DNA of 64,000 nt from Microbacterium sp. (GTDB taxonomy: Bacteria > Actinomycetota > Actinomycetes > Actinomycetales > Microbacteriaceae). The stretch lies in the NCBI RefSeq assembly GCF_017305435.1, contig NZ_JAFKIP010000005.1:415580-479579 (forward strand), given 5' to 3'. The position numbers and the translations under genes were made by a program. The number at the start of each line of letters is the position of its first letter. The stretch's first letter is position 1. The notes beneath the pieces are model-generated. The model did not search any database and was not told the origin of the DNA. It saw only the letters and a program-made list of their open reading frames with translations. Positions 1-64,000 of this stretch are shown one piece after another.

Positions 1-915
1 CGCGAGCGGGGCTCCGACGGCGAAGTCGGGCACCTGCGTGACGTTCTGGATGTAGCGCGCGGGCTTCGTGTCGTAGATCGCGGCGACCTCGTCGGGCAGC
101 GGCGCGACGGGCTCGGCGAATCCGCCCGGGAAGTCGCGGCTGGAGAGCGTGCCGACGAGCGAGAGCGCGCCGCCGTCGGCGCGGAGGACGACGGCGGCCC
201 CGGCGATGCCGCCGAGCGAGCGCCACTCGGCGTTGTTCTGCACGAGGACGAGGTAGGTGCGCGGTCCGTCGGCGCCGAGGAGCCCCGGCAGCAACTGCGA
301 CGTGCGGGCGAGGGCGTCGACCGAGGAGGCGACGCGGTCGAAGAGCCGGTCGGCGTCGTCGACGGCGGTCGAGACCGCGCCGATGAGCGGCGCGCGGTCG
401 ATGTCGTCGATGGATGCCGCGGCCCCGGAAGCGACCGAGGCCGCCGCGGCGGCGGGCTCGGCGAGCGGGGCGAGCGCGCTCGTGTCGATGCGGCCGCCGA
501 CGGGGCGCAGCGTGTCCACGGAGATGCCGCTCGCGGACGCCGCGAGCGGCATGAGGGCGCCGGAGAGGAGGTCGTCGGCGGAGCCGGCGACCGTCCCGAA
601 GGCGGCGAGCTGCGGACCGATCCAGGGGACGTGCGCGGCGGCGCTCCAGATCGGGTCGGAGGTGAGCGCGTGGGCCTCGTGCGCCTCGGCGGCGAGCGAC
701 GTGAGCGCCTGCGCGGCGGCATCCGGGTTCTCGGCGAGGTCCGCCGTCACGCCCGCGGCGCCGGACTGCACGCGCTGCAGGTGCCCGTAGGCCGCGGCCC
801 CGCGCACGCCGACCCAGATCGCGCCGAGGAGCAGCACGGCGAGGGCGCCGGCGAGCACCCATGCGAAGATGCGGCCTGCCGTGCGCGCCGGGCGGGGGAG
901 AGTCGGCGTGCTCAT
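1..915 (-). CDS. DUF4012-type membrane-anchored protein (partial, C-terminus beyond window)
   Basis: The reading frame is open on the minus strand from an ATG at 915 to the window edge, so about 305 N-terminal residues are visible. A short basic N-terminus is followed by one strong transmembrane segment (about residues 15-35, VLAGALAVLLLGAIWVGV). A long Ala/Ser-rich extracytoplasmic part follows, with the stretch RTYLVLVQNNAEWRSLGG near residue 225. That phrase (YLVLVQNNAE.R..GG) is the hallmark of the DUF4012 family, which is common in polysaccharide loci of actinobacteria and resembles LytR-CpsA-Psr accessory regions. Its molecular function is unknown. It starts 10 nt after the stop of the degenerate GGDEF gene, so it is probably the last visible gene of the minus-strand signalling operon. 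Family call fairly sure; function open. Confidence 0.72.
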   Translation of the reverse strand, partial: MSTPTLPRPARTAGRIFAWVLAGALAVLLLGAIWVGVRGAAAYGHLQRVQSGAAGVTADLAENPDAAAQALTSLAAEAHEAHALTSDPIWSAAAHVPWIGPQLAAFGTVAGSADDLLSGALMPLAASASGISVDTLRPVGGRIDTSALAPLAEPAAAAASVASGAAASIDDIDRAPLIGAVSTAVDDADRLFDRVASSVDALARTSQLLPGLLGADGPRTYLVLVQNNAEWRSLGGIAGAAVVLRADGGALSLVGTLSSRDFPGGFAEPVAPLPDEVAAIYDTKPARYIQNVTQVPDFAVGAPLA

Positions 916-925
916 CGGATCGATC

Positions 926-2110
926 CTACGGTGCGGCCGGGGTTGCGCCTGCCGCTCCGGCGACGGAGAGCGCCCGCTCCCACCCGTCTCCGCCGGCGAG
1001 CTGGGCGGCGTCGGCGGCGGCGGATGCCGCGGCGACGAGGTCGTCGAGGTCGTAGCCGATCTCACCCGCGCTCGCCCATCCGATGCTCACCGAGAGCCGC
1101 ACGTCGACGGGCTGTTCGGCCGACACCGTCGACACCCGATCGAGCAGTGTGCGCAGGAGGGGCCGGACGCTCGGCTCGTGGCGGGGGAGGAGGACCAGGA
1201 ACCGGGTCGGCTCGACCTGCTCGAGGTCGGCCTCTGCGGGGAAGACGGCGGTGACGTCGTCGGCGAACCGGTCGAGCACGCGGGTGTAGCCGAGTGCCGA
1301 GGATGCCTCGCGCAGCGCGGTCGGGTCGTCGAGGCGCACGTCGAGGACCGACCACCACGAGTCGTCGAGGCGCTCGGCGCGGGCGAGGCGGTCGCGCGCG
1401 ACGGCGCGGAAACCACCGGTCTCCCGCTCTTCAGCGGGCGCCGTCTCGCCCCGCGTGAGCAGGAGCAGAGTGACGAGTGCCGTGACGAGCGCGATCGTCA
1501 TGAGGGTGGGGGCGTATTCGGCGGCGGCGGGCAGGCCGTCGGCGAGGTCGCCGGCGCCGTTCCACGGAGTGCCGGCCGCGATCCACACGACCGCGTACAT
1601 CGCCACGATGGCCGCTCCGACGGTGAGCGGGATGGTGGTGGAGCGGTGCGCGGCGCGGATGCCGGCGAGCTCGATCGCGATGCCGGCTGCCGCGAGGCCG
1701 GCGATGCCCGCCGCGATCGCGCGGGTGACGCCCGCGGCATCCGTGCCGTCGGTGACGGCGAGTACCGCGATGAGGACGGCGGCGACGACGAGGGTCGGGA
1801 CGATCATGACGACGCGGCGCCCGCGGCGGACGCGCACCCCCACCCATACGAGGCCGAGGGCGAGCACGATGAGGCCTCCGATGGCCGCCGGCCACCACGG
1901 GCCGTCGCCGTGCGCGCCGGCGCCGTCCGCGCCGCCTTCGCCGTCGATCGCCACGGCGGCGAAGAAGTAGCTGGCGACCATCGCCGAGACGAACGCGGCC
2001 GACCAGATCGCCGATTCGCGCGTCGGGCGCGGCACGAACCCGAGGCCGATCATGAGGGCGCAGCACAGGGTCGTGAGCGTGATGAGTATCACCGGGAGCT
2101 GATCGATCAC
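926..2110 (-). CDS. Membrane protein with degenerate GGDEF domain
   Basis: A 394-residue protein starting at GTG 2110, which overlaps the stop of the upstream kinase by 4 nt (GTGA). The N-terminal half has about seven hydrophobic segments. The C-terminal part follows the GGDEF fold order: WWSVLDVRLDD, then RFLVLLPRHEPS, then LSVSIGWASAG, then a helix rich in Ala with AAADAAQ. Where a diguanylate cyclase has R-x-GGDEF just before the LVLLP strand, this protein reads EPTRF, so the metal- and GTP-binding signature is missing. I infer a catalytically dead GGDEF used for sensing, GTP or c-di-GMP binding, or dimerisation. It sits downstream of two histidine kinases in one operon. A longer upstream in-frame extension exists but would run through the kinase gene, so I reject it. 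Confidence 0.72.
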   Translation of the reverse strand: MIDQLPVILITLTTLCCALMIGLGFVPRPTRESAIWSAAFVSAMVASYFFAAVAIDGEGGADGAGAHGDGPWWPAAIGGLIVLALGLVWVGVRVRRGRRVVMIVPTLVVAAVLIAVLAVTDGTDAAGVTRAIAAGIAGLAAAGIAIELAGIRAAHRSTTIPLTVGAAIVAMYAVVWIAAGTPWNGAGDLADGLPAAAEYAPTLMTIALVTALVTLLLLTRGETAPAEERETGGFRAVARDRLARAERLDDSWWSVLDVRLDDPTALREASSALGYTRVLDRFADDVTAVFPAEADLEQVEPTRFLVLLPRHEPSVRPLLRTLLDRVSTVSAEQPVDVRLSVSIGWASAGEIGYDLDDLVAAASAAADAAQLAGGDGWERALSVAGAAGATPAAP

Positions 2111-3792
2111 GGGTTCTCTCCGTCCGTTGCGAGTGACTCCTGAGGGTGCTGCGTGGCGAGGGGCAGGCGCACGGTCGCCGTCGTGCCCGCGCCGAGGGCG
2201 CTGTCGAGTGCGATCGTGCCGCCGGTCTCCTCGACGATCGTCCGCGCGATCGACATGCCGAGCCCGGTGCCGGCGATGCCGCTCGCGGTCGCGCTCTGCG
2301 CGCGGAAGTACGGCGCGAAGACGCGATCGAGGTCGCCGGGCGCGATGCCGATGCCGGTGTCGCGCACGGTGAGCACGGCGGTGCCGCCCTCGCGTGCGGC
2401 GCGGAGGGCGACCGTGCCGCCGCGAGGGGTGTACTTGATCGCGTTGCTGACGAGGTTGTCGACGACCTGGCGCATGCGGAATCCCTCGCCGGCGATCGGC
2501 AGGGGATCGGGCGCGTCGAGCGTGATCGTGATGTCGGTGGATGCCGCGGCCGGCGCGAACGCGTCGATGGCGGACGTCGCGACGGCGCGCAGATCGAAGC
2601 CCTGTGCGGGCTCGGTCGCGCGATTCGTGTCGAGGAGCGACGACGTGAGGGTGAGCATGCGCTCGGCGCCGACTTCGATGAGCTCGGCGTGCTCGCGCGC
2701 GGCGGGGCTGAGATCGGGGCTCTCGACGAGGAGGTCGGCGTGACCGAGGATCACCGTGAGGGGGTTGCGCAGCTCGTGCGAGACGGCGCTCGTGGCGGCG
2801 CGTCGGTCGCGGCGCTCCCTCTCGCCGTCGGTGATGTCGACCAGCTCGATGATGGAGATGTCGTCGCCGCCCGCCCTGTCGCCCGGGGTGTCGTCGTGTT
2901 GCTGCGCACGGAGCGCGGCGGCCGACCGCCCCCGGATCGACATCGACAGGGCGCGCCACTGCTCATCGGGCCCGTACAGCCAGAGGACCTCTCCGGTGAT
3001 GCGCTCGCCCCGTGCGGCGCGCGCGATCGAGGTCTGGTCGCGCGGCAGGGCCGTGCCGCGGAAGGCGTCGTACTCGACGGCGCGCGAGGGATGCCGGTAG
3101 TCGGTGTCGTCGTACGCGTACAGCCGCCGGTAGGCGGCATTGCTGAGGTCGATCCGGCCATGCGCGTCGACGCGGGCGAGCGCCGTGCCGATCGACTCGA
3201 ACAGGGCGAGGGAACGCGCCGCATCCCCCGTGCGCCGGGCGAGCGCGCGGTCGAGCTGGCGTGACTGCCGCCGGATGAGGTGGCGATACGCACGCGTGCG
3301 CCGCGCACCCTGGTGGACGGCGACGGCGAGGGAACTGAGGGTCAGGAGCACGATGACGACCTGCAGCGGCGAGGCATCCGGTGACCGCCACTGCGTCAGG
3401 TGGAAGACGAGGATCAGGCTGATCTCGGCGACGATCGTGAGAGCGGTGTAGTACGTCGCGATCCACACGACGGGCAGGATCCAGAGGTAGCCGAGCGCCG
3501 ATTCGGCGCTGGAGAGGAGGCCGATCGCGATCGTGTCGATGAAGGGAACGAGGATCGCGAAGCGGCGTGCGCGGAGCCACGGGGTGACGAGGGCGCCGAT
3601 GGTCGTCGCGGAGAGCAGCGTCAGTCCGCTGAGGAACGCGACGTGGGTGAACAGCTGCGGGTCGAGCAGGGCGACGGCGACGGCGACGGCGACGCTGCTC
3701 AACGCGACGGAGAGCTGCCACTGCCAGACGGAGCGTGCGACGCCGCCGAGCAGCGCGGCATCCGACCAGCGGCTGCGGGAACGAGGGGTCAT
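2107..3792 (-). CDS. Sensor histidine kinase with PAS-like domain
   Basis: A 561-residue membrane histidine kinase. The N-terminus carries about five or six hydrophobic segments (residues 20-165). A PAS-like region follows (FESIGTALARVDAHGRIDLSNAAYRRLYAY). The HisKA H-box is SAVSHELRNPLTVILGHADLL, and the ATPase domain has an intact N-box (VDNLVSNAIKYTP), G1 (DTGIGIAPGDLDRVFAPYF) and G2 (GTGLGMSIA). All catalytic motifs are present, so it should be active. The ATG at 3792 overlaps the stop of the upstream kinase gene (ATGA), and its own stop overlaps the GTG of the GGDEF-like gene. Translational coupling of three signalling proteins is therefore likely. The obvious candidate target is the divergently transcribed single-domain response regulator at 5651. 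Confidence 0.88.
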   Translation of the reverse strand: MTPRSRSRWSDAALLGGVARSVWQWQLSVALSSVAVAVAVALLDPQLFTHVAFLSGLTLLSATTIGALVTPWLRARRFAILVPFIDTIAIGLLSSAESALGYLWILPVVWIATYYTALTIVAEISLILVFHLTQWRSPDASPLQVVIVLLTLSSLAVAVHQGARRTRAYRHLIRRQSRQLDRALARRTGDAARSLALFESIGTALARVDAHGRIDLSNAAYRRLYAYDDTDYRHPSRAVEYDAFRGTALPRDQTSIARAARGERITGEVLWLYGPDEQWRALSMSIRGRSAAALRAQQHDDTPGDRAGGDDISIIELVDITDGERERRDRRAATSAVSHELRNPLTVILGHADLLVESPDLSPAAREHAELIEVGAERMLTLTSSLLDTNRATEPAQGFDLRAVATSAIDAFAPAAASTDITITLDAPDPLPIAGEGFRMRQVVDNLVSNAIKYTPRGGTVALRAAREGGTAVLTVRDTGIGIAPGDLDRVFAPYFRAQSATASGIAGTGLGMSIARTIVEETGGTIALDSALGAGTTATVRLPLATQHPQESLATDGENP

Positions 3793-5594
3793 CGGGCCTC
3801 ACCGCCCGGTTCGGTGATGCTCGCGGTGACGGCGGCGGCGTCGGCGGTGGTGTCGACCGGCTGCTCGGGCGCGAGCTCCGCGGCGGTGTGTGCGGACGGC
3901 AGGCGCAGAATGGCGCGCGTGCCGCGACCCGCCGTGGACTCGATGCGGACGTCGCCGCCGTTGCGGCGGGCGAGCATGCGCGCGATCGTGAGGCCGATGC
4001 CCGTTCCGGGCAGGGCGTCGGCCTCGGCCCGGGCGCCGCGGAAGAACGGGTCGAACGCCTGATCGAGTTCGCTCTCGGGCAGGCCTGGCCCGTCGTCGGC
4101 GATCGTGATGAGGACGTCGTCGCCGCTCTGCTCGGCGGTGACCTCGACGCGGCCGCCCGTCGCGACGAACTTCACCGCGTTGGAGACGAGATGGCGGAGT
4201 GCGCGCTCGGCGTCGGCGCGATCGGCGTGCAGCGCCACGTGCGCCACGTCGACGGTCACCGTGACGCCCCGGACCGCGGATGCCGCAGCGTACGCGGTGA
4301 CGACGGAGGCGGCCAGAGCGGCGGCGGCGACGCTGACGGGCTGCGGCTCGTGGGTGCTCCGCGCGGCCAGCAGGTCGTCGAGCATCGCGGCGAGGCGGTC
4401 GGTGTTGCGGCGGATCGCGTCGACCCAGCCGGCGGCGTCGTCGGGGAGGTCGCGCTCGCCGAGCAGGTCGGCGTAGCCGCTGATGATCGTGACAGGGGTG
4501 CGCAGCTCATGGCTCGTCGTGGAGAGGAACGCCTCACGCTGACGTTCGAGGTCGTATCGCACCTGCAGCGTGGACGTCGTCGCGCGCGCCGCTTCGGCGC
4601 GTTGCTCCGCGGCCTCGAGCGCGACGCGGCCGAGCGCGAGGGCCTCGTTGTGCTCGGTGACGGTCGTGACCGTGAAGATCGCGATGGCGGAGAGGAAGAG
4701 GGTCAGCGTGATGCCGAGGTCGGTCCCTTCGAGCCCCGCGGTCGTGAACGCGCCGAACCCTCGCGTGCTGAACGCGACGAGGAGGACGGCGATCGCGAGC
4801 GCCTCGATGTGCGCGACGAGCGGCGGGAATCGCAGGGCCGCCCAGATGAGCGGCAGGAAGATGAGGAACGCGAGCGGGAGCGGCAGGAGCGGACCGAACC
4901 CGGCGACGACCGCGAGGAGGGCGGCGACGATCTGCACGGTGAGCTCTGTGCGCCGCGGGAACGCGCCGCGCGGCGGGGTGCCGGTGCGTCGCGGGGGATC
5001 GGCACCCCGTGAGACCGGCCGGTCGCGCACGGCGAGCAGGGCGAGCGGCGCGATGAGCATGATCGCGGAGAAGTGGGATGCCGCGGTGATGAGGACGATC
5101 GGCACGGGAGAGGCGCCGGCGGAGACGATGCCGATGACACCCGCCATCAGGCCGTAGGCGACGGCCGCGACCGCTGCGCTCACCGCGAAGCGCACGGAGT
5201 CGGCGGTCGTGCGCAGTACGGCACTGCGGCGTCTGTGAAGGACGAGGACGCACAGCACCACGATCTCGATGGAGTCGGCGGCCGCGAGGACCAACGTGCT
5301 CGCGACTGCCCGCCCGCCCGCGAGCATGCCCAGGGCGTTGGCGGCGAAGATGACGAGGATCGCGAGCGGGCGATGCCGTGCCGGCGCCCGGAGTGCGAGG
5401 ACGGCGCTGAGCCCCGCCGCCGGCCACCAGACCGCGAGCGGCAGGCCCGGGACGGTGAACCGCGTCGCCGCCAGCGCGAGCGCGAAGATGCCGACGCCCG
5501 CCGCGCACCACAGCGCGACCGTCCGGCCACGTGAGGGCGCCGGCGACGTGATGCGCGAACGCGACGCGGCAGGGTCTGCCGTGGGGGCCCTCAT
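3789..5594 (-). CDS. MASE1-type sensor histidine kinase
   Basis: A 601-residue kinase. Residues 25-330 hold about eight hydrophobic segments with the MASE1-like phrase LPLAVWWPAAGLSAVLALRAP near the start, a membrane sensor module used by kinases and cyclic-di-GMP enzymes. A coiled linker (LEAAEQRAEAARATT) leads to the H-box STTSHELRTPVTIISGYADLL, the N-box HLVSNAVKFVATGG, G1 DDGPGLPESELDQAFDPFFRG and G2 GTGIGLTIARML. All are intact. It is the first gene of the minus-strand operon. The start ATG lies 6 nt after a TAGCGT box (5601-5606), a leaderless arrangement. The signal sensed is unknown. Position next to capsule-control genes suggests, but does not prove, a role in surface polysaccharide control. 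Confidence 0.88.
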   Translation of the reverse strand: MRAPTADPAASRSRITSPAPSRGRTVALWCAAGVGIFALALAATRFTVPGLPLAVWWPAAGLSAVLALRAPARHRPLAILVIFAANALGMLAGGRAVASTLVLAAADSIEIVVLCVLVLHRRRSAVLRTTADSVRFAVSAAVAAVAYGLMAGVIGIVSAGASPVPIVLITAASHFSAIMLIAPLALLAVRDRPVSRGADPPRRTGTPPRGAFPRRTELTVQIVAALLAVVAGFGPLLPLPLAFLIFLPLIWAALRFPPLVAHIEALAIAVLLVAFSTRGFGAFTTAGLEGTDLGITLTLFLSAIAIFTVTTVTEHNEALALGRVALEAAEQRAEAARATTSTLQVRYDLERQREAFLSTTSHELRTPVTIISGYADLLGERDLPDDAAGWVDAIRRNTDRLAAMLDDLLAARSTHEPQPVSVAAAALAASVVTAYAAASAVRGVTVTVDVAHVALHADRADAERALRHLVSNAVKFVATGGRVEVTAEQSGDDVLITIADDGPGLPESELDQAFDPFFRGARAEADALPGTGIGLTIARMLARRNGGDVRIESTAGRGTRAILRLPSAHTAAELAPEQPVDTTADAAAVTASITEPGGEAR

Positions 5595-5600
5595 ACGCCT

Positions 5601-5606
5601 ACGCTA
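5601..5606 (-). promoter_or_regulatory. -10 box of leaderless promoter for the MASE1 kinase operon
   Basis: TAGCGT read on the minus strand, with exactly 6 nt to the ATG at 5594. No Shine-Dalgarno fits between. This matches the TANNNT-N6-start pattern of leaderless actinobacterial transcripts. Confidence 0.55.
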
Positions 5607-5650
5607 TCGGTAAGGCACTGGGGACGCCGGGATCATGTTCTGGAGGCTCC

Positions 5651-6016
5651 ATGATGGCGAATGTGCTGGTCGTCGACGACGATGCCGATGTGGCTGCCCT
5701 CGTGCAGGCCGTGCTGACGAGCGAGGGGCACACGGTCGCCGTCGCGGGTGACGGCGCGCGAGCGCTCGCCGAAGCGGCGACGCTCCGCCCCGACGTGGTC
5801 GTGCTCGATTGGATGATGCCCGGTATGACGGGCCTCGACGTGTGCCGGGCGCTGCGTGCCGACGACGCCTACGACGCGACTCGGATCCTGATGCTGACGG
5901 CGCGGTCGGCGCCGAGCGACATCGAGACGGCGCGCGCCGCGGGGGCCGACGACTACGTCGTGAAGCCGTTCGCGCCGCGCGAGCTGCGCCGCCGCGTGTC
6001 GAGCCTCATCGCCTGA
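5651..6016 (+). CDS. Single-domain response regulator (receiver only)
   Basis: A 121-residue CheY-like receiver with nothing after the fold. The acidic pair is D10-D11 (VVDDD), the phospho-acceptor D53 (VVLDWMMPG), the switch T83 (LMLTA) and the conserved K105 (DDYVVKPF), so phosphorylation should work. There is no output domain, so it must act by protein contact or phosphorelay. Two ATG codons stand in tandem (5651 and 5654). GGAGG lies 4 nt before the first and 7 nt before the second, so the second may be the true start. It is divergent from the operon with two histidine kinases and a dead GGDEF, its most likely partners. Confidence 0.9.
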   Translation: MMANVLVVDDDADVAALVQAVLTSEGHTVAVAGDGARALAEAATLRPDVVVLDWMMPGMTGLDVCRALRADDAYDATRILMLTARSAPSDIETARAAGADDYVVKPFAPRELRRRVSSLIA

Positions 6017-6021
6017 GCGGA

Positions 6022-6065
6022 TCGTGCGCGGGCCTGTCGTGCGCGGGCCTGTCGTGAGCGGGTCG
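6022..6065 (+). repeat. 15-bp tandem duplication between convergent genes
   Basis: TCGTGCGCGGGCCTG occurs twice head to tail (6022-6036, 6037-6051), followed by a degenerate third copy (TCGTGAGCGGGTCG). It fills the gap between the response regulator stop and the end of the convergent gene. There is no clear T-rich tail, so it is not a convincing terminator. Confidence 0.7.
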
Positions 6066-6066
6066 T

Positions 6067-7041
6067 TCAGCCGAGCGTGATGATGCGATCGCCGGTCCAG
6101 AGCGCGATCGTCGGGATGTCGCCGCCGGTGCCGTCCGTGGGGATCACGTCGATCGCGAGCGGGCTCGCGGCGTCGGCATCCGCACAGCCGAGGTCGACGG
6201 GGTCGGATGCCGAGGCGAAGTCGGTGACCCGGATGCCGGGGCACGCGGCATCCGCGTGCGCGACGACGACACCCGCGTCGCTCACGGCGAGCGCGCGGGC
6301 GTCGCCGACGAGAGGCGTCCACGTGCCGTCGGTGCGGAGGTAGGCGGAGCCGTCGCAGAGGAGGGCGACCCCGCCCCCGCCCTGCCGGAGTCCGGAGGGC
6401 GCGCTGCACGGCGCGGTCACCGTCTGGCCCTCGATGACGACCGAGCCCGTCGCCGAGAGGTAGGTGTCGGTGGCGAAGATGTCGGGGTAGGGCTCCCAGA
6501 ACTGCCCGTCGGTGTAGGTGCGCATCGTGGTCGTGGTGCACGCGGCGCCGGTGTCGACGACGGCGGTCGCGTTGCGACCGCCGAAGGAGGTGAGGCTCCG
6601 TACGTGGGCGATGCTGCCGTTCGCGGGGGTGACGTTCTGCCACGTCTGGCCGCCGTCGGCCGATCGTTCGACGTGCGCGGGCGGCCCGCCGGCCGCGCCG
6701 CCCGCCTGGCCGGTCGGGGTGCACGTGCCCGCGGTGGCGCGCCACATGGCGTCGGCCCCGACCGTGAGGAGGCGCTCGGCGGCGCCCGCGCCGCCGAGCG
6801 CGGGCGCGACCCCGGAGCCGGTGGGCGTTGGGGTCGGGGTCGGCGTCGCGCTGGCGGCGGGCGTGCGCGCGAAGGAGTAGGTCGGGGCGGGCTGCGCGGT
6901 CGCCCCGCCGGGGGCGACCGCGCGGACCTCGCGCAGGGCGGCGATGCTCAAGGCGATGACGGCGACGGCGAGGATGGTGACGCCGACCGCTGTGGCGATG
7001 GTGCCGCCCCGCGTCGCCGCGATCGGGCGTGTGCGGGGCAT
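6067..7041 (-). CDS. Membrane-anchored extracellular protein with one Asp-box
   Basis: A 324-residue protein. It has a basic N-terminus, one TM segment (about residues 13-36), then a low-complexity Thr/Pro linker (ATPTPTPTPTGSG) and an extracytoplasmic domain of about 240 residues. That domain contains RSADGGQTWQNVTP, a textbook Asp-box (S-x-D-x-G-x-T-W) of sialidase/BNR beta-propellers, and four or five Cys that could form disulfides. Only one Asp-box is clear, so a full propeller is not shown. The ATG lies 3 nt after the stop of the tyrosine kinase gene, which argues for co-transcription and a surface or polysaccharide-related role. The family is not identified further. Confidence 0.65.
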   Translation of the reverse strand: MPRTRPIAATRGGTIATAVGVTILAVAVIALSIAALREVRAVAPGGATAQPAPTYSFARTPAASATPTPTPTPTGSGVAPALGGAGAAERLLTVGADAMWRATAGTCTPTGQAGGAAGGPPAHVERSADGGQTWQNVTPANGSIAHVRSLTSFGGRNATAVVDTGAACTTTTMRTYTDGQFWEPYPDIFATDTYLSATGSVVIEGQTVTAPCSAPSGLRQGGGGVALLCDGSAYLRTDGTWTPLVGDARALAVSDAGVVVAHADAACPGIRVTDFASASDPVDLGCADADAASPLAIDVIPTDGTGGDIPTIALWTGDRIITLG

Positions 7042-7044
7042 GGG

Positions 7045-8583
7045 TCAGCTCTCCCTGTCGGCCTGTCGCGCCTCGCGTCGGGTGTCGAAGCCGAGCTCGT
7101 CGAGCGTCGGAACGTCGGATGCCGGGCCGTCGACGACGTTCGGAACGTCGGGCACGGTCGCGACGGGGGCGGTGCGGCGGCGCTTGGCCTCCTTGCGGGA
7201 GGGCTTGGCGGGTGCCTCGCGGTAGCCGTACCCGTAGCCATAGCCGTACCCGTAGGCGGCGTAGTACGAGTCGGGCCCGCGCGTGGGAACCATCGACATG
7301 ACGAACCCGGCGAGCTTCGCTCCGACCGTGACGAGTGCCTCGGCGGCGCCGGTGAGTTGGTGCTTCGTCGTGCGCCCGGCGGCGACGACGAGCAGGGCTC
7401 CGCTCGTCGCGCGCGCGAGGATCGCGGCATCCGTCACCGGGAGCAGCGGGGGAGCGTCGCAGAGCACGACGTCGAAGTCGCGCTCGAGCGCCTCGAGGAG
7501 GGTGCTCATCTGACGCGACCCGAGCAGCTCGCTCGGGTTCGGCGGCACCTTGCCGGCGGGCAGGACGTAGAGCGACCGGCCGCCCCAGGGCAGCATGACG
7601 TCTCCGACGCGCGCGCGGCCGATCAGGACGTCGGTGAGGCCGACGCCGCCCTCGATGCCGAGGTACTCGGCGACCTTCGGCTTGCGCAGGTCGGTGTCGA
7701 GCAGCGCGACGCGCTTGCCGGCGTCGGCGAGGGCGATCGCGAGGTTGATGGTCGTGGTCGACTTGCCCTCGCTGGGGATCGAGCTCGTGATGACGAAGCT
7801 CGCCCGCCCGCCCATGTCGAGGAACTGCAGGTTGGTGCGGAGGGCGCGGAACGACTCGGCGCGCGGGCTGAGCGGGTCGGCGTGGACGATGAGCGGGCGC
7901 TCTTTCGCCTTCGTGTCGTACGCGATCGCGCCGATGGCCGGGGCGTTCGTGATCTGCTCGGCGTCGCGCGGCGTGCGGACGCGGTTGTCGAGGGTCGTCC
8001 GCAGGACGGCGATGCCGATGCCGAGCGCGAGCCCGACGAGCGTGCCGAGTGCGAGGTTGAGCGGCACGTTCGGGCTCGACGGCTTGAGTGCCGGCTGCGC
8101 GTCGCTCACGCGGCTGAGGCGGATGGGGCTCGTCCCGTCGGCGGCCTCCGGTTCGAGCTGCGGGACCGCGGCGGAGAGGCTCGCGGCGATCGCGTTGGCG
8201 ATGTCGGCGGCGCGCACCGGGTCGGGGTCGGAGACGGTGACCGTGATGAGCGTGGAGTTCAGGGCCGAGGATGCCGAGACGTCGGGCTTCAGCTCGGCGG
8301 CCGTGATGCCGAGGTCGAGGTCGGCGATGACGGGGTTGAGCACGACCGGGGTCGTCACGAGCCCGACGTAGGTGTTCATGCGCGCCTGCGTGAAGTTGGA
8401 GCCCTGCTGCAGCTCCGCCGCGGTGCCGCCGGCCTGCGTCGAGACGAAGACGGTGCTCGACGACTCGTAGATCGGGGTGCGGGTGAGCGAGTAGCCCGCG
8501 GCCGCTCCGAGCCCGACGAGAGTCAACACGACGATCACGAGCCAGTTCTTGCGGAGGATGCGGATGTAGTCGCTGAGCTCCAT
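7045..8583 (-). CDS. Polysaccharide co-polymerase / bacterial tyrosine kinase (Wzc/CpsD-like fusion)
   Basis: A 512-residue one-piece BY-kinase. The N-terminal Wzz domain begins MELSDYIRILRKNW with TM1 near residues 15-37. TM2 is near residues 178-200 (LGTLVGLALGIGIAVL). The cytoplasmic kinase has Walker A PSEGKST, Walker A' LLDTDLRKP and Walker B VVLCDAPP. The C-terminus has a tyrosine cluster (YYAAYGYGYGYGYGYR) followed by a Lys/Arg-rich end. Such kinases autophosphorylate the cluster and cycle with a phosphatase to set chain length and export in Wzx/Wzy systems. The initiating transferase, Wzx and Wzy homologues and a low-molecular-weight phosphatase all lie within 14 kb. I chose the ATG at 8583 because MELSDYIRI is the usual family N-terminus; an ATG 33 nt upstream is less likely. 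Confidence 0.9.
   Translation of the reverse strand: MELSDYIRILRKNWLVIVVLTLVGLGAAAGYSLTRTPIYESSSTVFVSTQAGGTAAELQQGSNFTQARMNTYVGLVTTPVVLNPVIADLDLGITAAELKPDVSASSALNSTLITVTVSDPDPVRAADIANAIAASLSAAVPQLEPEAADGTSPIRLSRVSDAQPALKPSSPNVPLNLALGTLVGLALGIGIAVLRTTLDNRVRTPRDAEQITNAPAIGAIAYDTKAKERPLIVHADPLSPRAESFRALRTNLQFLDMGGRASFVITSSIPSEGKSTTTINLAIALADAGKRVALLDTDLRKPKVAEYLGIEGGVGLTDVLIGRARVGDVMLPWGGRSLYVLPAGKVPPNPSELLGSRQMSTLLEALERDFDVVLCDAPPLLPVTDAAILARATSGALLVVAAGRTTKHQLTGAAEALVTVGAKLAGFVMSMVPTRGPDSYYAAYGYGYGYGYGYREAPAKPSRKEAKRRRTAPVATVPDVPNVVDGPASDVPTLDELGFDTRREARQADRES
7222..7257 (-). repeat. Short repeats encoding the Gly-Tyr tail
   Basis: An imperfect 18-bp duplication (GTAGCCGTACCC-type units on the plus strand) encodes alternating Gly-Tyr at the C-terminus of the tyrosine kinase. 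Slippage here would change the number of phosphorylatable tyrosines in steps of one GY pair. Confidence 0.6.
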
Positions 8584-8727
8584 GGTGCCTCTCGGGGGGA
8601 TGCGCTGCCGGATCATGAGGGCCGGCGGTGACGGGATCAGTCTGCCACAGCGTGCGTTTCGGGCCGGTGACGAGCGGATGCCGAGGTGATGGCGGCGGCG
8701 CGCGCCCCGGCATCCCCCTACGGGCGC

Positions 8728-10071
8728 TCACCCGCCGACTCCCGCGAGCCGATACCGCGCGGCACCGCCGAGCCGCGGCGTGCGCTGCGGATCGAGCCAG
8801 GCCGGCGGGATGAACCAGACCTTGGCATCCATCCCGGTGCCGTCGATGTCGATGTCCCACCCGTCGTCGTGGATCCGATGGTGGCAGCCGGTGCACACGA
8901 GCAGTCCGTCTTCGAGGTCGGTCGCGCCGCCGTCGCGTTTCCACCATCTCGTGTGGTGCACGTGCGTCCAGGGCGGGGGAGCCCCGCACATCGCACATCC
9001 GCCGTCGCGCTCGACGAGGGCGAGCTTCTGTGCGCGGGTGAAGCGCCGCTTCTCGCGCCCCCAGTCGAGGATCTCGCTGCCGCCGCCGAGGACGCACGGG
9101 ATGACGCTCAGATCGGCCGCGAGCCGGCGCACCGCTCCCGCCGGAATGGGGGTGTCGCACCCGTCGATCGTCGCGGTGCCGATGCCCGTCTCGAGCTCCT
9201 TGAGTGTCATGCGCACGATGACGGTAGCACCGACGCCCGTCGGCAGCTGGTCGCAGGCCGCCCCGTGCGCACAGAGGTCGGCGAGGGCGTCGGCGCGCAT
9301 CTGCGCGACCGACCGGTCGTCGTGCGTCGCGTCGTCGGCGTGCTCGTTGCGCTGCAGAGTGCGCGTGACCATCGCCTCGAGCGCGTTCTTGATCGGAGCG
9401 CCCGTCTCGACGTCGAAGACGCCCGCGAGGTGCAACATTCCGTCACGTTCGTGGATCGTCAGCGACCGCTTCGCGCGGCATTCCTCATGCCGGGGCTCGA
9501 CGCCGTCCGGGTCGAGCAGAGCTTCCGCGCGGGCGAGCAGGCGTGCGAACTCGTCGGCACGCAGGCCCGGGGCGCGCTCCGCGAGCTCGCGCTCCGCGGC
9601 ATCCAGTCGGGCGGCATCCACCCGGAGCGCCAGACGGTCGATCAGTCCGATGATCGCGGAGGCGGCCGTCATGCCCAGCGCGCCGGAGGCGAGGGCGGCG
9701 GCGACGTGGGGGTGCGGCGACGGCAGGTCATCGCCGACGAGCGACGTGCGCGGGGCGGTCGCCTCGCCGACCTGGACGAGCTTGATCGCCTCGCCGACGC
9801 TCGACCCGGTCGTCGCCTGGATGAGCGCGACAGGTGTGCGGAACCCCTGCTTCTTCGCCAGAGAGTCCTTGCCGAGCTCGACGCGCGACTGCCGCGCGAT
9901 CTCGGCGGCGACGGGAGCGAAGGCCGCGTCGACCTGGCGGATGAGCGCGCCGAAAGCCTGACCGACCGCGACGAGATCACCCGGTGTCAGTGACTCGGGC
10001 GCGCGCTCGCCGCCCGCCGCCGCGAGTGCGGCGAGGGCCTTCGCGATGCCGTCGAGCCTGGTGCCTTCCAT
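8728..10071 (-). CDS. DUF222/HNH endonuclease domain protein (13E12 repeat family), copy 1
   Basis: A 447-residue protein. The helical DUF222 domain fills about residues 30-290. The C-terminal HNH domain reads CAMCGAPPPWTHVHHTRWW ... DLEDGLLVCTGCHHRIHDD, with the two Cys pairs and the HxHH core intact. The family is abundant in actinobacteria, often in several copies per genome, and its biological role is unsettled. A second copy lies at 39666-40997. A stretch of 57 residues starting PVAAEIARQSRVELGKDSLA is identical in both, with many silent differences in DNA. The ATG is 6 nt after a TAGTGT box on the same strand, suggesting leaderless transcription. Confidence 0.9.
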   Translation of the reverse strand: MEGTRLDGIAKALAALAAAGGERAPESLTPGDLVAVGQAFGALIRQVDAAFAPVAAEIARQSRVELGKDSLAKKQGFRTPVALIQATTGSSVGEAIKLVQVGEATAPRTSLVGDDLPSPHPHVAAALASGALGMTAASAIIGLIDRLALRVDAARLDAAERELAERAPGLRADEFARLLARAEALLDPDGVEPRHEECRAKRSLTIHERDGMLHLAGVFDVETGAPIKNALEAMVTRTLQRNEHADDATHDDRSVAQMRADALADLCAHGAACDQLPTGVGATVIVRMTLKELETGIGTATIDGCDTPIPAGAVRRLAADLSVIPCVLGGGSEILDWGREKRRFTRAQKLALVERDGGCAMCGAPPPWTHVHHTRWWKRDGGATDLEDGLLVCTGCHHRIHDDGWDIDIDGTGMDAKVWFIPPAWLDPQRTPRLGGAARYRLAGVGG

Positions 10072-10077
10072 ATCTCG

Positions 10078-10083
10078 ACACTA
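10078..10083 (-). promoter_or_regulatory. -10 box of leaderless promoter for DUF222/HNH copy 1
   Basis: TAGTGT on the minus strand, 6 nt before the ATG at 10071. The second copy of this gene has TACACT 5 nt before its ATG, in a similar GTTCTA context. Confidence 0.5.
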
Positions 10084-10091
10084 GAACATAC

Positions 10092-10109
10092 CTCCGACAT
10101 CGGTCGGAG
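10092..10109 (-). terminator. Hairpin between phosphatase gene and DUF222/HNH gene
   Basis: Perfect 7-bp arms CTCCGAC and GTCGGAG around an ATCG loop, 26 nt past the phosphatase stop. The downstream U run is poor, so this could be a weak terminator or an operator near the adjacent promoter. Confidence 0.4.
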
Positions 10110-10134
10110 TTATCCACAGCTCAGAGTCGAAGAT

Positions 10135-10758
10135 TCACGAGAGCGCGATCCGCGCGATCCGCTCGGCCGCCGCGAGCCCCGCCGCCATCTCGTCCGCGGA
10201 CCGCTCATACGTCGCCATCGAGCGCCCGTAGGGGTCGATGACGTCGTCGTCCTCGGGGGATGCCGGGGGCAGCACGAGCCCGCGTCGCCCGGCGACGACC
10301 GCGAGCGCCGCCGCGAAGCGCTCCCGCGCATCCGCACCGCCAGGCCCCGAAGACCCCGACCCCGAAGACCCCGACCCCGCCGCCGCACGCAGCTCCTCAT
10401 CGCTCACATCCGCCGCGAGCCGTGCGAGCTCGCGCACGGTGAACGCCGTCCGCACGCGCGACGGGTCGAGCTCGACGACCTCGCGGCGGTGGTCGCGGGT
10501 CATGGCGAGCACGAGATCGGCCCCGGCGATGTGCGCGAGGGTGAGGTAGCGCGCCGCGTGCTCCGCCGAGAGAGACGCGGGGATGCCGCGGGCCGCAGCC
10601 AGCTCCTGCGCTTCGGGCGTCATGGGGGCGCCGTCCCGCGCACGGGTGCCGGCGCTCGAGACGGTGACGCCGAGATCGGCGAGCCGCGTCGCGAGGAGTT
10701 CGGCGGCGAGGGGCGACCGGCAGATGTTGCCGGTGCACACGGTGAGGATGTCGAGCAC
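10135..10758 (-). CDS. Low-molecular-weight protein-tyrosine phosphatase (Wzb-like)
   Basis: A 207-residue phosphatase starting at GTG 10758, giving the family N-terminus LDILTVCTGNICRSP. The P-loop C-x5-R is C8 to R14 and the general-acid Asp sits in DVIDPYGRS near the C-terminus. An unusual low-complexity insertion (GSGSSGSGSSGPGG), encoded by a 15-bp tandem duplication, lies before it and makes the protein longer than the usual 150-160 residues. The expected substrate is the tyrosine tail of the Wzc-like kinase at 7045. The pair would form the phosphorylation cycle controlling polysaccharide assembly. The partnership is inferred from family knowledge and proximity. Confidence 0.88.
   Translation of the reverse strand: MLDILTVCTGNICRSPLAAELLATRLADLGVTVSSAGTRARDGAPMTPEAQELAAARGIPASLSAEHAARYLTLAHIAGADLVLAMTRDHRREVVELDPSRVRTAFTVRELARLAADVSDEELRAAAGSGSSGSGSSGPGGADARERFAAALAVVAGRRGLVLPPASPEDDDVIDPYGRSMATYERSADEMAAGLAAAERIARIALS
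10345..10374 (-). repeat. 15-bp tandem duplication inside the phosphatase gene
   Basis: CCCCGAAGACCCCGA on the plus strand is repeated exactly twice. It encodes the Ser-Gly insertion SGSSGSGSSG in the phosphatase. Confidence 0.75.
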
Positions 10759-10799
10759 GGGGGCGTCCGGGGGAGTCGGTGGCGGGAGGGCGTGACCGG

Positions 10800-10805
10800 T
10801 AGTTT
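10800..10805 (+). promoter_or_regulatory. -10 box of leaderless promoter for the CPBP protease
   Basis: TAGTTT followed by 6 nt and GTG at 10812. Confidence 0.5.
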
Positions 10806-10811
10806 GGCCAC

Positions 10812-11657
10812 GTGCCCGATCAGCATAGCGACAGCCCCCCGGCGCAGATCGCCCCCGCCGGGGCCGCCCTCGCGCCCGAAGCCGCGACCGCGACCGCCCC
10901 CGCGATCGACCCTGCAGCACCGGCCCACGAGAACCCCCGCAGGCGACGACACCGCCGCCGCACCGACTGGCGCCAGGGCGGCCGCACCGTGCGCCCGTGG
11001 AACGTGACCGTCCTCGCCGTCGCGCTCGTCGGCGTCGGCCTCGGCGTCGTCGGCGGCGGCCTCCTGGCGCGGGCGCCGCTGCCGTGGGCGCCGTTCGCCT
11101 CGACGCTCGTCCTGTGGGCCGGCATGCTCGCCGCGATCGTGTTCGCGTTCGTCCGGTCGCGCCCCGCCGGCTTGCTCCGCCCGAAGCCGATCGATCTGCT
11201 GTGGGGTGTCGGGCTGGGCCTCGCGCTGCGGCTGCTGCAGGGCTGGCTGAGCGGGGCGGATGCCACGGACTTCCCGGCCGCGCCGACGCTCGACGGTGCG
11301 CTGCCGCCCTCCTGGTGGCTGACCGAGGCGCTGCCCGCCGGTCTCATCGCGCCGATCGTGGAGGAGTTCTTCTTCCGCACCGTGGTGCTCGTCGTCGTGT
11401 TCCAGCTGCTGCGGCGCCCGGTCGGCTCGGTCGCGGCCGGGCTGACGGCGCTGCTCGTCTCGGCGGGAGGATTCGTGCTCCTGCACGGCGCCGCCGGCGC
11501 GCTGACGCTGACGGACGGCATCCAGCTGTTCGCCGTCGGCGGCACGTGTGCGCTGCTGGTGCTGCTGACCGGGCGCATCTGGGGCGCGGTGCTGACGCAC
11601 GTCGTCTACAACGTGAGCTATCTGGCGCTGGTGGTCATCGGCACGACGCTCGCCTGA
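10812..11657 (+). CDS. CPBP (CAAX-like) intramembrane metalloprotease
   Basis: A 281-residue integral membrane protein with a disordered Ala/Pro-rich cytoplasmic N-terminus of about 65 residues, then about seven hydrophobic segments. The CPBP signature is complete: EEFFFR with E184-E185 and R189, a single His at 225 (FVLLHG), and the H263-x3-N267 motif (THVVYN). These are the putative metal ligands and catalytic residues of the ABI/Rce1 family. In bacteria such proteins act in bacteriocin self-immunity or prenyl-protein-like processing; the substrate here is unknown. The start is GTG 10812, preceded by a TANNNT box and no ribosome binding site. It diverges from the phosphatase gene by 53 nt. 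Confidence 0.87.
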   Translation: MPDQHSDSPPAQIAPAGAALAPEAATATAPAIDPAAPAHENPRRRRHRRRTDWRQGGRTVRPWNVTVLAVALVGVGLGVVGGGLLARAPLPWAPFASTLVLWAGMLAAIVFAFVRSRPAGLLRPKPIDLLWGVGLGLALRLLQGWLSGADATDFPAAPTLDGALPPSWWLTEALPAGLIAPIVEEFFFRTVVLVVVFQLLRRPVGSVAAGLTALLVSAGGFVLLHGAAGALTLTDGIQLFAVGGTCALLVLLTGRIWGAVLTHVVYNVSYLALVVIGTTLA

Positions 11658-11662
11658 GCGCG

Positions 11663-11724
11663 GTCTGAATATTCCGACAATCGATTGTGTCCGAAAATCA
11701 AGACACGCTAGAACGTCTGAATAT
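11663..11724 (+). promoter_or_regulatory. Candidate operator region of the HipB-like gene
   Basis: An A+T-rich stretch in an otherwise G+C-rich setting. GTCTGAATAT occurs twice as a direct repeat (11663-11672, 11715-11724). Between them is a perfect 12-bp palindrome ACAATCGATTGT (11677-11688). The layout fits autoregulation by the HTH protein encoded just downstream; binding is inferred. Confidence 0.45.
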
Positions 11725-11752
11725 CGAGACAGACGCCGAGAGGAGAGCGGTC

Positions 11753-12028
11753 ATGAGCGGCAAGACGATCGACGTCGACATCCGTCGTGCCTCAGACCTC
11801 GGGCCCGTCATCGCACGCGTCCGCGAGGATCGCGGCGCAAGCCAGGAGGAGTTGGCCGAAGGCCTCGGGTTCGCGCGGTCGTACCTCGCCGCGCTCGAAT
11901 CCGGTCGGCCGGTCATTCAGCTGTCGCGGCTGTTCCAAGTCATGCGGCGCCTCGGCATCCGCGTGACGCTGTCGTTTGAGAAGTCGGACGATCCGTCCCG
12001 CTCCGACGCGCTCAGCCGCAGTCGATGA
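11753..12028 (+). CDS. HipB-like XRE-family HTH regulator (antitoxin type)
   Basis: A 91-residue protein with one XRE helix-turn-helix: LGPVIARVREDRGASQEELAEGLGFARSYLAALESGRPVIQLSRLFQVMRRLGIRVTL. This matches HipB-type antitoxins, down to the following beta-strand. I place the start at ATG 11753 because GAGGAG lies 8 nt upstream; an earlier in-frame ATG at 11687 would run through the candidate operator. Its stop overlaps the ATG of the next gene (ATGA), the usual hipBA coupling. Since the HipA partner is only a fragment, this regulator may now be a solitary antitoxin. Confidence 0.82.
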   Translation: MSGKTIDVDIRRASDLGPVIARVREDRGASQEELAEGLGFARSYLAALESGRPVIQLSRLFQVMRRLGIRVTLSFEKSDDPSRSDALSRSR

Positions 12029-12282
12029 CCGAGACGCTCGAGGTCTTTCTTGCCGGCCGCCGCGTCGGGAGTCTCACCGCGACGCGCAACCGTCGCGTCG
12101 TCGAGATGGAATGGGACGAGGGTGTGGATGCCGGCGGCATCCGCATCTCGGAGAGCTTCGCGGCCGTCCCCGGGCTCTCCCCCGATCGCACGCGGCTCTC
12201 GCTCCTTCTCGGCGGGTATCTGCCCGAGGGGACACAGCGATGTCACCAAAAGTTGGATGAGAGGTTTCTCATCCTCACCTAA
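12025..12282 (+). pseudogene. Truncated HipA: N-terminal subdomain only
   Basis: An 85-residue frame coupled to the HipB-like gene by a 4-nt overlap. MTETLEVFLAGRRVGSLTATRNRRVVEMEWDE ... RLSLLLGGYLPEG fits the N-terminal beta subdomain of HipA. HipA kinases are about 400 residues and need a C-terminal kinase core with a catalytic Asp; none is encoded downstream before the phosphoglycosyl transferase gene. After LPEG the frame changes character and ends QKLDERFLILT. I infer a decayed toxin gene. An alternative is a small stand-alone HipS-like protein of a tripartite system; the missing kinase argues against that. Confidence 0.65.
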
Positions 12283-12397
12283 GCTGTGAGTTCGTTGGGC
12301 GTCACGAGCGCGCAACATGACACACGCCCGACACATTCGGCTGATACGCTCCCCGAGCCGGGGGGCCCTGATGAAGTGACAGAAGGAGGATGCCGAA

Positions 12398-13990
12398 GTG
12401 TCGACCGATCTCCAGGTCGATGCGACGACGGAGTCGCCTCAAGAACCCCCCGCAACCGGCGCACCGGACCTCACCTCCGACGCTCGCGGGCCCGTTCCGG
12501 CCACCCCCCGCTCCACCATGCTCCCCCCACATCCCCCCATCGACGATTGGCGCCGTCGCTTCCAGCGCCGCCTCGTCCTTAGCGACCTCCTCGTGCTCGT
12601 CTGGGTGGTCTTCGGCACCCAGATCGCCTGGTTCGGCTTCGGCAACGCGCAGCTCTCTATCGCCGCGGATGCCCGGATCTCCGACGTCTCGTACTGGTTC
12701 TTCTCCTTCCTCCTCGTGTTGCTCTGGCTCGGCGCCCTGTCGTGGAGCGATTCGCGCAGCGTGCGGGTGCTCGGTGCGGGACCCACGGAATACCTGCGCG
12801 TCGTCGACGCGAGCCTGCGCCTGTTCGGCGCGATCGCGATCGTCGCCTTCCTGACGAAGATCGATGTCGCCCGCGGCTTCCTCCTCATCAGCCTGCCGAT
12901 CGGCGTCTTCGTCCTCCTGTGGACGCGTTGGCTCTGGCGGCAGTGGCTCGTCATGAAGCGCAAGACCGGCACGTTCTCGGCCCGGGTGTTGCTGGTGGGC
13001 TCGGAGGCATCCGTCGCGCAGATCGCTCGGGAACTGCTCCGGATGCCGAGTGCCGGGTACCACGTCGTCGGGGCCTGCACGCCGTCGGGCAAGGTGGCTG
13101 ATTTCGTGCCCGGCACGGCGATCCCCGTCATGGGGAGCGTCAACGCGATCGAGCGCGCGATGGAACAGACGGGTGCCGACACCGTCGCGGTGACGAGCAC
13201 CGACGAGCTGCCGCCCGACAAGGTGAAGCAGATCTCGTGGAACCTGCAGGCCGGCCGGCAGCACCTCGTGCTCGCGCCGAGCATCGTCGACATCGCCGGC
13301 CCGCGCCTGCACACCCGCCCGGTCGCGGGGCTCCCCCTTATTCATGTGGAGACGCCTCGCTTCAGCAAGGGCCAGCTCTTCCTGAAGCGCTCGGTCGACC
13401 TGACGGCGACGGTCATCGGCGTGGTGCTGCTGAGCCCCGTGTTCGCGTTCCTGGCGATGAGCGTTCGCCTGTCGTCGCAGGGGCCCGTGCTCTTCCGTCA
13501 AGTGCGCATCGGCCGCGGTGGTCGCGAGTTCACGATGCTGAAGTTCCGCTCGATGGTGACGAACGCCGAAGAGTTGCTCGAGAACCTGCAGCGGGAGCGC
13601 GCCGAGCAGGGCAGCGACTCGGGCAACGAGGTCATGTTCAAGATGAAGAACGACCCGCGCGTGACGACGATCGGTCGCATCATGCGCAAGTACAGCCTCG
13701 ACGAGCTGCCGCAGCTGTTCAACGTGCTCGGCGGATCGATGTCGCTCGTCGGTCCCCGCCCGCCCCTGCCGAGCGAGGTCGAGCAGTACGCGACGCACGT
13801 GCACCGCCGCTTCCTCGTGAAGCCCGGCATCACCGGACTCTGGCAGGTGAGCGGCCGGTCCACCCTGTCGTGGGAAGACACCGTGCGGCTCGACTTGTCG
13901 TACGTCGAAAACTGGTCGCTGGTCGGGGATATTGCGATCCTCGCGAAGACTGCTAAAGCGGCTGTAGCGCCCGGCGAGGGCGCGCACTAG
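12398..13990 (+). CDS. Undecaprenyl-phosphate sugar phosphotransferase (polyisoprenyl-phosphate hexose-1-P transferase)
   Basis: A 530-residue initiating enzyme of polysaccharide assembly. It transfers a sugar-1-phosphate from a nucleotide sugar to undecaprenyl phosphate at the membrane. About four TM segments occupy residues 50-180, then a CoA-binding-like Rossmann region, then from about residue 326 the bacterial sugar transferase domain (FLKRSVDL, VLFRQVRIGRGG, MLKFRSM, SLDELPQLFNVLGGSMSLVGPRP, FLVKPGITGLWQVSGRS). The final motifs are complete. The start is GTG 12398 with AGGAGG 7 nt upstream. It keeps the high G+C of the chromosome, while the genes right after it do not, so it is the native anchor of the locus. 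The sugar is not predictable. Confidence 0.92.
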   Translation: MSTDLQVDATTESPQEPPATGAPDLTSDARGPVPATPRSTMLPPHPPIDDWRRRFQRRLVLSDLLVLVWVVFGTQIAWFGFGNAQLSIAADARISDVSYWFFSFLLVLLWLGALSWSDSRSVRVLGAGPTEYLRVVDASLRLFGAIAIVAFLTKIDVARGFLLISLPIGVFVLLWTRWLWRQWLVMKRKTGTFSARVLLVGSEASVAQIARELLRMPSAGYHVVGACTPSGKVADFVPGTAIPVMGSVNAIERAMEQTGADTVAVTSTDELPPDKVKQISWNLQAGRQHLVLAPSIVDIAGPRLHTRPVAGLPLIHVETPRFSKGQLFLKRSVDLTATVIGVVLLSPVFAFLAMSVRLSSQGPVLFRQVRIGRGGREFTMLKFRSMVTNAEELLENLQRERAEQGSDSGNEVMFKMKNDPRVTTIGRIMRKYSLDELPQLFNVLGGSMSLVGPRPPLPSEVEQYATHVHRRFLVKPGITGLWQVSGRSTLSWEDTVRLDLSYVENWSLVGDIAILAKTAKAAVAPGEGAH

Positions 13991-14058
13991 AGAATACGGC
14001 CGACGTTCAGAGCGCGACCGGAACCTTTCAACATCCTAACTGACGGAGGAAATGCGCG

Positions 14059-14637
14059 ATGAGAAGCGTAGAGGCGATTATCGGCGAGAGCGCCGCGGTG
14101 AAGCAGAGGATCTTGGCAGATACGGAACTGCTTGATCGCGTACGCTCCGCCGGAGATGCGATCGTCGACAGCTATCGGCGCGGAGGCCGACTTTTCACAT
14201 GCGGCAATGGAGGAAGCGCGGCCGATGCTCAGCACTTCTCAGCAGAGATGACAGGTCATTTCACTCTCGAACGACCGCCTCTTGCCGCCGAAGCGTTGCA
14301 TGCGAATACATCGCACATGACAGCGGTCGGAAACGACTACAGCTACGATGACGTCTTTGCCAGGGCGCTACAGGGCGGAGGGCGGCGTGGCGATGTATTG
14401 GCGGCGTTCACGACGTCGGGAAACTCTACCAACGTTATCCGGGCGACGGAGGTCGCGCGCGATATGGGCATCACCGTGGTCGGCTTTACGGGCGAATCAG
14501 GGGGTAGGTTGGCAGATCTCGCGGACATCCTTCTAAACGTTCCCTCCGATGACACGGGTCGCATCCAGGAATCGCATGTCGCTTTCCTTCATGCGATCTC
14601 AGAGCATGTTGAACACAAGATGTTCGGGAACAAATGA
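14059..14637 (+). CDS. gmhA: Sedoheptulose 7-phosphate isomerase
   Basis: A 192-residue SIS-fold isomerase converting sedoheptulose 7-phosphate to D-glycero-D-manno-heptose 7-phosphate. Family motifs are clear: [24 protein letters not shown] with H59 and E63 as zinc/catalytic candidates, [13 protein letters not shown] for phosphate binding, and the C-terminal [18 protein letters not shown] with the ligand His. Length is typical for GmhA. GGAGG lies 9 nt before the ATG. It opens a tightly packed run with gmhB, hddA and hddC, which together encode GDP-D-glycero-alpha-D-manno-heptose synthesis. Base composition is clearly lower in G+C than the upstream gene. Confidence 0.93.
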
Positions 14638-15203
14638 CTTGCAGTGAAGGCCCGCAGGTGCCGTGGTGTCTCTTCCTCGACCGAGACGGCGTAATCAATC
14701 GTCGCATCGTTGGTGACTATGTAAGGTCGTGGGAGGACTTCGAGTTCGTCGAAGGCGCTGTGGAGGCGATCGCCAAGCTATCTGTGATTGCCCCGAAGAT
14801 TGTCGTCATCACAAATCAGCAGGGTGTCGGCAAAGAACTCATGACGGCAGAAGATCTCGACATCATCCATGGCTTGATGACGTCTGCGATCGCCGAAGCG
14901 GGTGGTCGTGTGGATGCAATATTGTCGTGCACGCATCTCGCTGCGTCAAAGTGCGATTGCCGGAAACCGTCGCCGGGGCTCGCGATTCAGTGGCTTAGCC
15001 AGAATCTCGAGGTGGATCCCTCCATGTCCGTCATGGCTGGCGATTCGGATAGCGACATAGTGATGGCACGAAACTTGGCATCCGCAGTCGGAGGATGCGA
15101 AGCGGTCGCCATAGGCAAGGACATCGGCGTCGATGCCGACTTCTCCTATGACTCGCTGGAAATGATGGCGAGCGATCTAGCCTGGGCATCAGGGAGGGTT
15201 TGA
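14634..15203 (+). CDS. gmhB: D-glycero-D-manno-heptose 1,7-bisphosphate phosphatase
   Basis: A 189-residue HAD phosphatase that removes the 7-phosphate. The catalytic motif I is FLDRDGVIN (D16, D18), motif [11 protein letters not shown], motif III Lys in CDCRKP and motif [10 protein letters not shown]. The zinc loop [11 protein letters not shown], typical of GmhB, is present. It overlaps gmhA by 4 nt (ATGA), so translation is coupled. With HddA acting before it and HddC after it, it completes the GDP-heptose route. In the alternative ADP route HldE would be expected instead; it is not in the window. Confidence 0.92.
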
Positions 15204-15204
15204 G

Positions 15205-16242
15205 TTGGATATCGTTCGTGGGCGGGCGCCATTGCGTCTTGGCCTGGCTGGGGGCGGCACCGATGTTTCGCCCTATTCAGAGCTATACGGCGGGCGGGTG
15301 CTCAACGCGACTATCGGCCGTTACGCGTACGCCACCGTTACACCGCTGAAGAAGGGCTCGATCGAGTTCCACTCGCCCGATCGAGAGATGACTAACGCGG
15401 TAGATACGAGCGACTTGGATGTCTTGAGCTCAGATTATCGGCTTCATGTCGCTGTGCTGAAGAGGATGGGAACGCAGTTCGGCGGCGGCGAGATACCTTC
15501 GATACGACTTTCAACACAGGTAGATGCACCGCCCGGCTCGGGGCTCGGATCCTCGTCAACTCTCGTTGTCGCAATGACGGTGGCGCTCGCTGAGTACTTC
15601 GGGGTTTCGCTGGGGGCCTATGAGACAGCGCGGTTGGCATGGGAGATCGAACGCACAGAAGCTGGGCTTGAGGGCGGTTGGCAGGATCAATATGCAGCTA
15701 CGTTCGGTGGCGTGAACTACATCGAATCCAGACAGGATGGGCGCATGATCGTGAATCCGCTCCGTGTCCGCCCTGAGGTTCTCGCAGAGTTGGAAGCGTC
15801 GCTATTGCTCTACTTCGGTGGCGTTTCGCGTAGTAGCGCAGCGGTGATTTCGGAGCAGAGGTCTCGAGTAGAGTCCGGCGATGTGAACGCAATCGAGGCG
15901 ACGCACGCGATTCGGCGCGAGGCTGAAACTATGAAGGACCATCTCGTACGTGGCGATATCGAGGGAATTGCGACAAGCCTTCGCGAAGGCTGGGAGCAGA
16001 AGAAGAAGATCGCGTCGCGAGTGGGAACCCCCGAAATCGCGAGAGCTTACGAGGTGGCTGAAGCACACGGGATGCGTGCAGGAAAGGTCTCTGGGGCCGG
16101 AGGCGGCGGATTCATGATGCTCATAGTCGACCCGGAGCGTCGGCTCGAAGTAGCCCGCGCGCTGCAGGAAGAATGCGGTGGAAGCGTATCGGAGGCGCAT
16201 TTCGTGCAAACCGGCGCCGCGGCGTGGAGGACTCAGCGATGA
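15205..16242 (+). CDS. hddA: D-glycero-alpha-D-manno-heptose 7-phosphate kinase
   Basis: A 345-residue GHMP kinase starting at TTG 15205, with the N-terminal RGRAPLRLGLAGGGTDVSPY motif, the nucleotide loop PPGSGLGSSSTLVVAM (about residues 111-126) and the C-terminal KVSGAGGGGFMML. These are the three GHMP motifs, and RAPLRLGLAGGGTD is typical of the HddA/fucokinase-like group. It makes the alpha-anomeric 1,7-bisphosphate that commits heptose to the GDP branch. The TTG start leaves only 1 nt after the gmhB stop, and GGGAGGG lies in the end of gmhB. It overlaps hddC by 4 nt. Confidence 0.92.
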   Translation: MDIVRGRAPLRLGLAGGGTDVSPYSELYGGRVLNATIGRYAYATVTPLKKGSIEFHSPDREMTNAVDTSDLDVLSSDYRLHVAVLKRMGTQFGGGEIPSIRLSTQVDAPPGSGLGSSSTLVVAMTVALAEYFGVSLGAYETARLAWEIERTEAGLEGGWQDQYAATFGGVNYIESRQDGRMIVNPLRVRPEVLAELEASLLLYFGGVSRSSAAVISEQRSRVESGDVNAIEATHAIRREAETMKDHLVRGDIEGIATSLREGWEQKKKIASRVGTPEIARAYEVAEAHGMRAGKVSGAGGGGFMMLIVDPERRLEVARALQEECGGSVSEAHFVQTGAAAWRTQR

Positions 16243-16952
16243 CTCAAGTTGCAGTGCTCGCTGGCGGCCTGGGTACTCGCATTCGCTCTGCTTTGCCGCC
16301 CGGCACGCCTAAGGCGATGGCTCCCGTCAACGGGGTTCCCTTTCTGGAGATCCTATTGCGACGCCTACAAACCGCCGGCGCAAGCGAATTCATTATGCTG
16401 CTCGGCTACGAGGCGAAACAGATTGCATCACATTTTGGCGACGACTTTAGGGGCGTACCGATTGGGTATAGCGTCGAAACCTCGCCTCTCGGAACGGGCG
16501 GCGCGGTTTCTGCTGCGTTGCCGATGTTGGATCACCAGTTTGCCATCGTCAACGGCGACACTTTCGTAGATTTTTCGCTCGACGCACTGATGGCGACGCT
16601 TGATAAGTCGGACTTAGGGATGACGCTCGTCGAGGTGCCGAATGTGGCGCGATTTGGGAGCGTCGAGGTAGAGGAAGACATTGTGGTAAAGCTCCGCGAG
16701 AAGGGCAACGGGGGTGCAGGGCTCATCAACGCGGGAGCTTACGCTGTACGGCGTCGGCTTCTTGAAGGTCGATCGGCAGGGCCCTGGTCGTTTGAGAAGG
16801 ACATTCTGGAGAAGTTGCTCGACGAAGTGGCTCCTCGATTTGTTGTAAGCGCGCCGCCCTTCTTTGACATTGGGGTACCGGACGACTATGCGCTCGCATG
16901 CGAATATTTCAATAAGCCCAAGTCGTTATTAATCGGAGGTACGCGTGACTAG
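16239..16952 (+). CDS. hddC: D-glycero-alpha-D-manno-heptose 1-phosphate guanylyltransferase
   Basis: A 237-residue nucleotidyltransferase. The signature VLAGGLGTRIRSALPPGTPKAMAPVNGVPFLEI is complete, and the metal-binding region has NGDTFVDF. It forms GDP-D-glycero-alpha-D-manno-heptose, the donor known from S-layer glycans of Aneurinibacillus and from Gram-negative capsules. The ATG at 16239 overlaps the hddA stop (ATGA); an upstream in-frame extension would overlap hddA by more than 60 nt and lacks the motif context. GTP versus another nucleotide cannot be told from sequence alone, but the presence of hddA points to the GDP pathway. Confidence 0.88.
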   Translation: MTQVAVLAGGLGTRIRSALPPGTPKAMAPVNGVPFLEILLRRLQTAGASEFIMLLGYEAKQIASHFGDDFRGVPIGYSVETSPLGTGGAVSAALPMLDHQFAIVNGDTFVDFSLDALMATLDKSDLGMTLVEVPNVARFGSVEVEEDIVVKLREKGNGGAGLINAGAYAVRRRLLEGRSAGPWSFEKDILEKLLDEVAPRFVVSAPPFFDIGVPDDYALACEYFNKPKSLLIGGTRD

Positions 16953-17742
16953 GGATGATATCTCGAACGACCAACGAATGGATGGCATGGCGCCACGCAT
17001 TGAGTTGGGCTTGCTAAGTGCGTCGCCGCTCTCCTTCAGCGAAATCATCGCTGGAATCGATGCGATTGTTGAACGCGGGCAAGGCGCAGAGCTTATTACC
17101 CCTGTCAACGCAACCATGCTGCACGTGGCTCATGACCAACCAGTGCTGGTGGAGGCAGTGAGGCGCGCGTCGCTCGCTCCCTGCGATGGATGGCCTATCG
17201 TGGCGATCGCCCGGCGCGTCGCGAGAGACCGTGGAATTGAGCGCGTCACCGGCGCCGATCTTCTACCGAAGATCGTGATGGAACGTGATTACCGAGTGTT
17301 GTTGGTGGGAGGCGCGCGCGATGCGGCGCTGCTGGCGGCTGCTGAACTGAAGAAACGCGGCGCTCGCGCCGAACTATTGCCGTCTGAAACTGTTCCGCCG
17401 GAGGAGTACTCCGACCCTGAGCGACGGAAGCAATTGGTTGCACGCATAACGCAGTCTGGGGCCGACATAATATTCTTGGGGCTTGGGATTCCGAAGCAAG
17501 AAGTGCTCGCGCTTCAGTGTCTTGAAGTGGCGCAAAAGGGCGTCTACGTGTGCTGCGGTGCGGCAATCGACTTTGTTGCAGGATTTCAGTCACGCGCCCC
17601 GGGATGGGTTCGGGGCCTCAAGTTGGAGTGGTTATGGAGGATTGCTTCTAATCCCCGCCGACTCGCTGGCAGGTACATTTCAGCTGTTCCGGAACTTGTT
17701 CGAGTGTCCCGTCGGGCACGAGTGCTCGACGGCGGAGCCTGA
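16945..17742 (+). CDS. WecG/TagA/CpsF family glycosyltransferase (GT26)
   Basis: A 265-residue peripheral membrane glycosyltransferase. The family pattern is full: ELITPVNATML, the GADLLP pocket, DIIFLGLGIPKQE, and the C-terminal CCGAAIDFVAGFQSRAPGWVRGLKLEWLWRIASNPRRLAGRY. GT26 enzymes add the second sugar to a lipid-linked first sugar (ManNAc, ManNAcA or glucose in known cases). The GTG at 16945 overlaps the hddC end by 8 nt, with GGAGG 5 nt upstream. Position suggests that it extends the primer made by the phosphoglycosyl transferase. The donor here is unknown. Confidence 0.9.
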   Translation: MTRDDISNDQRMDGMAPRIELGLLSASPLSFSEIIAGIDAIVERGQGAELITPVNATMLHVAHDQPVLVEAVRRASLAPCDGWPIVAIARRVARDRGIERVTGADLLPKIVMERDYRVLLVGGARDAALLAAAELKKRGARAELLPSETVPPEEYSDPERRKQLVARITQSGADIIFLGLGIPKQEVLALQCLEVAQKGVYVCCGAAIDFVAGFQSRAPGWVRGLKLEWLWRIASNPRRLAGRYISAVPELVRVSRRARVLDGGA

Positions 17743-18019
17743 GTTCTCAGTGTCTACTCCCCGGAGACAAGTTCTGAGCCACGCGAGTTTGTTTCGCGGA
17801 TCGCAACCGTGTCAGTCTTGAGTAGCGGAATGATCGCTCCGAACAGTACGAGGGACCATCTTTGCCCGACTGCGACCCGCGCATGCACACCGGACTGACT
17901 TCGACCCGGTCGGGTACGGAGTCCACCTGTTATGCGAGAGCTTCATGCCGTATAGTCCGACAATCGACATATACACCGTTCCCACCTCACTTGGTCTCCC
18001 CTTTTCTCACTGGAGTACT

Positions 18020-19036
18020 ATGTCTCGTTTTGTGGTAACCGGTCACGCGGGCTTCATCGGATTTCATGTGGCTAGGCAGTTGTTGGAACACGGCCATGAG
18101 GTATTGGGCGTGGACGCGATCACCGACTATTACGATCCATCGCTAAAACGATCGCGTCTTCAGTCGCTCCGCCACTTCGATAAGCTCGTCGGGGAAGAGT
18201 TCGAATTGGAGGACGCTGACCGGTTGCTGCGCAGTATCACAAACTTTGAGCCAGATGTTATTATTCATTTGGCGGCGCAAGCCGGCGTCCGGTATAGCCT
18301 CGAGGCTCCGTTCGCGTACATTCAAGCTAATCTTGTGGGTACATTCAATCTTCTCGAGGCTGCGCGGATTTCTAAACCGAAGCATCTATTGCTAGCATCA
18401 TCCTCTTCCATTTACGGCGGCAATCAGTCGTTGCCTTGGTCGGAAACGGACAGGACCGACTCGCCGATGTCACTCTACGCTGCGACCAAGAAGGGCACAG
18501 AGGATCTCGCGCACTCGTACTCAAGTCTGTGGGGTATTCCAACGACCGCGTTCCGTTTTTTCACTGTCTACGGGCCGATGGGTCGTCCAGACATGGCACT
18601 TTATAAGTTCGTGAAGGCAGCATTTGACGGCGACGCGATTGATGTATATGGCCACGGAAAAATGCGTCGCGATTTCACATACATTGACGATCTGGTCCGC
18701 GCCATAGTAGCTCTGATCAACACCCCGCCGGTAAAGAATAGCCCTGTAGGTACTGCTGACTCACTGAGCCCCGTGGCTCCATATCGATCAGTGAATCTAG
18801 GTGGGGGCGTTCCAGTCGAGCTGATGAGCTTTATCGAGTCGGTAGAACAAGCCACGGGCAGGACGCTCAAGAAGAATATGCTGCCTATGCAGATGGGGGA
18901 CGTGCTCGAGACGTACTCTGAGACGACTTTGCTCCGGGAGTTGATCGGCGAGATACCACGCACCCCGGTGACAACTGGCGTAGTCTCCTTCGTTGACTGG
19001 TATAAGTCCTACTTTCATATCGATTCGACAACGTGA
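18020..19036 (+). CDS. UDP-glucuronate 4-epimerase-type NAD-dependent epimerase
   Basis: A 338-residue short-chain epimerase. The nucleotide fold starts FVVTGHAGFIGFHVARQLLE. The stretch DAITDYYDPSLKRSRL is typical of UDP-glucuronate 4-epimerases, and the catalytic motif is YAATKKGTE after SSSSIYGG. The substrate would be UDP-glucuronate from Ugd, giving UDP-galacturonate. I start at ATG 18020 (TGGAG upstream) because MSRFVVTGHAGF is the family N-terminus. The preceding 277 nt from 17743 has no gene and includes a TATAGT box at about 17954, so a promoter there is possible. An upstream in-frame ATG would add 25 unconserved residues. Confidence 0.88.
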   Translation: MSRFVVTGHAGFIGFHVARQLLEHGHEVLGVDAITDYYDPSLKRSRLQSLRHFDKLVGEEFELEDADRLLRSITNFEPDVIIHLAAQAGVRYSLEAPFAYIQANLVGTFNLLEAARISKPKHLLLASSSSIYGGNQSLPWSETDRTDSPMSLYAATKKGTEDLAHSYSSLWGIPTTAFRFFTVYGPMGRPDMALYKFVKAAFDGDAIDVYGHGKMRRDFTYIDDLVRAIVALINTPPVKNSPVGTADSLSPVAPYRSVNLGGGVPVELMSFIESVEQATGRTLKKNMLPMQMGDVLETYSETTLLRELIGEIPRTPVTTGVVSFVDWYKSYFHIDSTT

Positions 19037-19050
19037 TCTGAGATTCGGCA

Positions 19051-20415
19051 ATGTCAGACGCAGTGGTGGTTGCTTTCGCGCTAATGCTCGTGGTATCGAT
19101 AGCGGGCGATGGAAGACTCGCGTTGGTGTGTTCGATATTGTGCCTCGCTTTCGTGCCCGTAAACTATAGGATCACACCCGCCGTTCTATTCTTCGCCATG
19201 TGGGCTATTGTCGGCATGTTTCCACATCGCGGGCGCGATTCTTGGCGGGCGCCAACTGTTGCACCTGCCGCATTCCCTCGGGCGCCGGGCATCATCTTTA
19301 TTGCGCTGCTCCTCCTCCTGTGGTCAACGGTTAGCGCCGACTCGGAAGCGTCGTGGCAGTGGGTCGTCATAGCCATCTTCTGTGTCGTAGTGCCGTTCGC
19401 GTCCGAGCTCTCGCGTCGTAAGCCGACATGGGCTACTACGGCGGTAGTTCTTGCTGTAGTTGCAGTGGCCGCAGCGATTTTCGCCGTGCTGGAATCAACG
19501 GTCGGGTTCAATCCCTGGCGAGCAGTGTATTCGAGCTCGGTGCTCGCGCGAGAGTGGTCGGTCACACGAGTCATCGTTGGATTTGGGCACCCTCTTGTTG
19601 TCATGGTGTTCGCGGTGACGGTCGGATCCATGTCGGTGGCGCGTTGGGTTCGACTTCGACGTCCGATCTGGATATTGCCCGCCGCCGCATGCGTGATCCT
19701 GCTGTGGCTTTCCGTTACGCGAAGTGGGCTGGGGGCTCTTGCCGTCGGCGTTGCGGTTGGCCTTCTACCGGCCGCGTTCTCCCTGCGATCAAAGAGTAGG
19801 AAGCTCGCAGTTGGCGCGATCACGGTCGGAACTATCGCGGTGTATCTGGTTGCGAACTCGGCTCTATTTGAAACTCGCTCCACCAGCATTGACGGAACAT
19901 CATCGCTCGACTATCGACTAGAGACCTACGGTCCGATACTCCAGGCAATTGCGGATCACTGGCTATTAGGTGTTGGGCCCGGCGCCGGGCAATCCTCGAT
20001 GATGTTGACTTCAACACCCAACATCGAGAGTTCAGCGCTGCAATTGGCCCTCGGCCTTGGCCTCCCGCTATTCGTGGTCGTCTGTTGCTGCGCGGTCTGG
20101 CTTGTGGTTACAGGACTACGCCGCGGTCATGTCGAGGCATCAGCAGGGCTAGTGGCGTACTTGGTGGCGATGTCGACTTGGAACGCACTAGACACAAACC
20201 CGGCTCTCATGGTCCTACTTGGCTTGCTAATCCTGGGATGTCGAGAGGTGCCCCAGGTATCCCAGGTTAACGGGGAGGATCGCGGGCAATCAGTTCCCGA
20301 CTTCTCACAGAACTCGGAGGTCGACCGGGGTTCTGGACTTCATGCGCCAGCAACACCGCGGGGTCCGGCGGCCGCGTTCGTGCCCACCTCGTTTCGCTCT
20401 AGAGCGTCGACGTAG
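19051..20415 (+). CDS. Wzy/O-antigen ligase-like membrane protein (probable polysaccharide polymerase)
   Basis: A 454-residue protein with about 11 hydrophobic segments and a charged, probably disordered tail of about 55 residues. The Wzy_C-like core is WLSVTRSGLGALAVGVAVG, followed by a large extracytoplasmic loop containing GVGPGAGQSSMML, the typical arrangement in O-antigen ligases and polymerases. With Wzx, Wzc-like kinase and initiating transferase nearby, polymerase is more likely than ligase. It follows the epimerase by 14 nt. Its last 76 nt overlap the 3' end of the convergent GT4 gene, an unusual tail-to-tail overlap. The upstream ribosome binding site is weak. Confidence 0.82.
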   Translation: MSDAVVVAFALMLVVSIAGDGRLALVCSILCLAFVPVNYRITPAVLFFAMWAIVGMFPHRGRDSWRAPTVAPAAFPRAPGIIFIALLLLLWSTVSADSEASWQWVVIAIFCVVVPFASELSRRKPTWATTAVVLAVVAVAAAIFAVLESTVGFNPWRAVYSSSVLAREWSVTRVIVGFGHPLVVMVFAVTVGSMSVARWVRLRRPIWILPAAACVILLWLSVTRSGLGALAVGVAVGLLPAAFSLRSKSRKLAVGAITVGTIAVYLVANSALFETRSTSIDGTSSLDYRLETYGPILQAIADHWLLGVGPGAGQSSMMLTSTPNIESSALQLALGLGLPLFVVVCCCAVWLVVTGLRRGHVEASAGLVAYLVAMSTWNALDTNPALMVLLGLLILGCREVPQVSQVNGEDRGQSVPDFSQNSEVDRGSGLHAPATPRGPAAAFVPTSFRSRAST

Positions 20416-21446
20416 CGCCTAGCCTGCGTCGCAGGGTCGTACTCATCGCGCGCTCGCGCGAAACCTCCACGCGATAGCGTTTCACGAAGCTCGCTGCTCT
20501 CTCGTAGAGCAAGCAGCGACGTCAGTGCCGAGGACGACGAATTCTGCTCAAACTTGAGTCCGCTGATCCCGTGCTGAACAAACTCCGCTGCTCCGCCGGC
20601 ATCAACAACCACTACCGGAAGACCGCTTGCTTGCGCTTCCGCCAAGGTGCGACCACTCGGCTCCCGATCACTCACAAACAGCAAGGCATCCAGCCCGTCG
20701 AACACGAGTTCCTTGGGGACTTTTCCTTCAAACGAGACGCGGCTACCTAGGTCGGCCGCCGACGCCACGATCTTCTCCGCGTATCCGTCCGCTGCATAGC
20801 TTGATGAACCACGTATCACCAGCTGCAGGTCCGCCGGAGCGCTTCGCATGACCTCGATAGCAAACTCAACGCGCTTCTCAGGGTCGATTCGTCCAACGAC
20901 CCCAATAGTCCGGAACTGGTCGAATCGAAACCCGGGGAGCCGCTCACTCACCGCGACTGGCCTATACACAACCTCTGTCGGCAACGCGCGCTCGAGTTGT
21001 GACGCGGCGAACCTGCTGACGGCTATCGCAGCGTCAAACCTGGCTGCTGCGAGTCGTATCGAGACGAACATCCGTTGTTCTGGACGAGGACAGTCGTGCA
21101 CGTCGATGACTAGACGAACTCCCCTGCGCCGCAAGACGCCTCGCAGGAGCGCAAGTGGGGGGACGACAATCAGATCGAACGCCACAGCATGTGAGTTGGA
21201 AGGCAATCTCAGCGCTGCCCAAAAGAATGTCGCCATCGACCTAAGGCGTCCGCCTCCGCGCACGACACGCACATTCTCGTTCACCTCGCTCCGCCACAGC
21301 TCTGCGAGGCCTTCGGACGCTGATACAAGAGAAATGTCAGCTAGGTTCTGCCGTTGAATCTCACTCGCGAGAGCCAGGAGGCTGTTCTCACCTCCCCACA
21401 CTGCTCGCGCCGAGGATAGAAAGACCATCTTCTTGCTAGTTGGCAT
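20340..21446 (-). CDS. GT4 family glycosyltransferase
   Basis: A 368-residue GT-B transferase. The N-terminal half starts MVFLSSARAVWGGENSLLALASEI. The donor-binding half carries RTIGVVGRIDPEKRVEFAIEVM, LVIRG, and the E-x7-E region LLFVSDREPSGRTLAEAQASGLPVVVVDAGGAAEFVQHG. I favour the ATG at 21446, with AAGGTGG 5 nt upstream. Another in-frame ATG at 21497 would overlap the flippase gene by 17 nt and has no ribosome binding site. It is the last gene of the minus-strand half of the locus. Donor and acceptor are unknown. Confidence 0.87.
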   Translation of the reverse strand: MPTSKKMVFLSSARAVWGGENSLLALASEIQRQNLADISLVSASEGLAELWRSEVNENVRVVRGGGRLRSMATFFWAALRLPSNSHAVAFDLIVVPPLALLRGVLRRRGVRLVIDVHDCPRPEQRMFVSIRLAAARFDAAIAVSRFAASQLERALPTEVVYRPVAVSERLPGFRFDQFRTIGVVGRIDPEKRVEFAIEVMRSAPADLQLVIRGSSSYAADGYAEKIVASAADLGSRVSFEGKVPKELVFDGLDALLFVSDREPSGRTLAEAQASGLPVVVVDAGGAAEFVQHGISGLKFEQNSSSSALTSLLALRESSELRETLSRGGFARARDEYDPATQARRYVDALERNEVGTNAAAGPRGVAGA

Positions 21447-21480
21447 AGAGCCACCTTCAACCTTTCGGGGATCGTCCATC

Positions 21481-22740
21481 TCAGGATGATTCGACATCTT
21501 GTTCTGGTGGACCAGCTCTTGTCGCCCTCATGACCATTGCAAGAGAGAGGACTCCAGCCACTGTTTGCGCGAGCGCGAATCCCAGAATCGCGCCAACTGC
21601 CGATCCCGATATCTGGCCAACGCCGACCGCAACAGTCAGTGATGTCAGCGCAATCAGGGGGAAGGGCCATGAGATGCCGTGCATTAGTAGGATGCGAGAT
21701 CCGAGTATGTTCAAGCCCAGCGAAGGAAGTGCAGTCAGGAGAATTGGTGCCCAAGAGAGACCGGTAATCAAGTCATCGTCCAACCCCAACTTGTCGGCAC
21801 CGAAGTAGGCCGCAACAGTCGCGGTTGCCAGAACCGCTGCTACTATCGCCCCGCTGCGCGCGGTCCTAAGCATGAGCAGCACTACGGTCTTCGAATATTG
21901 GCGAGCATCAGCCGATTCGCGAATGTGCTTGGGAACTGCTGCCACGGCTGGGAGGACAACGGCGCTTGACATGACTTGGTTTGCGCCTGAGTAGAGTCTG
22001 ATGGCCATGTCGCCAGAAGAAATAGCTCCCAGCCCGGCGCTCGCAAGTGCGGCTCTTACATAGATTGGAAGCAACTGCGAAATCGACACTGAGCCGATTT
22101 GATTCAGTAGTGTGACGATCTTCGGAAACTCCATGCGGCCTGTCGCGGGGGCAGCGTGCTCAACGCCCTTGAACAAGTACCAGGTCCTCAAGGCCTCGCC
22201 CGCGACGATAACCAGCGCAATAACCGTTATCTCCGTTGTTAGAAGGACTGCCAATATTGCGGGCAGACCCTTAAAAGCCTGGCTTATCAAGACTCGTGGT
22301 ATGCGGCCATTCGCGACGAGCGTGCCCACAATGGGCGCCGAGGCGCAAGAGATCGGGGCGGCAAGGGCAATCGGTAAGAGGGACGTGAGGAGCGTGACTG
22401 TTAGGTCGGTCCGCCCCGAGGATAGTCCATAGACGAGGCTGAGTGCCGGATAGAGGGCGGCCGTGCCAATCGCACCAAATGAGGCACTTCGTAGGATCGC
22501 GGCAACCATGGCGCTGCGAGCGGGAGTTAGTCCCGCGCCGATTAGGTTAATCGCGCGTGCAGTATAGGAGGCCTCCAGAGTCGAGCCCGCGATTGTCGTT
22601 ACTACTAAAGCGATTGAAATCGCGAGGAGGAGAGAGTCGGAGGAGTTTGGCGGAAGGCGTGAGATAACGACAATTGGAACAATAAAGCCAGGGAGACTTC
22701 CTAGGAGCATCGCGCCTAGGTTGCGCATTCGATCGTGCAA
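21481..22740 (-). CDS. Wzx-like polysaccharide flippase (MOP superfamily)
   Basis: A 419-residue integral membrane protein with about 12-13 hydrophobic segments and few charged loops, of typical flippase length. The N-terminus (MRNLGAMLLGSLPGFIVPIVVISRL) and the loop near residue 230 (NQIGSVSISQLLPIYVRAALASAGLGAISSGDMAIRLYSG) resemble MurJ/Wzx proteins. It would move the lipid-linked repeat unit across the membrane for the Wzy polymerase. It starts 7 nt after the upstream GT4 stop. Assignment rests on topology, length and locus more than on a strict motif. Confidence 0.75.
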   Translation of the reverse strand: MHDRMRNLGAMLLGSLPGFIVPIVVISRLPPNSSDSLLLAISIALVVTTIAGSTLEASYTARAINLIGAGLTPARSAMVAAILRSASFGAIGTAALYPALSLVYGLSSGRTDLTVTLLTSLLPIALAAPISCASAPIVGTLVANGRIPRVLISQAFKGLPAILAVLLTTEITVIALVIVAGEALRTWYLFKGVEHAAPATGRMEFPKIVTLLNQIGSVSISQLLPIYVRAALASAGLGAISSGDMAIRLYSGANQVMSSAVVLPAVAAVPKHIRESADARQYSKTVVLLMLRTARSGAIVAAVLATATVAAYFGADKLGLDDDLITGLSWAPILLTALPSLGLNILGSRILLMHGISWPFPLIALTSLTVAVGVGQISGSAVGAILGFALAQTVAGVLSLAMVMRATRAGPPEQDVESS

Positions 22741-22747
22741 GGCTGCC

Positions 22748-23920
22748 TCACGGTCTCCGGTGACGTGCGCCTCGCAATACTCCGAGGTGGGCCTCGGCGA
22801 TATCGTCCCAATGATACTCGGATCGAGCCGCTGCTCTCGCGGTTTGTGACATGCGAGATAGGAATTCAGGGGAATCAGCCAACTGAATGATGGTGTCGGC
22901 GAATGCGTGTGGGTTGAATGGTTCGACGACGACCCCTGTTCGGCCAGAGTCTATAACCATGGAAATGCAAGATGTATCCGCGGCGACCGGCGGAGTTCCA
23001 CTTGCCATTGCTTGAGCAAACATTACTCCGAATGTCTCGACCATCGAGTGGCTTAAGAAGAGATCGGCGGAGGCGTAAATTTCTGGTAGGTCCGACTCAT
23101 CGACATATCCGGCAAACTCGACAGCATCTGCTGGCAGCTTATCGGCCTGCTTCTCGAGGCTTTCTCGCTCGGGCCCGGTGCCAACCACAATAAGCTTGAA
23201 TCGTCCGGGCTGAGCGGTCTCCAAGATGCCCATCACCTCAAGCAGAACGTCCACGCGCTTGACGTCTGCCAACCTCTGCACGGCCAAGAGGAAAAAGGTA
23301 TCGTCGCCACTCGCTCGCCGCCACTTGTCTCGTTGACGCTCTACAGAAACAAGATCCTTCTCTGCAAAATATGGCGTGTCTGCTCCGTACGGCACAACGG
23401 TCGCCGATGACGTCCACCGCGATCCACTCAAGTAATACTTGGAATTTGCGGTGATTGCGTTTGCTGCTCTCAGTACGAGTTCCGCATGAAGCCTACGCCA
23501 CCAACTGAGTCCGGCAAGGACATCTGACCTACCAACCAGGGACAGCACCACGGGTATATTCATCAGTCGTGCTGCTACTGCCACCAGTCCGTGGGGATAC
23601 ACAAACTGCAGATTAATAACATCAACCTGTCCCGCGCGTTTCAACTGGCGAATGTAGCTGATCTCTCGCACGGCGAAGAATGCTGATGCCTTCTTTAGTA
23701 TTCGCGTCTTTTGAGTTCTCGGAGGAACTCTCGAGATCGAGTACATTGCCTCGCGCGTGTGATCGAGCGCCTCAAAGCCATCGTCCGTTGAATCAGCGGG
23801 TATGGTGGTGGCGATCGTGACAGTTTCGGTCTCCGCGACGCGGCGGTATATTTCGTGGATTCCAACTTCCGCTCCGCCGACGATCGGAAAGAATGTCGGT
23901 GTCAGAACAAGGACCTTCAA
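22748..23920 (-). CDS. GT4 family glycosyltransferase
   Basis: A 390-residue GT-B enzyme with a typical start MKVLVLTPTFFPIVGGAEVGIHEI. The glycine-rich phosphate loop is GGAE, and the C-terminal half has LLAVQRLADVKRVDVLLEVM, LIVVGTGPERE and the donor site ADLFLSHSMVETFGVMFAQAMASGTPPVAADTSCISMVIDSGRTG. The E-x7-E motif is present. The ATG overlaps the end of the preceding gene in the operon by 4 nt. Probably one of the transferases that build the repeat unit on the cytoplasmic face. The sugar is not predictable. Confidence 0.9.
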   Translation of the reverse strand: MKVLVLTPTFFPIVGGAEVGIHEIYRRVAETETVTIATTIPADSTDDGFEALDHTREAMYSISRVPPRTQKTRILKKASAFFAVREISYIRQLKRAGQVDVINLQFVYPHGLVAVAARLMNIPVVLSLVGRSDVLAGLSWWRRLHAELVLRAANAITANSKYYLSGSRWTSSATVVPYGADTPYFAEKDLVSVERQRDKWRRASGDDTFFLLAVQRLADVKRVDVLLEVMGILETAQPGRFKLIVVGTGPERESLEKQADKLPADAVEFAGYVDESDLPEIYASADLFLSHSMVETFGVMFAQAMASGTPPVAADTSCISMVIDSGRTGVVVEPFNPHAFADTIIQLADSPEFLSRMSQTARAAARSEYHWDDIAEAHLGVLRGARHRRP

Positions 23921-24912
23921 TGCAAAATCCGATCGTACATAGCTCGAAGTTCAGAGGCGGTGCGCTGTTTCGAGTACTTGGTGGGTTCTTCGCTCCGAGT
24001 TTTCTTCTGCGGCGTGCCGGATACGAAATCTCTCAAGCAGTGGGAAATTGACTCTACGTCGGTGGGCGTAAACCACCCCGCCGCTTCGCTTGCTGTTTCG
24101 CGGAAGACAGGGATGTCTGAGCACAAAACCGGAACTCCCTGGTCTAGCGCGTCAACACCTGGCATCCCGAATCCTTCGTAGAGAGAGGGGACCACGAGTG
24201 CGGTCGCTCCTCTGAGATAGTCCGACATCAGTTGATCCGAGATAGCTCCGAGGATTTCGACGCCAGGCGGTGCTGAAGCCCAGCCGGCCCGGCCGATTAT
24301 CTTGAGGTCGAAGTCACCGCTCAGGCCAGAAATCCGGAATGCTTCCGCCAGCCTCGTGAGGTTCTTGCGTGGTTCCACAGTGCCGATGGCGAGGAAGTAG
24401 GGCTTGTGCTGCCCCGCGACGGACGATAGGTCCGCGGTCGTTGAGAAGGAATGTGAAGACGGATGCGGCGAAACGACGTGTATTGGGTTGGTGGGGAAGA
24501 TTTCGGCAAGTTCTTCAGCAACGGTGTGGGTTACAGTTACAAGGTCGACGCCGCGCGATGCTGCCTTCTCGGCCATAGGTTTGTAGTACTTCATGCCCAT
24601 AGAAGTTGCGGTATCAGGAAACTTCCACCATGTGAGGTCATGTATCGTCATCGCGACCGCACGCCCTTTCCTGGGCGCTATTGCTGGGGGGAAAGTCGGG
24701 CAGTGAACCAGATCGACGTCGCGTGCGCGGGCGGGTATCGAGATCCAGTCTGACCGGACGCGGGCGGCTACGCTCGACGGATCGCTGGAATAGAGGGCGA
24801 CATCGTCCCACTCCGCGGCGACCGAGACCAGCGATCGCGTGTACCTCTCCCAGCCGCTCATCCTCCACGAACCAGCAGATCGTGCATCGAGCAGAACGCG
24901 CGCAGTCATCAC
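23917..24912 (-). CDS. GT4 family glycosyltransferase (mannosyltransferase-like)
   Basis: A 331-residue GT-B enzyme, shorter than its neighbours. Motifs: MTIHDLTWWKFPDT in the acceptor half, then FLAIGTVEPRKNLTRLAEAF and ALVVPSLYEGFGMPGVDALDQGVPVLCSDIPVFRETA with the E-x7-E pair. IHDL and TVEPRKNL are common in WbaZ/mannosyltransferase-like GT4 proteins that use GDP-linked sugars. GDP-heptose is therefore one candidate donor, but this is inference. It overlaps the genes on both sides by 4 nt, so the minus-strand set acyltransferase-GT4-GT4-flippase-GT4 is an operon. Confidence 0.9.
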   Translation of the reverse strand: MMTARVLLDARSAGSWRMSGWERYTRSLVSVAAEWDDVALYSSDPSSVAARVRSDWISIPARARDVDLVHCPTFPPAIAPRKGRAVAMTIHDLTWWKFPDTATSMGMKYYKPMAEKAASRGVDLVTVTHTVAEELAEIFPTNPIHVVSPHPSSHSFSTTADLSSVAGQHKPYFLAIGTVEPRKNLTRLAEAFRISGLSGDFDLKIIGRAGWASAPPGVEILGAISDQLMSDYLRGATALVVPSLYEGFGMPGVDALDQGVPVLCSDIPVFRETASEAAGWFTPTDVESISHCLRDFVSGTPQKKTRSEEPTKYSKQRTASELRAMYDRILH

Positions 24913-25520
24913 GAATCCTGCGCAAACTGACTAGCGGGGTGTGTGGATCCGACAGCCTCGCGCCACCAGGTTGGGCGCGTCCTCGCTCTTGAAAGCGGCT
25001 TGGTGGGATAGACGACCATATCGTCGTCCACATCTCGTGTTATGACCACGCCTGGTCCGATGTGAACTCTGTTGCCGATTGTTACGGCCCCAAACACTGC
25101 TGCCCCCGGGCCCAGAAACACCTCGTCGCCGATGACGGGTGCCTCGTCCCGCGTTGAGCCAAGCGTCACGCCAGGGTGCAATCGACAGTTGCGACCAACC
25201 TGAGCCTTTGAGTTGACGACGATGGTGCCGTAGTGCGCAATCGACAGCCCCGGCCCGAACACATGGGGTGGGATAGAGAAGCTCAGCACGATCGACGCGA
25301 TCTGGAATGCTGTACGAACGGTCGCCCGGCGCGCGCGGCCGAGCACACCGGCTGACGCTAGATCGGCGAACTCGAGCCAGCGCAATAGAACGATGAAAAG
25401 AACCTCTGGTCGGGTGAACGCCAGCCTCAGCGTCAGCGCCGACACCCTGGACGATCGCATGTCGGCCGCGATCGTCATACGCCTCGTGTTGGCCAGCTCA
25501 GCGCGTAGTGCTTTCTTCAC
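24909..25520 (-). CDS. Serine-acetyltransferase-like hexapeptide acyltransferase
   Basis: A 203-residue protein if started at GTG 25520. The left-handed beta-helix is obvious: GLSIAHYGTIVVNSKAQVGRNCRLHPGVTLGSTRDEAPVIGDEVFLGPGAAVFGAVTIGNRVHIGPGVVITRDV. The catalytic His of the CysE type is in SIAHYG. Such CysE-like enzymes in polysaccharide loci O-acetylate sugars. The frame stays open to an ATG at 25676, but the extra 52 residues are Arg/Pro-rich and unconserved in style and would leave only 52 nt to the divergent ugd start, so I prefer the shorter form. It is probably the first gene of the minus-strand operon. Confidence 0.8.
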   Translation of the reverse strand: MKKALRAELANTRRMTIAADMRSSRVSALTLRLAFTRPEVLFIVLLRWLEFADLASAGVLGRARRATVRTAFQIASIVLSFSIPPHVFGPGLSIAHYGTIVVNSKAQVGRNCRLHPGVTLGSTRDEAPVIGDEVFLGPGAAVFGAVTIGNRVHIGPGVVITRDVDDDMVVYPTKPLSRARTRPTWWREAVGSTHPASQFAQDS

Positions 25521-25728
25521 ATTGAGTACCTTAGGTGTCAAATGCTTCGTTCTGGTTACGACCGCGGTAAGGGTTCGCTCGCTACCACGAGTGTGCGCTT
25601 CCTCGGGCCCGGCTTCTATCCGTCGGTGTGGGCTCCTGGGCGGCTCACCTCGACGACCTGAGAGCGAAACATCCATCTGCTATGAACGTTCAGGCACGTA
25701 AACACTCTCGCGTTGAGCAAGGAGCCTC

Positions 25729-27039
25729 ATGAAACTCTCCGTCATCGGTTGTGGCTATCTTGGCGCGGTGCATGCGGCCGCGATGGCGTCCGTCGGTCAT
25801 GAGGTCGTCGGCATCGACGTCGACCAGCTCAAGATCGATGCACTGTCGATGGGGCAGGCGCCGTTCTTCGAGCCCGGGCTGCAGGAGATCTTGACCGCGG
25901 GCATCGAGGCGGGCAACCTGCGATTCACGACCGACATGGCGGAGGCTGAGGGCGCAAAGGTCCACTTCATCGGAGTCGGTACACCCCAGCAGAAGGATGG
26001 TTACGCAGCCGACCTCACCTATGTGAACGCCGCGATCGACGGACTGCTGCCGTACCTCGCCGAGGGTGACATCGTCGCGGGCAAGTCGACCGTGCCGGTC
26101 GGGACGGCGGCGGGGCTCGCTCCGCGTGTGTCGGCTACCGGGGCGACGCTCGTATGGAATCCCGAATTCCTACGTGAAGGGTGGGCGGTCAAGGACACGC
26201 TGGACCCCGATCGTCTCGTCGCTGGGGTGCCCGCGGGAGCGGACGGCGAGCGTGCGGCGGACGTGCTGCGAGAGATCTATGCGCCGGCGGTCGCGAAAGG
26301 CACCCCGTTCCTTGTAGTCGATCTGCCGACGGCCGAACTTGTGAAGGTGTCCGCCAACGCGTTCCTCGCAACCAAGATCAGCTTCATCAACGCCATGGCT
26401 GAGATCGCGGAGGCGACCGGCGCAGACGTCAGCAAGCTCGCAGAGGCCATTGGCTACGACGAGCGGATCGGTCGTCAGTTCCTCAAAGCCGGCATCGGCT
26501 TCGGTGGGGGGTGCCTTCCGAAGGACATCCGAGCGTTCTCGGCGCGGGCGGAGGAGCTGGGGCGCGGAGAATCGGTTGCCTTCTTGCGGCAGGTCGATGA
26601 GATCAACCTGCGTCGGCGAGACCGCGCTGTGCAGCTCGTCGTGGAGGGTCTCGGCGGTGCGGTATTCGAGAAGAACGTGACTGTGCTGGGCGCGGCGTTC
26701 AAGCCGCACTCCGACGACATCCGTGACTCTCCGGCGCTTGACGTCGCGGTGCGGTTGCACGGGCTGGGCGCGAACGTGACGGTGACGGATCCGGCGGCGA
26801 TCGAGAACGCGCAGCGGGTGCACCCGCAGTTGAACTACGTTCTCGACCGCGATGAGGCGCTACGTGACGCTGATGCGGTCGTGCTCGTGACCGAGTGGGA
26901 CGAGTACCGGCGCGAGCTGGACCCGGAGCACGCGTCGGCGCTTGCGCGCGGGCGTGTGGTCGTCGATGGGCGCAATGGGCTCGACGCGGCGGCCTGGCGT
27001 GCGGCGGGGTGGACGTATTACGGGATGGGGCGGCCGTAG
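25729..27039 (+). CDS. ugd: UDP-glucose 6-dehydrogenase
   Basis: A 436-residue enzyme oxidising UDP-glucose to UDP-glucuronate with two NAD. The N-terminal Rossmann motif is SVIGCGYLGAVHAAAMASVGHEVVGID. The substrate domain has NPEFLREGWAVKDTLDPDRLV, and the catalytic Cys lies in GFGGGCLPKD. The C-terminal NAD-like domain has LGAAFKPHSDDIRDSPALDV. It is full length. AAGGAG lies 7 nt before the ATG. Its G+C is high again, so it marks the right-hand native border of the locus. Product use: UDP-glucuronate directly, or UDP-galacturonate through the epimerase at 18020. GalU at 44406 supplies the UDP-glucose. Confidence 0.95.
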   Translation: MKLSVIGCGYLGAVHAAAMASVGHEVVGIDVDQLKIDALSMGQAPFFEPGLQEILTAGIEAGNLRFTTDMAEAEGAKVHFIGVGTPQQKDGYAADLTYVNAAIDGLLPYLAEGDIVAGKSTVPVGTAAGLAPRVSATGATLVWNPEFLREGWAVKDTLDPDRLVAGVPAGADGERAADVLREIYAPAVAKGTPFLVVDLPTAELVKVSANAFLATKISFINAMAEIAEATGADVSKLAEAIGYDERIGRQFLKAGIGFGGGCLPKDIRAFSARAEELGRGESVAFLRQVDEINLRRRDRAVQLVVEGLGGAVFEKNVTVLGAAFKPHSDDIRDSPALDVAVRLHGLGANVTVTDPAAIENAQRVHPQLNYVLDRDEALRDADAVVLVTEWDEYRRELDPEHASALARGRVVVDGRNGLDAAAWRAAGWTYYGMGRP

Positions 27040-27078
27040 GCGCGGGGAGTCGCCTCCTCGCTGACACGGAACGCTGAC

Positions 27079-27345
27079 ATGGAGATGTGGGCCCTCGCTG
27101 CGGGCGTAACGACGGCCACCCTCGCGATCCTGCTCCTCTTGATCAGAGCGATCGTCATTCTCACTGATCAGCAAGAGGACTTCGTGTCCCTGCTGGAGTG
27201 GTCGACTGCCGGAGTCGCACTGGTGGCGGCGGTTTTGACGTTCGGCGCGCTCGGATGGGTGGCCATATCGGTGGGCCTCTTATTCGCGGTGGCGATCATC
27301 GCGGTCGCGGCGTTCATCATCCGACTTCACCGTCTCCGCTCATAG
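27079..27345 (+). CDS. Small integral membrane protein, unknown function
   Basis: An 88-residue protein with three hydrophobic stretches (about residues 5-27, 40-55 and 57-78) and a short basic C-terminus (RLHRLRS). No family is recognised. Codon use has high third-position G/C and fits the chromosome. It follows ugd by 39 nt with no clear terminator, so read-through is possible. Its stop codon TAG is part of a TAGGAT box that could serve as the -10 element of the next gene. Confidence 0.6.
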   Translation: MEMWALAAGVTTATLAILLLLIRAIVILTDQQEDFVSLLEWSTAGVALVAAVLTFGALGWVAISVGLLFAVAIIAVAAFIIRLHRLRS

Positions 27346-27348
27346 GAT
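27343..27348 (+). promoter_or_regulatory. -10 box of leaderless promoter overlapping a stop codon
   Basis: TAGGAT, 6 nt before ATG 27355. The first three bases are the stop codon of the upstream small membrane protein. Confidence 0.45.
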
Positions 27349-27354
27349 CTGCGT

Positions 27355-27855
27355 ATGAGTGGCAGACCGAATGCGACGGCTGTCGGTGTCCTCGTGTGGC
27401 TGGGGTTTGCCCTTGTTGCCTGCACGGGCACTGTTGCCGCGCCGACCGTCAGTTCGACACTGACTCCGACCGGCTCCATCGCGCCGACCGTGACGGTGTC
27501 AGCCTCGGCATCCCCCTCGCCGACGCCCGCCGTGCCCTCCCCGACCGCCGACGCGGCGGAAGGGGAGATGTCGCGTGATCAGGCGGTCGAGGTGTGCCTG
27601 CGGCTGCACGACGAGTATGGGACGGCAGCCGAGAGCCTCGAGCCGACGGGTACGGCGCAGGTGTACGACCGCACGGTCGAGCCGCACTGGCTCGTGCTGA
27701 TCCCGGCAGAGAACAGCTACGGGCCGGGCTACATCGAGTGCATCCTCGGCGGGCCGTACTCCGACCCCGTCCACATCGGCGTCGGCGAGATGGTCGATGA
27801 GTCGGTCACCGACGAGTACATCGAGCGCACCCGCACGGTCAACGAGGGACTCTGA
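27355..27855 (+). CDS. Putative lipoprotein, unknown function
   Basis: A 166-residue protein. The signal peptide ends in the lipobox LVAC (C23), followed by a Thr/Ser/Pro-rich linker (about residues 30-65) and a small domain with DQAVEVCLRLHDEYGTAAESLEP and a second Cys in YIECILGG, so one disulfide is possible. No enzyme motif is visible. It ends 2 nt before the convergent histidine kinase gene, with no room for a separate terminator. Seen in sequence: lipobox and linker. Inferred: cell-surface location. Confidence 0.7.
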   Translation: MSGRPNATAVGVLVWLGFALVACTGTVAAPTVSSTLTPTGSIAPTVTVSASASPSPTPAVPSPTADAAEGEMSRDQAVEVCLRLHDEYGTAAESLEPTGTAQVYDRTVEPHWLVLIPAENSYGPGYIECILGGPYSDPVHIGVGEMVDESVTDEYIERTRTVNEGL

Positions 27856-27857
27856 AC

Positions 27858-29060
27858 TCAGGCCGCGATCACGACGAGCGTCGACACCGTTCCGTGCGGG
27901 TGATCGGCCTGCACCGTCAGCGTCGCCTGGTTCGCGCGCACCGAGTTGCACCGCGGTGACGCCTCCGTCGTGCTCGACGACGCGAGGGCCTCGAGCTCGC
28001 GATGGCGGACCTCATCCGTCGTCACCCCGTCGTCGATCACCACGATCGAGGTGTGGTTGTACGTGCGGTGCGCCTCGATCGTGATCCTGCCGCCCGGTGC
28101 GCAGTGGTCGATCGCGTTCGAGACCAAGGCGGCGAGCACCTGTCGCAGCTCGGCCTGATCGAAGCGCACGAGCCCGCAGCCCTCGTCGCGCAGGTGCAGG
28201 GACATGCCGCGCGCGGCGGCGATCGGGAGGAAGACGGAGCAGACGTCGGTCAGCGCCGCCGACAGATCGGTCGCGTCGATCGAGCGGATGATCTCCTCGC
28301 GCGCGGTGTGGAGGAGGTCGTCGACCGTGTCGACGAGCAGGTTCGTCGAACGCAGAATGCGCTGCGCGGCGTCCTGCGTGGCGACGTCCTCCGACAGCAG
28401 CTCCGCGTACCCGCTGACGGCCGTCAGCTGCCCCCGCAGCCGGTGTGCGGCGTCGCGGAGGAACTCGTCGCGCACGCGCGTCGCGTCGTACTTCGTCGTC
28501 ACGTCGCGGGCGAAGATGACGCTTCCCCGCGGCCCTCGACGACCGGAGATCTCGCGCGCGACCACCCAGACGGTCCGTCTGTCGTGCTCATCTCCGACCC
28601 ACATCGTCATCGGCACCGCGCCGCCCATGGCGATGAGCTTGTCGACCCGCTCCGCGTACTCGTCCGGCGGTGTCGCGCGGTCCGCCTCCGAGAGGCGGAG
28701 CGCAGCCAGATCGACCCGCTCGCGCAGATCGTCGGGAAAGCCCATGTGGGTGAGGAGGCCACGGGCGATCGCGTTCATCCGGACCGGCGCGCGCCGCGCG
28801 TCCAGGACGATCACACCCAACGACATCGCGTCGGCGAGGGCGAAGAAGTCGTCCGAACCGTGGGCGCGCAGCGCCCTCCGGTCGCGTCCACGCCTCCAGT
28901 CGCGCCACCACCTGGGCTCGGCGCCGATCACCGTGCTTCCGCGGACTTCACGGAAAGTCAGCTGATCGCAGCGCGGCAGATCAAAACCCGTCAGGTCGAT
29001 CGGTCCGAAGGCGATGTAGGCATCCGCCGCGAGGGACCATTGCCGAAGCTTCGTGGGCAC
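27858..29060 (-). CDS. PAS sensor kinase-like protein with eroded ATPase domain
   Basis: A cytoplasmic kinase-like protein of about 400 residues. PAS-like region: DDFFALADAMSLGVIVLDARRAPVRMNAIARGLL. H-box: RDAAHRLRGQLTAVSGYAELL, with His and the LR/G pattern but not HELRTP. N-box: VLAALVSNAIDHCAPGG, with the Asn. G1 is reduced to DDGV, and no G2 (GxGLG) follows, so the ATP lid is lost. It may bind ATP poorly and act as a phosphotransfer or scaffold protein. Start uncertain: the frame is open to 29210, but a conserved noncoding-type module covers 29048-29154, so I use GTG 29060; a GTG nearer 28940 is also possible. No response regulator is adjacent. Confidence 0.65.
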   Translation of the reverse strand: MPTKLRQWSLAADAYIAFGPIDLTGFDLPRCDQLTFREVRGSTVIGAEPRWWRDWRRGRDRRALRAHGSDDFFALADAMSLGVIVLDARRAPVRMNAIARGLLTHMGFPDDLRERVDLAALRLSEADRATPPDEYAERVDKLIAMGGAVPMTMWVGDEHDRRTVWVVAREISGRRGPRGSVIFARDVTTKYDATRVRDEFLRDAAHRLRGQLTAVSGYAELLSEDVATQDAAQRILRSTNLLVDTVDDLLHTAREEIIRSIDATDLSAALTDVCSVFLPIAAARGMSLHLRDEGCGLVRFDQAELRQVLAALVSNAIDHCAPGGRITIEAHRTYNHTSIVVIDDGVTTDEVRHRELEALASSSTTEASPRCNSVRANQATLTVQADHPHGTVSTLVVIAA

Positions 29061-29154
29061 TTTCTCCGGAGTGAGATGTAGATGGGGTCGGCGTCCCGCC
29101 GGAATCATGCGGGTTGCCGGCGGTGCGTGCCGCGTTGCTCCTGAGAAAGTGCTC
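29048..29154. repeat. Inverted-motif module, copy 1
   Basis: Left arm 29048-29071 (GCTTCGTGGGCACTTT then CTCCGGAG) and right arm 29137-29154 (GCTCCTGAGAAAGTGCTC) are inverted copies of one motif. The same pair with the same spacing recurs at 33885-33990, on the other side of the beta-helix/GT2 operon. The 65 nt between the arms are not conserved. It may be a paired operator, facing promoters or a small mobile-element relic. Confidence 0.7.
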
Positions 29155-29240
29155 AGCTGCGGCGGCGTTCGCGCGGTGCACGCGTCACCGCAGCGGCCCG
29201 CCGGCCCCACCGGCGCGGCCGCTGCCCCGCGACCCCGCTA

Positions 29241-29253
29241 ATGTGACTCACAT
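29241..29253. promoter_or_regulatory. Palindrome upstream of the beta-helix/GT2 operon
   Basis: ATGTGACTCACAT is a perfect palindrome with a single central base, 33 nt before the GTG start of the operon and next to a TAATGT box. It fits a dimeric regulator such as a CRP- or GntR-type protein, but the spacer is shorter than the CRP consensus. Binding is inferred. Confidence 0.45.
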
Positions 29254-29286
29254 CACCGGACCCCTGATCCCCCCGACGGAGGCGCC

Positions 29287-30309
29287 GTGCCGCGAATCAC
29301 CGTGACGCGCGCGCGCCGCGCTGCCTCCGTCGCCCTCGCGGCCGCCGCCCTCGCGGGCGCGCTCGCCGCGTGCGCGCCCGACGCGGGGGAGGCGGAGCCG
29401 GCGATCGACGAGTGCCCGAGCGGCGCCGTGGTGATCGGCGCCTCGGCATCCGACCTGCAGAAGGCGCTGGATGCCGCGCAGCCGGGCTCCGTCATCCGCC
29501 TCGCCGACGCGACCTACGCCGGGCGGTTCACGATCACGGTCTCCGGAACCGACGATGCGCCGATCACCCTCTGCGGGCCGAGCTCGGCGGGGATCGACGG
29601 CGGCGACGTCGCCAGCGGCTACGCGCTGCACCTCGACGGCGCCTCGCATTGGGTGGTGCGCGGGTTCACGGTGACGGGAGCCGCGAAGGGCATCATGCTC
29701 GACGGCTCCTCCCACAACGAGCTGCACGACCTCACCGTCTCGGGCACCGGCCAGGAGGGCGTCCACCTGCGCGCGGCCAGCTCCGACAACCTCGTCGAGG
29801 GGCTCGTCGTGCACGACACCGGCAGGGCGACGCCCGAGTACGGCGAAGGCATCTACATCGGCACCGCGACATCCAACTGGTGCGACGTCACCGACTGCGA
29901 GCCGGACCGCAGCGACCGCAACCGGATCATCGACAACAAGGTCTTCGCCGTCACCGCCGAAGCCGTCGACGTCAAAGAGGGGACGACCGGCGGAGAGCTC
30001 CGCGGCAACGACCTCACCCTCGGTGAGAACCCCGCCGTCGACTCGGTCGTCGACCTCAAAGGCAACGAGTGGACCGTCGAAGGCAATACGATCGATGCGG
30101 CCGGCGACACCGGCATCCAGATCCACTCGGTCGCACCGGGCTGGGGTGCCCGAAACACCCTCAGCGCCAACACGTTCCACCTCGCGAAAGACGCCGTCGC
30201 GATCGCCGTCGTCGGGGATGCCCGCGGCCTCGGCAACCGCGTCGACTGCGACAACACCGGCCCGGACGGTCCGGTCACGATCACCGGCGCGACCTGCGCC
30301 GCGAGCTGA
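29287..30309 (+). CDS. Right-handed beta-helix lipoprotein (carbohydrate epimerase/lyase-like)
   Basis: A 340-residue protein starting at GTG 29287 with GGAGG 4 nt upstream. The signal peptide ends in the lipobox LAAC (C29). The rest is a parallel beta-helix: SDLQKALDAAQPGSVIRLADATYAGRFTI, then repeating turns (GIMLDGSSHNELHDLTVSG, GEGIYIGT, NRIIDNKVF, NTLSANTF). This is the fold of NosD, alginate epimerases and PL6-type lyases. Clear catalytic residues could not be assigned. It is the first gene of a three-gene operon with a processive GT2 and a second beta-helix protein. I infer that it binds or edits the polymer made by the GT2 on the cell surface. Confidence 0.8.
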   Translation: MPRITVTRARRAASVALAAAALAGALAACAPDAGEAEPAIDECPSGAVVIGASASDLQKALDAAQPGSVIRLADATYAGRFTITVSGTDDAPITLCGPSSAGIDGGDVASGYALHLDGASHWVVRGFTVTGAAKGIMLDGSSHNELHDLTVSGTGQEGVHLRAASSDNLVEGLVVHDTGRATPEYGEGIYIGTATSNWCDVTDCEPDRSDRNRIIDNKVFAVTAEAVDVKEGTTGGELRGNDLTLGENPAVDSVVDLKGNEWTVEGNTIDAAGDTGIQIHSVAPGWGARNTLSANTFHLAKDAVAIAVVGDARGLGNRVDCDNTGPDGPVTITGATCAAS

Positions 30310-30319
30310 AGGGGGAGGG

Positions 30320-31639
30320 ATGGCCACGCTGCAGGCCTTCGCCGACGGTGCGCTCTGGCTGCTGCCGTTCGGGCTCCTCGGCATCGTCTCGTGGGGCTTC
30401 TGGCTCACCCGCAAGCTCCTCTCCGCGACCGCCCGCCCCACGCGCAACGACTTCCGCACGACGACCACTCTCGTCGTCCCCTCGTTCCACGAAGACCCCG
30501 ACGTCCTCATCCGCTGCCTCCACACGTGGCATCGCCAGGGCCCGGGCCGCATCATCCTCGTCCTCGACCTCGCCGACACGGAGGCCCAGCAGCGCATCGA
30601 GGCGCTCGCCCTGCCCGGCGTCCACGTCGAGATGTTCGCCCACCGGGGCAAGCGCTCCGCCCTCGGCCACGGCATGCGGATGGTCGACACCGAGCTGATC
30701 CTCTTCGCCGACTCCGACACGGCGTGGGAGGACGGCATGCTCGACGCGATCCAGATGCCGTTCATCGACCCCGCCGTCGGCGCCGTCAGCACGCGGCAGA
30801 ACGTCTACCTGCCGCGGTCGAGCGTCTGGCGCCGCATCGCGGACTGGATCATCGACCTGCGCTACTACGACTATGCGCCCGCCATGGGCCGCTACGGCGG
30901 CATCATCTGCGCCTCCGGCCGGACGTCGGCCTACCGCACCTCCGTGCTGCTGCCTCAGGTCGAAGACCTCGAGCACGAGATGTTCTTCGGCCGTGAGTGC
31001 ATCGCGGGCGACGACGGGCGGATGACCTGGCTCGTCCTCTCCCAGGGCTTCCGCGTCGCCCACCAGGACACGGCCCGCGCGCTGTCGATGTTCCCCGGCA
31101 CCTTCCGCGCCTTCGTCAAGCAGCGCATCCGCTGGAGCCGCAACTCCTACCGCTGCTACCTCACGGCCATCGGCAAGGGCTGGGTCTTCAAGGTGCCCTT
31201 CATCTCGCAGCTCACGATGATGCAGATCCTCATGACGCCGTTCACGATGCTCGTCGCGATCGCCTACGTCCTGCTGTCGGTGCGGTCGGCGAGCCCGTGG
31301 CTGGCCCTCGGCCTCGCCGTGCTGTGGGCGGTCGTCGGTCGCGGCATCCGCAGCATCTCCCACCTGTGGCGCAGGCCCGAAGACCTCGTGCTGCTGCCGC
31401 TCGTCGCGGCCGTCATCGCGTTCATCGCCCTCCCGATCAAGATCTACGCCCTGTTCACGATGAACAAGCAGGGCTGGCTCACCCGCTCCGCCGACCGACA
31501 GGGCGGCGAAGGGCAGACCGAGGCCTCGCTGGTCGTGCCGAGCGTCGCCAACGAGACGCTCGACGGGGCTCTCGACGAGCCCGTCGACCCGGTCCCCGAC
31601 GGGGCACTCGGCGAGCCGGAAGCGGCCCCGCGCGCATGA
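30320..31639 (+). CDS. Processive GT2 glycosyltransferase (hyaluronan/chitin synthase-like)
   Basis: A 439-residue membrane glycosyltransferase. One TM lies at residues 12-30, the GT-A domain at about 48-275, and three or so TMs at 300-380. The processive GT2 motifs are complete: D83 (VLDLAD), DSD 131-133 (LFADSDTAW), GDD 230-232 (AGDDGRMT) and QRIRW 268-272. GDDGRMT plus QRIRWSRNSYR is closest in style to HasA/NodC/chitin synthases rather than BcsA, and there is no PilZ domain. It should polymerise a beta-linked sugar and extrude it. The ATG at 30320 has GGGGGAGGG upstream. It is coupled by 4 nt to the downstream gene. The sugar donor is unknown; UDP-sugars from galU/ugd are available. Confidence 0.86.
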   Translation: MATLQAFADGALWLLPFGLLGIVSWGFWLTRKLLSATARPTRNDFRTTTTLVVPSFHEDPDVLIRCLHTWHRQGPGRIILVLDLADTEAQQRIEALALPGVHVEMFAHRGKRSALGHGMRMVDTELILFADSDTAWEDGMLDAIQMPFIDPAVGAVSTRQNVYLPRSSVWRRIADWIIDLRYYDYAPAMGRYGGIICASGRTSAYRTSVLLPQVEDLEHEMFFGRECIAGDDGRMTWLVLSQGFRVAHQDTARALSMFPGTFRAFVKQRIRWSRNSYRCYLTAIGKGWVFKVPFISQLTMMQILMTPFTMLVAIAYVLLSVRSASPWLALGLAVLWAVVGRGIRSISHLWRRPEDLVLLPLVAAVIAFIALPIKIYALFTMNKQGWLTRSADRQGGEGQTEASLVVPSVANETLDGALDEPVDPVPDGALGEPEAAPRA

Positions 31640-33849
31640 CCTCGTTCACCGACGAAGAGCGTGGCACCTCGAGCCCGCGCCGCCGCTGGATCGGCCGGGC
31701 CCTCGTCGTCGTCGCGGTCGTCCTGCTCGGGGGAGCGGTCGTGATGCTCACCGACCTCGCCCGCACCGGCAAGGCCCCGTGGGAGGCCTGGTTCGCCGCG
31801 CCGACGCCCGCCGTCTCGGCATCCGTCTCCGCCTCCCCGACACCGTCCCCGACCGCGACCGACGCGGCGGCGGATGCGATCGACCTCGGCGACCCCGCCA
31901 CGCTCGTCGCGCTCGACGACCTGCGGCTCGCGACGATCCTGAAGATGGATGCTACCGACCCCGCCATCCCGGCCACCCTCGGCACGGTCGTGCTCGCGGC
32001 GCGCGACATCCCCTACACGCTCGACGACCTCATCGCGGCGGGCGCCGCGACCTCCGACGGCGGCGGCTTCTTCACGATCGTCCGGTCCGTCGTCGTCCGC
32101 TCCGGCGCCGTGCTGCAGATCACCGCCCCCGGCGCCACCGTGCGCCTGTACAGCGGCGGGGGCGGCCAGTTCGTCAGCATCGTGGCGTGGGGCGGCGGGC
32201 TGGTCTTCAGCGGCGCGCAGGATGCCCCGCTCACCGTCATGGGCGTGACGGATGCCGCCGGCACGGCCGACGCCGATGCCAGCGACGGGCGGGCCTACGT
32301 GCGGGTCCACGACGGCGCGCTCGTGACGACCGACGTGCAGTTCAACTCGCTCGGCTTCTGGAGCGGCCGCACCGGCGGCGTCGCGGTCACCTCGTCGGCC
32401 ACGGGCCTCGCCGTGGCGCAGCTGACCCGCACGCGCATCGACAGCACCCACTACGGCGTCTACCTGTCGGGCGTCCTCGCATCGACACTTTCCCAGGTGA
32501 CGGTGACCGGCGCCGACGACGACGGGATCGTCGTGTCCGGCTCCAGCGGCGTGACGATCGACCAGACCACGGTCAGCGACGTCGCCGGGAACGGCATCAC
32601 CGTCGACCGCGGCGCGCAGAAGATCGCCATCACGGGGTCGAGCATCGCCCGCGCGTCCGGCCACGGCATCCGCATCGACGGCTCGCCCCTCGCCACCGGG
32701 CCGTCGGCGGGCGGCTATCCCACGGTGCGACCCCGCGAGTACACCCTCACCGACGTCACGATCAGCGACGCCGGCGAGGGCGGTGCGCTGCTCGTCGAGA
32801 CCGATGACGCCACGATCGCGGGGCTCACGGTCACCGGGGAATCGATCGGTGCCCGTCTCGTCGGCCCGACGACCGGCGTGACGGTCACGGGGTCATCGCT
32901 GTCGTCGACGTCGGGTGCGGGCCTCGCCGTGTCGCAGCGCGTGCGCGACCTCTCGGTCAGCGACAGCTCCGTCGACGGCCACGGTCGCGCGGTGACCGTC
33001 AGCGATTCGCGCGGCACCATCACGGGCGGCGACGTCGGCGTCGACGTCGGGCACCCGATCGAAGTCGTCGACGACTCGCGCCTCACCGTGACCGGCGCGC
33101 GCCTCACCGGCAGCGGGCAGGACCCGGTGTTCGTCGACGCGGGCAGCACGGCGAAGACGAGCGACCTCGACCTCAGCGCGTGGACCTTCGAGTCGGAGTT
33201 CGTCACCTTCTTGAACAACCACCCCATGATGTGGCTCTGGCTGCTCGTCCTCGTCATCCCGCTCGTCGGACTGCCGCTCATCCGGAGACGGCGGCGGACG
33301 CACCTCGAGCTGCGCGAACTGATCGAGAACGCGATCATCACCTACGGGCACAACCAGCTCGCCGCGTACCAGGCGGGCGGGGCCGGCGCGAGTGTTGCGG
33401 CGGCGAGTGTTGCGGGGGCGAGTGTTGCGGGGGCGAGTGTTGCGGGGTATGCCGCCCCGGATGTGCGGGCGGAGGCCACGGCGGAAGAGGATCCGCCCGT
33501 CGCTGCGGGCGAGCGCTCGCGCCGCTCGCCCACGACCCCGGTCTCGACGACGGCGCCGTCCGCAGCGGTGCCACCGGCCGCGGCCCCGCCCGCCCCGACC
33601 GCGCGCCCGGTGGACGAGCCGCGCTCGTTCAACGACCTGCGCGCGGGTGCGCTCGCGGGGCGCGACTTCGCGTCGATGCAGCAGTTCGCCGTCGCCGCCG
33701 TGCTCGAAGCGGGCTACCCCGTGAGCGTGATCGCGCGACTGTTCCGGGTGCCGTCCTGGCGCCTCGCATCCTGGGTCGAAGGCGCCGTCGTGGCCGCCGA
33801 CGACGACGCGCGCGAGGGCGGCCCGGTCACGGCGTCGCCGCGGCGGTAG
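31636..33849 (+). CDS. Two-TM beta-helix protein with HTH-like cytoplasmic tail
   Basis: A 737-residue protein. The N-terminus is cytoplasmic (SPRRRWIGR), with TM1 about 20-42 and a Thr/Ser/Pro linker (53-75). A long parallel beta-helix follows (about 140-510; turns such as DGIVVSGSSGVTIDQTTVSDVAGNGITVDRG), then TM2 531-549 followed by RRRRRTH. The cytoplasmic tail of about 190 residues contains a tandem ASVAG repeat, a disordered Pro-rich part, and near the end FASMQQFAVAAVLEAGYPVSVIARLFRVPSWRLASWV, which looks like a helix-turn-helix. The positive-inside rule puts both ends in the cytoplasm and the helix outside. I infer a polymer-sensing transmembrane protein. No characterised homologue is recognised. 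ATGA overlap with the GT2. Confidence 0.75.
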   Translation: MTSFTDEERGTSSPRRRWIGRALVVVAVVLLGGAVVMLTDLARTGKAPWEAWFAAPTPAVSASVSASPTPSPTATDAAADAIDLGDPATLVALDDLRLATILKMDATDPAIPATLGTVVLAARDIPYTLDDLIAAGAATSDGGGFFTIVRSVVVRSGAVLQITAPGATVRLYSGGGGQFVSIVAWGGGLVFSGAQDAPLTVMGVTDAAGTADADASDGRAYVRVHDGALVTTDVQFNSLGFWSGRTGGVAVTSSATGLAVAQLTRTRIDSTHYGVYLSGVLASTLSQVTVTGADDDGIVVSGSSGVTIDQTTVSDVAGNGITVDRGAQKIAITGSSIARASGHGIRIDGSPLATGPSAGGYPTVRPREYTLTDVTISDAGEGGALLVETDDATIAGLTVTGESIGARLVGPTTGVTVTGSSLSSTSGAGLAVSQRVRDLSVSDSSVDGHGRAVTVSDSRGTITGGDVGVDVGHPIEVVDDSRLTVTGARLTGSGQDPVFVDAGSTAKTSDLDLSAWTFESEFVTFLNNHPMMWLWLLVLVIPLVGLPLIRRRRRTHLELRELIENAIITYGHNQLAAYQAGGAGASVAAASVAGASVAGASVAGYAAPDVRAEATAEEDPPVAAGERSRRSPTTPVSTTAPSAAVPPAAAPPAPTARPVDEPRSFNDLRAGALAGRDFASMQQFAVAAVLEAGYPVSVIARLFRVPSWRLASWVEGAVVAADDDAREGGPVTASPRR
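33388..33447 (+). repeat. Four 15-bp tandem repeats inside the beta-helix/HTH gene
   Basis: GCGAGTGTTGCGGGG occurs four times in direct order (first copy ends GCG instead of GGG). It is in frame and encodes ASVAA, ASVAG, ASVAG, ASVAG. Copy number could vary by slippage and change the length of the cytoplasmic linker without breaking the frame. Confidence 0.9.
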
Positions 33850-34214
33850 CCCGCGCTCGGGGCGCCGCCCTCCGCGGAGCCCGGGCTTCGTGCGCACTTT
33901 GTCAGGAGCCATGCTGCTGCCCGGCTGTCCGTGCGGCGGGATCGCGTGGTGATGGGCCACGGACGTCGCATCGGTCCTGAGAAAGTGCTCGGGCGCCGGT
34001 CCGTGGGGGAGGGATCGGACTCCACGGGGTGCCGCAGCGCGGAAGATGTCGGCGCAGATCGTCGCTTCAGCGGGATATGGCGACCATCTGCGACGACATC
34101 TCCCGCGGGCTGTCGCGTCAGCCGAACATCCGGGAAGCGCGCACGGGAGGCGGTCCTAACGTCGTCATCGCACCCCCGGCATCCTGCCGTGGAGCGCGGA
34201 GAAAGGATGCCGAC
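33850..34214. other. 365-nt region without a gene
   Basis: It holds the second inverted-motif module (33885-33990) and beyond it about 220 nt that include GTCGCTTCAG-like and GACGACATC-like stretches but no open frame of coding character. The GAP-family gene starts at 34215. A plus-strand frame runs through from 34029 but lacks typical codon use. No hairpin with a U run was found for the end of the upstream operon. Confidence 0.6.
33885..33990. repeat. Inverted-motif module, copy 2
   Basis: Left arm 33885-33908 (GCTTCGTGCGCACTTT then GTCAGGAG) and right arm 33973-33990 (GGTCCTGAGAAAGTGCTC). The arm-to-arm distance is 88 nt, against 89 nt in copy 1 at 29048-29154. The left arms match at 21 of 24 positions and the right arms at 17 of 18. 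It begins 36 nt after the stop of the beta-helix/HTH gene. Confidence 0.7.
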
Positions 34215-34889
34215 GTGAACGACCTGCACACCCTCGTCCCCATCGCGATGGGGATGGTGCTCTCGCCGCTCCCGATCGTGGCGGTCGTGGCGATCCTGCT
34301 CGCGCCGCGCGGGCGGTCGTCGGCCCCGGTCTACACCGCCACGTTCACCCTCGTCTCGCTCGTCGTGATCGGGATCGGCGCGCTGGGCGCGGCGGGTGCG
34401 CAGAGCGCGTCCGGCCCCGACAGCCGGATCGTCTCGCTCGTGATCGGTGCGCTTCTGACGATCGGGTTCGCCGTCTTCGCGATCATCAGCTGGCACGGCC
34501 GGCCCCGCAACGGCGAGCCCGCCGTCGCACCCAAGTGGCTCGCCGCGATCGACGGCGTCACCCCCGCGTCCGCTGCGGGCCTCGGCTTCGTCATGGCGGC
34601 CGCGAACAGCAAGAACATCCCGCTCGCGCTCAAGGCCGGCTCGGTGATCGGCGAGGCCCACCTCGCGCCGCTCCTGGCGGCAGCCCTGTGCCTCGCGGTC
34701 GCCGTCGCCGGTTCGCTGCTGCTCATCATCCCGGCGCTCGTCGAGCTCACCGGCTCGGCCCGCGTGCACACCGCGCTCGTCGGCCTGAAGTCGCAGCTCG
34801 TCGAGCACAACGCGGCCATCATGACCGCCCTGTTCGCGATCCTCGCGGCCAACGAGGCCGCCCAGCTCATCCACCACCTCATCGGCTGA
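34215..34889 (+). CDS. GAP/Sap-family membrane protein
   Basis: A 224-residue membrane protein with six hydrophobic segments and the start LHTLVPIAMGMVLSPLPIVAVVAILLAPRGR, typical of the GAP (Sap, sulfolipid-1-addressing protein) family related to LysE-type transporters. A conserved region NSKNIPLALKAG lies near the middle. Family members in mycobacteria help export surface lipids; elsewhere the substrates are unknown. The GTG at 34215 has GAAAGGA 7 nt upstream. It precedes an amidohydrolase by 26 nt and probably forms an operon with it and the MFS transporter. Confidence 0.78.
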   Translation: MNDLHTLVPIAMGMVLSPLPIVAVVAILLAPRGRSSAPVYTATFTLVSLVVIGIGALGAAGAQSASGPDSRIVSLVIGALLTIGFAVFAIISWHGRPRNGEPAVAPKWLAAIDGVTPASAAGLGFVMAAANSKNIPLALKAGSVIGEAHLAPLLAAALCLAVAVAGSLLLIIPALVELTGSARVHTALVGLKSQLVEHNAAIMTALFAILAANEAAQLIHHLIG

Positions 34890-34915
34890 CCCCCCGCTAT
34901 CCCCTGGAGCCCCCC

Positions 34916-36691
34916 ATGTGCGACACCCACAGCGCCACGACATCCCTCAGCCGCGACCGCATCGCCCCCGCCATCGCCTCCGCCGGCGTCGCGGTCGAGC
35001 CCGCCCACCACAGGGGCGGCCGACCGGCCAGCCCCGCCGCAGGCGGTCGCGCCGATCTCCTCGTCGTGGGGCGCATCGCCACCGGCGACCCCGCCGCCCC
35101 CACCGCGGAGGCCATGGCGATCTCGGACGGGCGCATCATCGGCCTCGGCTCGGCCGCGGACCTCGACGCTCTCACCGGCCCCGCGACGCAGACCGTCGCG
35201 CCCGACGGCGTCGTCATCCCGGGGCTCATCGAGCCGCACGCGCACATCTGGATCTCGCTCCTCACCCTCGACTGGGTGGACGTCTCCCACGTCGCGTGCC
35301 CCCGCTTCGACGACGTCGTCACTACCTTGAAGGCCGCCGCCGCGCACGTCCCTGCCGGCCAGCCCCTGCTCGCGAAGCTGTTCGACCCGAGCCTGTACCC
35401 CGGTGAGCCCGCGCTCACCCGCGACATCCTCGACCGCGTCGCCACCGACCGGCCCGTCATCGTGCTGAACGCGTCGATGCACTTCGCCTACGCGAACACG
35501 GCGGCCCTGGATGCCGCGGGCATCACCGACGCGACGCCGCAGCCCGCCGGCGGAACGCTGGAGAAGGTCGACGGGCGCCTCACCGGCGTCGTGGGGGAGT
35601 CGCCCGCCGTGACGATGCTGCTCGCGCGCCTGCCCCGGCCCACAGAGGCCGACATCGCCCGTGGCATCCGTCAGGTGCTCACCGAGTTCGCCGCGCAGGG
35701 TGTCACATCGATGCGCGAGGCGATGACCGGCACGCTCGCCGGCGTCAGCGAGATCGCGATGCTGCACCAGCTCAACGGCGCCGCACGGCTGCCCGTGCGC
35801 GTGTCGACGGCGCAGTTCTCCACGCTCGCCGGATGCACGACCCCCGCCGACGTCGCCGCCGCGTGGAAGGCCGCCGGCGTCACCCCCTTCAGCGGCGACG
35901 AGATGGTGCGGGCGGATGCCTGGAAGATCGTCGCCGACGGGTCGAACCAGGGGCGCTCGGGCTACTTCCTGCAGCCCTACCTCGGCGAGAACACGGGCGG
36001 CCACGCCAACTGGACTCCCGAGGGACTCCGCGAGGTCATGCGCGCCGGTCTCGACGACGGCTGGCAGCTCATGATCCACACCAACGGGGATGCCGCGGTC
36101 GAATTCGCCCTGGAAGCCGCGGAGGAGCTGCTGCCGCAGTACGCCGGCGGCTCCACCGGCGACGGGCGACGCGGCGACCTCCGCCATCGCTTCGAGCACG
36201 CGTCCGTCACGACCGACGACCAGCTCGTGCGCATGGCATCGGCCGGCGTCTCGCCGAGCTTCCTCATGGATCACGTCTACTACTGGGGCGCCGCGTTCCG
36301 TGACACGATCCTCGGGCCCGCGCGTGCGGCGCGGCTGGACCGTCTGGCATCCGCCTCCCGCGCGGGATTGCGCGCGAGCCTGCACTCCGACTACAACGTC
36401 ACGAAGGTGCAGCCGCTGCACGCGGCACAGACCGCCGTGCTCCGCCGCCTCGAGGCCGACGGAACGGTGCTCGGCCCCGACGAGCGCGTGACGCCCGCGC
36501 AGGCGCTCGCCGCCGTCACGACGGATGCCGCCTGGCAGATCCACGCCGACGACCGCGGTGCCCTCCGCGTCGGTGCGCGCGCGGACTTCGCCGTCGCCGA
36601 CGCCGACCCATGGACGAGCGACCCCGCGGGCTGGCACGACATCTCCGTGCAGGCCACGTACATCGACGGGGTGCCGGCGTATACCGCCTGA
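34916..36691 (+). CDS. YtcJ-like metal-dependent amidohydrolase (amidohydrolase 3)
   Basis: A 591-residue amidohydrolase. Metal-site motif I is IEPHAHIW (H108, H110). Later motifs are DGSNQGRSGYFLQPY, HTNGDAA, RFEHAS and LHSDYN, matching the YtcJ/NfdA-type D-aminoacylase-like branch. The C-terminal beta-sandwich ends with RADFAVADADPW. CTGGAG lies 6 nt before the ATG at 34916. The natural substrate is unknown; it may hydrolyse formamide- or amide-type compounds. Lying between a GAP-family membrane protein and an MFS transporter, it suggests import and hydrolysis of a small molecule. The protein has no signal peptide and should be cytoplasmic. Confidence 0.85.
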   Translation: MCDTHSATTSLSRDRIAPAIASAGVAVEPAHHRGGRPASPAAGGRADLLVVGRIATGDPAAPTAEAMAISDGRIIGLGSAADLDALTGPATQTVAPDGVVIPGLIEPHAHIWISLLTLDWVDVSHVACPRFDDVVTTLKAAAAHVPAGQPLLAKLFDPSLYPGEPALTRDILDRVATDRPVIVLNASMHFAYANTAALDAAGITDATPQPAGGTLEKVDGRLTGVVGESPAVTMLLARLPRPTEADIARGIRQVLTEFAAQGVTSMREAMTGTLAGVSEIAMLHQLNGAARLPVRVSTAQFSTLAGCTTPADVAAAWKAAGVTPFSGDEMVRADAWKIVADGSNQGRSGYFLQPYLGENTGGHANWTPEGLREVMRAGLDDGWQLMIHTNGDAAVEFALEAAEELLPQYAGGSTGDGRRGDLRHRFEHASVTTDDQLVRMASAGVSPSFLMDHVYYWGAAFRDTILGPARAARLDRLASASRAGLRASLHSDYNVTKVQPLHAAQTAVLRRLEADGTVLGPDERVTPAQALAAVTTDAAWQIHADDRGALRVGARADFAVADADPWTSDPAGWHDISVQATYIDGVPAYTA

Positions 36692-36749
36692 TACCGGCAT
36701 CCACGTTCGCCTTCCTTCCCCCCCCGGCTTCCCCCCGAAAGGCCCGATC

Positions 36750-38267
36750 ATGACCTCCACCGCCTCCGCCCCGGTCGTGCGCCGCGCGTCCGTGCTCGCC
36801 ATCCCTCTTCTCGGTGTCCTCGCCGCCGTCCAGGGGTCCGCCCCCAACATCGCCGCCACCGCCCTCGTCCGCGCGAGCCGCGGCCTCGACATGGTCGGGG
36901 GCGACCAGGCCCTCGCCGCATCGATGCAGACGCTCGCCATCGCGGCATCCGTCATCACAACGGGCCTCCTCGCCGACCGCATCGGGCGCCGACGCATGCT
37001 CATCGCGGCGCTCGTCACGGGCCTCGTCGGGCAGCTGATCGTCGCATCCGCGACCGTGCCGCTCGTCTACATCCTCGGGCAGGCGGTCTCGGGCGTCGGG
37101 CTCGGGGCCGTGTACGCGGCCGCGTTCGCCTACATCCAGGTGCTCGCCGCGCCCGGGCGCCTCCCCGCCGCGGTCGCCACCTTCGCGGCCTGCTCCGGCG
37201 CTGCGGGGGTCGTCTTCACATTCTCGGGCGGCATGCTCGCGGGCGTCGACTGGCGACTCGCATTCGTGCTCGTGCCGGTGCTCTCGGCGCTGTCGATTCC
37301 GGCCGTGCTGGCGCTCCTGCCCGCGGTGCCGCCGAGCGTCACCGAGAAGCGCGACGTGTGGGGTCAGATCGCGCTCGCCGCCGGCATGGTGATCTTCCTC
37401 TACGGCGTCTCGCAGCTCGCCTCGTCGCTCACGAGCCCGTTCACGTGGGGCGCGATGGTGCTCGGCCTCGTGCTCTTCGGCCTTTTCGTGTGGTCACAGA
37501 CGCGCGTCGCGCACCCCTTCTTCCCCGTGGCGCTCTTCCGCCGGCCCCTGTTCCTCGCCGCGCTGTGCGCCGGGTTCGTCTTCAATGTCGGAGGAGCGGT
37601 CGCGTTCCTGCAGCTGTCGAACCTGTGGCAGTACGTCCTGGGGCTGGCTCCGAGCGCCGTCGCGGTGTGGCAGCTGCCGGTCTCGCTGACCTCGATCGTC
37701 GGTGCGGTCGTGCTCGGCCGGCTCATGACCCGTGGGATGAGCCCGCAGACGTCGCTGCTCGTCGGCGGCATCCTGTCGGCCGCCGGTTTCACCGTCGCGT
37801 TCCTCGTGCGGGACGCCGCGTCTCCGCTCGCGTTCGTGCCCGCCGGCATCCTCGTCGCACTCGGCATCACGGCGGCGTCGCTGCCCTACGGCACCCTCGT
37901 GCTGAGCGAAGCGCCCGCGGAGTTCTACGGACCCGTCACGAGTTCTCGCACGACGTTCGGGCAGCTGTTCTATTCGCTCGGAACGGCGCTGTCGACGGTC
38001 GTGGTCACGCAGCTCACGATCGCGGGGATCACGTCGCGGCTGAGCGCGGCGGGCATGACGGATGCCGATGTCTCCTCCGCCCTCGCGAGTGTCGGCACCT
38101 ATGCGAAGGACGGCGTCCGCCCTGACGCCCAGGTGTTCGACGCCGCCGTCGCGGCATACCGCGACGGGTTCGGCGCGCTCATGATCGGAATCGCGGTCGT
38201 GGCGCTCGTCGCGAGCATCGTGGGCGCGGCGCTCATCCGGCGGGCCGGGCGGGCGGCCCGCGCCTGA
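36750..38267 (+). CDS. MFS transporter (DHA2-like)
   Basis: A 505-residue permease with about 14 hydrophobic segments. The loop between TM2 and TM3 has the MFS motif GLLADRIGRRRMLI, and motif C-like GQAVSGVGLGAVYAAAFA follows. Length and segment number fit the 14-TM DHA2 branch (drug:proton antiporters). GAAAGG precedes the ATG at 36750 by 7 nt. It follows the amidohydrolase by 58 nt and probably belongs to the same transcript, so transport of that enzyme's substrate or product is a reasonable inference. The direction of transport is not determinable from sequence. Confidence 0.87.
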   Translation: MTSTASAPVVRRASVLAIPLLGVLAAVQGSAPNIAATALVRASRGLDMVGGDQALAASMQTLAIAASVITTGLLADRIGRRRMLIAALVTGLVGQLIVASATVPLVYILGQAVSGVGLGAVYAAAFAYIQVLAAPGRLPAAVATFAACSGAAGVVFTFSGGMLAGVDWRLAFVLVPVLSALSIPAVLALLPAVPPSVTEKRDVWGQIALAAGMVIFLYGVSQLASSLTSPFTWGAMVLGLVLFGLFVWSQTRVAHPFFPVALFRRPLFLAALCAGFVFNVGGAVAFLQLSNLWQYVLGLAPSAVAVWQLPVSLTSIVGAVVLGRLMTRGMSPQTSLLVGGILSAAGFTVAFLVRDAASPLAFVPAGILVALGITAASLPYGTLVLSEAPAEFYGPVTSSRTTFGQLFYSLGTALSTVVVTQLTIAGITSRLSAAGMTDADVSSALASVGTYAKDGVRPDAQVFDAAVAAYRDGFGALMIGIAVVALVASIVGAALIRRAGRAARA

Positions 38268-38280
38268 GGGGAGGGGGCCG

Positions 38281-38296
38281 GCAGCGAGCACGCTGC
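38281..38296 (+). terminator. Weak hairpin after the MFS gene
   Basis: GCAGCG and CGCTGC arms around AGCA, followed by GTGTT. The stem is only 6 bp and the U run poor. Confidence 0.3.
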
Positions 38297-38312
38297 GTGT
38301 TATCATCGATTC

Positions 38313-38352
38313 CGTACCTTTCGCACCGAGACGTACGTTTGCGTCATACCAT
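38313..38352 (+). promoter_or_regulatory. Promoter/operator of the toxin-antitoxin pair
   Basis: CGTACCTTTCGC (38313-38324) and CGTACGTTTGCG (38332-38343) are direct repeats 19 bp apart, about two helical turns. A TACCAT box (38347-38352) lies 6 nt before the antitoxin ATG, so the transcript may be leaderless. The repeats are candidate binding sites for the Phd-type autorepressor. Confidence 0.5.
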
Positions 38353-38358
38353 AGGAAC

Positions 38359-38619
38359 ATGAGCCAGATCGCCATCACGGACGCCCGGAGCCGGCTCGCG
38401 TCGATCATCGACGACGCGAGAAACGAACCCGTCTACCTGACGCGCCGCGACCGCCCGGTGGCCGCGGTCGTCGACGTCGTACTGCTCGCGCAGCTCCTGG
38501 AGGATGCTGAGGAGCTCGCCGACATTCGCGCCGTCGACCAGGCGTGGGAGGAGACCGAGCGACTTGCTGAAACCCCGATCCCGTGGGATGAGGTCAAGCG
38601 CGAGCTCGGTCTGTCGTGA
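38359..38619 (+). CDS. Type II antitoxin, Phd/YefM family
   Basis: An 86-residue protein. The N-terminal Phd fold reads MSQIAITDARSRLASIIDDARNEPVYLTRRDRPVAAVVDVVLLAQLLEDAEELADI, with the DAR..L..I......P..L.R...P.AA.V pattern of YefM/Phd DNA-binding antitoxins. The acidic C-terminus (AWEETERLAETPIPWDEVKREL) would wrap the toxin. It overlaps the toxin gene by 4 nt. Probably autoregulated through the direct repeats just upstream. Confidence 0.87.
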   Translation: MSQIAITDARSRLASIIDDARNEPVYLTRRDRPVAAVVDVVLLAQLLEDAEELADIRAVDQAWEETERLAETPIPWDEVKRELGLS

Positions 38620-38873
38620 CATACGAGATCCAGGTGCTGCCGGCTGCGGTCCGCGAGCTCAGGAAGCTGCCTCCGGAAGCGAAGCGACGTGTCCAAGCGG
38701 TGATCGAACTTCTCGCCGACGACCCGAGGCCGCCGACGTCGAAGAAGCTCACGGGCCGTGCCGAATGGCGCGTGCGCACCGGAGACTACCGAGTCTTGTA
38801 CCGCATCGAGGATGCCGTGCTCACCGTCGTCGTGGTGCGGGCTGGGCACAGGCGCGAGGTGTACGACAGGTAA
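38616..38873 (+). CDS. Type II toxin, RelE/ParE family
   Basis: An 85-residue protein of typical length. The pattern MTYEIQVLPAAVRELRKLPPEAKRRVQAVIELLADDPRP ... KKLTGRAEWRVRTGDYRVLYRIEDAVLTVVVVRAGHRREVYDR matches RelE-like mRNA interferases: the helical hairpin, then RVRTGDYRVLY and the final H-R-x-x-Y. Basic residues R68-ish in RTGDYRV and the C-terminal R/Y pair are the usual functional positions. ATGA overlap with its antitoxin; a hairpin terminator follows at 38988. Confidence 0.88.
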   Translation: MTYEIQVLPAAVRELRKLPPEAKRRVQAVIELLADDPRPPTSKKLTGRAEWRVRTGDYRVLYRIEDAVLTVVVVRAGHRREVYDR

Positions 38874-38987
38874 GGCCCCGGGGCGAAACAGTTGATGCCG
38901 GTTAACTCTTCGTTTCGTCGCGAGCGTCGCCCCACCTCATCCGCCACAATGGTCACAGACGCCGGCTGGGGCCGGCGGTCACGCATC

Positions 38988-39008
38988 GCTCCGTTCTGGG
39001 AACGGAGC
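38988..39008 (+). terminator. Hairpin after the toxin-antitoxin operon
   Basis: Perfect 9-bp arms GCTCCGTTC and GAACGGAGC with a TGG loop. It is followed by CCCCCG rather than a U run, so it could also be a stable RNA end. It lies in the 215-nt gap (38874-39088) before the next gene. Confidence 0.5.
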
Positions 39009-39088
39009 CCCCGCAGCGCTGCGCTCCGCTCGCGGGGCGCGTCGTCGTGGTTCGGCCGGTGACGTGGACGCACGCGCAAGGAGAGCAG

Positions 39089-39346
39089 ATGAGCAGGTCG
39101 CGACCGCCTCGCATTGCAGAGATCTACGTCGACGCGCACTGGCGGCCGGCGCCGGCGGACCGCCGCCTCGACCGCGAGACGGCGCTGGTCCTGCGCGCAG
39201 AGGGCATCACGATGGTGCGGGTCGCCCCGCCCGCCGGGGCGGCGCTGTGGCGGTACCTCACCGGTCGGCAGAGCGCGACCACCGGCCGCGACATCTCGAT
39301 CTCGCGCTACCTCACGTCGGCGGGCGAGCGCGGCGAGCACGGCTGA
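39089..39346 (+). CDS. Small hypothetical protein
   Basis: An 85-residue basic protein with no membrane segment. AAGGAG is 7 nt before the ATG at 39089, a strong ribosome binding site that supports expression. The sequence MSRSRPPRIAEIYVDAHWRPAPADRRLDRETALVLRAEGITMVRVAPPAGAALWRYLTGRQ has no family I recognise. Third-position G/C is high, as in real genes of this chromosome. Its position between the toxin-antitoxin pair and a DUF222/HNH gene gives no functional hint. Confidence 0.55.
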   Translation: MSRSRPPRIAEIYVDAHWRPAPADRRLDRETALVLRAEGITMVRVAPPAGAALWRYLTGRQSATTGRDISISRYLTSAGERGEHG

Positions 39347-39545
39347 GCGGCGGAGCGCGAATGCCCGGATTCCGCGCTCGGGAGCCGGCATCTTGCGTCA
39401 ATCTTGCGCTCTGCTCGCGGTTTTCTTGAGGTCTGCCGGGCAGAGTGGCAGGTACGGGTCGCATACTGCGGCCGCCAGTGATCTGATGTCGGCAACCCGA
39501 ATGTCCGGCATCAGGGTCTGACATCCGCTGGGGGGATGTCAGGCA

Positions 39546-39582
39546 CGCGGATGCCTCGGGCGGGGGGCTCGAGGCATCCGCG
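39546..39582 (+). terminator. Strong hairpin before DUF222/HNH copy 2
   Basis: Perfect 13-bp arms CGCGGATGCCTCG and CGAGGCATCCGCG with an 11-nt loop, then GTTACG. It probably ends the transcript of the small hypothetical gene. Confidence 0.6.
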
Positions 39583-39654
39583 GTTACGTCGCAGTCGCCT
39601 GCGTCATCATCTTTATGTTCGAACATTACCCTTCCTGTCTTCGAAGTTCTGTTC

Positions 39655-39660
39655 TACACT
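39655..39660 (+). promoter_or_regulatory. -10 box of leaderless promoter for DUF222/HNH copy 2
   Basis: TACACT, 5 nt before ATG 39666. The intervening GAGGT could alternatively serve as a weak ribosome binding site. Confidence 0.45.
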
Positions 39661-39665
39661 GAGGT

Positions 39666-40997
39666 ATGGACATCGAAGGGCTCACCGGCATCGCGCAGGC
39701 ACTCGCCGTGCTGGAAGCCGCGGGTGGCGGGCGTGCTCCCGAAGCGCTCTCGCCCGGTGAGCTGCTGCAAGTCAACGCCGCCTTCGGGGCGCTGAAGCGC
39801 CAGGTGGATGCCGCCTTCATGCCCGTCGCCGCCGAGATCGCACGGCAGTCGCGCGTCGAGCTCGGCAAGGACTCGCTCGCGAAGAAGCAGGGGTTCCGTA
39901 CTCCCGTCGCCCTCATTCAGGCGACGACCGGGTCGAGCGTCGGCGAGGCGATCAAGCTGGTCCAGGTAGGGGAGGCGACGGCGCCGCGCACGACTCTCAC
40001 CGGCGAGGCGCTTCCAGCCAGGCATCCGCATGTCGCGGCCGGAGTCGCCTCGTCCGACCTGAGCATCACGTCTTCGCACGCGATCGTCAGTCTGCTCGAT
40101 CGCCTCGCCGCGCGGGTGGATGCCGCCGTCCTCGATGAGGCGGAGCGTCAACTCGTCCAGCGCGCTCCGGGACTGCGGGCCGACGAACTGAGCCGGCTCC
40201 TCACCCACGCCGAAGCGATCCTCGACCCCGACGGCGTCGAGCCGCGGCACGAGGAACAGCGCGCGAAGCGCTTCCTCGAGGTCTTCGAGCGCGACGGTGC
40301 GATCCACCTCAACGCCGTCTACGACATCGCGTCCGGCGCGCCGATCAAAGCCTTCATCGACGGGCGGGTGTCCTCGACTCTTCTCTCCAACGAGAACCGC
40401 GACGATGCGACCCGAGACGAACGGTCGGTGCGTCAGCTGCGCGCCGACGCCCTGTCCGACCTGTGCGCCCACGGGATCGCGTGTGACGGGATCCCCAGCG
40501 GCGTCGGCGCGGCCATCGTCGTGCGCGTGACGCTCGAGGAGCTTCAGAGCGGTGTGGGCACGGCATCCATCGACGGCATCGAAGCCCCGCTGCCGGTATC
40601 GGCGCTCCGCCGCCTCGCGTGCGAGGTGGGCGTGATCCCGTGGGTCATGGGCGGCGACTCCGAGGTGCTCGACTGGGGCCGCGTCAAGCGCAGCTTCACC
40701 GCCGCGCAGAAGCGGGCGATCGCCGAGCGCGACCGTGGATGCGCGTGCTGCGGGGCTTCCGTCGCCTGGACCCATGTGCACCACATCGAGTGGTGGTGTC
40801 ACGGCGGGACGACCGACCTCTCGAACGGGCTGCTGTTGTGCAGCGCCTGTCACCATCGTCTGCACGACGACGGGTGGGGCGTGCGCATCGAGGGCATCGG
40901 CGTCGCGGCCACCGTGTGGTTCATCCCGCCGCCGTGGATAGATGCCGATCGGACGCCACGACCGTCGGCCAGCCGACTGCGCACTCTCGCCGCGTGA
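39666..40997 (+). CDS. DUF222/HNH endonuclease domain protein (13E12 repeat family), copy 2
   Basis: A 443-residue homologue of the protein encoded at 8728-10071. DUF222 spans about residues 30-290. The HNH domain reads CACCGASVAWTHVHHIEWW ... DLSNGLLLCSACHHRLHDD, with Cys pairs and the HxHH core intact. The stretch VAAEIARQSRVELGKDSLAK and what follows to about residue 105 is identical to copy 1, while the rest is diverged. That suggests gene conversion or strong selection on this part. The two copies lie on opposite strands 30 kb apart, so pairing between them could invert the segment. Confidence 0.9.
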   Translation: MDIEGLTGIAQALAVLEAAGGGRAPEALSPGELLQVNAAFGALKRQVDAAFMPVAAEIARQSRVELGKDSLAKKQGFRTPVALIQATTGSSVGEAIKLVQVGEATAPRTTLTGEALPARHPHVAAGVASSDLSITSSHAIVSLLDRLAARVDAAVLDEAERQLVQRAPGLRADELSRLLTHAEAILDPDGVEPRHEEQRAKRFLEVFERDGAIHLNAVYDIASGAPIKAFIDGRVSSTLLSNENRDDATRDERSVRQLRADALSDLCAHGIACDGIPSGVGAAIVVRVTLEELQSGVGTASIDGIEAPLPVSALRRLACEVGVIPWVMGGDSEVLDWGRVKRSFTAAQKRAIAERDRGCACCGASVAWTHVHHIEWWCHGGTTDLSNGLLLCSACHHRLHDDGWGVRIEGIGVAATVWFIPPPWIDADRTPRPSASRLRTLAA

Positions 40998-41108
40998 GGG
41001 TAGCGGCGTACGGCGATGCGTGCGTCCGTGGAATGCGTGCGCGCGCGTGCGTGCGTGCGCTGCGCCTCGCTGAGTTCATGTTCAGGGGCGCGTGACAGAA
41101 TGCGGGGC

Positions 41109-41879
41109 ATGGCGGGCGCAGCATCCTCGAGGCGAACCTCGAAGCCGCGAACCTCGAAGCCGCGCTCCTCGAAGTCCCGGGTCTCGAACCGCCGACCCTC
41201 GAAGCCCAGGCCCTCGAAACCACGCTCCTCGAAGTCGCGTTCTTCGAAGCGCCGGGTCTCGAATCGCCGCGTGCGTGAGCGCCGTCGGCGCATCGCGCTC
41301 ATCGTGGCCGTGGCAGCCGTGCCCGCGCTCGCGGTCGCCCTCGTCATAGCGGGAGCCCTCGGCATCCTGACCGCTCCGCGTGCCCTCTCGCCGCTCGCCT
41401 CGCCTCCCGCCGTCGCGGGCTACTCCGACGAGCAGCGCGACAACGCCGCGACCATCATGCGCGCCGGCCGTGACCTCGGGCTGTCCACGCGCGACCAGGC
41501 GATCGGCGTCATGACGGCGCTCGGCGAATCGTCGCTGCGCGCCCTCGACTACGGCGACTGGGAGACGAGCGGCGTCACGAACCCCGACGGCACCCCGACG
41601 ACCTCGATCGGGCTCTTCCAGCAGCAGGACGGCTGGGGATCCCGCGAAGAGCGGCTCGACGCCTACACGTCGGCGACCCTCTTCTACCGCGCGATGGCGG
41701 CCCGCGTGCCCGACCGCGACGCGCTCGCGCCGACGCTCGTCGCCCACCGGACGCAGATCAACCAGGATCCCGACCACTACGCTCGCTACTGGCCGCTCGC
41801 CGTCGACCTCATCGAGGAGATCTCGGGGGAGAGCTCGGGTCTCGCGACCGGCGCCGCCGACGCCGCCGCCGGCGGATGA
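41109..41879 (+). CDS. Membrane-anchored lysozyme-like protein with repetitive basic N-terminus
   Basis: A 256-residue protein. Residues 5-57 are a Ser-Lys-Arg-Pro repeat (SKPRTSKPRSSKSR and so on). A basic stretch and one TM follow (about 62-84), then an outside domain: DEQRDNAATIMRAGRDLGLSTRDQAIGVMTALGESSLRALDYGD ... TTSIGLFQQQDGWGSREERLDAYTSATLFYRAM. This is the actinobacterial lysozyme-like pattern (TALqESsL, GLFQQ.dgWG), with E in GESSL as the probable catalytic residue. It should act on cell-wall glycan. An upstream frame exists, but MAGAASS at 41109 gives the more natural N-terminus; no strong ribosome binding site was found. Confidence 0.72.
   Translation: MAGAASSRRTSKPRTSKPRSSKSRVSNRRPSKPRPSKPRSSKSRSSKRRVSNRRVRERRRRIALIVAVAAVPALAVALVIAGALGILTAPRALSPLASPPAVAGYSDEQRDNAATIMRAGRDLGLSTRDQAIGVMTALGESSLRALDYGDWETSGVTNPDGTPTTSIGLFQQQDGWGSREERLDAYTSATLFYRAMAARVPDRDALAPTLVAHRTQINQDPDHYARYWPLAVDLIEEISGESSGLATGAADAAAGG
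41129..41265 (+). repeat. Degenerate short repeats encoding an SK/PR-rich cytoplasmic tail
   Basis: CCTCGAAG occurs many times at 12- to 18-nt intervals, alternating with CGCG/CACG/CCCG units. In frame it gives (S-K/N-P/S/R-R)n. The reverse complement is also open, a common effect of such repeats. Confidence 0.75.
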
Positions 41880-41968
41880 GAACTCTCTCATTCAGCGCCA
41901 CGGCGCTCCACGATGCGCAATCATGGGATCGCTTCACGCACCGCGGACGTCCCCAGCACCGCGGTCAC

Positions 41969-42007
41969 GGTCGCTTCGCTGATGCCGGGGGGCTCAGCGA
42001 AGCGACC
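41969..42007. terminator. Bidirectional terminator between convergent genes
   Basis: Perfect 14-bp arms GGTCGCTTCGCTGA and TCAGCGAAGCGACC around an 11-nt loop, followed on the plus strand by TTCTCTCTTCC. The right arm includes the VanZ stop codon. It would end the lysozyme-like transcript in one direction and VanZ in the other. Confidence 0.7.
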
Positions 42008-42518
42008 TTCTCTCTTCCACGTCTTCTTCGCGTACCTCCGGCGGCGCCGTCCGCGATCGCGCGAGCACCTCGACGAACACTGCGACGAGGATGCCGAGGC
42101 ACGCCCCCGCCGTGTTCGCGATGATGTCCAGCACGCTCGGCGTGCGCGCGCTGAGCGCGATCGCCTGACCGCTCTCGAGCACCACCGTCGCGACGAACGC
42201 GATCGGCATCACGAGCCACCGCGACTGCGGCAGCAGGATTGTCAGCAGCAGCCCCAGCGGGACGAACATCAGGACGTTCGCGCCGAACTCGATCCGCTCG
42301 TACGTCGCCACGGGGAACACCGCGGTCACGGCCCGCAGCAGCGGCCCCGCGCCCGAGTCCACCGGCACCGGCCAGAACCCGATCAGCGCCACCACGACGC
42401 CGTACGCCACGAGCCAGGCGCGCGCATCGCGAGCCCAGACGCGCGCGCGATCGCGCAGACGCAGGAACCGCGGGAGGCGGCCCGTGGCATCCGGACCGGA
42501 TCGCGCCGTAGAAGTCAT
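41994..42518 (-). CDS. VanZ family membrane protein
   Basis: A 174-residue protein with a basic cytoplasmic N-terminus of about 35 residues and four TM segments. The VanZ motifs are visible: YERIEFGANVLMFVPLGLLLTILL, then SVLDIIANTAGACLGILVAV (the D-x3-N-x3-G pattern after ESGQAI). VanZ confers low-level teicoplanin resistance in enterococci, but most homologues have no known role. It is convergent with the lysozyme-like gene and divergent from the sensor-like gene at 42582, with 63 nt between the two starts. Confidence 0.87.
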   Translation of the reverse strand: MTSTARSGPDATGRLPRFLRLRDRARVWARDARAWLVAYGVVVALIGFWPVPVDSGAGPLLRAVTAVFPVATYERIEFGANVLMFVPLGLLLTILLPQSRWLVMPIAFVATVVLESGQAIALSARTPSVLDIIANTAGACLGILVAVFVEVLARSRTAPPEVREEDVEERRSLR

Positions 42519-42581
42519 GTGCCGCTCCTCACCCAGGTCGCTGCGACGGGTGTCTACACTGACAACTACTTGGGGAAGAGT

Positions 42582-44306
42582 ATGGCAGAGCGCACGTTAC
42601 GACGAGCGACGGGGATCGTCGCGATCTATTGGAGCGCCGCGAGCAGCGGACGCTTCTTCACGGCGTGGAGCGCGGCCGTCTCGTTCGCCGCCGCCGCGCT
42701 CATCCTCGTGCCCGCACAAGACGGCGGAGGTACAGCCGCCTACGGGCACTCCGTGGTCGCCGCCGCGATCGCCTGGGTGATCCTCGCCGTGCCGGTCACC
42801 GGGGTCGCGCTCCTCGAACGGCGGCTCCACAGCCCGACCGCCCGCGCCGTGCTCGTCACGGTGACGCTCCTCGCCGTCGCTCTCGTCCGTTCGGGCGTCA
42901 ACAGCGCCGTGCTCTGGGCGCTGTTCGGCGATACGTCCGCAGGCTCCGTCGTCACGCGTACCCTCACGAACCTCTTCGCCGCGTTCGCCCTGTTCACGGT
43001 CGTCGCGATCATCACGGAGGGTCGCCGCCGAGCCCGGGCGATCGCCGAACGTCTCGCCGCGGCGCTCGACCGCATGGATGCCGCGACCGCCGTCGCGGCC
43101 GGCCGCGCGGCGGACGCCGCCACGCAGGTCGCCCGGGTCGCACGCGACATCCGCGATGATCGCGATGCCATGCTCGCCGGGACCGTCGATTTCGAGGCCG
43201 TCCGCGACTTCTCGGAGCGGGTGCGCACCGCCAGCCATCTGCTCGAGGAGCGTGCCGCGGATGCAGGGGCGGCCGCCGGCCCCGGGCATGCCGGTGACGT
43301 TCGCTTCGCCTCCGCCCGGCCGCCCGCGCGCCGACGCGGGCTGCGCCTCGAGCCGACGCCGTACCTCTCCGCGGGCGGCCTGTACGTCCTCCTGTGCGTG
43401 CCCTTCGTGATCTCGGCCTCCGGAAACCTCATCGGCGCAACCGTCGCCACGCTCTCGCTGATCGTCATCGACCTCGTTGCCGGCGCGATCCTGCGGGCGC
43501 TCCCCGTGCGTCTGCGGTCGGGCGGCTTCGTGGTCGTCTGGGTGCTCGGCGGCGCCGTCGCCTCCTGGATCGCACACCACCTGCTCCCCGAACAGGGCCC
43601 GCTCATGCTCGTCCCCGCGGTCGCCCTCCCCGCCGTCGCGATCGTCCTCTCCCTGGCTCTCGATGCGCGCCGTTCGGTCCGGGAGGAAGAGGAGCGCTCG
43701 ACCCGCGAGCTGGCGCGCGCCGCCGCCTCCTTCGCCGTGCACTCCGCGCGAGCGGTCGAGCCGCTCCGGGGCGCCGCCTCGATCCTCCATGGCCGTGTGC
43801 AGGGGCGCTGCGTCATCTTCGCCGCGCTCGCCGACGAGCACCCTCCGACGGCGGACGACATCCTCCGATTCCGCGACGAGACCGACGGCGCCCTCGACGA
43901 CCTCCTCCGCACCGACGACACGGCCGACGACACCGCCTCCGCCGGCGGCTTCGAACGCATGCTCGCCGGGTGGGAGCCCCTCATGGACCTCGACACGCGC
44001 ATCGCGGATGCCGCGGCATCCACGATCGCCGACGCGGGCGACGGCTCCCTCCTCACCGAAGTCGTCAACGAGGCGCTCGTGAACGCCGTCAAGCATTCGG
44101 GCGCACGCGCCGCGCGCATCGAGATCACGATGGCCGACGGCGACGAGATGTTCGTGCGGGTCGCCGCTCCCGGGCGACTGCCCCGCGCCGTCATGAAGAC
44201 CCGCTCGTTCTCGGGGCGCACGCTTCTCTTCCAGGACGGCGACGACGTCGTCCTGGAGGCGGCGGTGCCGGCGGAGTCGGCTGCCGGAGCGTCGGTCACC
44301 GCCTGA
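42582..44306 (+). CDS. Orphan membrane ATP-binding protein, sensor-kinase-like
   Basis: A 574-residue protein with two blocks of four or so TM segments (about residues 20-140 and 265-360) joined by a cytoplasmic coil. The second block leads to SILHGRVQGRCVIFAAL, where the LHG.VQ.R pattern resembles the dimerisation/His region of some actinobacterial ATP-binding proteins. The N-box is intact (TEVVNEALVNAVKHSGA). Beyond it the G1 and G2 boxes are not recognisable (MFVRVAAPGRLPRAVMKTRSFSGRTLLFQDGDDVVLEAAVP). No response regulator is adjacent. It may bind ATP but transfer phosphate poorly. ATG 42582; a TACACT box lies 21 nt upstream, and GGGGAAGAG precedes the start. Confidence 0.65.
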   Translation: MAERTLRRATGIVAIYWSAASSGRFFTAWSAAVSFAAAALILVPAQDGGGTAAYGHSVVAAAIAWVILAVPVTGVALLERRLHSPTARAVLVTVTLLAVALVRSGVNSAVLWALFGDTSAGSVVTRTLTNLFAAFALFTVVAIITEGRRRARAIAERLAAALDRMDAATAVAAGRAADAATQVARVARDIRDDRDAMLAGTVDFEAVRDFSERVRTASHLLEERAADAGAAAGPGHAGDVRFASARPPARRRGLRLEPTPYLSAGGLYVLLCVPFVISASGNLIGATVATLSLIVIDLVAGAILRALPVRLRSGGFVVVWVLGGAVASWIAHHLLPEQGPLMLVPAVALPAVAIVLSLALDARRSVREEEERSTRELARAAASFAVHSARAVEPLRGAASILHGRVQGRCVIFAALADEHPPTADDILRFRDETDGALDDLLRTDDTADDTASAGGFERMLAGWEPLMDLDTRIADAAASTIADAGDGSLLTEVVNEALVNAVKHSGARAARIEITMADGDEMFVRVAAPGRLPRAVMKTRSFSGRTLLFQDGDDVVLEAAVPAESAAGASVTA

Positions 44307-44405
44307 CCGGCTCCCGCGCGTCGCTTCGCTATGCTCAGCGATACCCGCGCCCTCCACCCCCCCCCGGTCGGCGCAGGGAGTCCCCCCGCTCCCGCAGGAG
44401 AACAC

Positions 44406-45398
44406 ATGCGCTCTCGATACAAGGCCGTCATCCCGGCCGCCGGTCTCGGCACCCGCTTCCTCCCCGCCACCAAGGCGATGCCCAAGGAGATGCTGCCGGT
44501 CGTCGACAAACCGGCGATCCAGTACGTCGTCGAGGAGGCGGTGGCCGCCGGGATCCGCGATGTCCTCATCATCGTCGGGCGCAACAAGAGCGCGATCGAC
44601 AATCACTTCGACTCGGTGCCCGAGCTCGAGCGGGCGCTGCAGACCAAGGGCGACGTCGTCAAGCTCGACGCCGTCTCGCGCGCGTCACAGCTCGCCGACA
44701 TCCACCTGACGCGTCAGGGCGAGCCGCGCGGGCTCGGCCACGCCGTCGGGCGCGCCGCGTCGTACGTCGGCGACTCGCCCTTCGTCGTCATGCTCGGCGA
44801 CGACCTCATCGACGCGCGCGACGACCTGCTGCCGCGCATGCTCGAGGTGCACGAGCGCACCGGGGGAGCGGTCGTCGCGCTCATGCCCGTCGCGGCCGAA
44901 CAGGTCCACCTCTACGGCGTCGCCACGATCGCCGCAGACGACGTGGATGCCGACGGCGACGGCCCCGTGCGCGTCGTCGACCTCGTCGAGAAGCCGTCCC
45001 GCGAAGAGGCGCCCTCGCACCTCGCCGTCATCGGGCGCTACGTGCTGCCGGCCGCCGTCTTCGACGTGCTCGCCCGCACGGCACCCGGCAAGGGAGGCGA
45101 GATCCAGCTCACCGATGCGCTGCGCGTCCTCGCGGCGGACCCCGACGGCCCGGGCGTCTACGGCGTCGTCTTCGAGGGGCGTCGCTACGACACGGGCGAC
45201 CGCGTCGACTACATCAAGGCGATCCTGCAGCTCGCGGTCGAGCGCGAGGACCTCGGACCGGCCCTCCGCCCCTGGCTGAAGAGCTTCGCCACCGGGCTCA
45301 CGTCGGATCGGACGCCCGATCTCGCTGCCCTGGACGACCTCGACGCGCGAGATTCCGATCACGGTTTGGACACGCGAGCAGGAGTGCTCGCACGCTAG
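44406..45398 (+). CDS. galU: UTP-glucose-1-phosphate uridylyltransferase
   Basis: A 330-residue nucleotidyltransferase forming UDP-glucose. The signature KAVIPAAGLGTRFLPATKAMPKEMLPVVDKPAIQYVVEEAV is perfect. Later motifs are GLGHAVGRAASYVGDSPFVVMLGDDLI and VEKPSREEAPSHLAVIGRYVL. GCAGGAG lies 5 nt before the ATG. An upstream in-frame ATG at 44331 adds 25 unconserved residues. The product feeds Ugd and, through it, the polysaccharide locus at 12-27 kb, and possibly the GT2 operon. It follows the orphan sensor-like gene by 99 nt. Confidence 0.95.
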   Translation: MRSRYKAVIPAAGLGTRFLPATKAMPKEMLPVVDKPAIQYVVEEAVAAGIRDVLIIVGRNKSAIDNHFDSVPELERALQTKGDVVKLDAVSRASQLADIHLTRQGEPRGLGHAVGRAASYVGDSPFVVMLGDDLIDARDDLLPRMLEVHERTGGAVVALMPVAAEQVHLYGVATIAADDVDADGDGPVRVVDLVEKPSREEAPSHLAVIGRYVLPAAVFDVLARTAPGKGGEIQLTDALRVLAADPDGPGVYGVVFEGRRYDTGDRVDYIKAILQLAVEREDLGPALRPWLKSFATGLTSDRTPDLAALDDLDARDSDHGLDTRAGVLAR

Positions 45399-45487
45399 AA
45401 TCTGCTTGGTCCCGGCGCCGCCTCATCTTCATGCGCCGCGATCTCCCCCAACCCCCGGTAGTGTCCCCACACGACCGGAGCGGCCGA

Positions 45488-45545
45488 CGACCCCCCGCGT
45501 GCGGCCGCAGCTCGGGGGGTCGACGCTCCGCGTCGGCCCCCCGAG
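45488..45545 (+). terminator. Overlapping alternative hairpins downstream of galU
   Basis: Stem A pairs 45488-45497 (CGACCCCCCG) with 45513-45522 (CGGGGGGTCG). Stem B pairs 45511-45526 with 45530-45545, 16 bp with one G-U pair and a 3-nt loop. Both use 45513-45522, so they exclude each other. No U run follows. It probably ends galU transcription; the mutually exclusive folding is noted separately. Confidence 0.5.
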
Positions 45546-45570
45546 TCTCCCGGGAGTCCTGAGCCGGCGT

Positions 45571-45600
45571 TTTGGCCCTGGCATCCCGATGCCGTAGACT
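45571..45600 (+). promoter_or_regulatory. Promoter of rplM-rpsI
   Basis: -35 box TTTGGC (45571-45576), 18-nt spacer, -10 box TAGACT (45595-45600). The transcript would carry a leader of about 165 nt. Confidence 0.6.
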
Positions 45601-45659
45601 CTCCCTTTGGTGTCTGCTGCCTGCGGCCGGCACCGCGAACGTGAGCCCTCCACTGGCGT

Positions 45660-45716
45660 GTTCGCGTGATCTCGATACACCGCCTGCGGCGGCACTCGAT
45701 CACCGAAAGCGCGAAC
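45660..45716 (+). promoter_or_regulatory. Candidate structured leader of rplM mRNA
   Basis: GTTCGCGTGATC (45660-45671) pairs with GATCA and CGCGAAC (45698-45716), the two pairing blocks being split by CCGAAAG on the 3' side. A small inner hairpin CCGC/GCGG sits in the loop. It lies 56 nt before the rplM start. L13-controlled leaders are known in Firmicutes; a similar role here is inference. Confidence 0.4.
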
Positions 45717-45772
45717 CACCCCGGAGTGGGATTCACGAACCTCTCCGTTCGAATCAAGAAAGCAGCACTACT

Positions 45773-46219
45773 GTGACGCGCACCTACACCCCCAAGGCCG
45801 GTGAAGTGACCCGTGAGTGGGTCGTCATCGACGCGACTGACGTCGTTCTCGGACGCCTCGCCTCGCACGCCGCCACGATCCTCCGTGGCAAGAACAAGCC
45901 CACCTTCGCGAACCACATCGACACCGGTGACTTCGTGATCGTCATCAACGCCGAGAAGGTGGCGCTGACGGGCCAGAAGCTCCAGAAGAAGATGGCCTAC
46001 CGCCACTCGGGCTACCCGGGCGGCCTCACGGCCACCTCGTACGCCGAGCTCCTCGAGAAGAACCCGGTCCGCGCCGTCGAGAAGGCGATCCGCGGCATGC
46101 TCCCCAAGAACAGCCTGGGTCGCCAGCAGCTGTCGAAGCTGAAGGTCTACGTCGGTGCCGAGCACCCGCACGCTGCCCAGCAGCCCACCCCCTACACCTT
46201 CGACCAGGTCGCCCAGTAA
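45773..46219 (+). CDS. rplM: 50S ribosomal protein L13
   Basis: A 148-residue ribosomal protein: [66 protein letters not shown], then [12 protein letters not shown] and the C-terminal [29 protein letters not shown]. Length and motifs are typical of actinobacterial L13. The start is GTG 45773, giving the expected TRTYTPK N-terminus; the frame is open further upstream, but that part is noncoding leader. Co-transcribed with rpsI, 36 nt downstream. Confidence 0.96.
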
Positions 46220-46255
46220 GCGCCCCTGCGACAACCAGGAACCAAGGAAACGAAC

Positions 46256-46741
46256 ATGGCGAAGATCGCTGACTCCATCGAAGAGACCCCCGAGTCCTAC
46301 ACCACCGAGAGCGCGCCCGTCGAGGCCGCCGCGGCGCCCCGCCCGGTGCTGTCCGTCCCCGGCTCGGCCGTGGGCCGCCGCAAGCAGGCCATCGCCCGCG
46401 TGCGCCTGATCCCCGGCTCCGGCACCATCACCGTCAACGGTCGTGAGTTCGAGGACTACTTCCCGAACAAGCTGCACCAGCAGCTCATCACCGACCCGTT
46501 CACGCTGCTCGACCTCACGGGCGCGTACGACGTCATCGTCCGCATCTCCGGCGGCGGCCCCTCGGGTCAGGCCGGCGCCCTGCGCCTCGGCATCGCCCGT
46601 GCGCTCAACGAGATCGACGCCGAGAACAACCGTCCGGCGCTGAAGAAGGCCGGCTTCCTCTCGCGTGACGCCCGCGTCATCGAGCGCAAGAAGGCCGGTC
46701 TCAAGAAGGCCCGCAAGGCTCCGCAGTACTCGAAGCGCTGA
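46256..46741 (+). CDS. rpsI: 30S ribosomal protein S9
   Basis: A 161-residue S9. A variable acidic/Ala-rich N-terminal extension of about 35 residues, usual in actinobacteria, precedes the conserved core [33 protein letters not shown] ... [27 protein letters not shown] and the C-terminal tail [18 protein letters not shown], whose end contacts P-site tRNA. Second gene of the rplM-rpsI operon, with AAGGAAA upstream of the ATG. glmM starts 14 nt after its stop and is probably on the same transcript. Confidence 0.97.
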
Positions 46742-46755
46742 TCGGCACCGACCGA

Positions 46756-48099
46756 ATGGCACTGTTCGGAACGGATGGTGTGCGGGGCCTCGCGAACGGC
46801 TCCCTCACCGCCGAACTGGCGCTCACCCTGGCCCAGGCGACCGCGGTCGTCCTGGGCCAGGGCCGTATCGCCGAGGCGCGCAAGGCCGCGGGCAAGCGAC
46901 TCACGGCCGTCGTCGCGCGCGACCCGCGTATCTCGGGGCAGTTCCTCAGCGCGGCCGTCGAGGCGGGGCTCGCCTCTTCCGGCGTCGACGTGCTGGATGC
47001 CGGGACGCTGCCGACCCCCGCGACCGCGTTCCTCATCGACGACATCGACGCCGACTTCGGCGTCATGATCTCGGCGTCCCACAATCCCGCCCCCGACAAC
47101 GGGATCAAGATCTTCGCGCGCGGGGGCGTCAAGCTCCCCGACGTCGTCGAGCAGCGCATCGAAGAGGCGATGACGGGCCCCAAGCTCCAGCCCACGGGCG
47201 GCGCCGTCGGCCGCGTGACGCGCTTCTCGGATGCCGAGGACCGGTACGTCATCCACCTCCTCGCGTCGCTGCCGCACCGGCTGGACGGTCTGCACGTCGT
47301 GGTCGACTGCGCGCACGGCGCGGCATCCGGCGTCTCACCCGAGACCTTCCGCAACGCCGGCGCCAAGGTGACCGTGATCGGCGCCGACCCCGACGGCCTC
47401 AACATCAACGATGGCGTCGGATCGACGCACCTCGACAAGCTCGCGGCGGAGGTCGTGCGCACCGGTGCCGACCTCGGCATCGCGCACGACGGCGACGCCG
47501 ACCGCTGCCTCGCGGTCGACGCGGACGGCCGCATCATCGACGGCGACCAGATCATGGCGATCCTCGCCGTCTCGATGAAGGAGCGCGGCGTCCTGCGCGA
47601 CGACACCCTCGTCGCGACCGTGATGAGCAACCTCGGCCTGCACCGGGCGATGGCCGAACGCGGCATCCGCGTGGAGACGACCGCCGTCGGCGACCGCTAT
47701 GTGCTCGAGCGCATGAACGAGGGCAGCTTCTCCCTCGGCGGCGAGCAGTCCGGGCACGTCATCATGAGCCGTTTCGCGACCACCGGCGACGGTGTGCTCA
47801 CCGGCCTGCACCTCGCGGCCGAGATGGCGCGCACCGGGCGGACCCTCGCCGACCTGGCATCCGTCATGACCGTGTTCCCGCAGTCGCTCGTCAACGTCCG
47901 CGGCGTCGAGCGCTCTCGCGCGACGGATGCCGACGTGGTCGCGGCCGTGCGGGTCGCCGAGACGGCGCTCGGTGACAGCGGACGCGTGCTCCTGCGCCCC
48001 TCGGGCACGGAGCCGATGGTGCGTGTCATGGTGGAGGCGGCCTCCCAGGCGGACGCGCAGCGCATCGCCGACGAACTCGCGGACATCGTCCGCGGCTGA
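46756..48099 (+). CDS. glmM: Phosphoglucosamine mutase
   Basis: A 447-residue alpha-D-phosphohexomutase making glucosamine 1-phosphate for peptidoglycan. N-terminus [11 protein letters not shown]. The phosphoserine loop [16 protein letters not shown] has the catalytic S108. The metal loop DGDADRC, the sugar-binding GEQSGH and the phosphate-binding [12 protein letters not shown] are all intact. It follows rpsI by 14 nt. With glmS at 50519 it supplies two consecutive steps of UDP-GlcNAc synthesis. The 228-nt gap after it (48100-48327) holds a duplicated GGCCGATCCCCCGA word and no gene. Confidence 0.96.
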
Positions 48100-48327
48100 G
48101 AAGGCTGACGCTGCGTTACGCGCGTGTAAAACGTCGTCATCCGCGCTGGCGGCGCGCCCGGCGTTCGCCCTAACGTAGGCCCTGCGCTCGCGTCATCCGA
48201 GGCCGATCCCCCGACGGCCGATCCCCCGAATCGGATGATGAAGCACACGGGTACCGCGGCCCCTCCGTCCGAACTGCGGCGCGGCTCCTCCCCCCGGACC
48301 GCCCGCGACGGAGGGGTCCGCGCCCGC

Positions 48328-49269
48328 TCACTCCGGCTCTGACCAGCTGAGGCTCTCGATGTAGCGCAGCAGCACTCCTTCGCGCAGCGCCCACGGGCTC
48401 ACCTCGAGATCGTCCACCTCGAGTGCCGTCATCGCGGTGTGGAGCACGACGGCGGCCGCCACGATCTGGAACGTGCGGTCGGCGGTGATGCCGGGCAGCT
48501 CCTGGCGGGCGGATGCCGGAAGGCGCGCGAGGCGCGGGATCCAGGACCCGAGCGCGTGGCGCGGAAGCAGCATCCGTTCCGTGCCCGACCATCCCGGCAC
48601 GGGGTAGCCGGCGAGCTTCGCGAGCGAGCGGATCGCCTTCGAGGAGCCCACGACGTGGTTCGGCTTCGGCTGGCCGGCCATCATCGCGGCGACCGGTTCG
48701 AGGGTGGCGCGGGCGTGCGCGCGCAGGCGCTCCGCGGCATCCTCGCCCGGAGGGTCCAGCGGCAGGAAGTCGACCGTCGCGCGACCCGCGCCGAGCGGCA
48801 CGGAGGCCGCCACATCGGGCAGTTCGTCGCTCCCGGCCGCGAGCTCGAGAGAGCCGCCCCCGATGTCGAAGAGGAGGATCTGTCCCGCCGACCAGCCGAA
48901 CCAGCGGCGGACGGCGAGGAACGTGAACCGCGCCTCGCTCTCACCGCCGAGCACCTGCAGGTCCTGGCCGAGCGCGGCTTCGATGCGCGCGATGACCTCC
49001 GCGCCGTTCGTCGCTTCGCGCACGGCGCTCGTCGCGGTCGCGAGGAGCTCGACGACGTTCTCGGCCTCCGCCGTCGCGCGGGCCTGCGCGACGGCATCCA
49101 CGAGGGCGGCGACGCCCTGCTCGTTGATCGAGCCGTCGGGTTCGAGGTAGCGCATGAGGCGCAGCACCGTGCGCTGGCTCGTCGTGCCGAGCGGGCGACC
49201 GCCGGGGTGCACGTCGGCGACGAGAAGATGGACGGTGTTGGATCCGATGTCGAGGACTCCCAGGCGCAC
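48328..49269 (-). CDS. Ppx/GppA-type phosphatase
   Basis: A 313-residue ASKHA-fold phosphatase: VLDIGSNTVHLLVADVHPGG at the N-terminus, LATATSAVREATNG, and the second phosphate loop LLFDIGGGSLELAAG. It lacks the C-terminal HD extension of E. coli Ppx and has the short form common in actinobacteria. It hydrolyses polyphosphate or pppGpp. The start is GTG 49269, 6 nt after a TACGCT box on the same strand, a leaderless arrangement. A much longer in-frame extension runs back over coaA and is a chance open frame. Divergent from coaA by 108 nt. Confidence 0.9.
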   Translation of the reverse strand: MRLGVLDIGSNTVHLLVADVHPGGRPLGTTSQRTVLRLMRYLEPDGSINEQGVAALVDAVAQARATAEAENVVELLATATSAVREATNGAEVIARIEAALGQDLQVLGGESEARFTFLAVRRWFGWSAGQILLFDIGGGSLELAAGSDELPDVAASVPLGAGRATVDFLPLDPPGEDAAERLRAHARATLEPVAAMMAGQPKPNHVVGSSKAIRSLAKLAGYPVPGWSGTERMLLPRHALGSWIPRLARLPASARQELPGITADRTFQIVAAAVVLHTAMTALEVDDLEVSPWALREGVLLRYIESLSWSEPE

Positions 49270-49275
49270 GTGTCG

Positions 49276-49281
49276 AGCGTA
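49276..49281 (-). promoter_or_regulatory. -10 box of leaderless promoter for the Ppx/GppA gene
   Basis: TACGCT on the minus strand, 6 nt before GTG 49269. Confidence 0.5.
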
Positions 49282-49364
49282 GCGCGGCGCATCACTCGGG
49301 CAGATCGCCGCGCTTCGCGCCGATTCGGCCGCACGACCCCGACTCCGCCTGAGTCGTGCGGCGA

Positions 49365-49370
49365 TAGAGT
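49365..49370 (+). promoter_or_regulatory. -10 box of leaderless promoter for coaA
   Basis: TAGAGT, 7 nt before ATG 49378, with no ribosome binding site between. Confidence 0.5.
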
Positions 49371-49377
49371 GTGCGTG

Positions 49378-50373
49378 ATGTCCACCGACGAGCTGACCGC
49401 ACCCGGCGACGACGCCGTGGCCGACGAGGTCGACGCCCCCGCGACGGCGCTCGACCCGCTGCTGTATCGCGAGATCGACCGGGCGGAGTGGGCGGCGCTG
49501 GCCCCCGGCATCCCGTCGCCCCTCACCGAGACCGAGGTCGTGCAGCTGCGCGGCATCGGCGACCGGCTCGACCTCACCGAGGTGAACGAGGTGTACCTGC
49601 CGCTCAGTCGGCTGCTGTCGACGTACGCGGAGAACACGAAGCGCCTCGGGGTGGAGACCTCCGCGTTCCTCGGCGAGCAGGACACGACGACCCCGTTCGT
49701 CGTCGCGGTCGCGGGGTCGGTCGCCGTCGGAAAATCGACGATCGCGCGCCTGCTGCGCGAGCTCATGAGCCGCTGGCCCGGCACGCCCCGCGTCGAGCTC
49801 GTCACGACGGACGGATTCCTCTACCCCAACGCCGAGCTCGAGCGGCGCGGCCTCATGGAGCGCAAGGGCTTTCCGGAGTCGTACGACCGTCGCGCGCTCG
49901 TCCGCTTCCTCACCGACGTGAAGTCGGGTGCCGCCGAGGCGCGCGCCCCGTTCTATTCGCACGTGCGCTACGACATCGTCCCCGATGCGCACGTGACGGT
50001 CCGCCGCCCCGACGTCGTCATCGTCGAGGGCCTGAACGTCCTCTCCCCGCCGCCGAGCCCGCACGAGGTCGCCGTCAGCGACCTCTTCGACTTCTCCATC
50101 TATGTGGATGCCGATCCCGCTGACATCGCGCAGTGGTACGTCGACCGCTTCCTGGCGCTGCGTCAGGGGGCCTTCAGCAATCCGAGCTCGTTCTTCAACG
50201 TGTTCGCCGGGCTGTCGGATGCCGAGGCGGTGGAGCGCGCGATGGGCTTCTGGGACGCGATCAACCTGCCCAACCTGCGTGAGAACGTCGAGCCGACGAA
50301 GCACCGCGCGACCCTCGTGCTGAAGAAGGCCGCCGACCACGCGGTCGAGACGGTCCTCCTCCGCAAGCTCTGA
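49378..50373 (+). CDS. coaA: Pantothenate kinase, type I
   Basis: A 331-residue kinase catalysing the first step of CoA synthesis. P-loop VAVAGSVAVGKSTIARLL (about residues 110-127), TTDGFLYPNAELERRGLMERKGFPESYD and the FSIYVDADPADIAQWYVDRFLALR region are typical of prokaryotic CoaA. The N-terminal 25 residues are variable and acidic. ATG 49378 follows a TAGAGT box by 7 nt. It ends in an array of short repeats with inverted parts (50392-50478), which may act as its terminator. The next gene in the same direction is glmS. Confidence 0.95.
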   Translation: MSTDELTAPGDDAVADEVDAPATALDPLLYREIDRAEWAALAPGIPSPLTETEVVQLRGIGDRLDLTEVNEVYLPLSRLLSTYAENTKRLGVETSAFLGEQDTTTPFVVAVAGSVAVGKSTIARLLRELMSRWPGTPRVELVTTDGFLYPNAELERRGLMERKGFPESYDRRALVRFLTDVKSGAAEARAPFYSHVRYDIVPDAHVTVRRPDVVIVEGLNVLSPPPSPHEVAVSDLFDFSIYVDADPADIAQWYVDRFLALRQGAFSNPSSFFNVFAGLSDAEAVERAMGFWDAINLPNLRENVEPTKHRATLVLKKAADHAVETVLLRKL

Positions 50374-50391
50374 GGGTGCCTTCGTTTGCGC

Positions 50392-50478
50392 CGAGGGTGC
50401 ACATGCACCGGGGGGCGAGTGCACCCTCGCGGGGAATGAGTGCACCCTCGCGGGGAATGAATGCACCCTCGGGGTTTG
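50392..50478 (+). repeat. Tandem 21-bp repeats with hairpin, coaA-glmS gap
   Basis: A 21-bp unit beginning GTGCACCCTCGCGGGG is repeated at 50419, 50440 and (degenerate, ATGCACCCTCGGGG) 50461. The first copy pairs with CGAGGGTGCAC at 50392-50402 to form an 11-bp stem (50392-50402 with 50419-50429). It fills most of the 145-nt gap and may terminate coaA. Confidence 0.75.
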
Positions 50479-50505
50479 TCAGGGCTCCGCGCAAATCCGC
50501 GCGAT

Positions 50506-50511
50506 TACCCT
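50506..50511 (+). promoter_or_regulatory. -10 box of leaderless promoter for glmS
   Basis: TACCCT, 7 nt before ATG 50519. Confidence 0.5.
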
Positions 50512-50518
50512 GGACCCC

Positions 50519-52369
<1,851 letters not shown>

Positions 52370-52383
52370 TCGCAGGCGGTGAG

Positions 52384-52389
52384 TAGGCT
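52384..52389 (+). promoter_or_regulatory. -10 box of leaderless promoter for acpS
   Basis: TAGGCT, 7 nt before GTG 52397. Confidence 0.5.
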
Positions 52390-52396
52390 GGATGCC

Positions 52397-52798
52397 GTGA
52401 TCGTCGGCATCGGCGTCGACATCGTCGACATCCCCCGCTTCGAGCGCTCGCTCGCGCGCACGCCGCGCCTCCTCGACCGCCTCTTCACCGCCGGCGAGCG
52501 GGGGCTCCGGCCGCACTCGCTCGCCGCCCGCTACGCCGCCAAGGAGGCGCTGATCAAGGCACTCGGCGGCTCCGACGGCGTGCACTGGACCGACATCGAG
52601 GTGGCGAGCGAGCCGAGCGGGCGCCCCGTGTTCGCCCTCGCCGGCGAGACGGATGCCACCGTGGCATCCCGCGGCATCACGGCGCTCCACCTGTCGCTCA
52701 GCCACGACGCGGGGCTCGCGACCGCATACGTCGTCGCGGAGGCCCTTCCGGCCCCGGGCGCGTCGTCGGGTGCGTCGTCGTCGGGGGCCCGCGCATGA
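52397..52798 (+). CDS. acpS: Holo-[acyl-carrier-protein] synthase
   Basis: A 133-residue 4'-phosphopantetheinyl transferase. The N-terminus IVGIGVDIVDIPRFERSL carries the magnesium-binding Asp, and RYAAKEALIKALGG the catalytic Glu-Lys. HLSLSHDAGLATAYVVAE completes the fold. It transfers phosphopantetheine from CoA to ACP, so coaA nearby is a functional relative. I start at GTG 52397 (VIVGIGVDI); an ATG/GTG six codons upstream would lie inside the promoter box. The C-terminal 15 residues are a low-complexity Ser/Ala tail. It overlaps alr by 4 nt. Confidence 0.93.
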   Translation: MIVGIGVDIVDIPRFERSLARTPRLLDRLFTAGERGLRPHSLAARYAAKEALIKALGGSDGVHWTDIEVASEPSGRPVFALAGETDATVASRGITALHLSLSHDAGLATAYVVAEALPAPGASSGASSSGARA

Positions 52799-53916
52799 CG
52801 CGCCTGCCCGCCGGGACCCTGCGCGAAGCGCTCATCGACACCGACGCGATCGCCGACAACGTGCGGCACGTCCGCCGGCTCACATCATCCAACGTCATCG
52901 CCGTGGTGAAGGCCGACGGCTATGGCCACGGGGCGGTCCGCTCCGCCGTCGCGGCGCTCGCGGGCGGCGCGAGCCGCATCGGCGTCGCCGACATCGGCGA
53001 GGCGCTCGCACTCCGCCGAGCCGGCATCGATGCGCCGATCCTCGCGTGGCTGCACGCGCCCGGGGCATCCTTCACCGACGCCGTCGCGCACGGGATCGAG
53101 CTCGGCATCTCGAGCATGGACCAGCTCGTCGCGGCCGCGGCGGCCTCCGCCGCCCGCCCCGCCCTCGTGCAGCTCAAGGTCGAGACGGGCCTCGGCCGCA
53201 ACGGACTCGCCGCCGCCGACCTGCCGACCGTGTTCGCCGAGGCCGCGCGGCTCGAGCGCATCGGCAGGCTGCGCGTCGTCGGCATCTTCAGCCACCTCTC
53301 CAACACGAGCGAGGCCGACGACCGTGCCGCGCTCGCGCGCTTCCACGAGACGCTCGCGCTCGCCGCGCGCCTCGGTCTCACGCCGCCGCTCACGCACATC
53401 GCCGCCTCGCACGCCGCGCTGGCCCTCCCCGAGGCGCGCCTCGGCTGCGTGCGGATCGGCATCGCGATGTACGGACTGTCGCCCTTCCCGGACCGCACGT
53501 CGGCAGACCTCGGGCTCCGCCCCGCGATGACCCTCCGCGCAGCTGTCGCCGCCGTGCGGCGCGTGCCCGCCGGTCAGGGCGTGTCGTACGGCTACACGCA
53601 TCGCACGAGCGGCGAGACGACCCTCGCGCTCGTGCCGCTCGGGTACGCCGACGGGGCGCCGCGCGCGGCATCCGGGGGCGCCGCCGTCCGCATCGGCGGG
53701 GAGACGTTCCCGGTCGCGGGGCGCATCGCGATGGACCAGTTCGTCGTCGACGTCGGCGACCGCCCCGTCGCCGTGGGCGACGAGGCCGTCCTCTTCGGCG
53801 ACCCGACGCTCGGGATGCCGCCCGTCGAAGCCTGGGCGGATGCCGCGGGCACCATCAACTACGAGATCGTCACCCGCATCGGCCCGCGCGTGCCGCGTCG
53901 CGAGGTAGCCCCGTGA
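52795..53916 (+). CDS. alr: Alanine racemase
   Basis: A 373-residue PLP enzyme making D-alanine for peptidoglycan. The PLP lysine is K39 in IAVVKADGYGHGA. The catalytic tyrosine region is GVSYGYTHRTSG, and VRIGIAMYGLSP is also typical. Full length, with the C-terminal beta domain ending in VTRIGPRVPRRE. ATGA overlap with acpS couples their translation. tsaE starts 19 nt after its stop. Confidence 0.95.
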   Translation: MTRLPAGTLREALIDTDAIADNVRHVRRLTSSNVIAVVKADGYGHGAVRSAVAALAGGASRIGVADIGEALALRRAGIDAPILAWLHAPGASFTDAVAHGIELGISSMDQLVAAAAASAARPALVQLKVETGLGRNGLAAADLPTVFAEAARLERIGRLRVVGIFSHLSNTSEADDRAALARFHETLALAARLGLTPPLTHIAASHAALALPEARLGCVRIGIAMYGLSPFPDRTSADLGLRPAMTLRAAVAAVRRVPAGQGVSYGYTHRTSGETTLALVPLGYADGAPRAASGGAAVRIGGETFPVAGRIAMDQFVVDVGDRPVAVGDEAVLFGDPTLGMPPVEAWADAAGTINYEIVTRIGPRVPRREVAP

Positions 53917-55293
<1,377 letters not shown>

Positions 55294-55344
55294 CGCCGGC
55301 CGGGGGCGGGCGGGGCGCCGAGCGTCCGCCGCGCCGAGACCGCC

Positions 55345-55425
55345 GCTTGTTGACGAATGCGCCGGTCCTTGACGGGGAATAGCCGGCGTTCTCGACGCGA
55401 ACCGGCATCCTCGACGAGGCGCGGC
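55345..55425 (+). repeat. Degenerate ~20-bp quasi-repeats before tsaB
   Basis: Four loosely matching units, each beginning TTGACG or TCGACG and containing GCCGG or CCGGC about 12 nt later. They fill the gap between the aldo-keto reductase and tsaB. Similar short arrays occur at 50392-50478. Confidence 0.45.
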
Positions 55426-55430
55426 GCCGG

Positions 55431-55436
55431 TACCCT
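55431..55436 (+). promoter_or_regulatory. -10 box of leaderless promoter for tsaB-rimI-tsaD
   Basis: TACCCT, 7 nt before GTG 55444. Same box and spacing as at glmS. GGAGG in the spacer is too near the start for a normal ribosome binding site. Confidence 0.45.
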
Positions 55437-55443
55437 GGAGGGT

Positions 55444-56124
55444 GTGATCCTCGGCATCGACACCTCCCTCGGCACGGCGGTCGCCGTCGTCGAGGCCGAC
55501 GGGGTCGTGCGGGCCGAGGCATCCAGCGACAACCCGCTGGGGCACGCGGAGGCGATCGGCACGCTCCTCGAGGCGGCGCTCGCGGATGCCGCGCACGGCG
55601 CGATCGGGCAGACCGGGGCCCCCGAGCCGGTCACCCTGACGCATGTCGCGGCGGGCATGGGCCCCGGGCCGTTCACGGGCCTGCGCGTCGGGATCGCCGC
55701 CGCCCGCGCCTTCGCCCTCGGCCGCGCGCTCCCGGTGATCGCCGTCCCGAGCCACGACGCGGCCGCGCTCGGGTTCCTCCTCGGCGAGGCCCTCGCCGAT
55801 CCCTTCGCGGAGCCGGGCCGCTTCGCCGTCGTCACCGACGCGCGCCGTCGCGAGTTCGCCTACTCGGTCTACGACGGTCTCGACGACGACGGCATCCCCG
55901 TCCGCGTCGCCGGCCCCGCCCTCACGCCGCGCGCCGACATCGACGACGTCCTGGCCGAGGCGGGCGCCGCGCGACGCGACGTCACGACGATCCCTGCGGC
56001 GATGATCGCCGCCCTCGCCGGTCGCGCGCTCACCGCCGGCCGTGAGCTGACCGGCCCCGAGCCCCTCTACCTGCGCGCGCCCGACGTGACCCTGCCCGCT
56101 GCGCCGAAGCGGGTGGGCGCATGA
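55444..56124 (+). CDS. tsaB: tRNA threonylcarbamoyladenosine biosynthesis protein TsaB
   Basis: A 226-residue ASKHA-fold protein starting at GTG 55444: [45 protein letters not shown] and [16 protein letters not shown]. The GPGPFTGLR motif is diagnostic. It forms the TsaB-TsaD-TsaE complex for t6A37 formation on ANN-decoding tRNAs. It overlaps rimI by 4 nt (ATGA), and rimI overlaps tsaD by 4 nt, so the three are translationally coupled. Confidence 0.94.
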
Positions 56125-56624
56125 CGCTGCGCGACGCGACCGCCGACGACCTCGCCGCCATCATGGCGATCGAGCGTGCCTCGTTCCCGACCGACGCGTG
56201 GAGCGACGCCATGATGCAGGGCGAGCTCGTCTCGCCGCACGGCCGCTATCTCGTCGACGTCGAGGCGGGCCGTGTCGTCGGCTACGGCGGCGTGCGGGCG
56301 GTGCAGGGCGCGGCGGATGCCGACGTGCAGACGATCGCGATCGCGGCCTCCGCGCGGGGCCGCGGACGCGGGCGGACGCTCCTGCGCGCCCTCGCCGAGA
56401 CGGCCCGTGCGCGCGGTGCGCGCGAGCTGTTCCTGGAGGTGCGCGCCGACAACCCGGTCGCCGCGGCACTGTACCGCTCGGAGGGTTTCGCCGAGATCGG
56501 CCGCCGCCCGCGGTACTACCAGCCCGACGACGTCGACGCCGTCGTGATGACGCTCGACCTGCGGGCCTGGGCGGCGTCGCGGGCCGCGGCATCCACCGCC
56601 GCCGATGCGGGGGCGTGCACATGA
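56121..56624 (+). CDS. rimI: Ribosomal-protein-alanine N-acetyltransferase
   Basis: A 167-residue GNAT acetyltransferase: [30 protein letters not shown], the acetyl-CoA loop [21 protein letters not shown] (Q/R-x2-G-x-G/A type) and [32 protein letters not shown], the RimI signature. It lies between tsaB and tsaD, as in most actinobacteria. Expected target: N-terminal Ala of S18 or other proteins. The last 15 residues are a low-complexity Ala tail. Confidence 0.92.
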
Positions 56625-57685
56625 CGCGCGCCGAACCCCTCGTCCTCGGCATCGAGACGAGCTGCGACGAGACCGGCATCGGCATCGTGCGCGGCCGGAC
56701 GCTCCTGTCGAACACGATCGCGAGCTCGATGGACGAGCACGCCCGCTACGGCGGTGTCGTGCCCGAGGTCGCCGCCCGCGCGCACCTCGAGGCGCTGCAG
56801 CCGGCGATCGAGGCGGCCGTCGCGGAGGCCGGCATCACCCTGGAGAAGCTCGACGCCGTCGCGGTGACGAGTGGCCCGGGCCTCGCCGGCGCTCTGATGG
56901 TCGGAGTCGGCGCGGCGAAGGCGCTCGCCGTGAGCCTCGGAAAGCCCCTCTACGCCGTCAACCACCTCGTCGGTCACATCGCCGCCGACATCCTCACCGG
57001 CGACGAGGTCGAGTACCCCACCGTCGCCCTGCTCGTGAGCGGCGGGCACACGTCGCTGCTGCTCGTGCGCGACCTCGTCTCCGACGTGGAGCTCCTCGGC
57101 GAGACGCTCGACGACGCCGCGGGTGAGGCGTTCGACAAGATCGCGCGCATCCTCGGTCTGCCCTACCCGGGCGGCCCCGAGATCGACCGCGCCGCGGCGG
57201 GTGGCGACCCGAACGCGATCCGGTTCCCCCGCGGGCTCACCCGGGCCTCCGACATGGCCGAGCACCGGTACGACTTCTCCTTCTCGGGGCTGAAGACCGC
57301 CGTCGCGCGCTGGGTCGAGCAGGCCGCCGCAGCCGGCAGCCCGGTGGCGACGGCCGATGTCGCGGCATCCTTCCGCGAGGCCGTCGTCGACGTGCTGGTG
57401 AGCAAGGCGCTGGATGCCTGTGACCGCCACGGCGTGCCCCGGCTTCTCCTCGGCGGCGGCGTCATCGCGAACCGCCGACTGCGCGAGGTCGCGCTCGAAC
57501 GGGCGGACGCCGCGGGCGTCGCCGTCCGGATCCCGCCGCTCAGCCTCTGCACCGACAACGGCGCGATGATCGCGGCGCTCGCGGCCCAGCTCGTCGCGTC
57601 GGGGCACGCGCCGTCGACGCTCGCATTCGGCGCCGACTCGACACTTCCGGTCACCGAGATCCAGGTCGCGCGGGGGGACGCATGA
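56621..57685 (+). CDS. tsaD: tRNA N6-adenosine threonylcarbamoyltransferase
   Basis: A 354-residue enzyme of the Kae1/YgjD family. N-terminus [16 protein letters not shown]. The metal-binding H-x3-H is NHLVGHIAA, followed by the glycine-rich [15 protein letters not shown] and the C-terminal metal Asp in [10 protein letters not shown]. Full length. ATG 56621 overlaps the rimI stop. A small membrane protein gene overlaps its end by 4 nt. It acts with TsaB and TsaE on tRNA A37. Confidence 0.96.
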
Positions 57686-58122
57686 GCGGCGACGCCGATG
57701 ACATCGCCCCCGCCGATTCCGCGCCGCTCCCCGGCGCGCATCGCGGCGGCTTCCAGCGCGAGTTCACCGAGCCGGTGCCCATCGCCGAGACCGTGCGCAC
57801 GGAACCAGAGCTGAATGCCGCGCCGGATGCGTCCGACGTGCCCACTGCGCTCGACATGCGCTGGGCACCGGCATCCGGCCCCCTGCTGCGCAGCGCCGGG
57901 TGGGCGCTCTTCTTCGGCGTCGCCGGGATCGTGGTGTCGCTGCTCGTCGGATGGGGCTTTCTCATCGGGCTGCTCGGCGCCGGGCTCGCGATCGCCGCGC
58001 TGCGCCGCCCCTGGGAGTCGCGCCCGATCGCCGTCTGGGCGCTGTGCCTGAGCGTCGTCTCCCTCGTCTACAGCGCAGGCTGGCTCTGGTGGGCGTCCAC
58101 GCAGGGCCCCCTGTTCGGCTGA
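57682..58122 (+). CDS. Small DUF4190-like membrane protein
   Basis: A 146-residue protein: an acidic, probably disordered cytoplasmic part of about 70 residues, then three hydrophobic segments ([66 protein letters not shown]). The layout G-W-x-l-A-x(n)-P-W-E resembles small actinobacterial membrane proteins of the DUF4190 kind, but the match is weak. ATGA overlap with tsaD places it last in that operon. Function unknown. Confidence 0.65.
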
Positions 58123-58188
58123 CGCCGCCGCCGGCTCGCCCCGCCGCCGGCTCCCTCGCGGCTCGCGCCTGCGCCGAACGTCGCCCGG

Positions 58189-59388
58189 TCAGAGCCGGTC
58201 GGCGAGGAGCGTCAGCCGGCGGTCGCCGACGCGGGTGACGATGAGCGTCGCCGATGCGGAGCCGTGGAGCTTCAGCTTCGTGCGCAGTGCCGCCGGGTCC
58301 ACGTCGACTCCGCGCTTCTTGATCTCGAGGGTGCCGATCCCGCGCTCGCGCAGCGCCCGCGCGAGCGCCTTGACGTCGTTCGGCAGCTGCTCGCGAATGC
58401 GGAAGCTCTGTACGAACGGGCTCTCCGCCGGGCCATCCACCGTGGCATCCGAGGTCAGGTACGCGATCTTCTCGTCGATCATGCCGGCGCCCAGCGACCG
58501 GGCGACCTCTCCGATGAGCCGCGCGCGGATGACGGCGCCCTCGGGCTCGTGCAGGTAGGCCCCGAGAGGGCGCACCTCGGCATCCGGGGCGTCGGCGCCG
58601 GCCGTGAGCTCCGCCGCGGCGCCGCCGCGTACGACGAGTGCCGCGCGACGGATGCCGGGGCGAGCGAGGGCGCCCGTCCACACGACGAGCTCGATCGTCG
58701 AGCCGTCGACCGAGATCCACTGCGCCTCGGCGTCGTCCGGGATGAGCGTCCGGTCGAACGCCGGCCCGAGCTTGACGCCCGCCGGCATCCGTGCCGCGAG
58801 CTGCCACACCCAGTCGAGCGGCGGCGACCACTCCTCGGCGCCCAGTCGCGTCGTCTCCCCGTGGCCGGCCGTGCGGCGAGCGGGGTCGAGCCAGACCGCG
58901 TCGATGCCGGCGAGGTCGACGTCCTGTGCGCGGGCATGACGGACGGTCGCCGCGTCGCCGAAGGGCGCCAGGTTGTAGGCGGCGAGGGCGGCGGTCACCT
59001 CGTCGGCATCGACGGCGAGCACGTCGAGCCCGATCCCCGCGAGCGCGAGCGCGTCGCCGCCGATCCCGCAGCCGAGGTCGGCGACCGCGCGGATGCCGGC
59101 GTCACGGAAGCGGCCCGCATGGGATGCCGCGATCTCGAGCCGAGTCGCCTGCTCGAGCCCGGCCCGCGTGAAGAGCATGCGGTCGGCGAACGCACCGAAC
59201 TTCGCGCGCGCGCGCGAACGCAGACGCGCCTGGCCGACCGCCGCCGCGACGAGCTCGGGTGCGCGGCCCGCCGAGCGCAGGCGTGAGACGGTCGCGGCGA
59301 CGTCGCCGGCCGCGTCCAGCGCCCCGAGCTCGTCGACCAGGCGCAGGCCCTCCGGGGTCAGCAGCGCGGTCAGCTCGGCGAGATCCAT
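58189..59388 (-). CDS. Class I SAM-dependent methyltransferase with THUMP-like domain
   Basis: A 399-residue protein. A helical N-terminal part precedes the methyltransferase core: VADLGCGIGGDALALAGIGLDVLAVDADEVTAALAAYNLAPFG (SAM motif I D-G-C-G-I-G-G) and DAVWLDPARRTAG (D-P-x-R, a motif IV variant). The C-terminal part KRGVDVDPAALRTKLKLHGSASATLIVTRVGDR is the THUMP-like domain found in this actinobacterial family. A nucleic-acid substrate is likely. ATG 59388 is 6 nt after a TAGGCT box. Convergent with the tsaD operon across a 66-nt gap. Confidence 0.86.
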   Translation of the reverse strand: MDLAELTALLTPEGLRLVDELGALDAAGDVAATVSRLRSAGRAPELVAAAVGQARLRSRARAKFGAFADRMLFTRAGLEQATRLEIAASHAGRFRDAGIRAVADLGCGIGGDALALAGIGLDVLAVDADEVTAALAAYNLAPFGDAATVRHARAQDVDLAGIDAVWLDPARRTAGHGETTRLGAEEWSPPLDWVWQLAARMPAGVKLGPAFDRTLIPDDAEAQWISVDGSTIELVVWTGALARPGIRRAALVVRGGAAAELTAGADAPDAEVRPLGAYLHEPEGAVIRARLIGEVARSLGAGMIDEKIAYLTSDATVDGPAESPFVQSFRIREQLPNDVKALARALRERGIGTLEIKKRGVDVDPAALRTKLKLHGSASATLIVTRVGDRRLTLLADRL

Positions 59389-59394
59389 CCGCCC

Positions 59395-59400
59395 AGCCTA
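59395..59400 (-). promoter_or_regulatory. -10 box of leaderless promoter for the THUMP-like methyltransferase
   Basis: TAGGCT on the minus strand, 6 nt before ATG 59388. Confidence 0.5.
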
Positions 59401-59432
59401 AGCGCGCGCGCCGCCCGCCCGTGAGGCGCGAC

Positions 59433-59477
59433 ATCGCCGGTGAGACGGAACGCGACGCGCCCCGTCTCACCGGCGAT
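59433..59477 (-). terminator. Terminator of the secreted esterase gene
   Basis: Perfect 16-bp arms ATCGCCGGTGAGACGG (59433-59448) and CCGTCTCACCGGCGAT (59462-59477) with a 13-nt loop, 22 nt past the esterase stop. G+C-rich with no real U run, as is usual in actinobacteria. Confidence 0.65.
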
Positions 59478-59499
59478 CTCCCGTGTCAGCCGGGCGCGC

Positions 59500-60777
59500 T
59501 CAGCAGCTCGGCACCTTCCGCCAGATCGTCGGGGAGGACGGTGACAGGCTGGCGACGGTGGCGTCGCCCTGGCCGAGGTAGTCCTGGCTCCCGACCGCGT
59601 AATACGGGTTGTACGGGTTCACGCCGTAGCTGATCGCGCGGCCCGCCGCCTTGTGCTGCGCGAGCGTCGCGGTGACGCACGTCGTCGGCGTCGGCGTCGG
59701 CGTCGGAGTCGCGGTCGGTGTCACGGTCGGCGTCGGCGTCGTGGTCCGGTCGGCACGGCGGTTGTTGTCGAAGAAGAACTGCGTCACATATGCCGGGTAG
59801 TCGATGCTGTTCGTCGACACGTACGACCCTCCCGGGCCGCCGCCGGCCGGCCAGTTGTGGCCGAGGTTCGTGTTCTGGATGAGAGAGACGCGCGGCCCCG
59901 TGGCATCCGCATACAGCGTGCCCGACCCGGCCGTGTTCGTGCCCGCGAGCCCCGCGAGGCTGAACGTCGATGTCGTGCCCGCTCCGTAGATCGACGCCAT
60001 GATCTGCGCGTTCAGCGTGTTGTAGCCCGGCGCCACGGTCGTGTCGTTCGATCCGTAGACGACCGAAGTGAGCTGTGTGGCGAACGAGCCGGATGCCGAG
60101 CCGGCGAAGGTCGTGCACGTGTTCTTCCCCTGCGCCTGCGTCACGGCGACGCTCGAGATCTGCCCCGACGTCGTGCCGACGGTCGGACCGGCGTTGATCC
60201 CGATGCCCGCGAAGACGTCGGGGGCGAGGCATCCCATGACCATCGTCTCGCCTCCGCCCGAGCTCAATCCGGAGAGGTAGACCTGATTCGCGTCGATGCC
60301 GAGACCCGGGCGCGCTTCGAGAGCCGTCACGAGGTCGAGCAGGTTGTCGTCGTGCCGGGCGGGCGCCGTGCGCGAGTGGTTCGCGTCGTAGTAGTCCCAG
60401 CACCCGAGAACGACGCCTCCGTTCGGGGCGCTCGGCAGGGCGACGACCATCCCGTACTTCTCGGCGGTCGCGACCCAGTTGCCGCCCGTCTGCAGGACGG
60501 ACGCGGTCTGCACGCACCCGTGCAGGCTGACCATGAGAGCGCGCCCCGATGCGAGCGCGGGAGCACTCGCGGGTGTGTAGAGGCGCACGCTCATCCCCGC
60601 GATCGTCTCCGTGCTCCACGATCCCGTGGCGGCGGCCGCGGGGGCGGCGAGCCCCGCCGTCAGCAGCCCGCCGACGAGGGCGGCGGAGGCCGCGAGGCCG
60701 GCCAGGACGCGCCGCCTCCGGCCCGAGCGCGAGGGAGCGGTGCGGGTGCGCGGGAATTTCGTGGTCAGGGATGTCAT
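59500..60777 (-). CDS. Secreted PHB-depolymerase-family esterase with C-terminal accessory domain
   Basis: A 425-residue secreted protein. Signal peptide: RRRRVLAGLAASAALVGGLLTAGLAAPAAAA. The alpha/beta-hydrolase domain begins near residue 60 (LMVSLHGCVQTASVLQ), with the lipase box VYLSGLSSGGGE giving the nucleophile Ser, the oxyanion Gly-Cys in LHGC, and the His in NLGHNWPAGG. A TPT-rich linker (TTTPTPTVTPTATPTPTPTPTT) leads to a small C-terminal domain CVTATLAQHKAAGRAISYGVNPYNPYYAVGSQDYLGQ, like the end domain seen on extracellular PHB depolymerases. Cleavage of polyhydroxyalkanoate or another ester polymer outside the cell is likely. Confidence 0.88.
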   Translation of the reverse strand: MTSLTTKFPRTRTAPSRSGRRRRVLAGLAASAALVGGLLTAGLAAPAAAATGSWSTETIAGMSVRLYTPASAPALASGRALMVSLHGCVQTASVLQTGGNWVATAEKYGMVVALPSAPNGGVVLGCWDYYDANHSRTAPARHDDNLLDLVTALEARPGLGIDANQVYLSGLSSGGGETMVMGCLAPDVFAGIGINAGPTVGTTSGQISSVAVTQAQGKNTCTTFAGSASGSFATQLTSVVYGSNDTTVAPGYNTLNAQIMASIYGAGTTSTFSLAGLAGTNTAGSGTLYADATGPRVSLIQNTNLGHNWPAGGGPGGSYVSTNSIDYPAYVTQFFFDNNRRADRTTTPTPTVTPTATPTPTPTPTTCVTATLAQHKAAGRAISYGVNPYNPYYAVGSQDYLGQGDATVASLSPSSPTIWRKVPSC

Positions 60778-60908
60778 CGTCGACCTCCGGTCCGGCTCCC
60801 GCCTTCGTCCGAGCGCCGTTGCTCGGTGGTCCCGGCTGCGGGGGAGCTCAGCGACGATCGTAGATGAGACGCGATTCAGGCACCAGGTTAATGAAGGGAT
60901 TCACATGA

Positions 60909-60935
60909 TTGGCACTCGCGTTGCACGAGTGCCAA
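60909..60935. promoter_or_regulatory. CIRCE operator 1 (HrcA site)
   Basis: TTGGCACTC, 9-nt spacer, GAGTGCCAA: perfect inverted repeat with the CIRCE spacing. It covers the -35 box of the groES promoter. Confidence 0.88.
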
Positions 60936-60949
60936 CCGCGCTCTAGACT
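60921..60949 (+). promoter_or_regulatory. groES promoter
   Basis: -35 TTGCAC (60921-60926), 17-nt spacer, -10 TAGACT (60944-60949). The -35 lies inside CIRCE 1, and the start region lies at CIRCE 2, so HrcA would block it at both ends. Confidence 0.8.
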
Positions 60950-60954
60950 TGCGG

Positions 60955-60981
60955 TTAGCACTCCGACCCATCGGGTGCTAA
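60955..60981. promoter_or_regulatory. CIRCE operator 2 (HrcA site)
   Basis: TTAGCACTC, 9-nt spacer, GGGTGCTAA: the CIRCE consensus with one changed base in the right arm. It lies 46 nt from CIRCE 1 (start to start), directly downstream of the -10 box. Confidence 0.92.
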
Positions 60982-61032
60982 TCAGTCTTTTCAGTGACAA
61001 CGGCAGTACGCCACACCAGAAAGAGGTAAACC

Positions 61033-61329
61033 GTGTCGGTTTCCATCAAGCCGCTCGAGGACCGCATCGTCATCAAGCAGGTCGAGGCCGAGCAGGTCAC
61101 GTCCAGCGGTCTCGTCATCCCCGACACCGCCAAGGAGAAGCCCCAGGAGGGCGAGGTCGTGGCCGTGGGCCCCGGCCGCGTCGACGACAACGGCAACCGT
61201 GTGCCGCTCGACGTCGCCGTCGGCGACCGCGTCCTGTACTCGAAGTACGGCGGCACCGAGGTGAAGTTCGGCGCCGACGAGTACCTCGTGCTCTCCGCCC
61301 GCGACGTCCTGGCGGTCGTCGTCCGCTGA
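61033..61329 (+). CDS. groES: Co-chaperonin GroES
   Basis: A 98-residue Gro[95 protein letters not shown]. The mobile loop ([12 protein letters not shown]) and the conserved C-terminus are present. Starts at the codon giving SVSIKPLED, with GAAAGAGG 6 nt upstream. It is controlled by two CIRCE sites and followed at once by a strong terminator, so groEL is not in this operon; actinobacteria often keep groEL elsewhere. Confidence 0.97.
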
Positions 61330-61341
61330 TCTCAGCGTTTC

Positions 61342-61377
61342 CGAAGGGTCCGGATGCCTCGGCATCCGGACCCTTCG
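61342..61377 (+). terminator. groES terminator
   Basis: Perfect 17-bp arms CGAAGGGTCCGGATGCC and GGCATCCGGACCCTTCG with a TC loop, 12 nt after the stop, then TCCTTCC. Confidence 0.85.
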
Positions 61378-61435
61378 TCCTTCCGCCGCCGCAGGTTGGC
61401 AGAGACGCGGCGGCCGCACCCTGTCAGGACCGTCC

Positions 61436-61441
61436 TAGAGT
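61436..61441 (+). promoter_or_regulatory. -10 box of leaderless promoter for rarD
   Basis: TAGAGT, 7 nt before ATG 61449. Same box and spacing as at coaA. Confidence 0.5.
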
Positions 61442-61448
61442 GAGACTC

Positions 61449-62381
61449 ATGACACCCGAGGAGACGAAGCGCCAGGAGTCCCTCGGCGGCGTGTACGCGT
61501 TCGCGGCGTACTTCCTCTGGGGCTTCATGCCCCTCTACTTCATCCTGCTGGCGCCGATCGGTCCGTGGGAGATCGTCGTCTGGCGGATCCTCTTCTCCCT
61601 CGTCTTCTGCGCGATCCTGCTGACGGTGACGCGCACGTGGCCGAAGCTCCTCGCGATCCTGCGTGACCGGCGGCTCGTCTTCTGGACGATCGTCGCGGGC
61701 CTGCTGATCTACGTGAACTGGCAGGTGTTCCTCCTCGGCATCCTGACGGGGCACGTCATCGAGGGGAGCCTCGGCTACTTCATCAACCCGATCGTGACGG
61801 TGCTGCTCGGCGTCCTCGTTCTCGGCGAGAAGCTGCGCACCGCGCAGTGGGTCGCGATCGCCTTCGCGGCCCTCGCCGTCGTCGTCATCATCGTGGCGTA
61901 CGGCACGTTCCCGTGGATCGCGCTGACGCTCGCGGCATCCTTCGGCACCTACGGCCTCGTCAAGAAGCAGATCGGGCCGCGGGTGGATGCCATCAGCGGA
62001 CTCACGCTCGAATCGCTGTGGCTCACGCCGATCGCGATCGTGCAGCTGATCGTGGTCGCCTCCACGACGGGCCTCGTCTTCGGGACGCAGGGGGCCGGTC
62101 ACACGACGCTCGTCACCCTCGCCGGCGTGGTGACCGCCGTCCCGCTGCTGCTGTTCGCCGCGGGTGCGCGGCGCGCCCCGCTCACCGTGATCGGGCTGCT
62201 GCAGTTCGTCGCCCCGATCATGCAGTTCCTGACGGGATGGTGGATCCTCGGCGAGCCGATGCCGCTGGAACGCTGGATCGGCTTCGCTCTCGTCTGGGTG
62301 GCGCTCGTCCTCCTGAGCGTCGATTCGCTGCGCCACGCGCGGCGGACGCGGGCGGCGGGCGACGTCGGCGAACTCGTCTGA
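61449..62381 (+). CDS. rarD: RarD family EamA-type permease
   Basis: A 310-residue permease with about ten hydrophobic segments. The RarD-specific parts are YAFAAYFLWGFMPLYFILLAPIGPWEIVVWRILFSLVFCAILL, YVNWQVFLLGILTGHVIEGSLGYFINPIVTVLLGVLVLGEKL and LQFVAPIMQFLTGWWILGEPM, where the order SLGYFINPIV.VLLG matches RarD closely. The transported compound is unknown for this family. ATG 61449, probably leaderless. An upstream open extension overlaps groES and is chance. Confidence 0.9.
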   Translation: MTPEETKRQESLGGVYAFAAYFLWGFMPLYFILLAPIGPWEIVVWRILFSLVFCAILLTVTRTWPKLLAILRDRRLVFWTIVAGLLIYVNWQVFLLGILTGHVIEGSLGYFINPIVTVLLGVLVLGEKLRTAQWVAIAFAALAVVVIIVAYGTFPWIALTLAASFGTYGLVKKQIGPRVDAISGLTLESLWLTPIAIVQLIVVASTTGLVFGTQGAGHTTLVTLAGVVTAVPLLLFAAGARRAPLTVIGLLQFVAPIMQFLTGWWILGEPMPLERWIGFALVWVALVLLSVDSLRHARRTRAAGDVGELV

Positions 62382-62522
62382 TCGACCGTTATCGCACCGT
62401 GACCCTCATGTGACACACCGTTAACGCATTGCAACATTGCGGAGACCTCCCTCCCATTAGGTTTGACCCACTGGCGCGGCACCCCGAGTCCGCACCGTGT
62501 TTCATTCACAGCAAGGAGCAAC

Positions 62523-63785
62523 ATGAGCGTCTTCACACGTTCGGGTGCGGGAAAGCTCGTCGGCGCCATCGCCGTCGGCACCGTCAGTGCCCTCCTTCTC
62601 GCCGGTTGTGCCGGTGGAGGGTCGACCACGCCCAGTGAGAGCACGGGTCCCGCGGAGGACCTCACTCTCAAGATCGGCAGCGTGCTGCCCCAGACCGGCA
62701 GCCTCGCCTTCCTCGGCCCGCCCGAGGAGGCCGGCGTGCTGCTCGCGGTCAACGAGGTCAACGAGGCGGCCAAGGGCATCACGATCGACTTCACCCCGGG
62801 CGACTCGGGCGATGCCGATAACAAGGCCTTCGAGACGACGGTGCCCAAGCTCCAGAACGCGGGCGTGTCCGCGATGATCGGTGCGGCGGCCTCGGGCGTG
62901 ACGAAGCTGTTCCTCGACTCGAACGTCGCGGCCGGCATCATCACCTTCTCGCCCGCCAACACCTCGCCGGACTTCACGACGTGGGATGACGACGGCCTCT
63001 ACTGGCGCACCGCTCCGAGCGACCTGCTCCAGGGCGAGGTCCTGGCGAACCTGATCGCCGAGGACGGCCACAAGAACATCGGCATCATCTACCAGAACGA
63101 CGCCTACGGCACGGGCCTCTACGGCGTCGTCAAGAAGGTCTTCGAATCGACCGGCGGTTCGGTCGTGGCCGAGGCGTCCTACAACGACGGCGACAGCTCG
63201 TTCGACGCGCAGGTCGCGACGATCGCCGCTGCCAAGCCCGACGCGGTCGTGCTCATCACGTTCGACCAGTTCGCGACGATCGCGCCGCTGCTGGTCAACG
63301 CGGGCCAGGAGGCGAAGAACTTCTACCTCGTCGACGGCAACCTCAAGCAGTGGGGATCGCAGGTCTCCGTCTCGCTCGAGGGCGCGAAGGGCACGACGCC
63401 CGGACCGGTGCTCGAGGACGACTTCAAGGAGCGCCTCAACACCGCCTGGACCGCCGCCGGCAACGCCGCGCTGGAGGACTACTCCTACGCGGCCGAGTCG
63501 TACGACGCCGTGGTCCTGCTCGCACTGGCCTCGCTGGCGTCGGGCTCGACGACCGGCAAGGACATCGCCGGCAAGCTGCAGGAGGTCTCCGGCGGCTCGG
63601 GTGATGGCAAGAAGTGCACCTCGTTCGCGGAGTGCGCCGACATCATCATCGGGGGCGGCGTCGCCGACTACGACGGCTACTCCGGACCGGTCACGTTCGA
63701 CGAGAACGGCGACCCGACGCAGGCATCCATCGGTATCTTCCAGTACGGTGCCGACAACATGCACACGCGCATCGACACGCGCTGA
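62523..63785 (+). CDS. LivK-like ABC transporter substrate-binding lipoprotein
   Basis: A 420-residue periplasmic-binding-fold protein. The signal peptide ends in the lipobox LLAGC (about C28). The type I fold follows: LKIGSVLPQTGSLAFLGPPEEAGVLLAVNEVNEAAKGI, AMIGAAASGVTKLF, YQNDAYGTGLYGVVKKVF and AESYDAVVLLALA, typical of branched-chain amino acid or amide/urea binding proteins. AAGGAG lies 5 nt before ATG 62523. A strong terminator follows, so the permease and ATPase genes are not co-transcribed immediately downstream. The 141-nt upstream gap has repeated ACCGTTA words and is A+T-richer, a likely promoter region. Confidence 0.92.
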   Translation: MSVFTRSGAGKLVGAIAVGTVSALLLAGCAGGGSTTPSESTGPAEDLTLKIGSVLPQTGSLAFLGPPEEAGVLLAVNEVNEAAKGITIDFTPGDSGDADNKAFETTVPKLQNAGVSAMIGAAASGVTKLFLDSNVAAGIITFSPANTSPDFTTWDDDGLYWRTAPSDLLQGEVLANLIAEDGHKNIGIIYQNDAYGTGLYGVVKKVFESTGGSVVAEASYNDGDSSFDAQVATIAAAKPDAVVLITFDQFATIAPLLVNAGQEAKNFYLVDGNLKQWGSQVSVSLEGAKGTTPGPVLEDDFKERLNTAWTAAGNAALEDYSYAAESYDAVVLLALASLASGSTTGKDIAGKLQEVSGGSGDGKKCTSFAECADIIIGGGVADYDGYSGPVTFDENGDPTQASIGIFQYGADNMHTRIDTR

Positions 63786-63800
63786 CGCGCCGCACGAGCG

Positions 63801-63830
63801 AAAGGGCCCCGGAGCGATCCGGGGCCCTTT
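63801..63830 (+). terminator. Terminator of the LivK-like gene
   Basis: Perfect 13-bp arms AAAGGGCCCCGGA and TCCGGGGCCCTTT with a GCGA loop, 15 nt after the stop. The arm itself ends in TTT. Confidence 0.9.
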
Positions 63831-63849
63831 CCCGTCCCCCCGCCGCCAC

Positions 63850-64000
63850 CCTGTAGGTTCTCGGCGAAGATGGCGGATTCTTAGATGAAGTGGCGGACAA
63901 GTGGCGGATCCGAAAGATTGGTGAGAACGATGCGTGTAAGTGCCGTGTCGGTTCCTATCCGAAATGACAGATTCCGCGGGTAGTTGGCATGCACCTAGCA
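63850..64000. mobile_element. Possible end of an insertion sequence (partial)
   Basis: Base composition drops abruptly after the terminator. TGGCGGA occurs three times (near 63871, 63889 and 63900), and ATCCGAAA twice (near 63907 and 63957). Such clusters of short repeats are typical of IS21-family ends, but no transposase is visible before the window closes. This is a weak call. Confidence 0.25.

Follow-up and report, generated by a model that had tools for sequence, protein, structure and literature searches.

Inverted-Arm Elements Around a Hyaluronan Synthase-Like Operon of Microbacterium Probably Belong to a Repeat Family Associated with Winged-Helix Nuclease Genes

Two inverted-arm elements, E1 and E2, lie on either side of a three-gene operon in the window, the 64,000-nucleotide stretch of Microbacterium sp. 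DNA that we analyzed. Our preferred reading, to which we assign a probability of roughly two in three, is that E1 and E2 are stand-alone copies of a Microbacterium repeat family that is held and cut by a winged-helix nuclease, and that the operon is independent of them. Elsewhere in the genus, elements of this class flank genes for such a nuclease, the arms on the two sides of a gene match in most cases, element lengths fall into steps, and the interiors are A/T phased.

E1 and E2 Share One Architecture and a Rare Arm Dialect

The following features of the window, together with two further elements from the same genome, enter the analysis.

25729..27039, plus strand: nucleotide-sugar dehydrogenase gene, nearest to UDP-glucose 6-dehydrogenases (TIGR03026, 5e-120; TuaD, 1.5e-108, below the cut-off of that model).
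27858..29210, minus strand: histidine kinase ORF (HisKA, 7e-10, and HATPase_c, 1.4e-08, on 27858-29084).
29049..29156, no strand: element E1, with the module at 29057-29152 (96 nt end to end) and inverted arms at 29057-29071 and 29138-29152 around a 66-nt interior; architecture of the 86 type, with a CTC..GAG span of 82; sequences CTTCGTGgGCACTTTctcCGGAG (29049-29071) and TCCTGAGAAAGTGCTC (29139-29154).
29287..30309, plus strand: BH1, a NosD-like right-handed beta-helix protein (Pfam Beta_helix, 4.7e-12; NosD, 2.7e-09), located beside GT2 in relatives too.
30320..31639, plus strand: GT2, a hyaluronan synthase/NodC-type glycosyltransferase of family 2 (Glyco_tranf_2_3).
31636..33849, plus strand: BH2, a beta-helix protein (Beta_helix, 1.4e-16) with a C-terminal HTH-like tail.
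33886..33992, no strand: element E2, with arms from 33894 to 33988 (95 nt; equivalent span 81); sequences CTTCGTGcGCACTTTgtcAGGAG (33886-33908) and TCCTGAGAAAGTGCTC (33975-33990).
34029..34889, plus strand: gene for a membrane protein of the SfLAP family, on the far side of E2 from the operon (PF11139, 5.6e-20).
Another contig, C7:380140-380236: element E3, from the inner-arm search with one mismatch.
C3, about 58 kb: element E4, with a degenerate left arm (60.9 bits with a covariance model that has E4 in its training set).

A sequence-only reading of this DNA had placed two modules of the same architecture around a beta-helix / hyaluronan synthase-like / beta-helix operon, and both are located where it put them. 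Measured on the fetched copies, the start-to-start spacing from GCACTTT to AAAGTGC is 89 nt in E1 and 88 nt in E2, as that reading had given it. Its account of the common architecture is correct, but its wording left partly implicit that the arms are inverted repeats of one another (GCACTTTnTCnGGA / TCCnGAnAAAGTGC), the whole element being GCACTTTnTCnGGA...TCCTGAGAAAGTGC. The CTTCGTG-GCACTTT string, CTTCGTGNGCACTTT, occurs at exactly two sites in the 3.5-Mb genome, at E1 and E2, and among 84,980 species genomes (from which our own genome is possibly absent) the two-arm pattern was found in a single record, that of Microbacterium lacticum DSM 20427. A chance origin of the match between E1 and E2 is therefore very unlikely. 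E1 overlaps the 5' end of the divergent histidine kinase ORF, and thus the true start of that gene is uncertain.

An inner-arm search with one mismatch allowed revealed that the genome contains four elements of this dialect in total, E1 to E4, and not two. Outside this genome, a strict-arm search of 198 Microbacterium genomes recovered the dialect only in M. lacticum (G036); with the looser pattern GCACTTT..AAAGTGC, matches also came from G057, G117 and G187, in arms that agree over 7-11 nt only. A covariance model built from the dialect scored E1 at 108.5 bits and E2 at 98.8 bits, both being members of its training set, and gave three extra weak matches in the same genome (E 0.12-0.53). The wider search with this model, which took in 23 genomes outside Microbacterium, gave matches, most of them weak, in 34 of 58 genomes at E values up to 1. 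Six of these matches were read, of which G012, G018, G007 and G020 (E 6e-4 to 0.024) were element-like and L067 and L070 were not. Rfam gave no match of note in 28000-35000, and the window contains no tRNA that would point to a tRNA-linked island. A phage origin was considered and rejected; a viral scan contained no copy of the dialect.

Microbacterium Genomes Contain a Wider Class of Elements with Stepped Lengths

One of the other arm types met among the covariance-model matches was then searched for across the genus. This pattern, AACTCCGGA N55-85 TCCGGAGTT, was found in 50 of 198 Microbacterium genomes, at up to 28 copies per genome, compared to no genome for its reverse. The fetched loci hold 94 distinct elements, of which 56 measure 74 nt, 18 measure 73 nt, nine 86 nt, eight 75 nt, and one each 72, 84 and 95 nt; single elements of 84, 85 and 98 nt were also seen in the genus-wide search. 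The outer ends of the AACTCCGGA-type arms are thus mostly 73-75 or 86 nt apart. An outer-arm search, TTCACAA N66-92 TTGTGAA, matched 39 of the 198 genomes, our own among them with one copy, compared to none for the reversed control, and the inner arms within these elements varied (CTCCGGA, CTCAGGA, CTCAGCA, CTCCTCA, CGTCGGA and others). Among the matches listed (75 plus-strand rows, counted by hand), 62 were 82-85 nt and nine were 95-97 nt long, with none at 87-94 nt; the remainder measured 86 nt (one), 102 nt (one, nested) and 106 nt (two).

The architecture of the class is thus one of conserved inverted arms of ∼15-18 bp, nearly free interiors and a length fixed to within 1-2 bases; the earlier observation that arms and spacing are conserved while interiors are not was right. 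With MITEs in mind, the interiors within one genome were compared by eye; they look unrelated, local duplicates excepted, an argument against whole elements having been copied recently. In the deoD-helicase gap, also judged by eye, several species hold elements with different arms and near-equal length, and other species hold other structures or none; no clean empty site for an element was found. The spans of E1, E2, E3 and E5 (82, 81, 83 and 82) compare with 82 for the 86-nt elements. The combined A/T profile of these four elements correlates with that of nine 86-nt elements with an r of 0.717, which none of 2000 shuffles reached, and has a best period of 10.25 bp, reached by 8 of 1000 shuffles, the 86-type profile being dominated by a single central A/T step.

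Element Pairs Flank Genes for an AbiEi-Like Winged-Helix/Nuclease Fusion Protein

In G062, G074 and G079, element pairs bracket a gene of ∼1 kb encoding a protein of ∼290 residues, and a further copy in G090 is apparently frame-broken. In the three bracketed proteins scanned, the N-terminus matched the AbiEi winged-helix families PF13338 and PF17194. The C-terminus matched REase_MTES_1575 (PF18741) below the cut-off in all three and DUF559 (PF04480) above it in one of the three, with a weak Vsr match; several of the domain matches fall under the curated cut-offs, and none of the three proteins gave a Y1/HUH (Y1_Tnp) match. The only match to a solved relative was weak (3hrl, E 0.045). The presumed active-site residues D, E and D are present in 57, 52 and 57, respectively, of 57 nuclease proteins, the five that lack the E being the most distant members. 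With a profile of three members, a homolog was detected at E 1e-15 in 190 of the 198 Microbacterium genomes. Distant relatives with 27-39% identity occur in four plasmid records and one phage record; the viral scan gave eight AACTCCGGA matches, with GC contents of 0.31-0.61 and outer arms that, by eye, do not match, and it gave no nuclease gene.

Flanking DNA was examined for 57 genes, left from 66 loci after removal of duplicates; they comprise the best-scoring genes for the profile of the three bracketed genes plus chosen regions and are a biased rather than a random sample, made up of relatives of the bracketed genes with many drawn from genomes with known elements. The search was for inverted pairs with a span of 76-112, with no arm sequence presupposed. 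In 42 of the 57, such a pair lies within 350 bp of the gene (upstream in 29, downstream in 33 and on both sides in 20), whereas mirror pairs, distant windows (a control covering only the loci that reach that far) and gene interiors each gave 0 of 57. When the loci from which the idea came (L244-L246) and two that had been fetched for nearby elements (L277 and L280) were left out, the count was 37 of 52. Under looser criteria (650 bp, score 20), one mirror pair turned up among 50 control loci. At the stricter score used for the 57 genes, the 64-kb window contains five inverted pairs besides E1/E2 and two mirror pairs, and from this background ∼4 chance pairs would be expected around the 57 genes, compared to 62 sides found. 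For the other 15 genes, the search at its threshold gave no element.

The upstream and downstream arms at the same gene resemble each other, with a similarity of 26.7 over 20 genes compared to 12.1 for permuted pairs (sd 1.6; maximum 20.0 of 5000). A gene's own downstream partner ranked first in 13 of the 20 and first or second in 17. Most of the bracketed nuclease genes thus have an arm dialect of their own. The exceptions are L272, L269 and L273, with ranks of 8th, 15th and 20th, respectively, for the own downstream arms and an upstream pair that is inside-out. Over the 42 genes with elements, arm similarity also increases with protein identity (Spearman 0.355, a value that none of 500 permutations reached), although this correlation could reflect common descent because related genes come from related genomes. 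It is stronger for the nuclease domain (r 0.388) than for the winged helix (r 0.199); hence, the winged helix is not favored as the reader of the arms.

No nuclease gene with E1-E4 arms was found in the genome that carries them; its six profile hits, two of which adjoin and are perhaps one gene, carry other dialects or no element. E1 to E4 therefore look like orphan copies, with no cognate nuclease gene detected for the GCACTTTCTCAGGAG dialect, and their tie to a nuclease would be one of family resemblance only.

Scanned Relatives of the Operon Show No Convincing Element at Its Ends

The sequence-only reading had proposed that the modules are either paired control sites of the operon or the borders of a mobile unit, in which case the operon might be moved as cargo. 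Several observations fit such a bond. E1 lies 134 bp upstream and E2 44 bp downstream of the operon, a geometry like that around the nuclease genes, and two of just four copies in 3.5 Mb flank this one operon. Its genomic context also differs between lineages, with flanks common to 8 of 14 relatives compared and different flanks in each of the remaining relatives and in the window. However, in 17 scanned relatives of the operon, no convincing inverted-arm element was present at the operon ends. The scan was moderately sensitive, with a threshold of 22 compared to scores of 23.7 for E1 and 24.3 for E2, such that diverged elements may escape it, and two of the relatives (L042 and L044) are short at one end. 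It returned a GC low-complexity run close to one end for L042; for L041 and L052, weak pairs that lie inside genes of the operon; and for L054 and L057, stronger inverted pairs ∼2 kb off the operon. Moreover, the operon is absent from the sequences read around E3, E4 and the element of M. lacticum; GT2 matches 22 genomes at E 1e-20, of which M. lacticum is not one; and in G062, G070 and G090 neighboring elements occur where there is no polymer operon.

These data speak against the modules as control sites of the operon. The suggestion of mobile-unit borders pointed in a useful direction, as such elements do border nuclease genes in other genomes, but its link to the operon is unsupported. The arms do recur at other loci, yet with conserved spacing, and the three genes are syntenic, the BH1-GT2-BH2 order being kept in 15 of 18 fetched relatives (a contig end cuts one, and two are rearranged). 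We consider it improbable that E1 and E2 belong to the operon in either sense. Elements often neighbor one another, and the bracketing of the operon is therefore most likely a coincidence.

Element Interiors Are A/T Phased and Point to a DNA Site

In 56 elements of 74 nt, A/T-rich steps recur along the interior every 10.0 bp (power 4.67, compared to a shuffle maximum of 1.12). The period is 10.25 bp for 11 elements of other dialects (4.09 versus 2.17 in shuffles) and 10.75 bp for nine 86-nt elements (3.78 versus 2.71); all interiors were symmetrized over strands for these tests. Phasing of this kind would fit selection for bent or wrapped DNA.

The arms might instead pair in RNA, with the elements acting as hairpins that serve as terminators or 3' stabilizers. 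Consistent with this, five elements fold more stably than shuffles on the plus strand (z -2.1 to -5.6), 55 interiors slightly beat mononucleotide shuffles on both strands (mean z -1.06 and -0.95), and few elements lie between divergent genes. However, covariation of the outer arm flanks within genomes is absent (283 pairs compared to 282.6 permuted), one element in G185 combines arms of different dialects, and a terminator needs neither a quantized length nor A/T phasing. We therefore regard RNA hairpins as very unlikely and infer that the elements are double-stranded DNA sites rather than RNA stems.

A second alternative accepts a DNA site but makes the elements operator pairs of an AbiEi-like autoregulator, where a DNA loop would repress or insulate the neighboring genes and the nuclease would be secondary. 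Binding to inverted repeats and autoregulation have been reported for AbiEi antitoxins (PMC7319586); the helical-turn-like length steps and the A/T phasing would suit looping, and many upstream elements are located ∼100-150 bp ahead of the nuclease gene. Against this, elements are found downstream of these genes as often as upstream (33 versus 29 of 57), a genome can contain up to 28 copies, and the gene context of 55 elements shows no promoter pattern, with 24 in tandem, 11 in convergent and only three in divergent positions. Of the rest, 15 overlap an ORF and two are unclassified; the overlap count comes from crude ORF calling, in which every ORF begins at its first start codon, and 40 of the 55 lie off called ORFs. 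The operator explanation is thus unlikely, though less so than the hairpin or the operon-bound one.

A Candidate Mechanism and Its Relation to Known Repeat Systems

If E1 and E2 are stand-alone copies of a nuclease-associated repeat family, the winged-helix/nuclease fusion protein would recognize its cognate arms in pairs and hold the two simultaneously while the interior is bent; the length steps and A/T phasing could then arise because the doublet is held in this manner. The protein would cut at the element, and repair or transposition might then maintain or spread the elements along with the enclosed gene, in the manner of a selfish repeat population. Binding, cutting and spread or mobility by the nuclease are what we infer from this combination of features. 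A more far-reaching proposal, which we rate at even odds, is that these elements represent a second kind of bacterial repeat population that persists within genomes over long times and does not rely on RAYTs, in which double-stranded, length-quantized, bend-phased doublets are kept by an AbiEi-winged-helix/Vsr-like nuclease and many arm dialects co-evolve with their nucleases inside a single genus; as part of the same proposal, such a population would be a homing-type parasite or a self-marking system.

The closest parallels are the REPINs, which the available parts of two reports describe as inverted doublets with a near-fixed spacer (71 and 110 bp being commonest in SBW25) that form extragenic populations and whose repeat classes are linked to particular transposase genes (PMC3116915, PMC8049555). 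The Microbacterium elements are likewise inverted doublets of conserved arms with a near-fixed spacer and, by analogy, may work like a REPIN/RAYT system with another partner enzyme. The differences are that the bracketed gene encodes an AbiEi winged helix joined to a Vsr/PD-(D/E)XK-like nuclease and not a Y1/HUH transposase, that the outer arms do not covary, that the interior is A/T phased, that many dialects exist in one genus, and that, by eye, the arms flanking nuclease genes contain no GTAG tag. Because the bracketed gene is no tyrosine transposase and neither a GTAG tag nor hairpin covariation was seen, we do not class the elements as REPINs. GTAG/CGTC palindromic repeats and TIRtrons, as far as the accessible part of their description goes, are short dimeric repeats, some of which surround a transposase gene (PMC3733652). 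The Microbacterium repeats are also short and dimeric and in some cases surround a gene, but their arms lack GTAG (two arms hold CGTC internally) and their partner is not a tyrosine transposase.

The partner protein also has known relatives. Its winged helix is related to that of the AbiE type IV antitoxin AbiEi (PF13338, PF17194) but is fused to a nuclease in Microbacterium, and its C-terminal domain is similar to REase_MTES_1575, DUF559 and Vsr-like endonucleases. MTES_1575 has been described as a Vsr-fold domain of an M. testaceum protein, and the part of that description available mentions no association with repeats (PMC3710099). In a literature search conducted mostly outside subscription journals, none of the matches listed pairs such repeats with this type of nuclease, and the repeat-nuclease system in Microbacterium is probably undescribed. 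If a second repeat population with an unrelated partner enzyme does exist, it would test whether persistence depends on transposase chemistry or on the repeat-doublet design. The link to the elements also offers a hypothesis on what a widespread, functionally unassigned nuclease family does, and the gene-linked dialects provide a natural set for working out recognition.

The Operon Looks Like a Separate Polymer Cluster

The window operon looks like an ordinary, though uncharacterized, hyaluronan synthase-like polymer cluster that is separate from the elements. The closest solved structures to GT2 are hyaluronan synthases (top match 8smm, E 8.8e-20), in agreement with the earlier assignment, and on the NodC model it scores far under the cut-off. 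GT2 is thus similar to the hyaluronan synthase/NodC/PgaC enzymes, and the operon differs from those systems by its two beta-helix proteins. GT2 matches at E 1e-20 are present in 22 of the 198 Microbacterium genomes, with at least 56% identity in 19, our own included; the identity is 76-82% in 16 genomes of the genus and 56-57% in two further ones. The HTH that had been read in BH2 stands as an HTH-like tail that is conserved in relatives, but its transposase-HTH Pfam matches are weak (0.00027 at best in relatives and 0.1 for the tail in the window), and a comparison of the tail with solved structures gave no match.

Relatives of the nucleotide-sugar dehydrogenase, which is located upstream of the operon in the window, are found downstream of it in G111 (83% identical, just downstream) and, more weakly, in G169. 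As judged from homology, this enzyme is a plausible source of UDP-glucuronate, and with a UDP-glucose-6-dehydrogenase-like neighbor as the guide, a fair guess is that the operon product would be a glucuronate-containing surface polymer. By eye, the N-terminus of BH1 is lipobox-like, and BH2 has hydrophobic segments near its N-terminus and just ahead of the HTH-like tail. Downstream of E2, the actual start of the SfLAP-family gene, again by eye, is probably near 34216.

Promoter-like sequence and a possible gene start within the elements

A promoter-like sequence, similar across species, was found inside the short inverted-arm elements of three Microbacterium genomes:
G070 C1:2793292, element with promoter-like interior
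G106 C7:726830, element with promoter-like interior
G111 C12:86952, element with promoter-like interior
The G070 and G106 interiors carry GTTGACGTTACCACGG..., which we take to be of MerR type, and the G111 version is looser. Because the interiors of three species share this similarity, the element may enclose a working promoter; the three may also represent one orthologous locus.

In the region 29049-29210, element E1, upstream of the operon, lies within the 5′ part of the divergent histidine-kinase ORF. Read in one frame, the left arm of E1 would encode LTPEKVPTK, so the beginning of this kinase gene may derive from the element.

Nuclease-gene copies in the window's own genome

Among the copies of the AbiEi–Vsr-like nuclease gene in this genome (G000), two contain an internal TGA:
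G000 C9:235486-236361
G000 C9:28812-29666
Despite its internal TGA, the former is still flanked on both sides by strong elements (spans 100 and 103), whose arm dialect, CGTACCGTATTCAGTCT, is unlike that of E1 and E2, the pair flanking the operon.

BH2 tail and internal repeat

The HTH-like tail of the beta-helix protein BH2 is also found apart from BH2, near the operon, in two relatives, where it apparently forms its own gene:
L055 5280-5447, minus strand
L056 3032-3232, plus strand
The part of BH2 that links its second hydrophobic segment to this tail contains ASVAG repeats, encoded by a short tandem repeat of GCGAGTGTTGCGGG units (33389-33450).

Other repeats

Judged by eye, the deoD–helicase intergenic region (L176-L204) is a hot spot for short repeats. 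Its contents vary by species: elements that differ in arm dialect, a long hairpin (L183), a tandem repeat array (L199) or next to nothing.

In M. lacticum, CTCCCGAGGAAGTAC occurred seven times among the matches listed; with the longer flank common to the three copies examined (L085, L088 and L095), it looks like an insertion-sequence end.
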